From positions 35,426 to 99,425 of the forward strand of contig JAQTNK010000011.1 of the NCBI GenBank assembly GCA_028713915.1: a stretch of DNA of 64,000 bases, in the 5' to 3' direction. Position 1 is the first letter of the stretch. Every line of letters begins with the position of its first letter. Under the pieces are notes generated by a model, which saw only the letters and a list, made by a program, of their open reading frames with translations, was not told the DNA's origin and did not search any database. Of this stretch, positions 1-64,000 are shown one piece after another. Position numbers and translations under genes: made by a program. The stretch comes from Rhodocyclaceae bacterium. Its GTDB lineage: Bacteria; Pseudomonadota; Gammaproteobacteria; Burkholderiales; Rhodocyclaceae.

Positions 1-2
1 CG

Positions 3-65
3 TTCGGCCCGGCGCTGCGGGCCGCGCGCCGCGTGGCGCTGGCGCAGCGGCGCCGGCTGAAATAA
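3..65 (+). CDS. C-terminal end of an upstream CDS (partial)
   Basis: Open frame from the left edge, ...FGPALRAARRVALAQRRRLK*, ending just before the next gene; too short for a family call. Confidence 0.3.
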   Translation, partial: FGPALRAARRVALAQRRRLK

Positions 66-75
66 ACTCGGGACC

Positions 76-1416
76 ATGAATCTCGGCGGTTTCTTCAGGC
101 GTCTCCTCGGCGGACAGTCCGCGCCGAAATCTGCTCCCGCGGCTGGCGTTCGGCCGGCGGCTTCGAGCCCGCCGGCGGCGGCGGACGCGCCGCGGACGAC
201 CGCCGCCATGCTGCAGCGCGAAGAAATGCTCGATGCGCGCGGCCGCCTTTCCGGCTATCGCTTCAGCTGCAAAGTCATCGATGCGCGCGCCCCGCTTGCC
301 CCCGGTGCCTATCTGGCGGCGCTGCGCGCGGCCAACGTGCGGGCTTTCGCCGAGCGGCGCCTGGCGGTGATCGCCGTGCACCTCAACGAATGGCTGAGCG
401 AGGATTTTGCCTCGCTGACCGGACCGCATACGGTGTTCCAGGTCGATGTGGCGCCGACGCTGGCGGTCACCGCCGACTGGCTCGCCGGCCTGCAGCGCAT
501 CCGGCAATGCGGCGCCGGGCTGGCGCTGTCGCGGCTCGAACACACGCCGGCGTTCGCCTCCGCGCTGGCGCTGGCGACGCTCGGCATCATCGATTTCTCC
601 GCCTACACGTTCGAGAATTTCGAGCGCACGCTGAAGCAGCTGCGCGCGGCTTTTCCGGGCCTCGCGCTGGCGGCGGAAAACGTCCGCTCCTGGCCCGAGC
701 GGCGGCTATGCGTGGCGCTCGGCGCCGAGTACGCGCTCGGCGACTTCCTGTCGTCGCCCGATCTGGAAGAACAAGGCGACAAGCTCAACGAAGGTCGGCT
801 GGTGCTGATCGAGATGCTGAATTTGCTGCGCAAGGACGCCGATCCCAACGCCCTGGCGCAGATGGCGAAGCGCGACCCGGGCATTGCCGTGCATCTGCTG
901 TCGATGGCCAACTCGCCGGTCTCCGGCCTGGCCAACCCGGTCGCCGGCATCGACCAGGCCATCATGGTGCTGGGACGCGAGATGCTCTACCGCTGGCTCG
1001 CCGTCTCGGTGTTCCGCGCCGGCAGCGGCAGCGACCGCGACGAAGCGCTGCTCGAAGTGGCGCTGGCGCGCGGTCGTTTCCTCGAACTGGTGGCGCTCGC
1101 CGTGGTGTCGAAGGAAGAAGCCGACGAACTGTTCCTGGTCGGCCTGCTGTCCTTCGCCGACGTCCTGCTCGGCGTGCCGATGGCCGAACTCGTCGCCAGG
1201 ATCAATCTGCCCGCGGCGGTCGAAGACGTCCTGCTGCGCAGCGAAGGCCGCTACGGCCGCTACCTGATGCTGACGCTGATGGTCGAGAAGGGCATTGCCG
1301 ACAAGGCGGCCGGCCTGGCGCTGGCGCTCGGCCTCGATCCGGAAACGCTCGACGCCTACCGCGGCGTCGCCGTCCTCTGGGCGGAAGAGGCGCTGCGCCA
1401 GGACAAGCGTCAGTAG
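76..1416 (+). CDS. EAL/HDOD-type signal transduction protein (YuxH-like)
   Basis: 446 aa; degenerate EAL-like N-terminal half followed by HDOD-like core (LNLLRKDADPNALAQMAKRDPGIAVHLLSMANSP...INQAIMVLGREMLYRWL style). Confidence 0.75.
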   Translation: MNLGGFFRRLLGGQSAPKSAPAAGVRPAASSPPAAADAPRTTAAMLQREEMLDARGRLSGYRFSCKVIDARAPLAPGAYLAALRAANVRAFAERRLAVIAVHLNEWLSEDFASLTGPHTVFQVDVAPTLAVTADWLAGLQRIRQCGAGLALSRLEHTPAFASALALATLGIIDFSAYTFENFERTLKQLRAAFPGLALAAENVRSWPERRLCVALGAEYALGDFLSSPDLEEQGDKLNEGRLVLIEMLNLLRKDADPNALAQMAKRDPGIAVHLLSMANSPVSGLANPVAGIDQAIMVLGREMLYRWLAVSVFRAGSGSDRDEALLEVALARGRFLELVALAVVSKEEADELFLVGLLSFADVLLGVPMAELVARINLPAAVEDVLLRSEGRYGRYLMLTLMVEKGIADKAAGLALALGLDPETLDAYRGVAVLWAEEALRQDKRQ

Positions 1417-1462
1417 GCCTTCGGCGCGGCGGCGCGGCCGGCGGCCGCAGGGCGATGGCGAG

Positions 1463-2746
1463 TCATGGCAGGAAGAGTTGCGCGGCGGCGGCGGGAGCGG
1501 AAGGAAAATAGAAATGCACGTAGGACGCGGTCAGGCGTGCGCGGCGATACACGGCTTCGCCGGCATGGCCGTCCGGCGTGACGGCGCGCACCAGCGGCGC
1601 GAGCGGCGTCTCGCTGCGCGAGAAATGGAACGTGTGGCCGCGCAAGCGTCCTTCCGGCAACGCCGCCTGCTGCAGGCCGAGCGCGGCGAGGCGCGGCTGC
1701 ATGGCGACGCGGCCCGGCAGCAGGCCGGCCAGGCGGTGGGCGCGGCCGTCGGCGTCGGCGAGGGTTTCGAACAGCGCCATCATGCCGCCGCACTCGGCGA
1801 GCAACGGCTTGCCGGCCTCGACGTGGGCGGCCAGCGCCTGCCAGAGATCGCGCCGCTCCGCCAGCCGCGCGGCGTGGAGTTCCGGATAGCCGCCGGGCAG
1901 CCAGGCGGCGTCGCACGCCGGCAGCGGCTCGCCGGCGAGCGGCGAGAAGAACGCGAGTGCGGCGCCGAGCTGCGCCAGGCATTCGAGATTGGCGGCGTAG
2001 AGGAAAGCAAAGGCGGCGTCGCGGGCGATGGCGATGCGGCGGCCGGCGAGGAGCTGCGGCAGGGCCGGCGGCGGCGCGGCGGCGAACTCCACCGCCGCCG
2101 GCAATTCCGCCAGGGGCGTCGTCGCCAGCGCGTCGGCGATGCGGTCGAGCCGCGCCGCGAGGTCGGGCAGTTCTTCGGCCAGCAGCAGGCCGAGATGGCG
2201 TTCGGGCAGCGCCAGCGCGTCGTCGCGCACCAGGTGGCCGCACCACATGAGGTCCGCCGGCAGGCCGTCGCGCAACATCGCGGCGTGGGCGGCGCCGCCG
2301 ACGCGGTTGGCGAAGGCGCCGCGGAACGGCAGTTGCGGCCGGTAGTGGGCGAGGCCGTAGGCGACGGCGCCGAAAGTGGCGGCCATCGCCGCGGCGTCGA
2401 TCACCGCCATCACCGGCAGCTTGAAACGCATGGCGATGTCGGCGGCGGCGGGCGCACCGTCGAAGAGGCCCATCACGCCTTCGACGATGACGAGGTCGGC
2501 CGCCGGCGCGGCGCGGGCGAGGCGCTGCGCGGCGTCGGTGTCGCCGCACATCCAGAGGTCGAGGTTCTCGCACGGCGCGCCGCTGGCGACGGCGTGGATC
2601 AGCGGATCGATGAAATCGGGGCCGCACTTGAAGACGCGCACGCGCCGGCCTTGCCGCGCATGCAGCCGGGCGAGGCCGGCGACGATGCTGGTCTTGCCCT
2701 GGCCCGAAGCCGGGGCGGCGACGAGGATGGCCGGACAGGCGGCCAC
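1463..2746 (-). CDS. cobB: Cobyrinate a,c-diamide synthase (CobB/CbiA)
   Basis: 427 aa; N-terminal ATPase ASGQGKTSIVAGLARLHARQGRRVRVFKCGPDFIDP and C-terminal amidotransferase motif PLLAECGGMMAL; GTG start overlaps the btuF stop. Confidence 0.9.
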   Translation of the reverse strand: MAACPAILVAAPASGQGKTSIVAGLARLHARQGRRVRVFKCGPDFIDPLIHAVASGAPCENLDLWMCGDTDAAQRLARAAPAADLVIVEGVMGLFDGAPAAADIAMRFKLPVMAVIDAAAMAATFGAVAYGLAHYRPQLPFRGAFANRVGGAAHAAMLRDGLPADLMWCGHLVRDDALALPERHLGLLLAEELPDLAARLDRIADALATTPLAELPAAVEFAAAPPPALPQLLAGRRIAIARDAAFAFLYAANLECLAQLGAALAFFSPLAGEPLPACDAAWLPGGYPELHAARLAERRDLWQALAAHVEAGKPLLAECGGMMALFETLADADGRAHRLAGLLPGRVAMQPRLAALGLQQAALPEGRLRGHTFHFSRSETPLAPLVRAVTPDGHAGEAVYRRARLTASYVHFYFPSAPAAAAQLFLP

Positions 2747-3594
2747 TAGAACGCCACGCCCGGCGTCGCCTTCACGCCCGCGGCGAAGGCCTGGATCGCC
2801 GCGCGCAAGTCGCGCAGCCCCATCAGGAGATCCGGACCGGGATGGATGAAGTGCTCGCCGTCGAGCGGCACGATGGCGATGCCGGGGCGCACGATGGCTG
2901 CGTTGCAGGCTTCGTCGCGACGGCTCTTGAGGACGAAGATGATGTCCGGGTGCAGGGCATCGAGCCAGCGCGGCAGCTCGCCGGGCGGGCCGTCGACGCC
3001 GAAGTTGCGGATGCTGTCGTGGTCGGCGACGACGTCGAAGCCGGCGCGGCTGAAGAGTTCATACAGCGTGGTGCCGCGGCCGAAGGAATACGGCGCGCCG
3101 CTGCAGGCCGACAGCACCAGCACGCGCCGGCCCTGGCCGCCGACTTGGGCGACGGCGGCGCGCCAAGCGACGGCGTAGCGGTCGACGCGGGCGTCGATGT
3201 CGGCGAGCCCGGCGGCGCGGCCGATGTCGCGCAGCATGGCTTCGACTTCGGCCATGCCGCGAAAGCCGCCGACGCGCAGCGCGACGGCGCCCTTCGGCGC
3301 GGCGGCTTGCCAGACGTCGGCCGCGGTCCAGTCCGGCGCGATCATCAGCTCGGGTTCCAGCAGCGCGATGCTGTCGGCATCGGGGTCGATGACGCCGCCG
3401 GTCTGCGGCAGCTCGCGCGCGTCGTAGCGGCTGACGCCGACGATGCACTGGCCCAGGCCCAGCCACTCGAGCGCGTGCGTGATGTAGGGCGACTGGCTGA
3501 CGATGCGCGGGCAGCCGGCGGCAGCCGCTGGCGCGGGCCGCGCCGCCAGCGCCAGCAGGCAGGCGACGAGAACGGCGTAAAGCGCGCGCGGCAT
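2746..3594 (-). CDS. btuF: Cobalamin ABC transporter substrate-binding protein (BtuF-like)
   Basis: Signal peptide MPRALYAVLVACLLALAARPAPAAAA followed by a periplasmic binding fold; within btu cluster. Start trimmed from the 320-aa ORF to the internal Met before the signal peptide. Confidence 0.8.
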   Translation of the reverse strand: MPRALYAVLVACLLALAARPAPAAAAGCPRIVSQSPYITHALEWLGLGQCIVGVSRYDARELPQTGGVIDPDADSIALLEPELMIAPDWTAADVWQAAAPKGAVALRVGGFRGMAEVEAMLRDIGRAAGLADIDARVDRYAVAWRAAVAQVGGQGRRVLVLSACSGAPYSFGRGTTLYELFSRAGFDVVADHDSIRNFGVDGPPGELPRWLDALHPDIIFVLKSRRDEACNAAIVRPGIAIVPLDGEHFIHPGPDLLMGLRDLRAAIQAFAAGVKATPGVAF

Positions 3595-3596
3595 GT

Positions 3597-4367
3597 TCAC
3601 TCCGGTATGAAAACGGGATAGGGCGCGCCGTCGAGCCGGCGCAGCGGGTGGCCATAGAGGCGCGAAAGATTGGGCGCCGTGACGATCTGCGCCACCGGGC
3701 CGGCGCACCAGTCGCCGTCGCCGTAGAGCAGCAGCGCCTGGCGGCAGTAGCGCGCGGCGAAGCCCGGGTCGTGCAGCACGGCGACGACGCCGGCGCCGGC
3801 CGCGGCACGCCGCGCCAAGAGTTCCATCTGCGCCACCTGGTGGTTGAGGTCAAGGTGCGCGAGCGGCTCGTCGAGCAGGTACAGGCGCGGCTCCTGCGCC
3901 AGCAGCGCGGCGATGCCGAGGCGCTGGCGTTCGCCGCCGGAGAGCGTCTGCACGTCGCGCGTGGCGAAGCCGGCCAGGCCGACGTCGGCCAGCGCGTTCT
4001 CGGCGATGCGCCGGTCGGCAGCGGACTCCCAGTCCCAGCGACCGAGGTGCGGATGGCGGCCGACGAGCACGGTTTCGAGCACGGTCGAGGCGAACGGGTC
4101 GTGGCTTTGCTGCGGCAGGTAGCCGCGCACCAGCGCCAGTTCGCGCGCCTTCGTTGCGGCGACGGCGCGGCCGCCGACGGCGACGCTGCCGGCCGTCGGC
4201 GGCAGCAGGCCGGCAACGGTGGCGAGCAGCGTCGACTTGCCGGCGCCGTTCTTGCCGAGAATCGCCCAGGACTCGCCCGGCATCACGCGCCAGTCGAGGC
4301 CGCGGCAGAGCATGCGCCCGCCGATGGCGACGTCGAGGCCGCTGGCCTCGAGCAATGCCGTCGTCAT
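3597..4367 (-). CDS. btuD: Cobalamin/iron-siderophore ABC transporter ATPase (BtuD-like)
   Basis: Walker A GKNGAGKST, signature LSGGERQRL, Walker B LYLLDEP. Confidence 0.9.
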   Translation of the reverse strand: MTTALLEASGLDVAIGGRMLCRGLDWRVMPGESWAILGKNGAGKSTLLATVAGLLPPTAGSVAVGGRAVAATKARELALVRGYLPQQSHDPFASTVLETVLVGRHPHLGRWDWESAADRRIAENALADVGLAGFATRDVQTLSGGERQRLGIAALLAQEPRLYLLDEPLAHLDLNHQVAQMELLARRAAAGAGVVAVLHDPGFAARYCRQALLLYGDGDWCAGPVAQIVTAPNLSRLYGHPLRRLDGAPYPVFIPE

Positions 4368-5362
4368 GATCGCGCGCCGGGCTGGCGGCCGAGCAAGAAC
4401 AGGAACACCGGCACGCCGAGCAGCGCGGTGAGCACGCCGACCGGCAGCTGCGTCGGTGCGACCACCGTGCGCGCCAGCGTGTCGGCGAGCACCAGCAGGC
4501 TGCCGCCGGCGAGCGCCGCGGCGGGCAGCAGCAGGCGCTGGTCGTTGCCGACGGCGAGCCGCACCAGGTGCGGCACCACCAGGCCGATGAAGCCGATGCT
4601 GCCGGCGGTGGTGACGGCCACGGCGGTGAACAGCGAGGCCAACACATAGGCGATGCGCTTCAGGCGCGGCACGACGACGCCGAGCGATGCGGCCAGCGCT
4701 TCGCCGCGCGCCAGCAGGTTGAGCTCGCGCGCCACCGGCAGCGTGGCGATGAGCCCGAGCGCCAGCACGGCCAGCGCCGGGCGCGCATCGACGATCTGGC
4801 CGGCGTCGCCCATCAGCCAGTAGAGCATGCCGTGAAGTTGCCGCTCGGGCGCCACCGAAAGGATCAGCGCGACGACGGCGCCGCAGCCGGCGGCGACGAT
4901 GACGCCGGTGAGCAGCAGGCGCGTGCGCGTCCAGCTGCTGTCGCCGTGGGCGAGGCCGAACACCAGCAGCGTGGCGAGAAAACTGCCGGCGAAAGCGCCG
5001 AGATTCACGAAGGCGAGCGCCAGCCCGGCCAGCATCGCGGTCAACGCGCCGACGGCGGCGCCGCCGGAGATGCCGAGGATGTAGGGATCGGCGAGCGGGT
5101 TGCGCAGCAGCACCTGCATCAGCGCGCCGGCCAGCGCCAGCAGGCCGCCGCAGGCGAAGGCGCCGAGCGTGCGCGGCAGGCGCAGGTGGCGCACGACTTC
5201 GGCGCCCATGGCGCCCTGGCCGCCGTCGCCGCCGGCGAGCGCCGCGAGCACGTCCGCCAGGCTGAGGGAAAGGCTGCCCACCGCCAGGCTCAGCAGCATG
5301 CTCGCCGCCGCCAGCAAGGCGAGCGCGGCGATGACGGCAAGCGCGCGGCGGCGGTTGGGCAT
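4364..5362 (-). CDS. btuC: FecCD-type ABC permease (BtuC-like)
   Basis: 332 aa, multiple TM segments, LRLPRTLGAFACGGLLALAGALMQ and GSIGFIGLVVPHLVR motifs; overlaps btuD by 4 bp. Confidence 0.9.
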   Translation of the reverse strand: MPNRRRALAVIAALALLAAASMLLSLAVGSLSLSLADVLAALAGGDGGQGAMGAEVVRHLRLPRTLGAFACGGLLALAGALMQVLLRNPLADPYILGISGGAAVGALTAMLAGLALAFVNLGAFAGSFLATLLVFGLAHGDSSWTRTRLLLTGVIVAAGCGAVVALILSVAPERQLHGMLYWLMGDAGQIVDARPALAVLALGLIATLPVARELNLLARGEALAASLGVVVPRLKRIAYVLASLFTAVAVTTAGSIGFIGLVVPHLVRLAVGNDQRLLLPAAALAGGSLLVLADTLARTVVAPTQLPVGVLTALLGVPVFLFLLGRQPGARS

Positions 5363-5368
5363 GGCGGG

Positions 5369-7264
5369 TTATTTCGGCAGGTAGCGGAAGCCGACGAAGA
5401 GGTTGGCGCCCGGCGTGTTGAAGCCCTGCACCAGTTCGTAGCGTCGGTTGAACAGGTTATTGATTCGACCCACGAGGGACCAATCGCGCCCCAGCGCATG
5501 CCTGCCGTCGATATTCACCAGGCCGAAGCCGGCCATGGTTCGCGTATTGGCCGCGTCGTCGAAGCGCGGCCCCGTGGCGACCAATTGCGCGCCGGCGTCC
5601 CAATTGCCGCCATCGTAGCGCAGCTCGGCCGTGCCGTGCTGCTTGGCGCGGCGCATCAGGTAGAGATTGGTATCCATGTCCCGGGCGCTCAAGGCATCGT
5701 AGGCGATGCGCGTTTTCCAGCGGCCGAAGGCGTCGCTGTAGGCGACGGTGTCGCCCTTGAGCATGGCGCGACCGACATTGACGGTGGTGATGAAGAAGGC
5801 CGGCGCGGCGGCGTCGCCGAAGGTGATCAGGTCGCTGACGCGGTTCTCGAAGTGGGTCAGGCTGACGCGTCGATCGCCCTCTTCGTAGACGATGCCCGCC
5901 TCGCGGTTGCGGGCGCGTTCGGGTCGCAGGTTGGGATTGCCGACGTAGAACGTCGAGAAATCGACGGGCCAATAGAGGTCGTCGAAGGTCGGGGCGCGAT
6001 AGGCCGTGCCGGTTGCCAGCGATGCACGCCAGGCGGACGTGAGCTGGTAGCCGTAGGCGAACGATCCGGAACTATGGGCGCCGAATTGGGAGATGTCGTC
6101 GCGGCGGGCGCCGACCTGCAGCGAGTGCTTGCCGAACCAGGCCTGGTAGCCGGCCAGGAAGGAGTTGGTGGTGCGTTCGCCGACGGTGAAGGCGACGGCA
6201 TTCGAGTCGACTCTTTCGGCGCGCCGCTCGGTCGCCAGCATGATCTTGCCGGCATCGGTGACGATGTCGTTCTGCCAGGAGAACTGGTCCTGGACGGTGC
6301 GGAAGCTTTGCCCGCCGACCGTGCCGGCGAGCGGATCGAGGCTGTAGCTGGTCATGCTGTCTTCGCTGCGGCCGATCCGCAACTGGCTGGTCCAATGCGG
6401 CAGGAAGCGATCGCGCGCATGGACCGAATAAGAACTGAGGGTCTGCGTCTGATGGTTGTCGAAAGCGTTGGTGCAGACCGTGAACGTCGGATCGCAGTTG
6501 GCGGCATCGTAATGGGTCTTGCCGTCGCTGTAGAAGACGTCGGCGCCGATCTCGTGATCGCTGGCGATGCGTTGCGCGACGCGCGCACTGAAATTGCGGT
6601 TGTCATAGCCGTCGCGGTCGGGATTGAAGCCGTACGCGCCGGGCTTGGTGGCCGAGAAGCCGCCGCTATGGAGGTAGCCGGCGTCGAGGTTGAAATTCGT
6701 GTCGCCGACGGCGCCGCCGTAATTGACGCTGCCGCTGTCGGTGCGATAGCTGCCGACGCCGAAGTCCGCGGCGACGCGCGGCGCGCCGGTGCTCTTGCGG
6801 GTGAAGATCTGGATGACGCCGCCGATGGCGTCGGCCCCATAAAGCGCGCTGGCCGGGCCGCGCAGGATTTCGATGCGCTCGACCTGGTTCAGCGGCAAGT
6901 GCTCGAAGGCGGTGGTGCCGACCGTGGCCGACGACAGGCGCTGGCCGTCGAGGAGGACCACCGTATGTTGCGGACTGCTGCCGCGGATGCTGACGGACGC
7001 CACCGCGCCGGGTCCGCCGTTGGTCCAGATCTGGACGCCGGGCTGGGCCTGCAGCACCTCGGCCAGCGTGGACTGGCCGGACCGTTCGATATCGTCGCGC
7101 GTGATGACACTGACGTCGCTGAGAATTTCGCTGGCGCGCGTCGGGGTGCGCGTCGCCGTGACGACGACGGCGGCATCGTCGGCGGCCTGTGCGGTGGCGA
7201 TGAAGGCATTGGCAAGAGCGACCGCGAGCGCGGTGCGGAAAAGAGGGCAAGGCATGATGGACAA
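5369..7264 (-). CDS. btuB: TonB-dependent vitamin B12 receptor (BtuB-like)
   Basis: Signal peptide, TonB box-like VVVTATRTPTRASEIL, plug domain (VQIWTNGGPGAVASVSIRGSSPQHTVVLLDGQRL), C-terminal aromatic beta strand; preceded by cobalamin riboswitch. Confidence 0.9.
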   Translation of the reverse strand: MSIMPCPLFRTALAVALANAFIATAQAADDAAVVVTATRTPTRASEILSDVSVITRDDIERSGQSTLAEVLQAQPGVQIWTNGGPGAVASVSIRGSSPQHTVVLLDGQRLSSATVGTTAFEHLPLNQVERIEILRGPASALYGADAIGGVIQIFTRKSTGAPRVAADFGVGSYRTDSGSVNYGGAVGDTNFNLDAGYLHSGGFSATKPGAYGFNPDRDGYDNRNFSARVAQRIASDHEIGADVFYSDGKTHYDAANCDPTFTVCTNAFDNHQTQTLSSYSVHARDRFLPHWTSQLRIGRSEDSMTSYSLDPLAGTVGGQSFRTVQDQFSWQNDIVTDAGKIMLATERRAERVDSNAVAFTVGERTTNSFLAGYQAWFGKHSLQVGARRDDISQFGAHSSGSFAYGYQLTSAWRASLATGTAYRAPTFDDLYWPVDFSTFYVGNPNLRPERARNREAGIVYEEGDRRVSLTHFENRVSDLITFGDAAAPAFFITTVNVGRAMLKGDTVAYSDAFGRWKTRIAYDALSARDMDTNLYLMRRAKQHGTAELRYDGGNWDAGAQLVATGPRFDDAANTRTMAGFGLVNIDGRHALGRDWSLVGRINNLFNRRYELVQGFNTPGANLFVGFRYLPK

Positions 7265-7387
7265 GACTCCCGTGGCGGCGAACGTCCCCGTACGCCGGTA
7301 TTGCGGAACGGCTGCGGGCGGGGAGGAACGCGAAGGCGGCGCAAGGCCGCCGGCGCATCGCCACCCCGCGACACATCCACTGTTTTG

Positions 7388-7567
7388 TCCACGGCCGGTC
7401 TCCGGGCTCGCAAGTCTTGAACCGCCGCCTTCCCGGGATTATCCCAGTGGCATAATGGCGATTCCACACTCGCTTACCGTTGCGGGGGCAGCGCCGGAAT
7501 TGCGCGAAGTTCGCGCGCACCGGCTTCCCGTTTCACCCTTGCGCCTGAGAGGCGGATTAGGCACCGT
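7388..7567 (-). promoter_or_regulatory. Cobalamin (AdoCbl-type) riboswitch upstream of btuB
   Basis: Reverse strand has GGTGCC-TAATCCGCC...GAAACGGGAAGCCGGTGC...GCGCTGCCCCCGCAACGGTAAGCGAG...ATGCCACTGGG (B12-box-like core) immediately 5' of btuB; boundaries approximate. Confidence 0.9.
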
Positions 7568-7702
7568 GGACAGCGCGCGCAGTCTAGCACGGGCGCTTCA
7601 TGCCGCTGCCGGCGGCGCCGCCGGGCTGTTGCTGCGCCACCTTCACATCGCCGCCTTATTGCTTGACCGAAAACGCTTTTTCTCGCACACTTGCGACCCA
7701 TC

Positions 7703-7897
7703 ATGGATGCCGATCTCACCAAGCTCGAAGCGAAAATCGAGGCCGTCGTGGCGTTCTGCCAAAGCATGCGCGAGGAAAATCGCGAGCTGCGCAGTCGCGT
7801 CACCGAGCTCGAAGGCGAGAAGCAGGTGCTCGCGGCCAAGATCGACACGACGCTCGAGCGCCTCGAAGCGCTGATGGATCGGTTGCCCAATCAATGA
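7703..7897 (+). CDS. Small coiled-coil protein, ZapB-like/TIGR02449-type
   Basis: 64 aa heptad-rich: MDADLTKLEAKIEAVVAFCQSMREENRELRSRVTELEGEKQVLAAKIDTTLERLEALMDRLPNQ; directly upstream of zapA with 4-bp overlap. Confidence 0.7.
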   Translation: MDADLTKLEAKIEAVVAFCQSMREENRELRSRVTELEGEKQVLAAKIDTTLERLEALMDRLPNQ

Positions 7898-8202
7898 GCA
7901 CGCCCACGCTCGACGTCACGCTGCAGGGACGTCCCTACAGCATCGCCTGCGCCGCCGAGGAGCGCGAGGGGCTGCTCGAAGCCGTGGCGCTGCTCGACGC
8001 CAAGATGGCGGACATCGCGAAGAAGACGAAGAGCAGTGGCGAACGCCTGGCCGTGATGGCCGCGCTGAATCTTGCGCACGAATTGACTTCGCTCAAGAAA
8101 TCGCCGGCCGCGCCTCTTGATACCGCCGACGTGAAGCGTAGAATCCAGGCCATGGAGGCGCGCTTGGAAGCCGCTCTGGCGCAACAGGAAGACCTGTTCT
8201 AG
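7894..8202 (+). CDS. zapA: Cell division protein ZapA
   Basis: MSTPTLDVTLQGRPYSIACAAEEREGLLEAVALLDAKMADI...RLAVMAALNLAHEL; zapA-ssrS order is common in proteobacteria. Confidence 0.9.
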   Translation: MSTPTLDVTLQGRPYSIACAAEEREGLLEAVALLDAKMADIAKKTKSSGERLAVMAALNLAHELTSLKKSPAAPLDTADVKRRIQAMEARLEAALAQQEDLF

Positions 8203-8225
8203 AGCATCCCGGCGTCGCCCGAGGA

Positions 8226-8412
8226 ATCCCCTGCGGTGTTTGTTACGGCCATATATTCCTTGAACCAATGCTAATTGGCATCGGCTGCGGACCAAGACAC
8301 TGCTGTTGTGAGCGCCCCTCGTGGGCGCACCTGATGCGGTAGGAAAGCGGCCACTCTGGACCCAGGTTCAGGATGCCGGCCGAAGCGGCACACGCGGGGG
8401 ACCTGATTCGAA
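8226..8412 (+). ncRNA. ssrS: 6S RNA
   Basis: Characteristic blocks CCCTGCGGTGTTTGTTACGGCCATATATTCCTTGAACCAATG...GCGGACCAAGAC...GCGCCCCTCGTGGGCGCACCTGATGCGGT...; located just 3' of zapA. Confidence 0.88.
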
Positions 8413-8439
8413 GCGCGGCACATACCGCGCTTTCTTTTT
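8411..8439 (+). terminator. Rho-independent terminator after 6S RNA
   Basis: AAGCGCGG-CACATA-CCGCGCTT followed by TCTTTTT. Confidence 0.75.
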
Positions 8440-8451
8440 GGGCCGCAGAGC

Positions 8452-9186
8452 ATGCAGGAAGCGCCATCCATCGATCATAGTTTTGGCCGCCATCGCGTCA
8501 GCGTGGACGAGCGCAAGGGCCGCATCCGCCGCGTCTTCGAAGCGGTCGCGCCGCGCTACGACCTCATGAACGACCTCTTGAGCTTCGGCATCCATCGGCT
8601 GTGGAAGCGCCGCCTGGCGCGCCGCTGCGCCGCGCTGCGCGGCCGCATCGTCGATCTCGCCGGCGGCACCGGCGACGTGGCGCGCCTGCTGCTCGGCGCC
8701 GGCCGCGACGTGCTGGTCTGCGATCCGAGCCTGGCGATGATGGCGCAGGGCCGCCATCGCGGCGGCGCGAGGGAGGACATCATGTGGCTCGCCGGCGAAG
8801 CCGAGGCCTTGCCGTTTGCCGCTGCCAGCGTCGACCTGCTGACCATTTCCTTCGGCTTGCGCAACGCCACCCGGCTCGAGGCGGCGCTGGCCGAAATCCG
8901 CCGCGTGCTCAAGCCCGGCGGCCGCTTCGTCTGCCTCGAATTCTCGCGGCCCTACCGCTGGTTCGCGCCGCTGTACGACCTCTACTCCTATCTCGTGATT
9001 CCGCGCCTGGGCGCGGCCGTGGCGCGCAATCCCGAAGCCTACGAATATCTCGTCGATTCGATTCGGCGCTTTCCCGACCAGCGCGGCTTCGGCACGCTGA
9101 TGGAGAAGGCGGGATTCGACGCGGTGCGCTGGGAAAATGTTTCCTTGGGCATCGCGTGCCTGCATTTCGGCGAGGTGCCGCAATGA
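8452..9186 (+). CDS. UbiE/MenG-family methyltransferase (demethylmenaquinone methyltransferase-like)
   Basis: FEAVAPRYDLMNDLLSFGIHRLWKR, SAM motif VDLAGGTGDVA, ISFGLRNATRLEAALAEIRRVLKPGGRFVCLEFSRP; UbiE/COQ5 signature. Confidence 0.9.
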   Translation: MQEAPSIDHSFGRHRVSVDERKGRIRRVFEAVAPRYDLMNDLLSFGIHRLWKRRLARRCAALRGRIVDLAGGTGDVARLLLGAGRDVLVCDPSLAMMAQGRHRGGAREDIMWLAGEAEALPFAAASVDLLTISFGLRNATRLEAALAEIRRVLKPGGRFVCLEFSRPYRWFAPLYDLYSYLVIPRLGAAVARNPEAYEYLVDSIRRFPDQRGFGTLMEKAGFDAVRWENVSLGIACLHFGEVPQ

Positions 9187-10097
9187 CGCCCGAACTGCCG
9201 TCGGCCGTCGTCACCGCGCCGCCGCAGGGCTGGCGCGTCTGGTGGACGGCGGCACGCCCGCGCACGCTGACCATCGCCACGACGCCCGTGCTGCTCGGCA
9301 CCGCCATCGCCTGGGCCGAAGGCGCGCCGCATTTGTGGCCGGCGGCGCTGGCGGCGCTCGCCTGCGCGCTGCTGATCCAGGCCGGCACCAACATGCACAA
9401 CGACGCCGCCGATTTCGAGCGCGGCAACGACACGGCCGAGCGCGTCGGCCCGCTGCGCGTCACGGCGGCCGGCTGGGCGCCGCCGGGCGAAGTCCGCAGC
9501 GCCGCCTTCGCTGCCTTCGTCGCCGCCTTCGCGCTCGGCATCTATCTCGTCGGCATCGGCGGCTGGCCGATCCTCGCCGTCGGCCTGACCTCGCTCGCCG
9601 CCGGCTGGGCCTACTCGGGCGGGCCGCGGCCGATTTCGCACACGCCGCTGGGCGAGATCTTCGTCTGGATTTTCTTCGGCGTGAATGCCGTCGCCGGCAG
9701 CCACTGGCTGCAGGCCGGCCGCCTCTCGTCCGCCGCCGTGCTCGGCGGCGCCGCGCTCGGCTCGCTGGCCGCCGCGGTGCTGATGATGAACAACTACCGC
9801 GACCTCGCCGGCGACCTCAAGGCCGGGCGCCGCACGCTGGCCGCCGTGCTCGGCCCCGCCGGCGCGCGCCGCGCCTACGGCGCGATGATGCTGGCGCCGT
9901 TCGCCGTGCCGCCGGTCCTGGCGGCGCAAGGACACCCGGGTGCCTTGCTGGCACTGGGCGCGCTGCCCCTGTGCCTGTCGCTGGCGCGGCGCATCGCCGC
10001 GAGCGAACCCGGTCCGGGGCTCAACCTGCTGCTCGCCGGCACGGCGCGGGCCGAGTTCGTCTTCGGCCTGCTGCTCGCCATCGGCGCGCTGCTGTGA
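9183..10097 (+). CDS. menA: 1,4-dihydroxy-2-naphthoate polyprenyltransferase (MenA)
   Basis: UbiA fold; ARPRTLTIATTPVLLGTA, NMHNDAADFERGNDTAERVGPLRVT, MMNNYRDLAGDLKAGRRTL; 4-bp ATGA overlap with the methyltransferase. Confidence 0.87.
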   Translation: MTPELPSAVVTAPPQGWRVWWTAARPRTLTIATTPVLLGTAIAWAEGAPHLWPAALAALACALLIQAGTNMHNDAADFERGNDTAERVGPLRVTAAGWAPPGEVRSAAFAAFVAAFALGIYLVGIGGWPILAVGLTSLAAGWAYSGGPRPISHTPLGEIFVWIFFGVNAVAGSHWLQAGRLSSAAVLGGAALGSLAAAVLMMNNYRDLAGDLKAGRRTLAAVLGPAGARRAYGAMMLAPFAVPPVLAAQGHPGALLALGALPLCLSLARRIAASEPGPGLNLLLAGTARAEFVFGLLLAIGALL

Positions 10098-10115
10098 GGC
10101 GACGGGGATAACGCG

Positions 10116-10582
<467 letters not shown>

Positions 10583-10586
<4 letters not shown>

Positions 10587-11386
10587 CGCTGTGGTGGCTG
10601 AGCTATCCGTTGCTGGGAATCTTCGCCGGCTTCGTCGCCGGCCTGTTCGGCGTCGGCGGCGGCCTGACCATCGTGCCTTTGCTGTTCATGCTGTTCTCGG
10701 CGCAGGCGTTTCCGGTCGAGCACACCATGCACCTGGCGCTGGGCACGTCGATGGCGACCATCGTGTTCACCTCGATTTCCAGCACGCGCGCCCACCACCG
10801 CCACGGCGCGGTGCGCTGGGACGTCGTCAAGGCGTTCGCGCCCGGCCTGATGCTGGGCACCTTTTCCGGCTCCTTCGTCGCCGCCTGGGTGCCGACGCGG
10901 CCGCTGGCGATGATTTTCACCGTCATCGTCTATTACGCCTCGCTGCAGATGATCCTCGACTTCAAGCCCAAGGCGCATCGCAGCCTGCCCGGCGGCTTCG
11001 GCATGTTCGTCGCCGGCGCGGCCATCGGCGGCATCTCCAGCCTCGTCGCCGCGGGCGGCGGCTTCCTGTCGATTCCCTTCATGGTGTTCTGCAACGTCGT
11101 CATCCACCATGCCGTCGGCACGTCGGCGGCGCTCGGCTTTCCCATCGCGCTGGCCGGCTCCGTCGGCTACATCGTCAGCGGCCTGAAGGCCACCGGCCTG
11201 CCCGACTACTCGCTCGGCTACATCTATCTGCCGGCCTTCCTCGGCGTCGTCGCCTTCAGTTTCGCCACCGCGCCGGTGGGGGCGAAGCTCGCGCACAAGC
11301 TGCCGGTCAAGCAGTTGAAGCGCGCCTTCGGCGGCTTCCTCGCGCTGCTGGCGACGAAGATGCTGTACGGCCTGCTGGCGGGCTGA
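10583..11386 (+). CDS. TSUP family (TauE/SafE) membrane transporter
   Basis: FAGFVAGLFGVGGGLTIVPLLF and second repeat SSLVAAGGGFLSIPFM; overlaps EVE gene by 4 bp. Confidence 0.87.
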
Positions 11387-11387
11387 A

Positions 11388-12089
11388 TCAGCGCCGGCGC
11401 ACGCTGTTCGCGTCCTGGCCGAAAAGGATGCGCCGGGCTTCCTCGCTCATGGTGCTGTCGGTGTTGATCTCGTCGGCGCGCGCATAGGCGCGCCGCGTCG
11501 CCGGACGCTCGCGCACGGCGGCGAACCAGCGCGCCAGCTGCGGAAAGTCGGCCATCTTCTGGCCCTGGCGTTCGCAGGGCACGATCCACGGATAGCAGGC
11601 CATGTCGGCGATCGAGTAGTCGCCGGCGATGAACGCGCGCCCGGCCAGCCGCTGGTCGAGCACGGCGTAGAGCCGCGAGGTTTCCTTGACGTAGCGGTCG
11701 ATGGCGTAGGGAATCTTCTCGGCCGCGTAGTGCGCGAAATGGTGGTTCTGGCCGGCCATCGGGCCGAGCCCGCCCATCTGCCAGAACAGCCAGGCGAGGG
11801 TCTCGTTGCGCCCGCGCAAGTCGGCGGGAATGAAGCGGCCGATCTTGTCGGCGAGATAGAGCAGGATGGCGCCCGATTCGAACAACGCCAGCGGCTCGCC
11901 GCCATCGGCCGGGGCGTGGTCGACGATGGCCGGAATCTTGTTGTTGGGCGAAATGCGCAGGAAATCCGGCGCGAACTGCTCGCCCTTGCCGATGTTGATG
12001 GGCACGATGCGGTAGGGCAGGCCGGCCTCTTCGAGGAACAGCGTGATCTTGTGGCCGTTGGGGGTGGTCCAGTAGTAGAAGTCGATCAT
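11388..12089 (-). CDS. Glutathione S-transferase family protein (YfcG/YghU nu-class-like)
   Basis: MIDFYYWTTPNGHKITLFLEEAGLPYRIVPINIGKGEQF...NNKIPAIVD, ESGAILLYLADK; start trimmed from a longer ORF. Confidence 0.87.
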   Translation of the reverse strand: MIDFYYWTTPNGHKITLFLEEAGLPYRIVPINIGKGEQFAPDFLRISPNNKIPAIVDHAPADGGEPLALFESGAILLYLADKIGRFIPADLRGRNETLAWLFWQMGGLGPMAGQNHHFAHYAAEKIPYAIDRYVKETSRLYAVLDQRLAGRAFIAGDYSIADMACYPWIVPCERQGQKMADFPQLARWFAAVRERPATRRAYARADEINTDSTMSEEARRILFGQDANSVRRR

Positions 12090-12156
12090 GGCGCGCTCCT
12101 TGGCGGCGAAAGCTCTATCGACTGGCGCCGCGCGTGCGCAGTTCCCGCCGCGCCGC

Positions 12157-12516
12157 TCAGACCCAGGCCCGGGCTTCGGCCAGGGTCGCGAAGACCCGCG
12201 TCGGGTAGGCGTGCAAGGGCGACGCGATATAGAGTTCGGCCAGCGCCGCGGCTTGCGGATCGGTGGTGACGACGGCGATCTTGATGTTGGCGTTGGAGCG
12301 CGCGGCGGCGTGATCGATGGCCGCGATGTACAGCACGGTGTCTGCGGCAATGGCGAAACTGTCGATGGGGAGAAAGTCGTTGATGACGTAGCGGACGTCG
12401 TCGAAGCGGGCATCGCCGTGCAGTTCCCTGACCGACTGCAGGAGCTCGTCGTCGGCGACGTGGCCGCAAAACTTCTTGTACGCCCCGCGCGCTTCCCAGA
12501 CGATGTCGAATGCCAT
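12157..12516 (-). CDS. Hypothetical STAS/SpoIIAA-like small protein
   Basis: 119 aa MAFDIVWEARGAYKKFCGHVADDELLQSVRELHGDARFDDVRYVINDFL...; compact fold, no catalytic motif. Confidence 0.55.
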   Translation of the reverse strand: MAFDIVWEARGAYKKFCGHVADDELLQSVRELHGDARFDDVRYVINDFLPIDSFAIAADTVLYIAAIDHAAARSNANIKIAVVTTDPQAAALAELYIASPLHAYPTRVFATLAEARAWV

Positions 12517-12625
12517 GCCGCCGCCTATTCCCTTCGTATCGTGGCGCCAATGTAGCCAAAGCGCCGGCGCTTGGCAACAGCGAAAGCCCCATGGCGCGCC
12601 CGCCGCGGGATAACATGGGGCCGCC

Positions 12626-13846
12626 GTGAAAGCGCCGACAAACCCACCCGCTGCGCCGCGCCGCGCGGAAACCTCCGCCGCAGCAAAGATCCCCGCCGGT
12701 GTCTGGGTGCTGGGCTTCGTCAGCATGCTGATGGACATCTCCTCGGAAATGATCCATAGCCTGCTGCCCCTCTTCATGGTCGCCACGCTCGGCGCGAGTT
12801 CCGTCGCCGTCGGCGCGGTCGAAGGACTGGCCGAGTCGACGGCCCTGATCGTCAAGGTCTTTTCCGGCGTGCTGAGCGACTGGCTCGGCAAGCGCAAGAG
12901 CCTCGCCGTGTTCGGCTATGCGCTGGGTGCGCTGACCAAGCCCTTGTTCGCCGCCGCCGCCACCATCGACCTGGTGCTCGCCGCGCGCCTGCTCGACCGC
13001 GTCGGCAAGGGCGTGCGCGGCGCGCCGCGCGATGCCATGGTCGCCGACATGGCGCCGCCAGCCCTGCGCGGCGCCGCCTTCGGCCTGCGCCAGTCGCTCG
13101 ATACGGTCGGCGCCTTCGTCGGCCCGCTGATCGGCGCCGGCCTCATGCTGCTGTGGGTCGACGATTTTCGCGCCGTCTTTGCGGTCGCGGTGATTCCCGG
13201 CCTGATGGCCGTGGCGCTGCTGCTGGCCGGCGTGCGCGAGCCCGCGCCAAGCGCGGCGCAACGCCGCGGCAACCCGATCCGCGCGGCGAACCTGAAGCGT
13301 CTCGACGCTGCCTACTGGCGGGTCGTCGGCCTCGGCGCCGGCGCCACGCTGGCGCGCTTCAGCGAAGCTTTCCTGGTCCTGCGCGCGCACCAGAGCGGCG
13401 TCCCGATCGCCCTGGTGCCGCTGGTGATGGTGGCGATGAATCTGGTCTATGCCGCCTCGGCCTATCCGGCCGGCCGGCTCGCCGACCGCATCAGCCATCG
13501 CCGGCTTCTCGCCGGCGGCCTCGTCGTCCTGCTCGCGGCGGACCTGGTGCTGGCCGTCGACGGCGGCTGGGGCGTCGTCGTTGCCGGCGTCGTGCTCTGG
13601 GGCGTGCACCTGGGCATGACGCAGGGCCTTTTGGCGACGATGGTCGCCGACACCGCGCCGGCCGACTTGCGCGGCACGGCCTTCGGCTTCTTCAACCTCG
13701 TCAGCGGCGTCGCCATGCTCGCGGCGAGCCTCCTCGCCGGCCTGCTGTGGGACCGCCTCGGCGCGCCGGCCACGTTCTACGCCGGCGCCGTTTTCTGCCT
13801 GCTCACGCTTGGCGGCCTGGCCTGGCGGCGACGCCTTCCGGCCTAG
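12626..13846 (+). CDS. MFS transporter
   Basis: 406 aa, 12 TM-like; DWLGKRKSLAVFGYALGALTKPLFA, DRVGKGVRGAPRDAMVAD. Confidence 0.87.
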   Translation: MKAPTNPPAAPRRAETSAAAKIPAGVWVLGFVSMLMDISSEMIHSLLPLFMVATLGASSVAVGAVEGLAESTALIVKVFSGVLSDWLGKRKSLAVFGYALGALTKPLFAAAATIDLVLAARLLDRVGKGVRGAPRDAMVADMAPPALRGAAFGLRQSLDTVGAFVGPLIGAGLMLLWVDDFRAVFAVAVIPGLMAVALLLAGVREPAPSAAQRRGNPIRAANLKRLDAAYWRVVGLGAGATLARFSEAFLVLRAHQSGVPIALVPLVMVAMNLVYAASAYPAGRLADRISHRRLLAGGLVVLLAADLVLAVDGGWGVVVAGVVLWGVHLGMTQGLLATMVADTAPADLRGTAFGFFNLVSGVAMLAASLLAGLLWDRLGAPATFYAGAVFCLLTLGGLAWRRRLPA

Positions 13847-15360
13847 CCAGCCGGCGAATACTGTTCGCGCAGCACGTTCTTCTGCACCTTGCCCATGGCG
13901 TTGCGCGGCAGGGCGTCGACCAGATGCACGCGCTTGGGCAGCTTGAAGGCGGCGAGTTCGCCGCGCAGCGCGGCGAGGATGGCGGCCTCGGTCAGCGCCG
14001 CGCCGGCGGGATTTTGCTGGCGCACGACGACGGCGGTCACCGCTTCGCCGAAATCGGCATGCGGCAGGCCGATGACGGCGGACTCGGCGACGCCGGGCAG
14101 CGCATCGATCATGTCCTCGATTTCCTTCGGATAGACGTTGAGGCCGCCGCTGATGACCAGGTCCTTGGCGCGGCCGCTGATGCTGAGGTAGCCGTCGGCG
14201 CTCAGCGCGCCGACGTCGCCGGTCTTGAACCAGCCGTCGGCGGTGAATTCCGCGCGCGTCTTTTCCGGCATCTGCCAGTAGCCGACGAAGACGTTGTCGC
14301 CCTTGACCTGGATGTTGCCGATTGCGCCCGCCGCGCAGGCCATGCCTTTGTCATCGACGATGCGCACCGCCGTGCCCGGCAGCGGCAAGCCGACGGTGCC
14401 GCCGCGGCGCTCGCCGGCGTAGGGATTGGAAGTGAACATGCCGCCTTCGGTCATGCCGTAGCGCTCGAGGATGGTGTGGCCGGTGCGGGCGCGGAAGGCG
14501 TCGAAGGTTTCGCGCAGCAGCGGCGCAGAGCCGGAGACAAAGAGGCGCATGTGGCGCACGGCGGCGGCGGTCAAGCCGGGCGCCTGCAGCAGGCGCACGT
14601 AGTAGGTCGGCACGCCCATGAAGACGGTCGCGTGCGGCAGCAGGGCGAGCGCGCGGCGGGCGTCGAATTTCGGCTCGAACAGCATCGCCGAGCCGTTCAG
14701 CAGCGCGCAGTGGCAGGCGACGAAGAGGCCGTGGACGTGGAAGATCGGCAGCATGTGCAGCAGCACGTCGCCGGGTTCGAAGCGCCAATAGTCGTGCAGC
14801 GTCTGCGCGTTGACCGCGAGGTTGGCGTGCGACAGCATCGCGCCCTTGGAGCGGCCGGTGGTGCCCGAGGTGTAGAGGATGGCGGCGAGGTCGTCGCCGC
14901 GGCGCGCGACCGTCTTGAAGTCATCGGCCTGCGGCGCGGCGGCATCGATCAGCGAGCCGCGTCCGGCGTCGTCGAGTTCCAGCAGGTGCGCCACGCCCGC
15001 CTGGCGCGCCGCGGCGGCGGCAAGCGCGCGCGCCTGCGGCCGGCAGACGAAAAGGCCCGGCTTGGCGTCAGCGAGGAAATAGTCGATTTCGTGGCGCCGG
15101 TAGGCCGGGTTCAGCGGCAGGAAGACCATGCCGGCGCGCAGCGCCGCAAGATAGAGCACCAGCGCTGCCGGCGTCTTCTCCACTTGCGCGGCGACGCGGT
15201 CGCCGGGGCGCAGGCCCAACGCGACGATCAGGTTGGCGAGACGGCCCGAGGCACGCTCGATGTCGCCGTAGCTCCAAGTGCCGCCGTCGGGCAGGATCAG
15301 GCAAGCGGCTTGCGAATCCTCGGGAAAGCCGGCGGCGAGCAGGGAATACAGGTTGCTCAT
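13843..15360 (-). CDS. matB: Malonyl-CoA (methylmalonyl-CoA) synthetase, MatB-like acyl-CoA ligase
   Basis: AMP-binding motif ILYTSGTTGRSKGAMLSH, ERYGMTEGGMFTSNPY, GWFKTGD; adjacent to malonyl-CoA decarboxylase. Start trimmed from 1080-aa frame. Confidence 0.85.
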   Translation of the reverse strand: MSNLYSLLAAGFPEDSQAACLILPDGGTWSYGDIERASGRLANLIVALGLRPGDRVAAQVEKTPAALVLYLAALRAGMVFLPLNPAYRRHEIDYFLADAKPGLFVCRPQARALAAAAARQAGVAHLLELDDAGRGSLIDAAAPQADDFKTVARRGDDLAAILYTSGTTGRSKGAMLSHANLAVNAQTLHDYWRFEPGDVLLHMLPIFHVHGLFVACHCALLNGSAMLFEPKFDARRALALLPHATVFMGVPTYYVRLLQAPGLTAAAVRHMRLFVSGSAPLLRETFDAFRARTGHTILERYGMTEGGMFTSNPYAGERRGGTVGLPLPGTAVRIVDDKGMACAAGAIGNIQVKGDNVFVGYWQMPEKTRAEFTADGWFKTGDVGALSADGYLSISGRAKDLVISGGLNVYPKEIEDMIDALPGVAESAVIGLPHADFGEAVTAVVVRQQNPAGAALTEAAILAALRGELAAFKLPKRVHLVDALPRNAMGKVQKNVLREQYSPAG

Positions 15361-15362
15361 GC

Positions 15363-16679
15363 CTAGTCGATCTTCGCCAGCCGGCGCACGCCGGCCGACA
15401 TGGCGACGGTGCCTTCGGTGACGAAGGACTCGACGTTCTTCTCGATTTCGTCGGGATTGTAGAGATAGTTCATCATCAGGCCGTAAGACTGCTTGAAGCC
15501 CTTGAATGAGGTGTCGCCGAGCGGATTGAGGCGCTCGATGCGCGCGCCGTTGCCGAGATGGAAACGCGCCACCGGCTCGTAGGGCAAGGACCCGCTCTTG
15601 GCCTGCGCCAGGTAGCGGGCGGCCAGCCGCAGCAAGGGCTCGCGCAGATGGCGCGCGGTGTTGCGGTTCTTCGACCACTCGCCGGTGGCGAGCTGGGCGG
15701 CGTCGAGCTCGATGCCGACCTCGGCGAGCACGCCGGGGTTGCGCTTGACCCAGCCGCTGAGCTGCGGAATCGGCGACAGCGTGGCGAACGTCCTGAGCTT
15801 CGGGAAATCGCGCTTCAAGTCGTCGATGACGCGCTTCAGCAGGAAGTTGCCGAAGGAAATGCCGCGCAGCCCGGCCTGCGTGTTGGAGATCGAATAGAAG
15901 ATCGCGGTATCGGCGCGGCGGGCGTCGAACACCGGCGCATGCTCGTCGAGCAGCACCTGGATGTTGTCGGCGAGATGGTCGGTGAGCGCCACCTCGACGA
16001 AAATCAGCGGCTCCATCGGCATGCGCGGATGGAAGAAGGCATAGCAGCGGCGGTCGGAATCGAGCCGGTTCTTGAGGTCGGTCCAGGAACGAATTTCGTG
16101 CACCGCCTCGTACTCGATGAGCTTCTCCAGCAGCACGGCCGGCGAGTTCCAGGTGATGCGCCGCAGTTCGAGAAAGCCGACGTCGAACCAGGCCGTCAGC
16201 CGCGCTTCGAGCTCGCGGTCGAGCGCCGCCAGTTCGGGGTCGTCGTCGAGATAGCGCAAGAGGTCGGCGCGCAGGTCGACGAGGAACTTGACGCCCTGCG
16301 GCAGCGCATTGAACTGCGTGAGGATGCGGATGCGCCGCGAGCGCATGGCGGCGCGCAGGCCGGTTTCGGCGTCCCATTGCGCCGGCGTGCCGATGGCCGC
16401 CTGCCAGGTCTCGTGCGCCGTCGCCACCGCTTGCGGGTCGGGGCCGAACTCCATCGCGATCAGGCGCAGGAATTCGCGCCGGCCGCCGTCGCCCAGCTTG
16501 AGGTAGGTTTCGCCGAGCCGCGCCGCGCGATTGCGCGCCGAGACTTCGCCGCCGACGCGCGCCGCACATTCGTTGAGCTGTTCGCGGACGCGATTGCGCT
16601 CGCGGGCGTTCAGCGTTTCGCCGCCGCCGCCGACGATCTTCCTGATGCGCTTGAGGCTGCGCTTGACCACATTTTCCAT
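15363..16679 (-). CDS. Malonyl-CoA decarboxylase (MCD family)
   Basis: HPRMPMEPLIFVEVALTDHLADNIQVLLDE, FYSISNTQAGLRGISFGNFLLKRV, ATLSPIPQLSGWV, VARFHLGNGARIERLNPLGDTS. Confidence 0.92.
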   Translation of the reverse strand: MENVVKRSLKRIRKIVGGGGETLNARERNRVREQLNECAARVGGEVSARNRAARLGETYLKLGDGGRREFLRLIAMEFGPDPQAVATAHETWQAAIGTPAQWDAETGLRAAMRSRRIRILTQFNALPQGVKFLVDLRADLLRYLDDDPELAALDRELEARLTAWFDVGFLELRRITWNSPAVLLEKLIEYEAVHEIRSWTDLKNRLDSDRRCYAFFHPRMPMEPLIFVEVALTDHLADNIQVLLDEHAPVFDARRADTAIFYSISNTQAGLRGISFGNFLLKRVIDDLKRDFPKLRTFATLSPIPQLSGWVKRNPGVLAEVGIELDAAQLATGEWSKNRNTARHLREPLLRLAARYLAQAKSGSLPYEPVARFHLGNGARIERLNPLGDTSFKGFKQSYGLMMNYLYNPDEIEKNVESFVTEGTVAMSAGVRRLAKID

Positions 16680-16784
16680 CACGCATCTCCCTGAGCCTTG
16701 GCGCTGCGCCGCCCGGCGGCGCAACGTCGAATTCACAAGCTAGCCGACTGTGCGCGGTCTGTCCAGCGACGGGCCGGCGCGGCG

Positions 16785-17543
16785 CTACAAGGCGTCGACG
16801 AGTTCCTGCAAGTCGGCGGGCGCGACGTCCGAGACGGCGCGGAACGCCATGCCCGCGCGCACCTTGCCCATGACATGGTAGCCCTGCAAGGTGTAGGGCG
16901 AAGCCGCGGCCGCGCCCGCGGCGGCGGGCCAGACGAAGACGTCGATCAGATGCCGGCCGCGCCGATAGACGACGACGGCGACGGGGTGGCGATCGAGGTA
17001 ATCGAGCCGCCCGCCGACGAGCTCGAAGCCTTGCGCCGCGAGATCGGGCACCGGCGGCGAGAAGTCGAGCTTGCCGTTGAACCACGGCTTGACCGTGTGC
17101 TGGTCGGTCGAGGCCACATCGATGACATGGTTCGTGAGCAAAGCGCGGACATGGCCGGCGACCGCTTCGTCGGCGAGCCGCGCGTCGGCCGACGGGCGCA
17201 GCGGCAGCACCACGGCGAGCACCAGCGCGGCGCAGGCGGCGGCCACCAGGCCGGCACCGTTGAGCAGGCGCCAGACGCGGCTGCCGAAAGCGACGCGGCG
17301 CGGCCGCCTGCGGCCGTTCGCCGCACCGTCCGGCAGCGCGGCTGCGATGTCGGCACGCAGCGTCGCCGGCGCGCGATGGTAGCGCGCGGCGCCGCGCACG
17401 GCGGCCGCGGCCGCCAGCCGTTGCCGGACGCTCGCGCAGGCGTCGCAGGCGGCGACATGCGCGGCGAGCGCCGCTTCCGTGCGCGCCTCCAGTTCGCGGT
17501 CGAGCGACAGCGGCAGCAGAGGCCGCGCTTCCGGGCAGTCCAT
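16785..17543 (-). CDS. Anti-sigma factor, zinc-finger (ZAS) type, single TM
   Basis: HVAACDACASV (HxxxCxxC) N-terminus, TM segment, periplasmic C-terminal domain; 2 bp downstream of ECF sigma gene. Confidence 0.85.
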   Translation of the reverse strand: MDCPEARPLLPLSLDRELEARTEAALAAHVAACDACASVRQRLAAAAAVRGAARYHRAPATLRADIAAALPDGAANGRRRPRRVAFGSRVWRLLNGAGLVAAACAALVLAVVLPLRPSADARLADEAVAGHVRALLTNHVIDVASTDQHTVKPWFNGKLDFSPPVPDLAAQGFELVGGRLDYLDRHPVAVVVYRRGRHLIDVFVWPAAAGAAAASPYTLQGYHVMGKVRAGMAFRAVSDVAPADLQELVDAL

Positions 17544-17545
17544 CG

Positions 17546-18082
17546 TCAGGCTCCGCTCCGTTCGGCCGCCAGGTAGCGGGCCAGCAGGCGCCGGCCGCGC
17601 GCCAGGCGCGACATCACCGTGCCGACGGGAATCGCCAGCACGGCGGCGATGTCCTTGTAGGCCATGTCTTCGAGTTCGCGCAGGACGATCACTTCTCGAA
17701 ACTCCAGCGGCAGCCGCTCGATGGCCGCGTCGACGACGCGGTCGGCGTCGGCGCGCAGCGCCAGCGTTTCGGGATCGCCCTGTGCAGCCGTCGCACCATG
17801 TATTTCATCGTCATATTCCACCTGCGCCGAAGCGGCGCCGTTGCGCGCCAGCCACGTGAAGCACGTGTTGCGCACGATGGCCAGCAGCCACGGCCTGGCG
17901 TTGTCGCCGCGCAAGCCGTCGAATGCGGCGTAGGCGCGCAGGTACGCTTCCTGCACGATGTCGCGGGCATTCTGGTCGTCGCGCGCCAGCCAGCGCGCCA
18001 GGTTGAAGGCGGCATCCAGATGCGGCAACGCCAGCGCTTCGAAACGCGCCCGCTTGTCCGGCAAGGTCGATTCGTCAGCCAT
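17546..18082 (-). CDS. ECF RNA polymerase sigma factor
   Basis: Region 2 DDQNARDIVQEAYLRAYAAFDGLRGDNARPWLLAIVRN; region 4 LPLEFREVIVLRELEDMAYKDIAAVLAIPVGTVMSRLARGRR. Confidence 0.92.
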   Translation of the reverse strand: MADESTLPDKRARFEALALPHLDAAFNLARWLARDDQNARDIVQEAYLRAYAAFDGLRGDNARPWLLAIVRNTCFTWLARNGAASAQVEYDDEIHGATAAQGDPETLALRADADRVVDAAIERLPLEFREVIVLRELEDMAYKDIAAVLAIPVGTVMSRLARGRRLLARYLAAERSGA

Positions 18083-18204
18083 CGTCTCCTTCTGCAATAC
18101 CTGTTTTCGAAGCGGAATATTCCCGCGCCGCGGCGGGGAATAAACGGTGGTCCCTTCGAGTATTGCACTGTGAATACGGAGCACTGGATGATGGAGGATA
18201 GACC

Positions 18205-19110
18205 ATGAAGCACGCTCTTGATCGACGCGAATTCCTTCGCCTTGCCGCCTTCGGGGGCATGGCCTACGCTTCCGGCCTCGGCGCCGCCGGCTATGGGCCC
18301 GGCGCGGCCGCGGCCAGCGGCGCCCAGGCGGAGGACTTCTATTTCGTGCAGCTTTCCGACACGCACTGGGGCTTCGAGGGCGCGCCGAACCCGGATTCGC
18401 GCGGCACGCTGCCAAAGGCGATCGCGGCCGTCAATGCCTTGTCGCCGCCGCCCGATTTCATCGTCTTCACCGGCGACCTGACGCACCTGACGCTCGACGG
18501 CAAGGTGCGGCGCGAGCGCATGCAGCAGTTCCACGACATCGTCGCCAGGCTGAACGTGCGCAACGTGCGCTTTCTCGCCGGCGAGCACGACGCCTCGGTG
18601 GACCACGGCCAGGCGTTCCACGAAATGTTCGGCGCCAGCTACTACACGTTCAACCACAAGGGCGTGCATTTCATCGCCCTCGACAACGTCTCCGATCCCA
18701 GCGGCGCGCTCGGCGACGGCCAGCTGGACTGGCTTGCCGACGACCTGGCGAAGCTGCGCCGCGACCAGCCCATCGTCATCCTGACGCATCGGCCGCTGTT
18801 CGATCTCTACCCGGCGTGGGGCTGGGCGACGCGCGACGGCGCGCGCGCAATCGCTATGCTGATGCCCTTTCAGAACGTCACGGTCTTCTACGGCCACATC
18901 CACCAGCTCAACGAACACATGACGGGCCACATCGCCCACCATGCGGCGAAGTCGCTGATCTTTCCCTTGCCGCCGCCGGGCGAAGACGACCACCAGCCGC
19001 TGCCCTGGGATGCATCGCAGCCGTACCGCGGACTCGGCTGGCGCGAAGTCGAGGCCGAGCCGCAGCAGGCGGCCTACGACGTCCAGGAACGGCCGGTACT
19101 GGGGAGTTGA
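18205..19110 (+). CDS. Exported metallophosphoesterase
   Basis: Tat-like N-terminus DRREFLRLAAFGGMAYASG; LSDTHWG, FTGDLTH, FLAGEHD, ILTHRPLF, YGHIHQ metallophosphatase motifs. Confidence 0.87.
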   Translation: MKHALDRREFLRLAAFGGMAYASGLGAAGYGPGAAAASGAQAEDFYFVQLSDTHWGFEGAPNPDSRGTLPKAIAAVNALSPPPDFIVFTGDLTHLTLDGKVRRERMQQFHDIVARLNVRNVRFLAGEHDASVDHGQAFHEMFGASYYTFNHKGVHFIALDNVSDPSGALGDGQLDWLADDLAKLRRDQPIVILTHRPLFDLYPAWGWATRDGARAIAMLMPFQNVTVFYGHIHQLNEHMTGHIAHHAAKSLIFPLPPPGEDDHQPLPWDASQPYRGLGWREVEAEPQQAAYDVQERPVLGS

Positions 19111-19115
19111 GCGCC

Positions 19116-19694
19116 ATGACCGCGAGCATGAAAACGAACATCCGGCGGGCGGCGACGGCCCTCGCCGCCGGCGCGGCGGCCGCCCTCGCCGCTTCGGCCG
19201 TCGTCGCCGCGCTGGCGACGGCCGGCCAAAGCAAGATCTCATTTCGCGCGACGCAGCAGGACGTGCCGGTCGACGGCGAGTTCAAGAAGTTCTCCGCCAA
19301 CGTCGACTTCGATCCCGCCAAGCCTGCCGCCGGCCGCGTCGATCTGGCCATCGACCTGGCGTCGGTGGCCACCGGCAGCAGCGACGCCGACGAGCTGCTG
19401 AAGGGCAAGGCCTTCTTCGACGCCGCGCAGTTTCCGCAAGCGCGCTTTGCCGCAAAGACCATCACCGCGACCGGCGCCGGGAGCTTCCAGGCCAGCGGCC
19501 AGTTCAGCCTCAAAGGCCGCAGCGCGCCGCTGCGGGTGCCGTTCACGGCGCGGCCCGAAGGCGCCGGCCTGCGCATCGAGGGCAGCGTGCCGCTCTCGCG
19601 CCTGGCCTACAAGGTGGGCGAAGGCGAGTGGGCCGACACCGGCACGCTCGCCGATCAGGTGCAGATCCGCTTCAGCCTTTACCTGCCGCATTGA
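19116..19694 (+). CDS. YceI family protein
   Basis: Signal peptide/TM; VDLAIDLASVATGSSDADELLKGKAFFDAAQFPQARFAAKTIT. Confidence 0.87.
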   Translation: MTASMKTNIRRAATALAAGAAAALAASAVVAALATAGQSKISFRATQQDVPVDGEFKKFSANVDFDPAKPAAGRVDLAIDLASVATGSSDADELLKGKAFFDAAQFPQARFAAKTITATGAGSFQASGQFSLKGRSAPLRVPFTARPEGAGLRIEGSVPLSRLAYKVGEGEWADTGTLADQVQIRFSLYLPH

Positions 19695-19804
19695 GGCGCG
19701 GCGGCGCTTGCCGCGCTGCCGCTGAAGCGCTCGCAAAAGCGTGATAGGCTGCGCTTCCGATCATATCCACTCGTCAATTACCCAGGCGTCAGGATAGGAA
19801 ACCC

Positions 19805-20470
19805 ATGAACGCAATTGCAAGCACGACAAGTCGCGGCCGCGGCGCCTGGCGGGTCTTCTGCACCGTGCTGTGCGTCGCGCTTGCCGGCGGCTGCCACCGC
19901 GCGCCGACGCCGGCAGCAGGCGTCGCCGCCGCGCCGCCCAACGCGTCCGCGAGGGACATCAACGTCGCGGGCGTGCACAACGCCAGCGACGCCGAGCTTT
20001 TCCGCGCCGCCGAAAGCGGCGATGCGAGCGCCGTCGCGCTGCAGATCGATCACGGCGCGAACGTGAATGCGCAGAACAACCTCGGACGAACGCCGTTGTT
20101 CGCGGCGGTGTTCTACGGCCGCGCGGACGCCGCCAGGGCCCTGCTCGGCAAAGGCGCGACGGTCGGCCTCGCCGACGCCGGCGGCCTCACGCCGCTGCAC
20201 GCCGCCGTGCTGGCCGGCAACGCCGATCTGGTGGCGATGCTGATCGCTGCCGGCGCCGACATCAACGCCCGCTCGGCCGCGGGCATGACGCCCCTGCACT
20301 TGGCGGCGGCGACGGGGCAGCCCGACTTGACGAAGTTGCTGCTCGCCGACGGCGCCGACAAGTCGATTCGCAACAATCAGGGCGAGACGGCGGCCAAGCT
20401 GGCGGAAACCAATCGGCACGCCATCACGCTGGCGACGCTGCAAGGGGCCAAGGCCCGCGCCGCGAAGTAG
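19805..20470 (+). CDS. Ankyrin-repeat lipoprotein
   Basis: Lipobox LAGGC; repeats such as GLTPLHAAVLAGNADLVAMLIAAGADINARSAAGMTPLHLAAATGQPDLTKLLLADGAD. Confidence 0.85.
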   Translation: MNAIASTTSRGRGAWRVFCTVLCVALAGGCHRAPTPAAGVAAAPPNASARDINVAGVHNASDAELFRAAESGDASAVALQIDHGANVNAQNNLGRTPLFAAVFYGRADAARALLGKGATVGLADAGGLTPLHAAVLAGNADLVAMLIAAGADINARSAAGMTPLHLAAATGQPDLTKLLLADGADKSIRNNQGETAAKLAETNRHAITLATLQGAKARAAK

Positions 20471-20640
20471 GCCGCGGCGCGCGCCGTGCGCCGGCGTCAT
20501 GGCGACGGCGCGGCCGGCGACAGCCATGTCATAATGGCCGCGCGGGCCAGCCTGGCCCGGCTGGGAGGCCCTAGAGCTGTGTATCTCGATGCCAACGCGA
20601 TCCTGCCGCTGCTGCGCTCCTGCCGGTACGGGCCGATGTT

Positions 20641-22500
20641 GTGGCGATGCCCTCGTCGAGCAAGCCGTCCGCGCCCGGCACGAGCGATGACTTTGTCATT
20701 GGCGGCGCGATGCTGAAAGCCCTGCGGACCAGCTTCGCCTGGCCGGCCTGGCCGGTGGCCGGGGCGGTCATCCTCGCCAACTTGTTCGTCGCCGCCCTGG
20801 TCGACGTCTCGCTGCGCACCAGCCACGAGCACTACCTCGAGCGGGCGGCGGTGACTTCCCGCAACACCAACCAGCTGGTCGCGGAGAGCATCGCCAGCGA
20901 AATCGACCGCATCGACATGGGCCTCGCCGTGGCGCGCGACGAATACGCCGAGCTGCGCGCCGCCGCCCGCTGGCGCGACCGCCGGGAGCCGATGGAATTC
21001 CTGCAGCGCCTGCAGGAAAGGCTGCCGATGACCGACAGCCTGCGCATCGCCGATGCCGGCGGCGCCGTCCGCTACAGCACCGGCAGCCTGCCGGCGGGGA
21101 CTTCGATCGCGGACCGCGCCTACTTCATCGCGCTGCGCGCCGATGCGGCCCGCGGCCTGGTCATCTCCGAGCCGGTGCTGAGCCGCATCAGCGGCCAGTG
21201 GGTGCTGATTTTCGCCCGCCGCATCAACCGCCCCGACGGCGCGTTCGACGGCGTCGTCTTCGCGCCGGTGAACATCGAATGGTTCAATCGCAAGTTCGCC
21301 CAGCTCGAAGTCGGGCCGCGCGGCGCCGTCGTCCTGCGCGGCGACGCAAGCCGCGATTTCGACCTGCTGGCGCGCTTTCCGCAGGCCGGCTTCGTCGGCC
21401 AGACCACGGTGTCGCCGCAGTTCCGCAACACCATCGCCGCCCGTCCGCGGGGCGGCACCTACGAAGCCAACGCCGGCGCCGACAACATCCGGCGCACCTT
21501 CTCCTACCAGCCGGTCGGCGGCTATCCGCTGATCACGCTGGTCGGCCTGAGCACCGAGGACACGCTCGCCGAATGGTGGCGCGAGGCCGCCAAGTACGCG
21601 TCGCTGGCGGCGACCTTCGCCTTCCTTACGCTGCTCGGCGGCAGGTTCGTGCTGCGCGCCTGGCAGGCGCGCACCCGCAGCTACGAAGAGATTCGCGTCC
21701 TCAACGCCGAACTGGCGCGCGACAACGTCGCCCGCCGCCAGGCGGAGGAGGAAGTCGGCCGGCTCAACGCCGGGCTCGAGCAGCGGGTGCGCGAGCGCAC
21801 CGCCGAACTGGAAGCCGCCAACAAGGAGCTCGAGAGTTTTTCCTATTCCGTCTCCCACGACCTGCGCGCACCGCTGCGCGCCATCGACGGCTTCGCGCTC
21901 ATCCTGACGGAAGAGTACGACAGCAAGCTTGACGAGGACGGCCGGCACTGCCTGGACCGGATTCGCAGCAATGCCGTGCGCATGGGCACGCTGATCGACG
22001 ACATGCTCGACTTCTCGCGCATGTCGCGGCGCGAGATGGCGGTGGCGCCCGTGGACATGGCCGCCCTGGCGCGGGAGGTCTTCGACGAGGTGCGCGGCGC
22101 GGCGCCGCAGCGCAAGATCGAACTGCGCCTGGGCGACTTGCCGCCGGCGCGCGGCGACCGCGCCATGCTCCGCCAGGTGCTGGTCAACCTGATCGCCAAT
22201 GCCGTCAAATTCACCGCCGAGCGCGCCGAGGCGGTGATCGAAGTGACGGGCGCCGCCGCCGGCAAGGAGATCGTCTACAACGTCAAGGACAACGGCGTCG
22301 GCTTCGACATGCGCTACGTGGACAAGCTCTTCGGCGTCTTCCAGCGGCTGCACTCTGCGGCGGATTTCCAGGGCACCGGCATCGGCCTGGCCATCGTCAA
22401 GCGCATCGTCGAGCGCCACGGCGGCCGGGCATGGGCCGAAGGCGCGATAGGCACCGGCGCGGCCCTGCACTTCACCCTGCCGAACGCCGGCGCGGCCTAG
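20641..22500 (+). CDS. Membrane sensor histidine kinase with periplasmic dCACHE/PDC-like sensor
   Basis: H-box FSYSVSHDLRAPLRAIDGF, N-box LVNLIANAVKFTA, G-box GTGIGLAIVKRIVERHGG; no receiver domain seen; exact start uncertain. Confidence 0.87.
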   Translation: MAMPSSSKPSAPGTSDDFVIGGAMLKALRTSFAWPAWPVAGAVILANLFVAALVDVSLRTSHEHYLERAAVTSRNTNQLVAESIASEIDRIDMGLAVARDEYAELRAAARWRDRREPMEFLQRLQERLPMTDSLRIADAGGAVRYSTGSLPAGTSIADRAYFIALRADAARGLVISEPVLSRISGQWVLIFARRINRPDGAFDGVVFAPVNIEWFNRKFAQLEVGPRGAVVLRGDASRDFDLLARFPQAGFVGQTTVSPQFRNTIAARPRGGTYEANAGADNIRRTFSYQPVGGYPLITLVGLSTEDTLAEWWREAAKYASLAATFAFLTLLGGRFVLRAWQARTRSYEEIRVLNAELARDNVARRQAEEEVGRLNAGLEQRVRERTAELEAANKELESFSYSVSHDLRAPLRAIDGFALILTEEYDSKLDEDGRHCLDRIRSNAVRMGTLIDDMLDFSRMSRREMAVAPVDMAALAREVFDEVRGAAPQRKIELRLGDLPPARGDRAMLRQVLVNLIANAVKFTAERAEAVIEVTGAAAGKEIVYNVKDNGVGFDMRYVDKLFGVFQRLHSAADFQGTGIGLAIVKRIVERHGGRAWAEGAIGTGAALHFTLPNAGAA

Positions 22501-24530
22501 CGCGCCAGCAATTCCAGGGGCAGGCGCACGGCGCCGCTGATCGCCAGCGCCGCCGCCACCGACAGCGCCACCGAGAACAGCGCTTCGCGCCGGCCCAGTG
22601 TTTTCAGCATGACGGCGAAAGTCGACAGGCAGGGCACGTAGAAGGTCAGGAACAGCAGGAACGTGGCGATCTGCACCGAGCTCATCAGCGGCACGATTTC
22701 CGTCGTGCCGAGCGCCTGGTAGATCATCAGCAGCGACAGTTCCTTCCTCAGCACGCCGAACAGGATGGGCACGCCGAGCACCACCGGCAGGCCGAGCCAC
22801 CAGACCGTGACGGGCGTCAGCAGCGTGTTGACCAGGCGGTCGGCGCCGACGTGGGAGAGCAGGGCGAGGACGATGCTGCCGGCGATCAGCAGCGGCGTGA
22901 CGATGGTGAGGATGTCGCTGGTGCGCTCCCAGGTCTTCGCCAGCACCGGGCGCAGCTGCGGGATCGCGTAGGGCGGAATCTCCGGGATCAGGCCAGGGCC
23001 GGCCTGGGCGTAGCGCCGCGCCAGGAGATTGCCCATCAGGGCGATGACGATCAGCGTCAGCATGAAGATGGCGAAGACGCCGAAGCCGCCGAGGTACTTG
23101 CCGCCGAGCGCCAGGATGATGGCGGAGCGCGCCGAGCAGGGCACGAAGGTGATGAGCACCGAGGCCAGCACGCGGTCGCGCCCGGCGGACGTGGCGGCCA
23201 CCGCGGACAGCGCCGGCACGTTGCAGCCCAGGCCGATGAGGAAGGGCACGGCGACGCCGCCGTGCAGCCCGATGTGGTGAAAGCCGCGATCGACGACGAA
23301 GGCGACGCGATGCATGATGCCCGACTCTTCGAGTGCCACCAGCAGCACCACCAGCGGAATCATGTAGGGCACGACGATGCCGACCAGCCCGACCATGGCG
23401 TCGGCGACGGCATGGCCGACGACGCCGGTGGTCGTGGTCGGCCGCCATTGCTGCACCCAGGCGCCGAGCCGCGCCGAAGTCAGGGCGTCGAGCCCGGCGG
23501 CGACTTCGAACACCACGTAGAGCACGAGGGCGAACACCGCCATGCTGCCGATCAGGCCCCAGCGCGGATGCAGGAACAGATCGTCGAGCCAGCGCTGCCA
23601 GCGGCGCGTGTCGTCGCGGCGCGCCAGCCGGGTGACGTTCTCATAGAGCAGCGCGGCGCGGTAATGGCGGTCGGCGTGCAGTTCCTCGGCGAGCGGGCGC
23701 GGCAGCTGCGCTTCCGCCGCGGCGCGCGCCGCCTTCAGTTCCGGCAGCCACTGCGGGAAATGGGCGCCGAGTTCCTCGAGGAAGTAGTCGTCGTTCTCGG
23801 CCAGCTGCATCGTCAGGAGCGGCCGCGGCACGCGGAAGGCCTCCTCGATCTCGGGCCGCGCCAGCACGGCCCGGAAGGCGGCGAGGCTGGCGACGATGTG
23901 GCGGCTGGGCGGCTGCGGCAGCGGGCAGGCGTTTTCGCGCGCGGCGGCGAGCGCCGCGGCGAACAGCGCGGTGAGGCCGACGCCCATGTGCGCCACCGTC
24001 GGCAGCACCGGCACGCCGAGCTGTTCCGCCAGCGTGCGCACGTTGATGTACAGCCCTTTTTCGCGCGCCTCGTCCATGCGGTTCAAGGCGATCACCAGCG
24101 GCCGGCCGAGCAGCGCCAGTTCGAGCGAGAGTTCGAGCTCGCGCTCGAGCGCCGTGGCGTCGACCACCTGGATCAGCACGTCGGGCGCGCGGAAAGCCGC
24201 CGCCGGCTGCTGCGACTCGTGGCCGGCAATTTCCGGCCAGCGGTCGCCCCACAGCAGGTACTTGAGGACGACGCGGTCGGGCTCCTGCAAGTGGTGGAAG
24301 GATTCGATCGACGGCAGGTCGACGAGCGAAATCTGGTCGAGACCGACTTCGACCAGGCATTCCTCGTAGGCCGGGCCGACGCCGGCGAGGCGCTCGTGGG
24401 CGACGGCCGTGCTCGAGGCCGCCTGGAAGATCGTGCTCTTGCCGATGCCGCGATGGCCGACCAGGGCGACGCGCGGACGGCGCGCGCCGCGCAGCAGCGG
24501 CTGCCGCAGGCTGACATATGCCGTGGTCAT
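22497..24530 (-). CDS. FeoB-like ferrous iron transporter homologue (divergent)
   Basis: P-loop GHRGIGKST, NRMD, gate-like GLGCNVPAL and FVPCSAR motifs, multiple TMs; G3 motif is DLPS rather than DLPG. Confidence 0.8.
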   Translation of the reverse strand: MTTAYVSLRQPLLRGARRPRVALVGHRGIGKSTIFQAASSTAVAHERLAGVGPAYEECLVEVGLDQISLVDLPSIESFHHLQEPDRVVLKYLLWGDRWPEIAGHESQQPAAAFRAPDVLIQVVDATALERELELSLELALLGRPLVIALNRMDEAREKGLYINVRTLAEQLGVPVLPTVAHMGVGLTALFAAALAAARENACPLPQPPSRHIVASLAAFRAVLARPEIEEAFRVPRPLLTMQLAENDDYFLEELGAHFPQWLPELKAARAAAEAQLPRPLAEELHADRHYRAALLYENVTRLARRDDTRRWQRWLDDLFLHPRWGLIGSMAVFALVLYVVFEVAAGLDALTSARLGAWVQQWRPTTTTGVVGHAVADAMVGLVGIVVPYMIPLVVLLVALEESGIMHRVAFVVDRGFHHIGLHGGVAVPFLIGLGCNVPALSAVAATSAGRDRVLASVLITFVPCSARSAIILALGGKYLGGFGVFAIFMLTLIVIALMGNLLARRYAQAGPGLIPEIPPYAIPQLRPVLAKTWERTSDILTIVTPLLIAGSIVLALLSHVGADRLVNTLLTPVTVWWLGLPVVLGVPILFGVLRKELSLLMIYQALGTTEIVPLMSSVQIATFLLFLTFYVPCLSTFAVMLKTLGRREALFSVALSVAAALAISGAVRLPLELLAR

Positions 24531-24570
24531 TATATGCGCCGCCTCCCGCCCGCAGCCCCGCAGGCGGCGC

Positions 24571-25221
24571 TCACGGCATCAGTGCCGCGAAGCTGGCGAT
24601 GGCGGCGTAGTCGCCGACATCCTTCGGCGGCTTTTGCGTGTCGGGCTGGAGCACGGCGACGAGATGGCGGATGCCGTAGGCGCGCGCCGAATCGAGCACC
24701 GGCAGGCTGTCGTCGACCAGCAGGCTGCGCCCGGCGTCGAACGGAAACACCGTCTGCAGGCGGCGCCAGAACTCGGGGTCTTCCTTCTCGACGCCGAGTT
24801 CGTGCGAGGTGACGAGGAAGTCGAAATAGTCCTGCAGGCCGGTGCGCGCCATCTTCAGCGTCAGGCTCTTGTGGTGGGCGTTGGTGACCAGGGCGACACG
24901 CTTGCCGGCGCCGCGCGCGGCGGCGAGAAAGGCCGTCACGTGCGGATGCACGGCGATCAGGTGGGCGACTTCCTCCTTGAGCTGCATGATGTCGAGTTCG
25001 AGTTCGGTCTCCCAGAAATCGACCGAATACCACTCCAGCGTGCCGGCCCGCGCGTGGTAGCGCGCCATGAGTTCCTCGCGCGCGGCGTCGCGCGTGACGC
25101 CCTTGATTTCCGCGTAGCGCAGCGGTACATGCACTTGCCAGAAATGGTTGTCGAAGTTGAGGTCGAGCAGGGTGCCGTCCATGTCGAGCAGGACGGTGTC
25201 GATGGCGTTCCAGGAAATCAT
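24571..25221 (-). CDS. HAD-superfamily hydrolase, GMP/IMP nucleotidase-like (YrfG)
   Basis: VLLDMDGTLLDLNFDN, VALVTNAHHKSL, LLVDDSLPVLDSA. Confidence 0.8.
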   Translation of the reverse strand: MISWNAIDTVLLDMDGTLLDLNFDNHFWQVHVPLRYAEIKGVTRDAAREELMARYHARAGTLEWYSVDFWETELELDIMQLKEEVAHLIAVHPHVTAFLAAARGAGKRVALVTNAHHKSLTLKMARTGLQDYFDFLVTSHELGVEKEDPEFWRRLQTVFPFDAGRSLLVDDSLPVLDSARAYGIRHLVAVLQPDTQKPPKDVGDYAAIASFAALMP

Positions 25222-25655
25222 GGGCGTATGTAGATCCAGCCTTGCTGTTGACGCTGCATCAGGCGCACGATGCCGGCCTTGGCGTATTCGAGGCCCTTGA
25301 CCATGTCGTCGGGCGTCAGCTTCTGCGCCGCCATGGTGTTGCCGCAGGCGACGAAATGCACGCCGTCGGCCATGGCGTCCTCGACGCGATTGGCGACCGG
25401 CGTGTCCTCCTTGAGCATGCCGATGCCGGGGCCGAAGGCGACGATCTCGATGTCGACGTTGGCCTTGCCGAGATCGGCCTGCACGTTGTGCGCGTTGCTC
25501 AACGCCAGGTTCCATTTCTTTGCGTCGTCGTCGCTGACCTGCAGCACCAGGCGCGTCTTCTGCACCGCCGCGGCCGGTTCGGCGGCATGGACCGCCGGCA
25601 GGTGCACGAGGCAGGCGGCGGCAAGCAGGGCCAGGAAGCGCAGCGGTGTCTTCAT
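25218..25655 (-). CDS. Exported DsrE-family protein
   Basis: Signal peptide; KTRLVLQVSDDDAKKWNLALSNAHNVQADLGKANVDIEIVAFGPGIGML...GVHFVACGNTM; 4-bp overlap with HAD gene. Confidence 0.8.
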   Translation of the reverse strand: MKTPLRFLALLAAACLVHLPAVHAAEPAAAVQKTRLVLQVSDDDAKKWNLALSNAHNVQADLGKANVDIEIVAFGPGIGMLKEDTPVANRVEDAMADGVHFVACGNTMAAQKLTPDDMVKGLEYAKAGIVRLMQRQQQGWIYIRP

Positions 25656-25683
25656 GTCGTTCTCCTTGGTGGCAGGTGCGAGC

Positions 25684-26469
25684 TTAGCGCCCTTCGAACT
25701 GCGGGGCGCGTTTTTCGAGGAAGGCGGCGAGACCTTCGCGGTAGTCGGCGCTGTCGAGGAAGGCGAAGGAAGCGCGCTTCTCGTCGGCCGTCAGCGGCCG
25801 GCCTTCGAGCAGGCGCGCGATCCACTGCTTGTGCCAGCGCGCCACCAGCGGCGCGCCGGCGACGATGCGGGCGACGCTGTCGCGCGTCTCGCCTTCGACG
25901 TCGGCATCGGCGACGACGCGCGTGACGAGCCCTTTGGCGCAGGCCTCGGCGGCATCGAGCAGCCGCCCTTCGAGCAGGATCTCCTTGACCACCGCCGGCC
26001 CGGCCAGGCGCAAAAGGCCGGCCATTTCGCCCGGATACATCGAGAAGCCGAGCCGGGATATCGGTGCGCCGAAGCGCGCCGTGCTGCCGGCGATGCGCAA
26101 GTCGCAGGCGGCGGCGATTTCCAGTCCGCCGCCGACGCAAGGCCCGAGAATCTGCGCCACCGTCGGCACCGGGCAGCGTTCGACCGCCGCCAGCGCGGCG
26201 CCGACGGCTTCGTGGTAGGCGAGCGCGCGCTCGACGGTGTCGCGCGCCGTGCGGAACTCTTCGAGGTCGCCGCCGGCGGCGAAGACGCCGCCGTGGCCGC
26301 GCACGATCACGCAGCGCAGCTGCGCATCGGCGGCGATGTCGGCAAACACCGCCGCCAGGCGCCGCCACATCGCGGCATTGACGGCGTTGAGCTTGTCGGG
26401 ATTGAAAAGCGTGACGGCGGCGATGCGCGGATCGTCGCCGTTGCGTTCGAGCAGGATATCGGCGTTCAT
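25684..26469 (-). CDS. Enoyl-CoA hydratase/isomerase family protein
   Basis: Crotonase motifs: GGVFAAGGDLEEF, AQILGPCVGGGLEIAAACDLRIA. Confidence 0.87.
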   Translation of the reverse strand: MNADILLERNGDDPRIAAVTLFNPDKLNAVNAAMWRRLAAVFADIAADAQLRCVIVRGHGGVFAAGGDLEEFRTARDTVERALAYHEAVGAALAAVERCPVPTVAQILGPCVGGGLEIAAACDLRIAGSTARFGAPISRLGFSMYPGEMAGLLRLAGPAVVKEILLEGRLLDAAEACAKGLVTRVVADADVEGETRDSVARIVAGAPLVARWHKQWIARLLEGRPLTADEKRASFAFLDSADYREGLAAFLEKRAPQFEGR

Positions 26470-26523
26470 CAGGCGGATTCTACATGCGCCTCCACAACCG
26501 ATCGGCGCCTGGCGCGCCCGGCG

Positions 26524-26997
26524 TCACTGCACGGTGAAGCGGATCTCGGTCTCGCCCTGGCGATCGCGGTCGTCGCTGACGCGCAGGACGATGCGGTGAT
26601 TGCCGGCGGGAATGTTGGCGCTGTCCACGCTGATGCCCTCGGGCCCGACCTTGGCGCGGCCGGCCAGCCGCTCGGTGATGTCGACTTTCAGGAAGCCGTA
26701 GAGGGCGCGAAAGCTCTCCGGCTTGATGGTCGCGCCGTCCTGCGCCTTGAAGACGATGCGGATCGGGAAAGGTGCCTTGAGCGGCTCGGCCAGCGAAGCC
26801 GGCGATACCATGCTGATGTCCGGCGCGCCCGGCGCGAACGCCCGCGTCGTGAATTCGTCCGCCGCCGGATGCTGCTGCGCCCAGGCGGCGTCCTGCCGAG
26901 CTTCGTCGGGCGTCACCAGCCACGTCGGCTGCGCCAGCGCAGCGGCCGCACAGGCGATGGCGGCGAGCGCCAGCCACTTGGACGTTGTCGATTTCAT
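26524..26997 (-). CDS. Exported hypothetical protein, Ig-like/beta-rich
   Basis: Signal peptide MKSTTSKWLALAAIACAAAALA; 157 aa; 60 bp downstream of the CHAT-TPR gene on the same strand. Confidence 0.6.
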   Translation of the reverse strand: MKSTTSKWLALAAIACAAAALAQPTWLVTPDEARQDAAWAQQHPAADEFTTRAFAPGAPDISMVSPASLAEPLKAPFPIRIVFKAQDGATIKPESFRALYGFLKVDITERLAGRAKVGPEGISVDSANIPAGNHRIVLRVSDDRDRQGETEIRFTVQ

Positions 26998-27057
26998 GCT
27001 GCCTCCCGGCGCTGGTCGTGTGGCGGAATTGAACCCGATCGGCAGCGGCCTGGCAAG

Positions 27058-30042
27058 TCAGTCGCCGACATAGACGAAGGGCGCCCAGAAGTAGGGATGG
27101 CTGCGCGAGATCTTCTGCGCGCCGTCGCCGAGCGTGCCGCCGCGGATCAGGCTGCGGGCGTCTGCGAGCGCGGCGAGATTTTCCGCGCCGCCATGCAGGC
27201 GGCGGAACATCTCGGTCACGAGCTCCTGCGTCGAGCGGCTTTCGACGCTCCAGTGGCTGACCAGCAGGCCTTGCGCGCCGGCGTACATGAAGGCGCGGGT
27301 GAGGCCGGCGAAGCCTTCGCCGTCCTTGGCGGCGGCGCCCTCGCCGGCGGTATTGCAAGCGGAGAGCACCACCAGCTGGGCATTCAGGTCCATGCTGGCG
27401 ATGACCTCGCCCATCGTCAGCAGGCCGTCCTCGCCCTGCAGGTCGCCACCGAGGGAGAGCACCAGCGCCGGCTGGCCGTGCTCGGACGCGGCGGCGACGG
27501 GCGGCTCGTCGTCGCCAAGTTCCGGCAGCGCCGCGTCCGCCGGTGCCGCGGCGACGGCGATGTTGCGCGCGCCGCCGGCAGCGCCGTCGCGTTCCATGGC
27601 CGCCAGGGCGTCATGGACCTGCACGAACTCGCCGCCGAGCAGGCCGTGGGTGGCGAAATGCAGGTAGCGCGTGGTGCGCAAGTCGAGCGTCTTGGCGGTG
27701 TGTTCCTGCGCGCGTTCGCGCAGGAAGACGTCGCTGCGGCCGCCGAGGATGGTGGCGATGGCGCGCGCCTCGTCGGCCGTCTCGGGCAGGCGCGGAATGC
27801 TGAGGCTCGCCTCGTGGCGCACGCTGCGCGCCAGCACGGCGAGCGCCGCAGCGGCGGCCGGGGCGCGGCTGGCCTTCTCGAACAGCGGGTCGGCGAAAGA
27901 CACCAGCTCCTTGTCGTAGCGCACGGCCGGCTTGCGGTAGAGGCGCACCGAGGCCAGCGCCGACAGGCTCGGCAGATAGGCGAAGCGGTAATGCTCGCCG
28001 AGGTAAGGCAAGGTCGCGTATTCGGCCAGCGCCGGCCCGTTGCGCTGCGCGCGCGCGGCGGCAAAGGCGCGCTGCTCCGGCTCGCCGTAGCGCGTCACCA
28101 ACATTTCCAGCGGCAGCGTGTGCAGCGGCCCGTCGCCGATCACCAGCAGGCGCTGGCCGTCCTTGACGTACGGCAGCACCGGCTCGAACAAGGCGCCATA
28201 GAGCCGGTGCAAGTTGGCCGGATCGAGCCGGGCGAGATTGTCGAACGATGCCGCCGCGGCTTCTTCGGGTTGGCGCGCCGCGGCGATCCAGGCGGCGATG
28301 TCCTCGCGTGCGACCGGCGTCTGCAGCATGTGGAAGTCGTTCTTGGCGACGACGAAAATCAGCGCCGACTTCGGCAGCAGGAAATAGCTGAGCAGGGTTT
28401 CATCCGGCTTGAGCAATTGCTTTTGCAGCATGTCCACCGTCACCGGCCGCGGCTGCGTCAGCTCCATGTAGCGTGGATATTTTTCCCACAGCGCCGCCTC
28501 GGTGCGGGCGAGATCGCGCGCCGCCGTTTCGGTGTCGGCGGCGATGCTGGCGCGGTGGGCGTCGATGCGCGCCTGCACCAGCGGATCGGCCGGAGCGGCG
28601 GCGGTGGGCGGCGCGTCGTCGCCGGCCGCGGGCGCTTCCTTGCCGGCGAGGACGCGCGCCTGGCGCAGTTCGGCCAAGCGCGTCTTCTGCGCCAACTGGC
28701 GCGCGTGCAAGTCGTTGAACGCGGGATCAGCGGCGAGCTTGCCGGTGTCGGCCCGGCGCAGCAGTTCGGTAAACAGCCGGCTCTGCGTGCGCGACACCAC
28801 GGCCAGCGCCTCGCGGTCGTAGCCGGCCTGCGGCTGCGACCGGTGCAGTTGCGTGAGAAGCTGCAGCGCCTCGTAGTAGAAGGCGGCGAACTGGGCGACG
28901 AAATTCTCGCGCGTCGCTTCGTCGATGCCCTGCGTCTGCGCGAACAGGCGATCGACGGCATCGAGCGCGTTGCGGTAATGGGCGAGCGCCGCGACGGGTT
29001 GCTGTTGCGCGACGAGAAAGCGTCCCAGCAGCCGTTCGAAATTGGCCGTCGGCTCGAGCGCATCGGCGGCATGCGCGCTGTCTACGGCCCGTTGCAGCAG
29101 GGCGCCGGCCTCGTCGCCGCGGCCGCGCTGGGCCAGGGCGAGGCCGAGGAACATCGCCGCCTGGCCGGTGTCCTTGTGCGCCTTGCCAAGCTTGCGCTCG
29201 CCGATGGAAAGGGCGCGGCGCAAGGCGCTTTCAGCGGCGTCGAGACGGTGCAGGTGCAGCGCGGCGGTGCCGAGCACCGTCAGGCTCTGGACGAGATCCG
29301 GATTGTCGTCGCCGCCGCGCGCGGCTTGCGCAGCGACGGCGCGCTGCGCATGCGCGGCCGCGGCCTCGTTCTTGCCCTGCTGGAGGAAGAGGCGCGCCAG
29401 CTGGTAATCGGTCTTTTCGCGGTAGCGCGCAATCCACGCTTCCTCGCTGCGGCCGTCGCGGCTGTCTGCCGCCACGGCCGGAACGGCTTCGGCGCCGTGC
29501 AGCAGCGTCTCGGCCTCGGCATAGCGGCCGAGCTGGCGTTCGACGTTCGCCAGCGCGTTGTAGGCCTGGATCGCATCCTTGTCCCGCGGCGCCGCGGCGA
29601 GTTGGCGCTCGAGGGCATCGCGCAGCACGACCTCGGCGTCCTGAAAGCGCGACTGCGCCGTCAGCAGGTTGCCGAGATTGAGCAGGACGCGGATCGCCTG
29701 GAACGAGTCGCGGCCGTTGCCGCGCTCGACCAGGACCAGCGACTTGCGCAGGATGACTTCGGCATCGGCGAACTTGCCGCGCTGGCGCAGCACGCTGCCG
29801 AGGTTGCGGTAGGCGTTGCCGAGCATCTTCGGCGGGCCGCCGTTTTCCGCCAGGGCGACGCGCGCTCGCGCCAGGTCTTCGGCCAGCGCCAGGTCGCCGT
29901 CGCGCTCGGCCGCGGCAAAGCGGTCGCCCAAGTCGCGAAACTCGGCGCCATTGCCGCGCCGCCCGCCCTGGGCGGCGGCGCCGGCGGCCAGAACAGCCAG
30001 CAGCACGGCCGCGCCCAGGCGCAGCCTATGTCCGCGGTTCAT
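27058..30042 (-). CDS. Exported TPR + CHAT domain (caspase-like) protein
   Basis: Signal peptide MNRGHRLRLGAAVLLAVLAAGAAA; N-terminal TPRs (GNAYRNLGSVLRQRGKFADAEVILRKSL...); C-terminal CHAT with His in HFATHGLL (codon 27646-27648) and Cys in LSACNTAGEG (codon 27355-27357). Start trimmed from ORF start 30096. Confidence 0.9.
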   Translation of the reverse strand: MNRGHRLRLGAAVLLAVLAAGAAAQGGRRGNGAEFRDLGDRFAAAERDGDLALAEDLARARVALAENGGPPKMLGNAYRNLGSVLRQRGKFADAEVILRKSLVLVERGNGRDSFQAIRVLLNLGNLLTAQSRFQDAEVVLRDALERQLAAAPRDKDAIQAYNALANVERQLGRYAEAETLLHGAEAVPAVAADSRDGRSEEAWIARYREKTDYQLARLFLQQGKNEAAAAHAQRAVAAQAARGGDDNPDLVQSLTVLGTAALHLHRLDAAESALRRALSIGERKLGKAHKDTGQAAMFLGLALAQRGRGDEAGALLQRAVDSAHAADALEPTANFERLLGRFLVAQQQPVAALAHYRNALDAVDRLFAQTQGIDEATRENFVAQFAAFYYEALQLLTQLHRSQPQAGYDREALAVVSRTQSRLFTELLRRADTGKLAADPAFNDLHARQLAQKTRLAELRQARVLAGKEAPAAGDDAPPTAAAPADPLVQARIDAHRASIAADTETAARDLARTEAALWEKYPRYMELTQPRPVTVDMLQKQLLKPDETLLSYFLLPKSALIFVVAKNDFHMLQTPVAREDIAAWIAAARQPEEAAAASFDNLARLDPANLHRLYGALFEPVLPYVKDGQRLLVIGDGPLHTLPLEMLVTRYGEPEQRAFAAARAQRNGPALAEYATLPYLGEHYRFAYLPSLSALASVRLYRKPAVRYDKELVSFADPLFEKASRAPAAAAALAVLARSVRHEASLSIPRLPETADEARAIATILGGRSDVFLRERAQEHTAKTLDLRTTRYLHFATHGLLGGEFVQVHDALAAMERDGAAGGARNIAVAAAPADAALPELGDDEPPVAAASEHGQPALVLSLGGDLQGEDGLLTMGEVIASMDLNAQLVVLSACNTAGEGAAAKDGEGFAGLTRAFMYAGAQGLLVSHWSVESRSTQELVTEMFRRLHGGAENLAALADARSLIRGGTLGDGAQKISRSHPYFWAPFVYVGD

Positions 30043-30171
30043 CGTCGATCCCTCGCCGTGGCGCCCGCGCACATCCGCCAGCCATGACGGCTGCAAGCTG
30101 GTGAAGACATCCCGCCCTTTCCCGCGTCCTTATTACGTTTATCATACCGCCGTCGCCCTCGACCCTCTACC

Positions 30172-31860
30172 ATGTTCGACAAGCTCCGCAATCGCTGGGC
30201 CCGTGGCAGCGCCTGGCTGGTCCGCCGCATGGGCGCCGGCGCCTATCTGTGGCTGGCGGCGGCGGTGTCCTTGTTCGTCGTCATCGACTTCGCCGCGCTG
30301 CACCTGGTCGGCACGATGGAAAGCCGGGTGTTCGACCTGCTCATGTCGCATCGCCTGCGCGCGCCGGCGCCCGACCCCGACATCGTCATCGTCGATATCG
30401 ACGAAGCCAGCCTGGCCGCCATGGCGCCGGATTTCGGCCGCTGGCCCTGGCCGAACGAGGTGTTCGGCGAGTTCGTCGCCGGCATCGAGGCGCAGCAGCC
30501 CAAGGCCATCGTCTTCGACATCCTCTTCAGCGACGCCGACGTCCTGCGGCCCGACAGCGACGCCGCTTTCAACGCTGCCGTCGCCGCCAGCCGCCACAGC
30601 TTCTTCCCGATGCTGCGGCTGGGACCGCAGAACGACGCCTTGAGCCAGATCCGGCCAAGCATGCTGCCCGGCGTCGCGCCCCTGCCCGGCGCAACGGCGC
30701 TTGACCGGCCGCTGGCCATCGTCCTGCCGCACGTGCCGGCGGCCATCGCCAACGGCCGCCTCGGCACGCACAACGTCGAGCCCGATAAGGACGGCGTCAT
30801 ACGGCGCTACCCGTTCCGCCTCGAGCACGCCGGCTGGGGCATCCCGGCGCTGCCGAGCCGCGTCGCCGCGGCGCTCGGCGCGGCGGTGCCGGACCAGCGC
30901 AGCTTCCTCATCAACTGGCGCGGCAAGCCCTTCACCTACCCTTACGTTTCCTTCGCCGCCGTCTACCGCGACTTGCTGCGCCAGCATCGCCAGCGTCCGG
31001 CCGGCGAATTCGCCGGCAAGATCGTGGTGATCGGCGCGACGGCGGCGAGCCTCTTCGACCTCAAGGCCTCGCCGATGGCGAAAATCCATCCCGGCGTCGA
31101 AGTCCTGGCCACCGCCATCGACAACGTCCGGCGCGGCGACTGGCTGCGCGAGCAGCCGCCGTGGCTGACGCTGGCCATCAGCCTGGCGTTCATCTGGGGC
31201 ATGGCCGTCGCGCTGGCCCGCCGCGCGCCGGTGGATGCCTTCAACAGCGCCTTCACGGCGATGCAGGTGGTGTTCGCCGGCGTCTCCTACGCGACGCTGA
31301 ATCTGTCGCCGTATTACCTCGACATGTCGGCGCCGATCACGCTCGGGCTGGTCTATTTCTCGCTCGCCCGCGGCTATGCCAACCTCAGCCGGCGCTGGCT
31401 GGCGAACGGCCTGCGCTTTGCCGTCGAGGACCGCCCGCAGGGCACGTGCCGCATGACGCTGTTGAGCGTCCGCCTCGATGCGCCGCTGCGCGCCGAGCGC
31501 CGCCGCATGAAGGCGGCGCTCGACCGGCTGGTGGCCGACTCGCCGCTGCAGGCGAGCCGGATCGACCAGTTGATCGAGGATCCCGGCCTCGTGCGCAGCG
31601 TCTTCGACGACATCACGCTGATCTACTGGCTGACCGATGTGCACGAGGATGCCGCCGGCGATGCGCGGCGCATCGAGGCCGGCCTGCGGCAGGCATTGCC
31701 AAAGGCGGCGGCCGCGGGCAGACTCGCGTTTTTCGATGCCGGCGGCGAGCTGCGCTGGGAGGCGGCGCGCGGCTGGCGGAGCGCTGCCTACCGCACCATT
31801 CTGGCCGCCCTGGCGGGCATGGCGCCGGCCGCCGGGGCCATATCGAGCGGCGCGAAATAG
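30172..31860 (+). CDS. CHASE2-domain transmembrane protein with unassigned C-terminal domain
   Basis: N-terminal TM, CHASE2 (DPDIVIVDIDEASLAAMAPDFGRWPWPNEVF...VVIGATAASLFDLKASPMAKIHPGVEVLATAIDNV), three TMs, then ~150 aa with no kinase, cyclase or phosphatase motif. Confidence 0.87.
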   Translation: MFDKLRNRWARGSAWLVRRMGAGAYLWLAAAVSLFVVIDFAALHLVGTMESRVFDLLMSHRLRAPAPDPDIVIVDIDEASLAAMAPDFGRWPWPNEVFGEFVAGIEAQQPKAIVFDILFSDADVLRPDSDAAFNAAVAASRHSFFPMLRLGPQNDALSQIRPSMLPGVAPLPGATALDRPLAIVLPHVPAAIANGRLGTHNVEPDKDGVIRRYPFRLEHAGWGIPALPSRVAAALGAAVPDQRSFLINWRGKPFTYPYVSFAAVYRDLLRQHRQRPAGEFAGKIVVIGATAASLFDLKASPMAKIHPGVEVLATAIDNVRRGDWLREQPPWLTLAISLAFIWGMAVALARRAPVDAFNSAFTAMQVVFAGVSYATLNLSPYYLDMSAPITLGLVYFSLARGYANLSRRWLANGLRFAVEDRPQGTCRMTLLSVRLDAPLRAERRRMKAALDRLVADSPLQASRIDQLIEDPGLVRSVFDDITLIYWLTDVHEDAAGDARRIEAGLRQALPKAAAAGRLAFFDAGGELRWEAARGWRSAAYRTILAALAGMAPAAGAISSGAK

Positions 31861-31870
31861 GGGAGACGAC

Positions 31871-33736
31871 ATGCGTTCACGGCAATACCTGGCCATTTTC
31901 GGCGCGACGCTGGCGCTCGCGCTTTGCGGCGGCGCCTGGGCGGAAACCCAGACCTTGCATCAGCGCGCCGAACTCAAGGACGCGAAGTTCATCGACGCCG
32001 CCACCGTGGCCGTGCTCGAGGCGAACACGCGCATCGACATCCTGCGGCGCGACGGCGGCTGGATTCTGGTGAAAGCGGGCGCCCGCCAGGGCTGGCTGCG
32101 CAACGAGGCGCTCGGCGCCGGCGCCGGCGGCCTGCTGGCGCTGGAGAACGGCCGCAGCGGCGGCGGCGACCTCATCGCGACCACCGGCATCCGCGGCCTC
32201 AGCAAGCCGCCGTCGGCGCAGACGCATGCCCTGATCATGGCCATCGGCGCCTACGAAAAACCCTTCGAGCTCGACGGCGTCGCCCACGACGTCGACACCG
32301 CGCGCGACGTCGCCCACCGCATGGGCGTGACCGACGCCAACCTGCACGTGCTGCGCGACGGCGAACTCACGCTGGACGGCATGCGCGCCGCCTTCGATGC
32401 GCTCGAGGCGAGCCTGGTCGACAACGACCAGGTGTTCATCTACTACTCGGGCCACGGCGGCCGCCAGCTCGTCAAGGAGGCGGATGGCGGCGAGCGCTGC
32501 GCCGAGTCGCTGATCTCGGTCGACGGCCAGGCCTTCATCGACGCCGAGCTGGAGGCGCGGCTGAAGCGCATTGCCGCCAAGGCGCAGAAGGTCGTCATGT
32601 TCATCGACGCCTGCCATTCCGGCGGCGTCACCACGCGCGGCGTGAAAGCCGCCGGCGAGTACAAAGGCAAGTCGTGGAACGGCAAGGGCGCCGGTGCCGA
32701 AGGCTGCGCCAAGCCGGTCAACGTGCTGACGCGCGGCATCGCGCTGGCCGCCAAGTCCGCCGGCAGCGGCGGCAACAACTTCGCCTACATCGCCGCGGCG
32801 CGCGACAACGAAGTGTCGCTCGACCAGGCCAGCAAGGGCGGCGTCGCCTCGCAGGCGTGGGGCGCCTGCATGGCCGGCGCCGCCAAGGATGTCGACGGCA
32901 GCGGCGGGCTGTCGGTGGAAGAAATCCGCGCCTGCGCCCAGGCGCGCATCGACAACCAGTTGCGCAACGCCACGGGCTTCCTGCCGCATCACGTCACCAT
33001 CACCGGCAATCCGGACCTGGTGTTGAACTACGCGGCGAAAGAGGCCGCGCCGGAGCCGTCGGCGCCCGTGGCGGCACCGGCGATGGCAGCGCCGGCGGCT
33101 GCCGCGACGCCGGTAGCGGCGCCGGCCGTCACAGTTCCTCCGGCGGCGGCGCCGCCCGTCGCGGCCATCGTCGCGCCGCCGGCCGCCGCGCCCAGGCCGT
33201 CGCCGTTCGCCGCGCTCAACGACATCTACCACAACCGCGACGATCGCCGCCTGGTGACGCTCACGGCGGCGCGCCCGTCGCTGCGCATCGGCCAGGACAA
33301 CCTCGATGTCAAGGTGACGTCGCGCGAAGCCGGTTATCTCTATGTCATGATGGTCGGCTCGGACGGCGAGGCCTTCGACCTGCTGTTTCCGAACCAGATC
33401 GACCGCAACAACCTGATCCAGGCCGGCGACACGCTGCGCCTGCCGCGCCCGGGCTGGCAGCTGGCGGCGCAGGGACCGGCGGGCAAGGATGCGCTGCTGG
33501 CCATCGTCACCGACGCGCCGCGCGATTTCGCGAAGGCCGGGCTGAAGCCGGCCGGGCCGTTCTCGGTGGTCGAAGCCGTCGCCGCCAAGGACATCCAGCT
33601 CGTCACCGCCACCTCGGCGCAGGCCGACAAGGACGAATGCAGCAACCGGCGGCAGACGCGCAACATCGCCGTGCAGAAGAGCTGCTCCGGCGCTTACGGC
33701 GCGGCGCTGCTGACCATCGAGGAAGTCGCGCCCTAG
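31871..33736 (+). CDS. Exported caspase-family (C14) peptidase with SH3b-like N-terminus, EF-hand loop and DUF4384-like C-terminus
   Basis: Signal peptide MRSRQYLAIFGATLALALCGGAWA; dyad His in YYSGHGG (32453-32455) and Cys in IDACHSGG (32612-32614); EF-hand-like DVDGSGGLSVEE; Ala/Pro linker; 10-bp gap from CHASE2 gene. Confidence 0.88.
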   Translation: MRSRQYLAIFGATLALALCGGAWAETQTLHQRAELKDAKFIDAATVAVLEANTRIDILRRDGGWILVKAGARQGWLRNEALGAGAGGLLALENGRSGGGDLIATTGIRGLSKPPSAQTHALIMAIGAYEKPFELDGVAHDVDTARDVAHRMGVTDANLHVLRDGELTLDGMRAAFDALEASLVDNDQVFIYYSGHGGRQLVKEADGGERCAESLISVDGQAFIDAELEARLKRIAAKAQKVVMFIDACHSGGVTTRGVKAAGEYKGKSWNGKGAGAEGCAKPVNVLTRGIALAAKSAGSGGNNFAYIAAARDNEVSLDQASKGGVASQAWGACMAGAAKDVDGSGGLSVEEIRACAQARIDNQLRNATGFLPHHVTITGNPDLVLNYAAKEAAPEPSAPVAAPAMAAPAAAATPVAAPAVTVPPAAAPPVAAIVAPPAAAPRPSPFAALNDIYHNRDDRRLVTLTAARPSLRIGQDNLDVKVTSREAGYLYVMMVGSDGEAFDLLFPNQIDRNNLIQAGDTLRLPRPGWQLAAQGPAGKDALLAIVTDAPRDFAKAGLKPAGPFSVVEAVAAKDIQLVTATSAQADKDECSNRRQTRNIAVQKSCSGAYGAALLTIEEVAP

Positions 33737-33745
33737 GAGCCCGCC

Positions 33746-34588
33746 ATGAAGACTCGAACCACCGCTCGCCTCGCCGCGCTGCTGCTCGCCGCCAGCTTTG
33801 CCGTCCAGGCGCCGGCGCAGACGCCGGCCGCCGGTACGCCGAGCGCCGACGAGGAGGTCAAGCCCAAGTTCATCTGGGGCATCCTGATCAACATCGCCCT
33901 CAAGTACGCGCTGCCGGCTTTCAGCAGCTACCTGACGGGAAAGCTGACCGAACTGTTGACGCCCGAATCGCTGGCGGCGATGCTCGTGCATAGCAAGAGC
34001 GCGAACATCGTGCCGCTCGCCAGCGTCGCGCCGCGCGGCCTTGCCGCCAAGTCGGCGGGCGCTCCCGAAAACGCGGCGGCCGGCGAGCCGACCGCGCCGC
34101 TGCGGGTCGACAACGGGCACGAGAACTACCAGGCCGTGCATGTCGCGCTGTTGAACTTCGACCGCAACGGCAATGCCCGCGGCTTCCATCCCGTCAGCGC
34201 CGGCTTCGCCACCGGCGAGCGCTTCAAGCTGCGCGTGCTGCCGACCTTCGACGGCGTCCTCGTCATCGACAACATCAATCCGCGCCGCGAGCGCCGGCAG
34301 ATCTATCCGGCGCAGGCCGAGAACGTCGTGCAGATCAAGGCCGGCATCGAAATCCTGATTCCGCTCGACAAGGACCAATACTTCGAATTCACCGGCGACG
34401 GCGGCGACGAGCAGCTCGTCGTCACGGTGCGCGACCCGCGCGCCTTCGGCACCGCCGCCGCCACCGCGCCGGTGACGCGCAAGGACGAGAACAACGGCTC
34501 GAACTTCATGCAGCAAGTCACCCCCGACACCTATCCGGTGATTTCGCAGTCCTTGCACATCCGGCACGACGCCGTCGCGGGACAGTAG
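33746..34588 (+). CDS. Exported protein with DUF4384-like beta domain
   Basis: Signal peptide MKTRTTARLAALLLAASFAVQAPA; YQAVHVALLNFDRNGNARGFHPVSAGFATGERFKLRVLPTFDGVLVIDNINP; 9 bp after caspase gene. Confidence 0.65.
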   Translation: MKTRTTARLAALLLAASFAVQAPAQTPAAGTPSADEEVKPKFIWGILINIALKYALPAFSSYLTGKLTELLTPESLAAMLVHSKSANIVPLASVAPRGLAAKSAGAPENAAAGEPTAPLRVDNGHENYQAVHVALLNFDRNGNARGFHPVSAGFATGERFKLRVLPTFDGVLVIDNINPRRERRQIYPAQAENVVQIKAGIEILIPLDKDQYFEFTGDGGDEQLVVTVRDPRAFGTAAATAPVTRKDENNGSNFMQQVTPDTYPVISQSLHIRHDAVAGQ

Positions 34589-34712
34589 CGGCGGCGAGCC
34601 GGGCCGGCGCGGCCTGCTGGTACGTTCGGACTAGCGAGGGGCGCCGCGCCGATGACGCGTCTTGAATCCTGAAGCGACGGAACTACGGTGAACTCTCGAG
34701 GAGGAGTTCGCC

Positions 34713-35825
34713 ATGGACCGCAGGGTGTTGCTGGTGGGCACGCGCAAGGGCGCCTTCATCCTGACGGCGCAGTCGGGACGGCGACAGTGGCGGCTGTCGG
34801 ATCCGCATTTCCTCGGCTCGACCGTGCACCATGCGGTGCTCGACCCGCGCGACGGCGAGACGCTGTTGCTGAGCGCGCGGCCCGGCCACCTCGGGCCGAC
34901 GGTGTTCCGCTCGCGCGACCTGGGCCGGCATTGGCAGGAGGCGGCGCGGCCGCCGGCTTTCGCCAAGGCCGACGCGCCGCAGGCGGGCGCCAGCGTCGAC
35001 CACGTCTTCTGGCTGACGCCGGGCCATGCCGACGAACGCGGCGTCTGGTATGCCGGCACGTCGCCGCCGGGGCTGTTTCGCTCCGCCGACGGCGGCGCCA
35101 CCTGGGAGGAAGTGGCGGGCTTCAACAGCGGCTATCTCCCGACCATCCGCGCCCACGTCATGGAGGTTCCCGGCGGCGCGCGGCTGCATTCCATTTGCAT
35201 CGACCGGCGCGATGCGCGGCATCTCTACGTCGCCCTTTCCGTCGGCGGAGTGTTCGAAAGCGGCGATGCCGGCGCCACTTGGCGGCCGCTGAACCGCGGC
35301 GTCGCCGCCGACTTCCTGCCCGATCCCTCAGCCGAGCTGGGCCATGACACGCATCGGCTCGTCTGCCACCCGCTGGCGCCGGACCGCCTCTACCAGCAGA
35401 ACCACTGCGGCATCTACCGCCTCGACCGCCCGGGCGAGACCTGGCGGCGCATCGGCGCGGCGATGCCGGCGGAGGTCGGCGACATCGGCTTTCCGCTGGT
35501 CGTCCATCCGCGCGATCCCGACACGCTGTGGGTCGTGCCCATGGACGGCAGCGCCAACTGGCCGCGCACCTCGCCCGGCGGGCGGCCCGCGGTGTATTGC
35601 AGCCGCGACGGCGGCGCGCGCTGGGCGCGGCAGGACGCCGGCCTGCCGCGCGAGCAGGCCTGGTGGACGGTCAAGCGCCAGGCGTTCTGCGCCGACGGCG
35701 ACGAGCCGCTCGGGCTTTACTTCGGCACCGGCAGCGGCGAACTGTGGCGCAGCCTGGACGAGGGGAACTCCTGGCGCCGCCTCGCCGAACATCTGCCGGA
35801 GATCTTCTCCGTGGCAGCCGCTTGA
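34713..35825 (+). CDS. BNR/WD40-like beta-propeller (sialidase-like) protein
   Basis: Repeated FRSADGGATWEEV, FESGDAGATWRPL, YCSRDGGARWARQ (Asp-box S/T-x-D-x-G-x-x-W). Confidence 0.85.
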   Translation: MDRRVLLVGTRKGAFILTAQSGRRQWRLSDPHFLGSTVHHAVLDPRDGETLLLSARPGHLGPTVFRSRDLGRHWQEAARPPAFAKADAPQAGASVDHVFWLTPGHADERGVWYAGTSPPGLFRSADGGATWEEVAGFNSGYLPTIRAHVMEVPGGARLHSICIDRRDARHLYVALSVGGVFESGDAGATWRPLNRGVAADFLPDPSAELGHDTHRLVCHPLAPDRLYQQNHCGIYRLDRPGETWRRIGAAMPAEVGDIGFPLVVHPRDPDTLWVVPMDGSANWPRTSPGGRPAVYCSRDGGARWARQDAGLPREQAWWTVKRQAFCADGDEPLGLYFGTGSGELWRSLDEGNSWRRLAEHLPEIFSVAAA

Positions 35826-35838
35826 AGCCGGGCGCGCC

Positions 35839-36099
35839 ATGCAGGTCGTCATTCCCAGCCAGCTCCACGACTACACGGGAGGCCGCTCGCGCGTGCCGGC
35901 TGCGGGCGACAGCCTGGCGACGGTGCTCGACGATCTCGATCGCCGCTTTCCCGGCCTGCGCTTTCGGGTGGTGGACGAGCAGGGCGCCATCCGCCCGCAC
36001 ATCCGCTTCTACGTCAATCGCGCCGCGGCGACTTCGCTGGCGCAGCCGATCGCGCCGGACGACGAACTGTTGATCGTCGGCGCGCTCTCCGGCGGCTAG
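35839..36099 (+). CDS. MoaD/ThiS-family ubiquitin-like sulfur-carrier protein
   Basis: 86 aa; MQVVIPSQLHDYTGGRSRV...ending IVGALSGG (C-terminal GG). Confidence 0.83.
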   Translation: MQVVIPSQLHDYTGGRSRVPAAGDSLATVLDDLDRRFPGLRFRVVDEQGAIRPHIRFYVNRAAATSLAQPIAPDDELLIVGALSGG

Positions 36100-36137
36100 A
36101 CCCTGGCGCGGCCGCCGTCCTGACGACGAGTTCTCCC

Positions 36138-36629
36138 ATGCATCTCGAAGGTTCCTGCCACTGCGGCGCGATCAAATTCAGCCTCGAGGCGCCGTCGCCG
36201 GTGCCGTTCATGCACTGCCATTGCTCGATCTGCCGCAAGACCGCGGGCAGCGGCGGCTACGCCATCAACCTGGGCGGCGACTTCGCCAGCCTGCGCGTGC
36301 GCGGCGCCAAGCATCTGGGCGTCTACCAGGCGGTCATGCGCGAAGCCGGCAAGCGGCCGTGGCGCTCGCCGGCGAAGCGGCACTTCTGCCTGAAATGCGG
36401 CAGCCCGCTCTGGCTGTGGGATCCGCGCTGGCCCGAACTCGTGCACCCGCATGCCTCGGCGATCGATACGCCGCTGCCGAAGCCGCCCGAAGTCGTCGAA
36501 GCGGCGCTCGACTACGCCGCGCCCTGGGTCGACGTTCCCGTCGGCCGGGGCCACGTGCATTGCGGCCAGTGGCCCGCCGAATCCCTGGAGGAATGGCACC
36601 GGCGCCATGGCCTTTGGGACGGGCCCTAG
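36138..36629 (+). CDS. GFA-family (glutathione-dependent formaldehyde-activating-like) protein
   Basis: GSCHCGAIKFSLEA, HCHCSICRKTAGSG, HFCLKCGSPLWLWDPRWPELVHPHAS. Confidence 0.87.
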   Translation: MHLEGSCHCGAIKFSLEAPSPVPFMHCHCSICRKTAGSGGYAINLGGDFASLRVRGAKHLGVYQAVMREAGKRPWRSPAKRHFCLKCGSPLWLWDPRWPELVHPHASAIDTPLPKPPEVVEAALDYAAPWVDVPVGRGHVHCGQWPAESLEEWHRRHGLWDGP

Positions 36630-36675
36630 CCGCGCCCGCGACGTCGCCAGCGCGGCGCCGCCCCGCGCCGCCGCG

Positions 36676-37647
36676 TCAGGCAGCGGGCCGCGTCGCTGGC
36701 GGCTCGGCATGCAGGCGGCAGGCGTGGGCGGTGGTGCCGTGTTCGATTTGCACGGTGCTGTGATGGATCCTGAAGCGCGTGTGCAGGGTTTCCGTGATCT
36801 CATCCATGACCGTGTCGCCGGGATAGCCTTCGGGAACGACCAGATGGACGGTCAGCGCGGTCTCGGTCGTACTCATGCCCCAGACATGCAGGTCATGGAT
36901 GTCCGCGACGCCTGCTAGCGCGCGCAGATAGGCGTCGATCTCGGCGATGTCGATATGCGCCGGAACGGCGTTGAGCGCGAGTTCCATGGCTTCCCGCAGC
37001 AAGCTCCAGGTGCCGCGGACGACCACGCCGACGACGACGAGGCTGATGAGCGGGTCGAGCCAGAACCAGCCGGCCGCCATCATGGCCACGCCGCCCAGCG
37101 CCACGCCGAGGGACACCGCGGCGTCGGCGGCCAGGTGCAAATAGGCGCCGCGGATGTTCAGGTCGCCCTTGCTGCCTTGGACGAACAGCCACGCCGACAG
37201 GCCGTTGATGACGATGCCGACGGCCGCCACCGCCGCCACGGTCGCACCTGCCACGGCGGGTGCCTGGGAAAACCGCTGGACGGCTTCCCAGGCGATGGCG
37301 CCGCAGGCCACCAGCAGGAACACGGCGTTCGCCAACGCCGCCAGGATGGAGGTGCTGCGCAGCCCGTAGGTGAAGCGGCCACTCGGTGCGCGCCGGGCGA
37401 GAACCGCCGCCCCCCAGGCGAGCAGCAGGCCGAGGACGTCGGAAAGATTATGTCCGGCGTCCGCCATCAGCGCCGTGGAGTCGGCAAGCACGCCGTAGAA
37501 GAATTCGACGCCGACGAAAACGCCGTTGAGCGCGATGGCGACGAGAAAAGCCCGACCCTGCGCGCCTGGCGCGCCGGCATGGCTATGCCCGTGAGCGGCA
37601 TGGTCATGGCCGGGCGCGGCGTGATGATGGTGGTCGTGATCGGCCAT
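36676..37647 (-). CDS. CDF-family cation efflux transporter (CzcD/ZitB-like)
   Basis: His-rich N-terminus; DSTALMADAGHNLSDVLGLLLAW, HLAADAAVSLGVALGG, HDLHVWGMS. Confidence 0.92.
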   Translation of the reverse strand: MADHDHHHHAAPGHDHAAHGHSHAGAPGAQGRAFLVAIALNGVFVGVEFFYGVLADSTALMADAGHNLSDVLGLLLAWGAAVLARRAPSGRFTYGLRSTSILAALANAVFLLVACGAIAWEAVQRFSQAPAVAGATVAAVAAVGIVINGLSAWLFVQGSKGDLNIRGAYLHLAADAAVSLGVALGGVAMMAAGWFWLDPLISLVVVGVVVRGTWSLLREAMELALNAVPAHIDIAEIDAYLRALAGVADIHDLHVWGMSTTETALTVHLVVPEGYPGDTVMDEITETLHTRFRIHHSTVQIEHGTTAHACRLHAEPPATRPAA

Positions 37648-37934
37648 GAGCCTGTCCTTCCCGTCAGTCCTTCCCGTCAGTCCGTCTCGTCGGTCCTGCC
37701 CTTCCCGTCCGTCGCTGGTTGCGCGCCGCAGGGGCGCGACGTCCGCTTCATATCGTATTCTCGACGCCTTCGATGCAGCGCAGTTCCGTGAGCGACGGCG
37801 CTACGGCATGGAGCGCGTCAATTGCGCCAACGACGCGGTGACCTCAGCGCCCGGGCCGATGCTGGAAAAGCAGAAGGGCGCGGCGCCGGAGTTCCCTCCG
37901 AGCCCGCGCCCCGCGGTACAGCCAGGCTTGCTGC

Positions 37935-39206
37935 TTACTTCAGCCGCTCGATGCCGAGCATCTTGAGGATGTACTTCTCGAACACCGGTTCGGTGTCGCC
38001 CTTCTTCATCTTGCGCATGAAGTACTTCTCGAAGCCGACCTTGGCCAGATGCACCCACTTGCCCTTCTTGAACCAGTTCACGTTGCGCGGCGGGATCTGC
38101 GGCAGGGCGACGAAAGCGGCGCCGGTGTCGCCGAAGTCGGCGAGGCAGATCGCGTTCCAGGTGGCCTTCTCCTCCGGCTCCTTGCCGTCGATGGCGTTGC
38201 GGATGTTATGCACCGCCGCCGTCACCATGGTCTCGATCATGTAGCCGGTCTTCGGCGCGCCGGTGGGCACCGGCGTAGCTTCGACCGGCGGAATGGCGAC
38301 GCAGACGCCGACTGAGTAGATGTTCTGGAACTTCGGATTGCGCTGGAACTGGTCGATGAGGATGAAGCCGCGCGGATTGGTCAGGCCTTCGATGCCGAAG
38401 ACGGCGTCGATGCCCTTGAATGCCGGCAGCATCATCGAGAATTTGAAGGCCAGTTCGTGCTCCTTCTTCACCGTGCCGTCGTCGTTGTGCTCGGCGACCG
38501 TCATCTTGCCGGCCTCGATCTTGGTGACCTTGGCGTTGCAGATCCACTTGATGTGCTTCTCGCGCAGCACCGACTCGAGCATGCCTTTGGAATCGCCGAC
38601 GCCGCCCAGGCCGAGATGGCCGACATAGGGTTCGGCGGTGACGTAGGTCATCGGCACCTTGCTGCGGATCTTGCGCTTGCGCAAGTCGGCATCCATGATC
38701 ATGGCGAACTCGTAGGCCGGGCCGTAGCAGGATGCGCCCTGCATGGCGCCGACGACGACATGGCCGGGGTCGTTAACGAACTCGGCCCAGGACTTCGCCG
38801 TTTCGACGGCGTGGTTGACCGTGCAGATGGAGTGCGTGTGGCCGCCGTTGGGGCCGGAGCCGGCGACTTCCTCGAAGGCGAGCTTGGGGCCGGTGGCGAT
38901 GATCAGGTAGTCGTAGTCGATGGTCTTGCCGTCGGCCAGTTCGATCTGGTTCTTGTCGGCATGCAGGCGCTTGGCCGCCGTGGCGACGAGCTGGATGTCC
39001 TTCTTCGCCAGGGCCGGGGCGAGGTCCATCGTAATGTCTTCGCGCGTGCGCCAGCCCACGGCGACCCAGGGGTTCGACGGCGTGAACTGGAAATAGGGGT
39101 TCTCCGCGATCACGGTCAGCTTGTCGCCCGGCCGCAGCTGTTCCTTCATATCATAGGCGGCTGTCAGACCGCCGATGCCCGCGCCGAGTATGACGACGTG
39201 TGCCAT
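37935..39206 (-). CDS. sqr: Sulfide:quinone oxidoreductase (type I-like)
   Basis: FAD motif VVILGAGIGGLTAAYDM; redox Cys contexts HSICTVNHA, GASCYGPAYE and GVCVAIPPVEATPVPTGAPKTG; C-terminus WVHLAKVGFEKYFMRKMKKG. Confidence 0.92.
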   Translation of the reverse strand: MAHVVILGAGIGGLTAAYDMKEQLRPGDKLTVIAENPYFQFTPSNPWVAVGWRTREDITMDLAPALAKKDIQLVATAAKRLHADKNQIELADGKTIDYDYLIIATGPKLAFEEVAGSGPNGGHTHSICTVNHAVETAKSWAEFVNDPGHVVVGAMQGASCYGPAYEFAMIMDADLRKRKIRSKVPMTYVTAEPYVGHLGLGGVGDSKGMLESVLREKHIKWICNAKVTKIEAGKMTVAEHNDDGTVKKEHELAFKFSMMLPAFKGIDAVFGIEGLTNPRGFILIDQFQRNPKFQNIYSVGVCVAIPPVEATPVPTGAPKTGYMIETMVTAAVHNIRNAIDGKEPEEKATWNAICLADFGDTGAAFVALPQIPPRNVNWFKKGKWVHLAKVGFEKYFMRKMKKGDTEPVFEKYILKMLGIERLK

Positions 39207-39219
39207 ATGTTTCTCCTCC

Positions 39220-39420
39220 TTACCAGACGAATATTTTGCCGATGGCCTTGACGCCGTCATCGACAATCTTTTGCAAATCAGCGGGACAGTCTTCGCGCTC
39301 GATGACGAGGCCGGCGTAAACCGAAAGGGACTTCAGCGCGCAAGCGATCTTGGCGACCTCCGCGGCGGCTTCCGGCGCGATTTGCACGCCCGGCTGCAGT
39401 TGCCAGTTGTTGTCTGCCAT
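39220..39420 (-). CDS. Small conserved-looking protein upstream of sqr
   Basis: 66 aa MADNNWQLQPGVQIAPEAAAEVAKIACALKSLSVYAGLVIEREDCPADLQKIVDDGVKAIGKIFVW; strong RBS AAGGAGGAGATCTGCC. Confidence 0.7.
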   Translation of the reverse strand: MADNNWQLQPGVQIAPEAAAEVAKIACALKSLSVYAGLVIEREDCPADLQKIVDDGVKAIGKIFVW

Positions 39421-39530
39421 GGCAGATCTCCTCCTTATAGTTGAACGACGAATTCTGTCAGGCACGTCGCGGCCTGTGGTTGAAGCTTCCTAATGCTAGG
39501 ATAAATTCGGTTTTGTTTGTAAGAAATATG

Positions 39531-40211
39531 TCAGCGGCCGGACTGCAGCTTTGCCAGCGCAGCGCGCCCCGACAGCAGGTGGTCGTGCATGGCGCGGCCC
39601 GCTTTGTCGGGGTCGCGGCTGCGCAGCGCCTTGAGGATGGCGCGGTGCTCGGCCAGCGACTGCTTGAGGCGGCCGTCGAGCCGCAGCGAATCGCGGCGCG
39701 TGAGCTTGATGACCTTGCGGGTGTCGTCGATCATCTGCTTGAGCCAGCGGTTGCCGGCGATTTCCTGCAGCGCGCTGTGGAACGCCTGGTTGGCTTCGAA
39801 GAAGCGGTCGGCGTCGTTGGCGGCGGCATGGCTTTCGAGCACGTCGTGGATGGCCGCCAGGCGCTCGAGGTCGGCGGCGGTCGCCTTGGCGGCGGCCTCG
39901 AAGGCGACGCGGCCTTCGAGCAGCGCCATCACCGGGAAGATCTCGTCGAGGTCCTGCTCCGACAGTTCGGCGACATAGCAGCCGCGGCGCGGCTCCAGCC
40001 GCACCAGGCCTTCGGCGGCGAGCACCTTGAGCGCTTCGCGCATCGGCGTGCGCGAGATGCCGAAGCCGACGGCGAGCGCCTGTTCGTCGATCCACGTGCC
40101 CGGCGACAGCTCGTGCGCGTAGATGCGCTGGCGCAGCAACTCGGCGACCTCTTCGTAAAGGGCGCTGCGGGCGATGCGAGTGCCGGCGGGGGCTGCTTCT
40201 CTTGCATTCAT
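39531..40211 (-). CDS. GntR-family (FadR/FCD subfamily) transcriptional regulator
   Basis: w[58 protein letters not shown], helical FCD domain. Confidence 0.9.
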
Positions 40212-40299
40212 AATTATGGATAAGTTATTATACGGCCAGGGCGCTTGTCAAGCGCGACAGCTACATAATGTCCGGCCAACGAGCCGCAGGAGTGGAACC

Positions 40300-42465
<2,166 letters not shown>

Positions 42466-42477
42466 GCCGGCAGCGCG

Positions 42478-43473
42478 ATGTCGCCGGAGCCGATGGCCGC
42501 GGAGGACCGCGCTCTCGTCGCGGGCGTGCGCGCCGGCAACCGCCGCGCGCTCGCCAAGGCCATCACGCTGATCGAGTCGCAGCGCAATGACCACCAGGAG
42601 CGCGCCCACGCCGTGCTCGACGCGCTGCTGCCCGACGCCGGCAAGGCGATCCGCGTCGGCATCACCGGCGTGCCGGGCGTGGGCAAGTCGACCTTCATCG
42701 AAGCCCTGGGCCTGCATCTGATCGCCGCCGGGCATCGCGTCGCGGTGCTCGCCGTCGACCCGTCGTCCAGCATCAGCGGCGGCTCCATCCTCGGCGACAA
42801 GACGCGCATGGAATTGCTGTCGCAGCGCGACGAAGCCTTCATCCGTCCCTCGCCGTCGTCGGGCTCGCTCGGCGGCGTCGCCGAAAAGACGCGCGAGGCG
42901 ATGCTGGTCTGCGAAGCCGCCGGCTTCGACGTCGTCATCGTCGAGACGGTCGGCGTCGGCCAGTCGGAAACGGCGGTGGCCGGCATGACCGACGTCTTCG
43001 TCCTGCTGCAGCTGCCCAACGCCGGCGACGACCTGCAGGCGATCAAGAAGGGCATCGTCGAACTGGCCGACATCGTCGTCTTCAACAAGGCCGATATCGA
43101 TCCGCGCGCAGCGGATGTTGCCGCCGCGCAGATGCGCTCGGCCCTGTCGATGCTGCACGCGGCCTCGCCCAACTGGCAGCCGCCGGTGCTGAAAATGAGC
43201 GCCGCGAAAAAAGAAGGCATCGCCGAATTCTGGCAGGCCATCGAGAACCATCGCCGCACCCTGTCCGCCTCCGGCGAGCTTGCCGCGCGCCGGCGCCGCC
43301 AGGCGCTGGCCTGGATGTGGCAATTGATCGACGCCGGCCTGCGCCACCGCTTCCGCAGCCATGCCGGAGTGCAATCGAGCCTGCCCGAACTGACCCGGGC
43401 GGTGGAGTCCGGCGTCACGACGCCGACCGCCGCCGCCCATCGCCTGCTGAATCTGTTGAACCGTTTTTTCTAG
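42478..43473 (+). CDS. meaB: Methylmalonyl-CoA mutase-associated GTPase (MeaB/ArgK)
   Basis: [55 protein letters not shown]. Confidence 0.94.
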
Positions 43474-43486
43474 TGGAGAAATATCC

Positions 43487-45019
43487 ATGCAAGAAATCAT
43501 CAAGCAACTGGACGCCAAACGCGAACTGGCCCGCCTCGGCGGCGGCCAGCGGCGCGTCGACGCCCACCATGCCAAGGGCAAGCTGACGGCGCGCGAGCGC
43601 ATCGAACTGCTCTTCGACGAAGGCACCTTCGAAGAGTGGGATATGTTCAAGGAGCACCGCTGCAACGACTTCGGCATGGCCGACAACAAGGTGCCGGGCG
43701 ACGGCGTCGTCATCGGCTACGGCACGGTCAACGGCCGCATGGTGTTCGTCTTCTCGCAGGACTTCACGGTGTTCGGCGGCGCGCTCTCGGAAGCCCACGC
43801 CGAGAAGATCTGCAAGGTCATGGACCACGCCATGAAAGTCGGCGCCCCGGTGATCGGCTTGAACGACTCCGGCGGCGCCCGCATCCAGGAAGGCGTCGCG
43901 GCGCTCGGCGGCTACGCCGACGTCTTCCAGAGGAACGTCATGGCCTCGGGCGTAGTGCCGCAGATTTCCCTGATCATGGGCCCCTGCGCCGGCGGCGCGG
44001 TGTATAGCCCGGCGATGACCGACTTCATTTTCATGGTCAAGGACACCTCCTACATGTTCGTCACCGGCCCGGAAGTGGTGAAGACCGTGACCCACGAGGA
44101 AGTGACGGCCGAGGAGCTCGGCGGCGCGGTCTCGCACACGACGCGCTCGGGTGTGGCCGATCTCGCCTTCGAGAACGACGTCGAGGCGCTCCTGATGCTG
44201 CGCCGCTTCATCAACTACCTGCCGCTCAACAACAAGGAGAAGTCGCCGATCCGGCCGAGCGCCGATGCCGCCGACCGCATCGACCTGAGCCTCGACACCC
44301 TGGTGCCGGAGAACCCGAACAAGCCCTACGACATCAAGGAGCTCATCATCAAGGTGGTCGACGACTGCGACTTCTTCGAGCTGCAGGCCGACCACGCCAA
44401 GAACATCGTCATCGGCTTCGCGCGCATGGAAGGCCAGACCATCGGCATCGTCGCCAACCAGCCGCTGGTGATGGCCGGCTGCCTCGACATCAAGTCGTCG
44501 ATCAAGGCCGGCCGCTTCGTGCGCTTCTGCGACGCCTTCAACATACCCATCGTCACCTTCGTCGACGTGCCGGGCTTCATGCCGGGCACGGCGCAGGAAT
44601 ACGGCGGCATCATCAAGCACGGCGCGAAACTCCTCTACGCCTACGCCGAATGCACGGTGCCGAAGATCACGGTGATCACGCGCAAGGCCTACGGCGGCGC
44701 CTACGACGTGATGGCGTCGAAACATTTGCGCGGCGACGTGAATTTCGCCTGGCCGACCGCCGAGATCGCGGTGATGGGGCCGAAGGGCGCGGTGGAAATC
44801 ATTTTCCGCGAAGACAAGGGCGACCCGGCCAAGCTCGCCGCCAAGGAAGCCGAGTACAAGGCCAAGTTCGCCAATCCTTTCGTCGCCAGTGCGCGCGGCT
44901 TCATCGACGACGTCATCCAGCCGCACGAGACGAGGAAGCGCATCTGCCGCTCGCTGGTGATGCTGAGGAACAAGAAGATCGAGAACCCGTGGCGCAAGCA
45001 CGGGAATATTCCGCTTTGA
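43487..45019 (+). CDS. pccB: Acyl-CoA (propionyl-CoA) carboxylase, carboxyltransferase (beta) subunit
   Basis: [34 protein letters not shown]-type motif [54 protein letters not shown]. Confidence 0.93.
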
Positions 45020-45037
45020 CCTGACCGATATATGAAA

Positions 45038-45115
45038 CGCCGAGGCGCGGAGGCGCCGAGAAATTCATTTCCAAGGAGTCTTCCTTGCTTTTCTCGGCGC
45101 CTCGGCGTCTCGGCG
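45038..45115. repeat. Intergenic imperfect inverted repeat (26-nt arms) with nested hairpin
   Basis: Left arm CGCCGAGGCGCGGAGGCGCCGAGAAA (45038-45063); right arm TTTCTCGGCGCCTCGGCGTCTCGGCG (45090-45115), 24/26 paired; nested CAAGGA-gtct-TCCTTG (45072-45087). Confidence 0.85.
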
Positions 45116-45132
45116 GTGAAAGGGGTTTTGAT

Positions 45133-47127
45133 ATGTTCAAGAAAATACTGATTGCCAACCGCGGCGAGATCGCTTGCCGCGTCATGAGGACGGCCAAGAA
45201 GATGGGCATCCTGACCGTCGCCGTCTATTCGGAAGCCGACAAGGACGCCATGCATGTCGCCATGGCCGACGAGGCCGTCTGCATCGGGCCGGCGCCGTCG
45301 AAGGAATCCTACCTGGTGGCGGAGAAGATCATCGCCGCCTGCAAGCAGACCGGCGCCGAAGCCGTGCATCCGGGCTACGGCTTCCTCTCCGAGAATGCCG
45401 CCTTCTCGCGCACGCTGGAAGAGCAGGGCATCGTCTTCGTCGGCCCGAAGCATTACTCGGTGGCAGCGATGGGCGACAAGATCGCCTCGAAGAAGCTGGC
45501 GCTGGAAGCCAAGGTCAACGTCATACCCGGCTACAACGACGCCATCGACACGCCCGAGCAGGCCGTCGACATCGCCAAGGGCATCGGCTACCCGGTGATG
45601 ATCAAGGCCTCCGCCGGCGGCGGCGGCAAGGGCCTGCGCGTCGCCTTCAACGACAAGGAAGCGCACGAAGGCTTCGCTTCGTGCAAGACCGAGGCGAAAA
45701 ACGCTTTCGGCGACGACCGCATCTTCATCGAGAAGTACGTCGAGGAACCGCGCCACATCGAGATCCAGCTGATCGGCGACGGCCACGGCAACATGGTCTA
45801 TCTGCACGAGCGCGAATGCTCGATCCAGCGCCGCCACCAGAAGGTGATCGAGGAAGCGCCCTCGCCCTTCCTCGACGCCGCGACGCGCCGCGCCATGGGC
45901 GAGCAGGCCGTGGCGCTGGCCAAGGCGGTCAACTACCAGTCCGCCGGCACCGTCGAATTCGTCGTCGGCGGCAAGGACAAGGGCTTCTACTTCCTCGAGA
46001 TGAACACGCGCTTGCAAGTCGAGCATCCGGTGACGGAATTCATCACCGGCCTCGACCTCGTCGAGCTGATGATCCGCGTCGCCGCCGGCGAGAAGCTGCC
46101 GTTCACCCAGGAACAGATCAAGCTCGACGGCTGGGCGATGGAGTGCCGCATCAACGCCGAAGACCCGTTCCGCGGCTTTCTGCCGTCGACCGGCCGGCTG
46201 GTCAAGTACATGCCGCCAATTGGCAAGGACAGCTCGGTGCGCGTCGACACCGGCGTCTACGAGGGCGGCGAGATCTCGATGTTCTACGACTCGATGATCG
46301 CCAAGCTGATCGTGCACGGCTCGACGCGCGACCAGGCCATCGCCAAGATGCGCGACGCCCTCAATGCCTTTGTCATTCGCGGCGTGTCGTCGAACATCTC
46401 GTTCCAGGCGGCGCTGATGCAGCACCCGCGCTTCGTCTCGGGCGACTTCAACACCGGCCTCATCGCCGAGGAATACGCCAAGGGCTTCAACGCCAGCGAC
46501 GTGCCGCACGACGACCCGGCGATGCTGATCGCCGTCGCCGCCGCCATGCATCGCCAGTACCTGGAGCGCAACACGCGCATCTCCGGCCAGATGCCGGGCC
46601 ACGAGTTCGCGCCCGGCGCCGACTTCGTCGTGCGGCTCGAAGACGGCGCCGACCACGAAGTCACGGTGACCACGGCGAACGGCGGCTGGAACGTCACTTT
46701 CGCCGGCGATCCCTACGAGATCCGCAGCGACTGGCAGTTCGGCCAGCCGCTCTACCAGGGCACCATCAACGGCGAGCCTTTCTGCATGCAGGTCGAGCGC
46801 CGCAATCTCAAGTACCGGCTGTTCCATTGGGGCAAGCAGGCCGACATCATGGTGATGACGGCGCGCGCCGCCCACCTGCAGGCGCTGATGCCGCACAAGG
46901 CGCCGCCCGACACTTCGAAGTTCCTGCTCTCGCCGATGCCGGGCCTGCTGACCGCCGTCGCCGTGGCGCCGGGCCAGGAAGTCAAGGCCGGCGAAGTGCT
47001 GGCGAAGATCGAGGCCATGAAAATGGAGAACGTGCTCAAGGCCGAGCGCGACTGCATCGTCGACAAGCTGCTGGCGAGTCCGGGCGAGAGCCTGGCGGTG
47101 GATCAGGCGATCATCGCCTTCAAGTAG
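45133..47127 (+). CDS. pccA: Biotin-dependent acyl-CoA (propionyl-CoA) carboxylase alpha subunit
   Basis: MFKKILIANRGEIACRVMRTAKKMGI, IKASAGGGGKGLRVA, FLEMNTRLQVEHPVTE, biotin site EAMKMEN. Confidence 0.94.
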   Translation: MFKKILIANRGEIACRVMRTAKKMGILTVAVYSEADKDAMHVAMADEAVCIGPAPSKESYLVAEKIIAACKQTGAEAVHPGYGFLSENAAFSRTLEEQGIVFVGPKHYSVAAMGDKIASKKLALEAKVNVIPGYNDAIDTPEQAVDIAKGIGYPVMIKASAGGGGKGLRVAFNDKEAHEGFASCKTEAKNAFGDDRIFIEKYVEEPRHIEIQLIGDGHGNMVYLHERECSIQRRHQKVIEEAPSPFLDAATRRAMGEQAVALAKAVNYQSAGTVEFVVGGKDKGFYFLEMNTRLQVEHPVTEFITGLDLVELMIRVAAGEKLPFTQEQIKLDGWAMECRINAEDPFRGFLPSTGRLVKYMPPIGKDSSVRVDTGVYEGGEISMFYDSMIAKLIVHGSTRDQAIAKMRDALNAFVIRGVSSNISFQAALMQHPRFVSGDFNTGLIAEEYAKGFNASDVPHDDPAMLIAVAAAMHRQYLERNTRISGQMPGHEFAPGADFVVRLEDGADHEVTVTTANGGWNVTFAGDPYEIRSDWQFGQPLYQGTINGEPFCMQVERRNLKYRLFHWGKQADIMVMTARAAHLQALMPHKAPPDTSKFLLSPMPGLLTAVAVAPGQEVKAGEVLAKIEAMKMENVLKAERDCIVDKLLASPGESLAVDQAIIAFK

Positions 47128-47145
47128 GCTTCCTTGCCGGCACTC

Positions 47146-47176
47146 GGAAACGGCGGGCTGCGGCTCGCCGTTTTCC
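47146..47176 (+). terminator. Hairpin after pccA, possible terminator
   Basis: GGAAACGGCGGGC-TGCG-GCTCGCCGTTTTCC; U-run lies within the stem rather than after it. Confidence 0.45.
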
Positions 47177-47363
47177 GTTGCGTCGGCTGGAATTGCGGCG
47201 TGTCTTTCCCGCTGGGGCGCAGGCAATTCGCCACACTGCCAACGCGGGAGCCGCCAGGCCGCTTCCTGCGACTGGCGCAAAGTTGGCGGCTATCCTTTAC
47301 TAAGGAAGAGGCCGGCGTTAGATACGCCTGCCACGATGTCCTGCCGTAGAAGTGGGGTGTGCA

Positions 47364-48899
47364 ATGTCGCATCAAGCGCTCGTAGAATCCGTATTGTCGC
47401 GCCTCGGCCTGAGCGAGGCGAATGCCGCCGCCGCGACGGGCGACGGGCGCTGGCTGCCCGGCAGCGGCAGTTTCGCGGACGAGGATCCGAGCACGGCGCA
47501 GCCACTGGCAAGGGTCGCGCGCGGTACCGCGGCGGACTACGAAGCCGTGCTGGCGGCGGCCGCTGCCGCCTTCAGGCGCTGGCGCGAAGTGCCGGCGCCG
47601 CGGCGCGGCTTGTTCGTCCGCGAACTCGGCGACGAACTGCGTCGCCGCAAGGACGAGCTCGGCACGCTGGTGGCGCTCGAAGTCGGCAAGATCAAGGCCG
47701 AAGGCGACGGCGAAATCCAGGAAATGATCGACGTCGCCGACTTCGCCGTCGGGCTGTCGCGCCAGCTTTATGGCCTGACGCTGGCGTCCGAGCGACCGCA
47801 GCACCGCATGATGGAGCAATGGCATCCGCTCGGCGTCGTCGGCGTGATTTCCTCCTTCAACTTCCCCGCCGCGGTCTGGTCGTGGAATGCCTTCATCGCT
47901 GCCGTCTGCGGCGATACGGTGGTCTGGAAGCCGAGCCCGAAGGCGCCGCTGACCGCCATCGCCTTGCAGCGCATCGTCGATGAGGTCGCCGCGCGCCACG
48001 GCGCCGAGGGCGTGTTCACGCTGTTTCTTTCCGACGAAGCGGCGGCCGGCGCGCGCCTCGCCGCCGATCCGCGCGTCGCCCTGGTCTCCTTCACCGGGTC
48101 GTCGCACGCCGGACGCCAGGTCTCGCAGACCGTGGCGGGACGCTTCGGCCGCTGCCTGCTCGAATGTTCGGGCAACAACGCGGTGATCGTCGACGAGACG
48201 GCCGATCTCGATCTGGCGCTGCCGGCCATCGTCTTCGGCGCCGTCGGCACCGCCGGCCAGCGCTGCACCAGCACGCGGCGGCTGATCGTGCATGAGTCGC
48301 GCTTCGAGGCGCTGGCGGCGCGCCTCATCGACGCCTACGCGCAACTCAGGATCGGCGATCCCCTCGATGCCGCCACGCTCATGGGCCCGCTGATCGACCA
48401 GCGCGCGGTGGAGGCCTTCACGCTCGCCGTGGCGGAGACGCGCGCCCTCGGCGGGCAGGTCGTGGCGGGCGGCAGCCGCCTGACGCAGCCCGGCCATTTC
48501 GTCGCGCCGACCCTGATGCGCGCCGACAATGCCTGGCCGGCCGTGCAGCGCGAAACTTTCGCGCCCATCCTCTACCTGATGCGCTACCGCGATTTCGACG
48601 AAGCGCTGGCGCTGCACAACGCCGCGCGCCACGGCCTGTCGTCGGCGTTATTCACTCTGGATATGCGCCATGCCGAGCGCTTCCTCTCGGCGGTCGGCAG
48701 CGATTGCGGCATCGCCAACGTCAACCTCGGCACCTCGGGCGCGGAAATCGGTGGCGCGTTCGGCGGCGAGAAGGAAACCGGCGGCGGCCGCGAAGCCGGC
48801 TCCGATACCTGGAAGAACTACATGCGCCGCCAGACCAATACGGTGAATTGGGGCACGACGCTGCCGTTCGCTCAAGGCATCCGCTTCGGCCTGCATTGA
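47364..48899 (+). CDS. ALDH7-family aldehyde dehydrogenase (aminoadipate-semialdehyde dehydrogenase/AmaB-like)
   Basis: VISSFNFPAAVWSWNAFIAAVCGDTVVWKPSPKAPLTA, ECSGNNAVIVDETADLDLALPAIVFGAVGTAGQRCTSTRRL. Confidence 0.87.
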   Translation: MSHQALVESVLSRLGLSEANAAAATGDGRWLPGSGSFADEDPSTAQPLARVARGTAADYEAVLAAAAAAFRRWREVPAPRRGLFVRELGDELRRRKDELGTLVALEVGKIKAEGDGEIQEMIDVADFAVGLSRQLYGLTLASERPQHRMMEQWHPLGVVGVISSFNFPAAVWSWNAFIAAVCGDTVVWKPSPKAPLTAIALQRIVDEVAARHGAEGVFTLFLSDEAAAGARLAADPRVALVSFTGSSHAGRQVSQTVAGRFGRCLLECSGNNAVIVDETADLDLALPAIVFGAVGTAGQRCTSTRRLIVHESRFEALAARLIDAYAQLRIGDPLDAATLMGPLIDQRAVEAFTLAVAETRALGGQVVAGGSRLTQPGHFVAPTLMRADNAWPAVQRETFAPILYLMRYRDFDEALALHNAARHGLSSALFTLDMRHAERFLSAVGSDCGIANVNLGTSGAEIGGAFGGEKETGGGREAGSDTWKNYMRRQTNTVNWGTTLPFAQGIRFGLH

Positions 48900-48948
48900 C
48901 GTCGGCCGCGCCGTTGGTTTCTTGGTCCGGCAAAAGAAGGAACCTCCC

Positions 48949-49060
48949 CGATGGGGCCGGTGGGGCGCTCTGCTGCGCGCAAGCAAAGGAGGAGAAGGCG
49001 GCCCCGCAGGCCGCCGCCGGGGGACATGGAGCGCAGCAGAGCGCCCCGCCGGCCCCATCG
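48949..49060. repeat. Long intergenic inverted repeat (30-nt arms, 52-nt spacer)
   Basis: CGATGGGGCCGGTGGGGCGCTCTGCTGCGC (48949-48978) versus GCGCAGCAGAGCGCCCCGCCGGCCCCATCG (49031-49060); 29/30 complementary; nested GGCGGC/GCCGCC in the spacer. Confidence 0.9.
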
Positions 49061-49136
49061 CACACCCTAAGGACCAGCGCCCCGCAGCGCACCCCGCCGT
49101 AACGATCGCGCTCCCGACGCCGAATGTCAGTGCGCT

Positions 49137-49937
49137 TCAGCGCCCGCGAAACTCAGGCTGGCGCTTGTCGACGAAGGCGCGCACGCCCGCGGCGAAATCC
49201 TCGGTCAGGGCCGAGGCGACGAAGTCGTCCTGCTCGGCGAGCAGTTGCTCGGCGAGCGTGCGGTTGACGGATTCGTTGAGCAGGCGCTTGGTCTTGGCAT
49301 AGGCGGCCGTCGGCCCGGCGGCGAGGCGCGCGGCGAACTCTCGCGTTGCCGCGTCGAGCTCGGCAACCGGCACGACGCGGTTGACGAGCCCCAGTTCGAG
49401 GGCGCGCGCGGCGTCGAAGCGGTCGCCGAGAAGCGCGATCTCCATCGCCTGCTTGAGGCCGACGAGGCGCGGCAGGCCCCAGGTGGCGCCGCCGTCGGGC
49501 GACGTGCCGAGGTGGCAATAGGCGAGCGTGAAATAGGCGTTGTCGGCGGCGAGCGCGAGGTCGCAGGCGTTCATCAGCGACAGGCCGAAGCCCGCCGCCG
49601 CGCCCTGGACCGACGCCACCACCGGCTTGCCCATGCGCCGCAGGCGCAGCACCGAGCCATGCACCTCGGCGATCAGGCGCTCGAAGCGTGCGCGGCGCTC
49701 GGCTGCCGGCGTATCGAGCATGGCGTGGAACCACTTGATGTCGCCGCCCGCCATGAAATGCGCGCCGGCGCCGCGCAGCACGACGGCGCGAACCGCGGCG
49801 TCGGACTCGATGCGCTCGGTGACGTCGCGCAGCGCCGCGCTCATCGCCAAGTCGAGCGCGTTCAAGGCCTGCGGCCGGTTCAGCGTGACCGTGGCGATGC
49901 CGTCGGCGACGTCGAGCAGGACGGTGTCGTTGCTCAC
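49137..49937 (-). CDS. Enoyl-CoA hydratase/isomerase family protein
   Basis: VTLNRPQALNALDLAMSAAL, GAGAHFMAGGDIKWF, VQGAAAGFGLSLMNACDLALA; GTG start chosen, trimmed from a longer ORF. Confidence 0.87.
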   Translation of the reverse strand: MSNDTVLLDVADGIATVTLNRPQALNALDLAMSAALRDVTERIESDAAVRAVVLRGAGAHFMAGGDIKWFHAMLDTPAAERRARFERLIAEVHGSVLRLRRMGKPVVASVQGAAAGFGLSLMNACDLALAADNAYFTLAYCHLGTSPDGGATWGLPRLVGLKQAMEIALLGDRFDAARALELGLVNRVVPVAELDAATREFAARLAAGPTAAYAKTKRLLNESVNRTLAEQLLAEQDDFVASALTEDFAAGVRAFVDKRQPEFRGR

Positions 49938-49941
49938 GGCG

Positions 49942-51030
49942 TCAGGCGGCCAGCGTCGGGTAGTCGAGGTAGCCCTTGTCGCCGCCGGCAAAGAAAGTGG
50001 CGGCGTCCCAGGCGTTGAGCGCGGCGCGCTGCTGCAGCCGCGCGACGAGGTCGGGATTGGCGATGAAGGGCTTGCCGATGGCGACGAGGTCGGCCTGGCC
50101 GCGTGCCAGGATGCGCTCGCCCTCATCGCGCTGGAAGCCACCGCAGGCGATCAGCGCCCCGCCGTAGGCATCGCGCAGCGCCGCCATCAGCGGATGGGCG
50201 CCGTCGTGGATCCAGGTGCAGCTCTGGTCGTAGATGTGCAGGAAGCCGATGCCGCGGCGGTCGAGCTCGCGGGCGATGTACGGGTAGGTCTTCAGCGGCT
50301 CGGGATCGGGCTGCATGTCGTTGGCGGCGCCGTAGGGCGACTGGCGCACGCAGATGCGCGCCGGATCGATCTCGGCGGCGACGGCGTCGACGACTTCGAG
50401 CAGCAGGCGGTAGCGATTTTCCAGCGCGCCACCGTAGGCATCCGTGCGGTTGTTGAGGTGGGGGCAGCGGAACTGGTCGAGCAGGTAGCCGTTGGCGCCG
50501 TGGATCTCGACGCCGTCGAAGCCGGCCTGCTTCGCCAGGCGCGCGGCGTGGGCGAATTCGGCGACGACGCCCTTGATCTCGCTGGTGGAGAGCGGCACCG
50601 GCGCTTCGCAGTCGACCTGCGTCGGCCGGCCGTTGTCGAAGATGAAGGTCTTGGCCGTGGCGGCCTTTTTCGAGACGCCGGCCGGCGCGCTGCCGTCGGC
50701 GTGCAGCTTCGAATGCGACAGGCGGCCGCAATGCCAGAGCTGGGCGAAGATGGCGCCGCCCGCGGCATGCAGCGTGTCGGTGAGCTTCTTCCAGCCGGCG
50801 GCCTGGGCGTCGTTCCACAGCGCCGGCGTGGCGATGTAGCCGCGCGCCCGGTCGGAGACCGGCACGCCTTCGGAGATGACGAGGCCGGCCGTGGCGCGCT
50901 GGCGGTAGTACTCGATCATGGCGTCGTTGGGCACGGCGGTGGCGTGGTCGCAGCGGCAGCGCGTCATCGGCGCCATGACGATGCGGTTCTTCAGGGCGAG
51001 GCTGCCGTTGGCGAACGAGGTGAAGAGCAT
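49942..51030 (-). CDS. Old-yellow-enzyme family NADH:flavin oxidoreductase (NemA-like)
   Basis: SLALKNRIVMAPMTRCRC, AQLWHCGRLSH, FDGVEIHGANGYLLDQF, RTDAYGGALENRYR. Confidence 0.92.
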   Translation of the reverse strand: MLFTSFANGSLALKNRIVMAPMTRCRCDHATAVPNDAMIEYYRQRATAGLVISEGVPVSDRARGYIATPALWNDAQAAGWKKLTDTLHAAGGAIFAQLWHCGRLSHSKLHADGSAPAGVSKKAATAKTFIFDNGRPTQVDCEAPVPLSTSEIKGVVAEFAHAARLAKQAGFDGVEIHGANGYLLDQFRCPHLNNRTDAYGGALENRYRLLLEVVDAVAAEIDPARICVRQSPYGAANDMQPDPEPLKTYPYIARELDRRGIGFLHIYDQSCTWIHDGAHPLMAALRDAYGGALIACGGFQRDEGERILARGQADLVAIGKPFIANPDLVARLQQRAALNAWDAATFFAGGDKGYLDYPTLAA

Positions 51031-51070
51031 GGCGTGATCCTCCGGATGGAAACGAGCGGGTCGCTGGCGG

Positions 51071-51547
51071 CTAGGCGCCGGCCAGTTTGGCGAAGGCCGC
51101 GACAACTTCCGGCGGCGCCTGCACCAGTTCGATGAGCACGCCTTCGCCGGCGATGGGGAATTCCTCGCTGGCCTTCGGGTGCAGGAAGCAGATGTCGAAG
51201 CCGGCCGCCCCCTTGCGGATGCCGCCGGGCGCGAAGCGCACGCCCTGCGCCGTCAGCCACGCCACGGCCGCGGGCAGGTCGTCGATCCAGAGGCCGACGT
51301 GGTTGAGCGGCGTCGCGTGCACGGCCGGCTTCTTCTCGGCGTCGAGCGGCTGCATCAGGTCGACTTCGACCTTGAACGGGCCGCTGCCGATGGCGGCGAT
51401 GTCCTCGTCGACGTTCTCGCGCTCGCTGACGAAATTGCCGGTGATGGTGAGGCCGAACATGTCGATCCACAGCTTGCGCAGGCGTTCCTTGCTCGGCCCG
51501 CCGATGGCGATCTGCTGGACGCCCAGCACCTTGAACGGTCGCGTCAT
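51071..51547 (-). CDS. VOC-family protein, methylmalonyl-CoA epimerase-like
   Basis: 158 aa; [25 protein letters not shown] and [23 protein letters not shown] resemble methylmalonyl-CoA epimerase C-terminal motifs. Confidence 0.65.
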
Positions 51548-52326
51548 TTCATTCTTCCCCTGGCTAAAAAGATGAGGCCGACGATGATCATCGGCAGGCT
51601 CAGCCACTGTCCCATGCTGATGACATAGGAATGACCGAAGATGCCGGCGTCCGGCTCGCGGAAATATTCGGCGGCGGAACGCGCGACGCCGTAGCCGATC
51701 AGGAACATGCCGGAGACGGCGGCGCGCGGCCGCTCTTTCGCCGAATACCACCACAGCAGCACGAACAGCAGCAGGCCTTCGCCGGCGGCCTCGTACAGCG
51801 GCGACGGATGGCGCGGCAGGTTGTCGACTTGCGGAAACACCATCGCCCACGGCAGCGACGGGTCGGCGACGCGGCCCCACAGTTCGCCGTTGATGAAGTT
51901 GCCGATGCGCCCGGCCATGAGGCCGAGCGGCACCAGCGGCGCGACGAAGTCGGCGACCTCGAAGAAGGTCTTGCCGTGCTTGCGGCCCCACCAGGCCATG
52001 GCGACGAGCACGCCGAGGAAGCCGCCGTGGAAGCTCATGCCGCCTTTCCAGACGGCGATGATTTCGAGCGGATGCGAAAAATAGTAGCCGGGCTCGTAGA
52101 ACAGCACCTGGCCGAGCCGCCCGCCGAGAATGACGCCGAACACGCCCCAGGTCAGCAGGTCGTCGACGGCTTCCGGCGTGAAGCCGTGCCAGGGCTGCGA
52201 CTGCGCGCGCTGCTTGCCAAGGACCAGGAAGGCGATGAAGCCGGCGAGGTACATGAGGCCGTACCAGCGCACGGCGAGCGGGCCGAGCTGGATGGCGATC
52301 GGGTTGAACTGCGGATGGATCAGCAT
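51544..52326 (-). CDS. lgt: Phosphatidylglycerol--prolipoprotein diacylglyceryl transferase
   Basis: [61 protein letters not shown]. Confidence 0.95.
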
Positions 52327-52443
52327 CGTCGCGCGTCCTGGCCAGCAAGCGGTGCTGCGTCGCCGGCCGGCGGATGGTTGTTCGTTTTCATCGGCCGCAT
52401 TATCGCGCGAGAAATGGGGTTTTGCCGGCCGCTGCCCGCGCCG

Positions 52444-53106
52444 CTAGCCGCGTTCGCGGCGGTAATGCAGCAGGCGGCCGCGGTAGCGGCTGCCATCGTC
52501 GAGCGGCGCGTCGATCGTCGTTTCCTCGAGCGTGAAGCCCAGCTGCGCCATGGCGCGATGAAAGGCGCTGCGGTTGCCGCGGTTGGGATCGACGATCAGC
52601 ACCTCGGCCCGCAGCGCCGCATGGAGCTGGATGAAGGCCGCCAGTTGCGCCGGGTGGTTGCGCTCGTAGAGGACGTCGCTGCCGACGATCAGGTCGAATT
52701 CGCCCAACGCCGGATTGGCGCGCTGCCAGTTGCCGGTCGCGTACTTCAGATCGGGCAGGTGGTTGAGCTGCAGATTGGCGTTGAGGAACGCCTCGGTCAG
52801 CGGATGGCAATCGCTGGCCGTGATGTCGCCGTGGCGGCGATGGATGACCAGGCTGGCGAGTCCCAGGCCACAGCCGATTTCGAGGATGCGGCGGTTGCCC
52901 AGCGTCCAGCTCTGCATGAGGTCGGCGAGCTTTTGCGCCGACGGCCAGACCTGGCCGAACAGCGGCCAGCAAGCGGGCGAGATGCCCGCGGCGGCCGCGG
53001 CGCCGAGCGGGTCGGCGTATTGCTGGCGGTCGAGCAGCGAGCGGATGGCGAGGCTGGCGCCGCCGGCGACGGCGACGCGCTGGAACTTCACCGCGTAGCC
53101 GGGCAT
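52444..53106 (-). CDS. SAM-dependent methyltransferase (NNMT/METTL-like, lysine-methyltransferase type)
   Basis: GNRRILEIGCGLGLASLVIHRRHGDITASD, FDLIVGSDVLYERNHPAQ. Confidence 0.8.
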   Translation of the reverse strand: MPGYAVKFQRVAVAGGASLAIRSLLDRQQYADPLGAAAAAGISPACWPLFGQVWPSAQKLADLMQSWTLGNRRILEIGCGLGLASLVIHRRHGDITASDCHPLTEAFLNANLQLNHLPDLKYATGNWQRANPALGEFDLIVGSDVLYERNHPAQLAAFIQLHAALRAEVLIVDPNRGNRSAFHRAMAQLGFTLEETTIDAPLDDGSRYRGRLLHYRRERG

Positions 53107-53125
53107 CGCCGCGAGCGGGCGGGAC

Positions 53126-53389
53126 CTAGTGCCGCGGCCGTTGGGGGGCCGCCGCCGGCGCGCCGCGGCCTTCGATGTGGCGGAAAGTGATGCGCCCCTT
53201 GCTCAGGTCGTAGGGCGAGAGCTCGAGCGAGACCTTGTCGCCGGCGAGGATGCGGATGTGGTGCTTGCGCATCTTGCCGGCGGAATAGGCGACGAGATTG
53301 TGGCCGTTTTCCAGCGTGACGCGATAGCGCGAGTCGGGCAGCACTTCCTGCACGACGCCGTTCATTTCGAGCAATTCTTCCTTAGCCAT
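53126..53389 (-). CDS. infA: Translation initiation factor IF-1
   Basis: [71 protein letters not shown] plus ~15 aa tail. Confidence 0.93.
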
Positions 53390-53685
53390 GGCTATGCCTC
53401 CAGGGACTTGAGCGGAAACGGGAATTCCGGCGTTTGCCGGAACCTTCGATGGTCAAGACGGCGGGGAGTGAAGGAGGAATACCGACGGGACGGGGTACTA
53501 AACCAAACAGCAAACACACTACTTGAAGATCGCAGCCCGATACTATGCATCGGATGGGCCGAATATGCAATGTATACCTGCCTTCTTGCCCCCGCATCGG
53601 CGTCGACTTTGGCGGCGCGAAACGGAGTAGAGTCGAACGGCGGACGACGGGCTAGAACGGTCCTCGCCGAAGCGGGGGAGAGATC

Positions 53686-53865
53686 ATGATCGTACGTCGC
53701 CGTACCTGGTTATACCGACTCGCCGGGCAGAAATCGGTGCAGACGGTTTCCTTCGCCAAGCCCGTCACCACGGCGAGAGCGCGAGACCTGATCCGGCGCA
53801 CGGTCGGCATTCCGGTGGAACTGTGGGGCCGCAGCGCCCTCGACGTCGCCCCCATCCAGCAATAA
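53686..53865 (+). CDS. Small basic hypothetical protein (59 aa), absent from supplied ORF track
   Basis: ATG...TAA encoding MIVRRRTWLYRLAGQKSVQTVSFAKPVTTARARDLIRRTVGIPVELWGRSALDVAPIQQ, preceded by RBS-like GCGGGGGAGAG. Confidence 0.55.
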   Translation: MIVRRRTWLYRLAGQKSVQTVSFAKPVTTARARDLIRRTVGIPVELWGRSALDVAPIQQ

Positions 53866-53953
53866 GCCCGGCGGTTCCTCGCGACGTTGCCGCCGGGGCT
53901 TGGGCTAGAATCCATAGCTCGTTCCAGACCGCCCGCCGCGCAGGAGATCCGCC

Positions 53954-55801
53954 ATGCCCCAATACCGTTCCCGCACTTCCACCCACGGCCGCAACATGGC
54001 CGGCGCCCGCGCGCTGTGGCGCGCCACCGGCATGAAGGACGGCGACTTCGGCAAGCCCATCATCGCCGTCGTCAATTCCTTCACCCAGTTCGTGCCGGGC
54101 CACGTGCATCTCAAGGACATGGGCCAGCTGGTGGCGCGCGAGATCGAGGCGGCCGGCGGCGTCGCCAAGGAATTCAACACCATCGCCATCGACGACGGCA
54201 TCGCCATGGGCCACGGCGGCATGCTCTATTCGCTGCCCTCGCGCGACCTCATCGCCGACTCGGTCGAGTACATGTGCAACGCCCATACGGCCGACGCCAT
54301 GGTCTGCATTTCCAATTGCGACAAGATCACGCCGGGCATGCTGATGGCGGCCTTGCGGCTCAACATCCCCGCGGTGTTCGTCTCCGGCGGGCCGATGGAA
54401 GCGGGCAAGGTCCAGTGGCACGGCGCCACGCGCGCCGTCGATCTGATCGACGCCATGATCGAGGCCGCCGACGACAAGAACAGCGACCAGGAAGTCGCCG
54501 CCATGGAGCGCAGCGCCTGCCCGACCTGCGGCTCGTGCTCGGGCATGTTCACCGCCAACTCGATGAACTGCCTGGCCGAGGCGCTCGGCCTGGCGTTGCC
54601 AGGCAACGGCTCGCTGCTGGCGACGCATGCCGACCGCAAGCATTTGTTCCTGCGCGCCGGGCGACTCATCGTCGAGCTGTGCAAGCGCTGGTATGAAGGC
54701 GACGATGCCACCGCGCTGCCGCGCTCCATCGCCAGCTTCGGCGCCTTCGAGAACGCCATGACGCTGGACATCGCCATGGGCGGCTCGACCAACACGGTGC
54801 TGCACCTGCTCGCCGCGGCGCAGGAAGCCGGCGTCGACTTCACCATGCAGGACATCGACCGCCTTTCGCGCCGCGTGCCCTGCCTCGCCAAGGTGGCGCC
54901 GGCGACGCAGAAATACCACATGGAAGACGTCCATCGCGCCGGCGGCATCATGGGCATCCTCGGCGAACTCGACCGCGCCGGCCTGATCCACCGCGACGCC
55001 CATACCGTGCACGAAAAGACGCTGGGCGGCGCGCTGCAGCGCTGGGACGTGATGCAGGCCCACGACAACTCGGTGTTCGACTTCTACCGTGCCGCCCCGG
55101 GCGGTGTGCCGACGCAGACGGCCTTCTCGCAGGACCGCCGCTATCCCGAGCTGGACCTCGACCGCAGCGCCGGCTGCATCCGCGACAAGGCCAGCGCCTA
55201 TTCGCAGGACGGCGGCCTGGCTGTGCTGTTCGGCAACATCGCCGAGCGCGGCTGCATCGTCAAGACGGCCGGCGTCGACGACAGCAATCTCACGTTCACG
55301 GGCCGCGCCCGCGTGTGCGAGTCGCAGGAAGAAGCGGTCGCGAAGATCCTCGCCGACCAGATCGTCGCCGGTGATGTCGTCGTCATACGCTACGAAGGAC
55401 CGAAGGGCGGCCCCGGCATGCAGGAAATGCTCTACCCGACGTCCTATCTCAAGTCCAAGGGCCTCGGCAAGCAGTGCGCGCTGCTGACCGACGGCCGCTT
55501 CTCCGGCGGCACTTCGGGCCTGTCCATCGGCCATGCCTCGCCCGAGGCGGCGGACGGCGGCGCCATCGCGCTGGTGGCCGAAGGCGACAGCATCGAGATC
55601 GACATCCCCGGCCGGCGCATCCATCTCGCCGTCTCCGCCGCCGAGCTCGCCGAGCGCCGCGCGGCGATGGACGCCAAGGGCAGCCAGGCCTGGAAGCCGG
55701 CGAATCGCCAGCGCGAAGTCTCGGCGGCGCTGCGCGTCTATGCGGCGATGGCGACCTCGGCGGACAAGGGCGCGGTGCGCGACCTGACGCGGCTGGGATA
55801 G
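53954..55801 (+). CDS. ilvD: Dihydroxy-acid dehydratase
   Basis: [69 protein letters not shown]. Confidence 0.96.
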
Positions 55802-55828
55802 CCGTCTGGCGCGTGGCATCGCGGCAGC

Positions 55829-55865
55829 GGGCGAATCGGGAAGATCCCTGATTCGCCCTTTTTTT
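55829..55865 (+). terminator. Rho-independent terminator after ilvD
   Basis: GGGCGAATC-gggaagatccct-GATTCGCCC followed by TTTTTTT. Confidence 0.87.
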
Positions 55866-55900
55866 GGTATGGTCGCTGCTTCATACCCGGGAATCATCAG

Positions 55901-56293
55901 ATGGCCGACAGAACCGCGCTGAAATTTCTCGTCGTCGACGACTTCTCGACCATGCGCCGCATCGTGCGCAACCTGCTCAAGGAATTGGGCTTTCTCCACG
56001 TCGAGGAAGCCGAGGACGGCGCCGTGGCGCTGGCTCGGCTCAAGCACGGCGGCATCGATGTCGTCGTCTCCGACTGGAACATGCCGAACATGGATGGCCT
56101 GACGCTGCTGCAAAGCGTGCGCGCCGACCCGGCGCTCAAGCATCTGCCGGTGCTGATGATCACCGCCGAAGCGAAAAAGGAAAACATCATCGCCGCCGCC
56201 CAGGCGGGCGCCTCGGGCTACATCGTCAAGCCCTTCACCGCGGCCACGCTGCACGAGAAGTTCGAAAAAATCTTCGAAAGAATGGGAGTCTGA
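55901..56293 (+). CDS. cheY: Chemotaxis response regulator CheY
   Basis: [73 protein letters not shown]. Confidence 0.93.
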
Positions 56294-56860
56294 ATGAAAA
56301 CAGCAACCAAGCCGCCCAAGCGCAGCGCCCCCGCCACCCGGCCTGCGAACCCGTCCACCACCAGGAAACCGGCAGCGAAGAAGCCCGCCGCACGTGCGGC
56401 GACGCGCCTTGCCGAACCGGCAACGGGCCATGTCTTGCTGGAGCTGAAGGCGCTCGCCAAGGAACTCAACAAGGCCGCCAAGGGGCTGGGCAAGTCCGGC
56501 GCCGGCAATCCCAAGGAAGTCTCGGCGATCCTCGGCAACGTCGAGCGCATGACCGCGGACGCCGCGACCAAGTCGCTGATCGAAGCCGAATCGGCGAAGA
56601 TGATCGTCGCCGGCACGCTCGACACGCTCAACAAGGACTGGAACCGTCGCGACATCGAGACGGCCCTGCGCGGCGTCACCGGCCATCTGACCAACATCAT
56701 GGTCGCGCAGGAGTTCCAGGACCTCGCCGGCCAGGCGCTGCGCAAGGCGACGAAGGCGCTGGTCGGCGCCATCATCGTCGTCGAAGGCGGCGGCTCCACC
56801 GACGAGCAGCGCTTGTCGCAAAAGGACGTCGATAGCCTGCTCAGGGAACTCATGCCCTGA
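56294..56860 (+). CDS. cheZ: CheZ-like CheY phosphatase
   Basis: AQEFQDLAGQALRK (CheZ catalytic region) and C-terminal LSQKDVDSLLRELMP; starts immediately after the cheY stop. Confidence 0.85.
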   Translation: MKTATKPPKRSAPATRPANPSTTRKPAAKKPAARAATRLAEPATGHVLLELKALAKELNKAAKGLGKSGAGNPKEVSAILGNVERMTADAATKSLIEAESAKMIVAGTLDTLNKDWNRRDIETALRGVTGHLTNIMVAQEFQDLAGQALRKATKALVGAIIVVEGGGSTDEQRLSQKDVDSLLRELMP

Positions 56861-56932
56861 TTTTCCCGGCGCGAGCCGGATAGTCGACAAAAATAATCGG
56901 GTATAGTGAAGCTTCCGCCAGCGGAGGCAGCC

Positions 56933-58927
<1,995 letters not shown>

Positions 58928-58982
58928 CTATCGCTAGACTTTCGGCGCCATTTCGCACCCATCACTCAACAGAGGTCAATAA

Positions 58983-59309
58983 ATGAAACTCATCGCTGCA
59001 AGCATCATCGCCGCGGCCGCCTTGGCCGCCATTCCCGCCTTGGCCGACGACAGCCCCGGCCTGGCCCTGGCCAAGAAGAGCAACTGCATGGCCTGCCACG
59101 CCGTCGACAAGAAGATCGTCGGCCCCGCCTACCATGACGTGGCCAAGAAGTACGCCGGCCAGAAGGACGCCGAAGCCAAGCTGGTCGCCAAGGTCAAGGC
59201 CGGCGGCAAGGGCGTCTGGGGCGAAATTCCGATGCCGCCGAACAGTCCTGCCGTCAAGGACGAAGACATCAAGACGCTGGTCAAGTGGGTCCTCGCCGGC
59301 GCCAAGTGA
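58983..59309 (+). CDS. Class I cytochrome c (c-551/c8 type), periplasmic
   Basis: Signal peptide; heme motif CMACH, distal MPPNSPAVKDEDIKTLVKWVL. Confidence 0.92.
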   Translation: MKLIAASIIAAAALAAIPALADDSPGLALAKKSNCMACHAVDKKIVGPAYHDVAKKYAGQKDAEAKLVAKVKAGGKGVWGEIPMPPNSPAVKDEDIKTLVKWVLAGAK

Positions 59310-59330
59310 CCGCCTGCGCATGCCGCACGG

Positions 59331-59357
59331 AACCCGGCCCGGTGCCGGGTTTTTTTA
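59331..59357 (+). terminator. Rho-independent terminator after cytochrome c gene
   Basis: CCCGGC-ccggt-GCCGGG followed by TTTTTTT. Confidence 0.87.
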
Positions 59358-59503
59358 TGCCCTTTTTCATACTTGCATATTCCGTCCCAGCGTCCAGAAT
59401 AAGCAAAGTGGATTGACCCATCAGGACAATCCGCGCGGGGAAGGCAACAACAAGCAGCGCCAAGCTGCCCCCGTTCTGCAAATCGTCGCCAAGGGAGGCC
59501 ACA

Positions 59504-60892
59504 ATGACGAGCAAGGAAGTCACCATCGAAACCGGTGTACCAGTATCCGCGCGCACGGGCGCATTGAGCGATCTGTATCTGAAGGAAGACTGGTGGGCCA
59601 TCTGGCTGGGCTTGGGCACCGTCGTGCTCGCCGTCGTGCTGTTCAGCAACGGCAATTACTTTCTCAAGGCTCTCGCCGTCAATCCCGGCGGCTTGAAGTG
59701 GGTCAGCGCCGACCAGTTGCTGGCGCACTTCGCCAACAACGCCTCGATGTACCTGCTCCAGTTCGTCGCCTGGCTGGTGCTGTTTGGCGTCAGTTGCCGC
59801 GTCATGGGCATCAAGATGGCCCAGTTCGTGCCGGCTTTCGTGTTCCTCTATCTGCTGTCGCTGGCGATGTTCGGCATCTCCGGCTGGGTCGACGCCACCA
59901 AGTACAACATGGAAGCGCCGCTGCTCGCCCTGCTGATCGGCCTGTTCATTTCCAACTTCATCGGCCTGCCGGCGTGGATGGACGCCGGCTTTCGCGTCGA
60001 GTACTTCGTCAAGCTCGGCATCGTCCTGCTGGGCGCCACCTTCCCCATCAGCCTGGTGGCGACGGCGGGCCCGGTCGCCATCGGCCAGGCGATGACGATC
60101 TCCGTGGTGACCTGCCTCACCATTTTCTTCGTCGGCACCCGCGTCTTCGGCCTGGAGAAGCGGCTGTGCGCGGTGCTCGGCGTCGGCGGCTCGGTCTGCG
60201 GCGTTTCCGGCTCCATGGCCATCGCCGCCTCGGTCGGGGCGAAGAAGGAAGACCTCTATACCTCGGTCACGCTGGTCGTGGTCTGGGCGCTGGTCATGGT
60301 GGTCTTCCTGCCTTTCGTCTCGCAGGCCCTCGGCTTGTCGGCGGGCGTCGCCGGCGCCTGGATCGGCACTTCGGAGTTCGCCGACGCCGCCGGCTTTGCC
60401 GCCGCCAGCGCCTACGGCAAGATGGCCGGCAACGAGGATGCGGCGATCAAGGCCTTTACCCTGATGAAAGTCATCGGCCGCGACGTCTGGATCGGCATCT
60501 GGTCGCTGCTCTTCGCCCTGATTTCGACGATGGTGTGGGAGCGCAAGGAAGTCGGCGCCAAGCCCGATGCCGGCGAAGTCTGGCGGCGTTTCCCGAAGTT
60601 CGTGATCGGCTTCTTCGTCGCCTCCGCCTTCATGTCGCTGGTCACCAGCGGCTACAGCCCGGAAGAGTTCAACAAGGTGGTGAAGCCCTTGCTGATTCTG
60701 CCGCTCAATTCGCTGCGCACCTGGGCCTTCATTTTCTGCTTCCTCAGCATCGGCCTGACGACGCGCTTCCGCGAACTGAAGTCGGTCGGCTGGAAGCCTT
60801 TCTTTGCCTTCACCATCGGCGTCGCCGTCAACGTCACCTTGGGCTACATCCTCTCGGTCCATGTCTTCGGCGCCCACTGGAGCGCGCTGTAA
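59504..60892 (+). CDS. YeiH/PSE-family putative sulfate exporter (multi-TM)
   Basis: VEYFVKLGIVLLGATFPISL, GVGGSVCGVSGSMAIAASVGAKKED, AAASAYGKMAGNEDAAIKAFTLMKVIGRDVWIG. Confidence 0.83.
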   Translation: MTSKEVTIETGVPVSARTGALSDLYLKEDWWAIWLGLGTVVLAVVLFSNGNYFLKALAVNPGGLKWVSADQLLAHFANNASMYLLQFVAWLVLFGVSCRVMGIKMAQFVPAFVFLYLLSLAMFGISGWVDATKYNMEAPLLALLIGLFISNFIGLPAWMDAGFRVEYFVKLGIVLLGATFPISLVATAGPVAIGQAMTISVVTCLTIFFVGTRVFGLEKRLCAVLGVGGSVCGVSGSMAIAASVGAKKEDLYTSVTLVVVWALVMVVFLPFVSQALGLSAGVAGAWIGTSEFADAAGFAAASAYGKMAGNEDAAIKAFTLMKVIGRDVWIGIWSLLFALISTMVWERKEVGAKPDAGEVWRRFPKFVIGFFVASAFMSLVTSGYSPEEFNKVVKPLLILPLNSLRTWAFIFCFLSIGLTTRFRELKSVGWKPFFAFTIGVAVNVTLGYILSVHVFGAHWSAL

Positions 60893-61120
60893 ATGTCCGA
60901 CTGCACGCAATGCCTGCATTGCGAGGACGACCCCGGCAGCATCGAGCGTTTGCTGCCGGGGATGAACATCCTCAGTTCCGCCTATGGCAACACCCGCGGC
61001 ATCACGGCGATTTGCCAGCATCACGACATGTTCATATCCCCCGGTCTCGCCTGCGCCGATTTTCGGGCGCGGCCGGGCCTCGCCGCCGCCGCTGCGGCAA
61101 GCGTGCCGCAACACCGTTGA
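60893..61120 (+). CDS. Small Cys/His-rich protein downstream of YeiH-type transporter
   Basis: 75 aa MSDCTQCLHCEDDPGSIERLLPGMNILSSAYGNTRGITAICQHHDMFISPGLACADFRAR...; ATG directly abuts the upstream TAA. Confidence 0.65.
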   Translation: MSDCTQCLHCEDDPGSIERLLPGMNILSSAYGNTRGITAICQHHDMFISPGLACADFRARPGLAAAAAASVPQHR

Positions 61121-61213
61121 CCCGGGCCGGCGGCACGATTGACAAGGCCCAGGCTGCGCGCAACAATCGCCGCGGCTCATACCAATAAATTCGTTCTCAA
61201 CGGAGATATCCCC

Positions 61214-62476
61214 ATGAATGTGCCCGTCAAAGCGATTTCCATTTCGATAGCCGCCGCGCTGGCGGCGCTTGCCTGCAGCAAGGAAGCGCCGCCGCCGCCC
61301 GCCGTGCAGGCGCCCGCGCCGCCGCCGCCGGCGCTGGTCGTCAAGATCGGCCACGCTGCGCCGCTCACCGGCCCGCAGGCGCACCTGGGCAAGGACAACG
61401 AGAACGGCGCCGTGCTCGCCATCGAGGACGCCAATGCCGAAAAGCTCAAGTTCGGCGGCCGCGACGTCAAGTTCGAACTGATGAGCGAAGACGACCAGGC
61501 CGACCCCAAGCAGGGCACGCTGGTGGCGCAGAAGTTCGTCGACGCCAAGGTGAACGCCGTGGTCGGCCACCTGAATTCCGGCACCACCATTCCGGCCTCG
61601 AAGATCTATAACGACGCCGGCATTCCCGAGGTCTCGCCCTCGGCGACCAACCCGACCTACACCAAGCAGGGCTTCAAGACCGCCTTCCGCGTCATGGCCA
61701 ACGACGAGCAGCAGGGCAAGGTGCTCGGCAACTATGCCGCCAACCAGCTCCAGGCGAAGACTGTCGCCGTCATCGACGACAAGACGGCCTACGGCGAAGG
61801 CGTCGCCGCCGAATTCAAGAAGGCCGCCCTGGCTGCCGGCGTCAAGGTCGTCGACGAGGAACACACCGACGACAAGGCCATCGACTTCGCCGCCATCCTC
61901 ACCAAGATCAAGGGCAAGCGGCCCAACCTCGTCTTCTACGGCGGCATGGACGCGCAAGGCGGCCCGATGGCGGCGCAGATGAAGAAGCTCGGCCTCAAGA
62001 GCAAGTTCCTGATGGCCGACGGCGGCTGCACCGTCGAGTTCCACAAGCTCGCCGGCGCGGCGGGCGACGGCGCCTACTGCTCGCTGCCGGGCGTGCCGCT
62101 CGACAAGATGCCGGGCGGCCCCGCCTTCAAGGACAAGTACGCGAAGAAGTTCAACGCCGACATCCAGCTCTACGCCCCTTACGTCTATGACGCCGTCATG
62201 GTCATCGTCGAAGCCGCGAAGCGCGCCAACAGCGCCGAGCCGGCGAAGATCCTCGCCGAACTGCCGAAGACGAACTACCAGGGCGTCACCGGCAACATCA
62301 GCTTCGACGAGAACGGCGACATCAAGAACGGCGCCATCACGCTCTACACCGCCAAGGACGGCAAGTGGGAGCCGCTGGAAACCATCGGCGGCGCGCCGGC
62401 CGAGGCTGCTGCCCCAGCTGCCCCTGAAGCGGCAGCGCCGGCCGCGGCACCGGCCCAGCCGGCCGAGAAGAAATAG
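61214..62476 (+). CDS. Branched-chain amino acid ABC transporter substrate-binding lipoprotein (LivK-like)
   Basis: Lipobox LAALACSKE; VVKIGHAAPLTGPQAHLGKDNENGAVLAIEDAN, HLNSGTTIPASKIYNDAGIPEVSPSATNPTYT. Confidence 0.92.
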   Translation: MNVPVKAISISIAAALAALACSKEAPPPPAVQAPAPPPPALVVKIGHAAPLTGPQAHLGKDNENGAVLAIEDANAEKLKFGGRDVKFELMSEDDQADPKQGTLVAQKFVDAKVNAVVGHLNSGTTIPASKIYNDAGIPEVSPSATNPTYTKQGFKTAFRVMANDEQQGKVLGNYAANQLQAKTVAVIDDKTAYGEGVAAEFKKAALAAGVKVVDEEHTDDKAIDFAAILTKIKGKRPNLVFYGGMDAQGGPMAAQMKKLGLKSKFLMADGGCTVEFHKLAGAAGDGAYCSLPGVPLDKMPGGPAFKDKYAKKFNADIQLYAPYVYDAVMVIVEAAKRANSAEPAKILAELPKTNYQGVTGNISFDENGDIKNGAITLYTAKDGKWEPLETIGGAPAEAAAPAAPEAAAPAAAPAQPAEKK

Positions 62477-62500
62477 GCGACGCCTGTTCGCGGCGAGGCA

Positions 62501-62527
62501 ACGGCACCCGCGGGTGCCGTTTCTTTT
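62501..62527 (+). terminator. Hairpin/terminator between livK and livH
   Basis: Perfect palindrome ACGGCACCCGCGGGTGCCGT followed by TTCTTTT. Confidence 0.75.
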
Positions 62528-62556
62528 GCCTGCGCTAAAGCTATATCATCGCGGCC

Positions 62557-63543
62557 GTGGATATCCTCCTCCAGCAAGTCTTCAACGGCCTCACCCTGGG
62601 CAGCATCTACGCCCTGGTGGCGCTCGGCTATACGATGGTCTACGGCATCATGGGCCTGATCAACTTCGCCCACGGCGAAGTCGTCATGATCGGTGCGCTG
62701 TCCGCGCTGGCGGCGACGAAGCCGCTGGCGGCGAGCGGCCTGCCGGGGCCGCTGGTCGCGCTGCTGGCGCTGGCCGTGGCGGTGCTGGTCTGCATGGCGC
62801 TCGGCTTCACCATCGAGCGCATCGCCTACCGGCCGCTGCGCAACGCGCCGCGGCTGGCGCCGCTGATCACCGCCATCGGCGTCTCGATCGTCCTGCAGCA
62901 GGTGGCGATGCTGATCTGGGGGCGCAACTATTTCTCGGTGCCGTCGCTGCTGCCGGCTGCGCCGCACGACGTCTTCGGCGCCGAGATCACCGATCTGCAG
63001 ATTCTCATCATGGTCGTCGCCGCGCTGACCATGGCCGGCCTGATGCTGCTGGTCAATCGCACGCGCCTGGGCCGCGCCATGCGCGCCACCGCCGAGAACC
63101 CGGCCATCGCCGGGCTCATGGGCGTCGATGCCAACCGCATCGTTTCGCTGACCTTCGTCATCGGCTCGGCGCTGGCCGCGCTCGCCGGCGTGCTGGTCTC
63201 GGCCAACTACGGCATCGCCCATTACCAGATGGGCTTCATCCTCGGCCTCAAGGCCTTCACCGCGGCAGTGCTCGGCGGCATCGGCAACCTCGCCGGCGCC
63301 ATGCTCGGCGGCGTGCTGCTCGGCGTCATCGAAGCGCTCGGCGCCGGCTACATCGGCGACGCCACCAACGTCTGCACGCTCGCGCACGTTCTGCCCGGCC
63401 TTGGCGACATGTGCGCGGCGGACCCCACGCAGAGCCTGCTGGGCAGCAACTACCAGGACGTCTTCGCCTTCTTCGTGCTGATCGTCGTGCTCATCTTCCG
63501 GCCGTCGGGCCTGATGGGCGAGAAAGTATCTGAGCGCGCATGA
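62557..63543 (+). CDS. livH: Branched-chain amino acid ABC transporter permease (LivH-like)
   Basis: [42 protein letters not shown] start. Confidence 0.94.
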
Positions 63544-64000
63544 TCGAGCCAAAGAAGAAGGCCCTGCTCGGCACCGTCCTCATCGCCGTGGTGCTGCTGG
63601 CGGCGCCCTTCGTCGTCGGCAAGAATTTCGGCAACGCCTGGGTGCGCGTGCTCGACTTCGCCGCGCTCTACATCATGCTGGCGCTGGGCTTGAACATCGT
63701 CGTCGGTTTCGCCGGCCTGCTCGATCTCGGCTACATCGCCTTCTACGCCGTCGGCGCCTACCTCTATGCGCTGCTGGCTTCGCCGCACTTCGGCCTGCAC
63801 TGGCCGGCCTGGGCCATCCTGCCGCTGGGCGCCGGCGTCGCCGGCCTCTTCGGCGTGCTGCTCGGCGCGCCGACGCTGCGGCTGCGCGGCGACTACCTCG
63901 CCATCGTCACGCTCGGCTTCGGCGAGATCATCCGCATCTTCCTCAACAACCTGAATGCGCCGGTGAACATCACCAACGGCCCGCAGGGCATCGCCCGCAT
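63540..64000 (+). CDS. livM: Branched-chain amino acid ABC transporter permease (LivM-like), truncated by window end
   Basis: [17 protein letters not shown]...[42 protein letters not shown]...[21 protein letters not shown]; overlaps livH by 4 bp, no stop in window. Confidence 0.92.

Follow-up and report, generated by a model that had tools for sequence, protein, structure and literature searches.

In bacteria, caspases and CHAT proteases are usually described as cytoplasmic enzymes of immunity or cell death. We asked what a locus might do that encodes a caspase and a TPR-CHAT protein, both with apparent export signals, beside a CHASE2 membrane protein. The locus lies in a 64,000-nucleotide stretch of Rhodocyclaceae DNA (the window) from a host assembly of 3.84 Mb in 74 contigs that is 99.87% complete. 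Its two arms diverge from an intergenic region of 129 bp (30043-30171, by gene ends). The minus strand encodes an exported TPR-CHAT protein of 994 aa (27058-30042; CHAT 8.8e-52 and TPR repeats in Pfam) and a small exported protein of 157 aa (26524-26997) that had no Pfam, NCBIfam or PADLOC match. The plus strand encodes a CHASE2 membrane protein of 562 aa (30172-31860; PF05226, 1.1e-50), an exported orthocaspase of 621 aa (31871-33736; PF00656 Peptidase_C14, 3.7e-16, and PF14326 DUF4384, 3e-17) and an exported protein of 280 aa, here called DUF4384-solo (33746-34588; PF14326, 4.8e-7), with gaps of 10 and 9 bp between the three genes. Open reading frames and Pfam searches bore out the five genes, coordinates and domains given in a first-pass annotation of this DNA. 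Against NCBIfam and PADLOC the window proteins gave weak or generic matches only. Membership of a defence system was considered and rejected, PADLOC having returned a generic caspase match and a weak TPR match only. A scan of the locus for sigma-70-like promoters found none, the GC-rich DNA making such a scan uninformative.

The annotation had assigned signal peptides to all four soluble products, which we judged by eye and by hydropathy. By eye all four were Sec-like, with an A-x-A-like site in each; by hydropathy three of the four had a hydrophobic N-terminal segment and passed the cutoff, whereas DUF4384-solo fell below it. The claim that both caspase-fold proteins keep their His/Cys dyads held up in alignments of relatives: the caspase dyad H195/C248 (YYSGHGG / DACHSGG) was kept in every close relative covering these sites, and the CHAT dyad (HFATHG / LSACNT) in every relative covering it.

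Architecture of the caspase, DUF4384-solo and CHASE2 proteins

From its N-terminus, the orthocaspase consists of a signal peptide, an SH3-like part, the C14 p20 domain (PF00656, 60 bits against a curated cutoff of 21.4), an EF-hand-like loop (DVDGSGGLSVEE, residues 340-351), a Pro/Ala linker and DUF4384. The loop is mostly conserved, single positions being altered in few relatives. Metacaspases are among its nearest neighbours in solved structures, and by analogy with them the enzyme is probably calcium-dependent. An EACC1-type caspase model scored 24.7 bits on this protein against a cutoff of 140, and no EACC domain match was obtained with Pfam or NCBIfam.

DUF4384-solo is the most specific marker of the module. 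A signal peptide is followed by a P-K-F-I-W motif with a helix (45-67), a linker and a beta domain with DUF4384 (154-226); a P-K-F-I-W-like motif starts the helix in nearly all family members, and orthologues are 36-78% identical. The structural model, of modest confidence (pLDDT 66), contains the beta domain and the N-terminal helix 45-67, the latter in a low-confidence stretch, and no conserved cleavage site was seen in the linker among aligned relatives.

The CHASE2 protein has an N-terminal transmembrane segment (about 20-50), a periplasmic CHASE2 domain (37-344) and then further transmembrane helices; hydropathy gave segments at 20-50 and 330-350, with the CHASE2 domain between transmembrane helices. 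Orthologues in other genera are 49-54% identical, and a search of the family found them in three other genera at 50-55% identity. The C-terminus, about 130 aa, was modelled, again with modest confidence, as a cytoplasmic ferredoxin-like domain (pLDDT 64). No Pfam match to an output domain (kinase, cyclase, GGDEF) was found C-terminal to CHASE2, and a fold search of this region returned weak diguanylate-cyclase-like and ferredoxin-like matches, none at E<=0.001. A search of DUF4384-solo against the PDB likewise gave no match at E<=0.001, and for both proteins we therefore make no fold claim past secondary structure.

CHASE2 genes were also observed in other settings. In G484 (L121:2603-9162), CHASE2 and two SH3-like genes are divergent from MlaE and MCE genes in a stretch without a caspase. 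In a relative that has no caspase (L038:7383-9793, L039:8435-10830), the CHASE2 gene precedes a short SH3-like gene whose product resembles the N-terminal part of the caspase, as well as a lipoprotein-like gene. A CHASE2-adenylate cyclase gene (L033:6028-7815) lies directly upstream of the MCE-form operon described below in G069, and the arrangement is similar in L052 and L074.

The core recurs beside an MCE module or a TPR-CHAT gene

The annotation had staked its reading on these genes being found together outside this strain, and we looked for such loci; the outcome did not refute it. A core of exported caspase with EF-hand loop and DUF4384 tail, exported DUF4384-solo and usually CHASE2 was present in about 15 loci from Rhodocyclaceae, Comamonadaceae, Gallionella and Protistobacter. 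CHASE2, caspase and DUF4384 genes were contiguous or within one gene run across many genera, and wherever else the MCE module was not intact (five loci) TPR-CHAT stood next to the core. A search of named genomes with a DUF4384-solo alignment gave ten loci, some of them being contigs already among the family-genome loci; the nearest named relatives of this marker protein are Rhodocyclaceae/Rhodocyclales MAGs.

The loci took two main forms. In the MCE form, four further genes accompany the core: those for a MlaE permease, an ABC-like protein that lacks Walker A, an MCE protein and a TPR lipoprotein. No CHAT gene was seen there; this form was found in eight loci (L033, L034, L035/L036, L052 from Sulfuritalea, L053 from Hylemonella, L055 and L056 from Comamonadaceae, and L074, which is the same as L050). 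In the CHAT form there is no intact MCE module; it comprised six loci (the window, L054 from Curvibacter, L057 from Protistobacter, L075, L076 and L079). L058 from Gallionella had both CHAT and the MCE module, and L073 (the same as L049), which belongs to the same genus as the window, runs into a contig end and was omitted from these counts. Of the three caspase genes at the Gallionella locus, one (L058:14944-16791) is fused to a sulfatase-modifying-factor domain.

Within the family, three other genera had CHASE2 and caspase in one gene run with MlaE, the ABC-like protein (~210 aa), MCE and TPR lipoprotein genes. In two of the three the DUF4384-solo gene stood at one end of this run; none was found in the MCE-form genome G014. 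MlaE (2.6e-40) and MlaD (6.6e-13) matches in core gene runs were above Pfam cutoffs. Profile searches of the PDB related the ABC-like subunit to ABC transporters (best 4.1e-8), and hhalign matched it to the MlaF-like ATPase of the host with a probability of 86%. However, the Walker A/P-loop was absent from all copies covering the region, and active transport by this form is therefore doubtful.

The divergent caspase/CHAT layout of the window recurs in L075 and L079, where TPR-CHAT orthologues (927 and 671 bits, respectively) are divergent from caspase-DUF4384. CHASE2 is missing from these same two loci, and, together with the DUF4384-solo gene not found in G014, this indicates that not every part is essential. 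The earlier view of the five genes as one module was thus borne out in part: CHASE2 can be missing, and the small exported protein was unseen in the relatives examined, its single-sequence profile having matched nothing in the other loci annotated. The latter gene is separated from the CHAT gene by 60 bp and may possibly be co-transcribed with it.

Two further gene neighbourhoods with DUF4384 genes were observed. A protein of 1363 aa with M23 peptidase, transglycosylase and Kazal inhibitor domains is encoded beside two DUF4384 genes (L080:10132-14223), and in L077 an M23/TIG protein and a CHAT protein are encoded near a DUF4384-caspase pair.

Exchange of the accessory part

CHAT adjoined the core in six of six loci without an intact MCE module and in one of nine with one (Fisher p = 0.0014, uncorrected for relatedness, in a sample that is small, related, partly MAG-derived and includes contigs cut short). 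In the caspase tree, CHAT-form loci were scattered and supported branches force at least 2 changes; since the CHAT-linked loci do not form one clade, the accessory parts have been exchanged. A genome-wide search with a profile of the caspase-type MCE protein detected this protein in all four of the MCE-form genomes searched (E 1e-144 to 1e-181), and not in the CHAT-type genomes G000 (the window's own), G288 and G391 or in G132. Weaker matches were a separate locus in G484, a distant match in the Curvibacter genome and a relic in Protistobacter. At this last locus, relics of MCE and lipoprotein genes with stops or frameshifts adjoin the CHAT-linked core; the locus is in general decay, and its CHAT gene is broken too. 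In the window, tblastn found no MCE-module genes or relics, and the window genome had other MCE loci only, including intact Mla-type loci elsewhere.

TPR-CHAT orthologues also occurred away from any caspase (G087, G136, G166 and G024), and in G073 one was found with CHASE2 and another exported gene. The CHAT arm is an optional partner of the core, and the MCE module is the commoner one. A row of CHASE2, an exported 283-aa protein and a TPR-CHAT protein was observed in L107:8366-13782, and a related CHAT protein in L108 and L109.

Relation to known systems

Single-protein fusions of caspase and CHASE2 are known in cyanobacteria (PMC2853523, PMC3501461), and EACC2-caspase proteins with C-terminal CHASE2 have also been described (PMC8195603). 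The window locus resembles these orthocaspases/metacaspases in linking a caspase p20 domain with His/Cys dyad to a CHASE2 sensor. In contrast to the fusions, it encodes CHASE2 and caspase as two proteins, the caspase with a signal peptide, and thus both should face the periplasm; it also has no EACC domain match, and the partners of the module are DUF4384-solo plus MCE or CHAT genes. The MCE form shares a MlaE permease, an MCE protein and a MlaF-like subunit with Mla/MCE systems (MlaFEDCB, Pqi-type) but differs from them in that the ABC subunit has no Walker A and that caspase, CHASE2 and DUF4384 genes are interleaved; the window is without this whole part. Like the TPR-CHAT of Craspase, the window protein has TPR repeats followed by a CHAT domain with a His/Cys dyad; unlike it, the protein has a signal peptide and an exported caspase as partner, and no CRISPR genes were seen in the locus. 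The BiofilmReg operon encodes a LysM-FecR protein with a CHASE2 histidine kinase (PMC5192318) and is similar in pairing a CHASE2 protein with an exported partner in Betaproteobacteria, whereas the window locus has no histidine kinase, response regulator, LysM or FecR. No published description of CHASE2/caspase combined with DUF4384-solo, MCE and CHAT was found in the literature searched, mostly papers available without subscription.

Possible roles of the locus

We tentatively favour a reading, to which we give slightly less than an even chance with its mechanism included, in which the window locus represents the CHAT form of an envelope caspase module that is rare and conserved and has exchanged its accessory part, either an MCE assembly or TPR-CHAT, in evolution. 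On the periplasmic side of the inner membrane, the CHASE2 protein would sense or scaffold. The caspase would act in the periplasm, probably with a need for calcium and, as in metacaspases, a preference for Arg/Lys before the cut, and may be docked through its SH3-like and DUF4384 parts; DUF4384-solo would be its dedicated partner or substrate, and TPR-CHAT a second protease or adaptor filling the output role that the MCE module plays elsewhere. A more specific version appears quite unlikely: CHASE2 would gate the exported calcium-dependent caspase, DUF4384-solo would be cut in its linker so that a conserved hydrophobic helix is freed onto the membrane, and the CHAT protease or an ATPase-dead MCE bridge would be interchangeable. 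The first-pass annotation had proposed an envelope-sensing proteolytic module. Conserved N-terminal signal sequences and the MCE/Mla linkage speak for its envelope setting, and its CHAT arm proved optional and swappable rather than a fixed part. Envelope sensing is thus plausible; the signal for CHASE2, the protease substrates and any cascade are what we infer.

The plus arm could instead be the real module, with TPR-CHAT an unrelated neighbour that is common in these genomes. Most family genomes with CHAT orthologues have them in other contexts, G000 and G288 being the only two among ten that were seen to have one beside the caspase, and in the same-genus genome G132, a fragmented assembly, no TPR-CHAT orthologue was found. 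We nevertheless regard a chance neighbour as somewhat unlikely, since CHAT flanks the core in every locus without an intact MCE module, across several families, with different CHAT subtypes and in three orientations (divergent, convergent and same strand). Another possible role is envelope maintenance: together with the DUF4384 protein, the exported proteases would build a lipid-trafficking bridge or control its quality, and the CHAT form, having lost or replaced its dedicated transporter, would use the cell's own Mla systems. Such a role would account for the genes for MCE, MlaE and TPR lipoprotein that accompany the core in eight loci, the intact Mla-type loci elsewhere in the host genome and the CHASE2 and SH3-like genes that face a MlaE/MCE pair in G484. 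The window locus itself has no lipid-transport gene, though, and with active transport in doubt for want of Walker A we hold this role to be unlikely.

That the two proteases kill infected cells, as part of an anti-phage or programmed-death system, seems very unlikely. Both kinds of protease have known roles in bacterial immunity, the TPR-CHAT of Craspase being one example (PMC9729208), and PADLOC's generic caspase model matched window protein P0004 (1.8e-15). Against this, the products carry predicted export signals, the five proteins gave one weak TPR match in PADLOC besides the generic caspase, the locus has no STAND NTPase or EACC gene, and searches of plasmids and viral contigs gave no match. 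The favoured envelope module, if real, would place caspases and CHAT proteases in the periplasm, tying caspase proteolysis to envelope lipid trafficking, and would give DUF4384 proteins and CHASE2 proteins without known output domain a defined, testable setting. The coupling of one core to either of two partners suggests that bacteria use caspases in the cell envelope in a way not yet described.

Distribution

The module is rare. The DUF4384-solo marker was found in 9 of 399 family genomes, a count that includes the window's own genome and two weak matches. The order sample, of 399 genomes, added one more, and the class and phylum samples yielded none besides the window's own. A mobile origin was considered and rejected, DUF4384-solo having no match on plasmids and the caspase none on viral contigs. 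Outside the locus, the window genome contains four more Peptidase_C14 matches, on contigs C1, C8 and C16.
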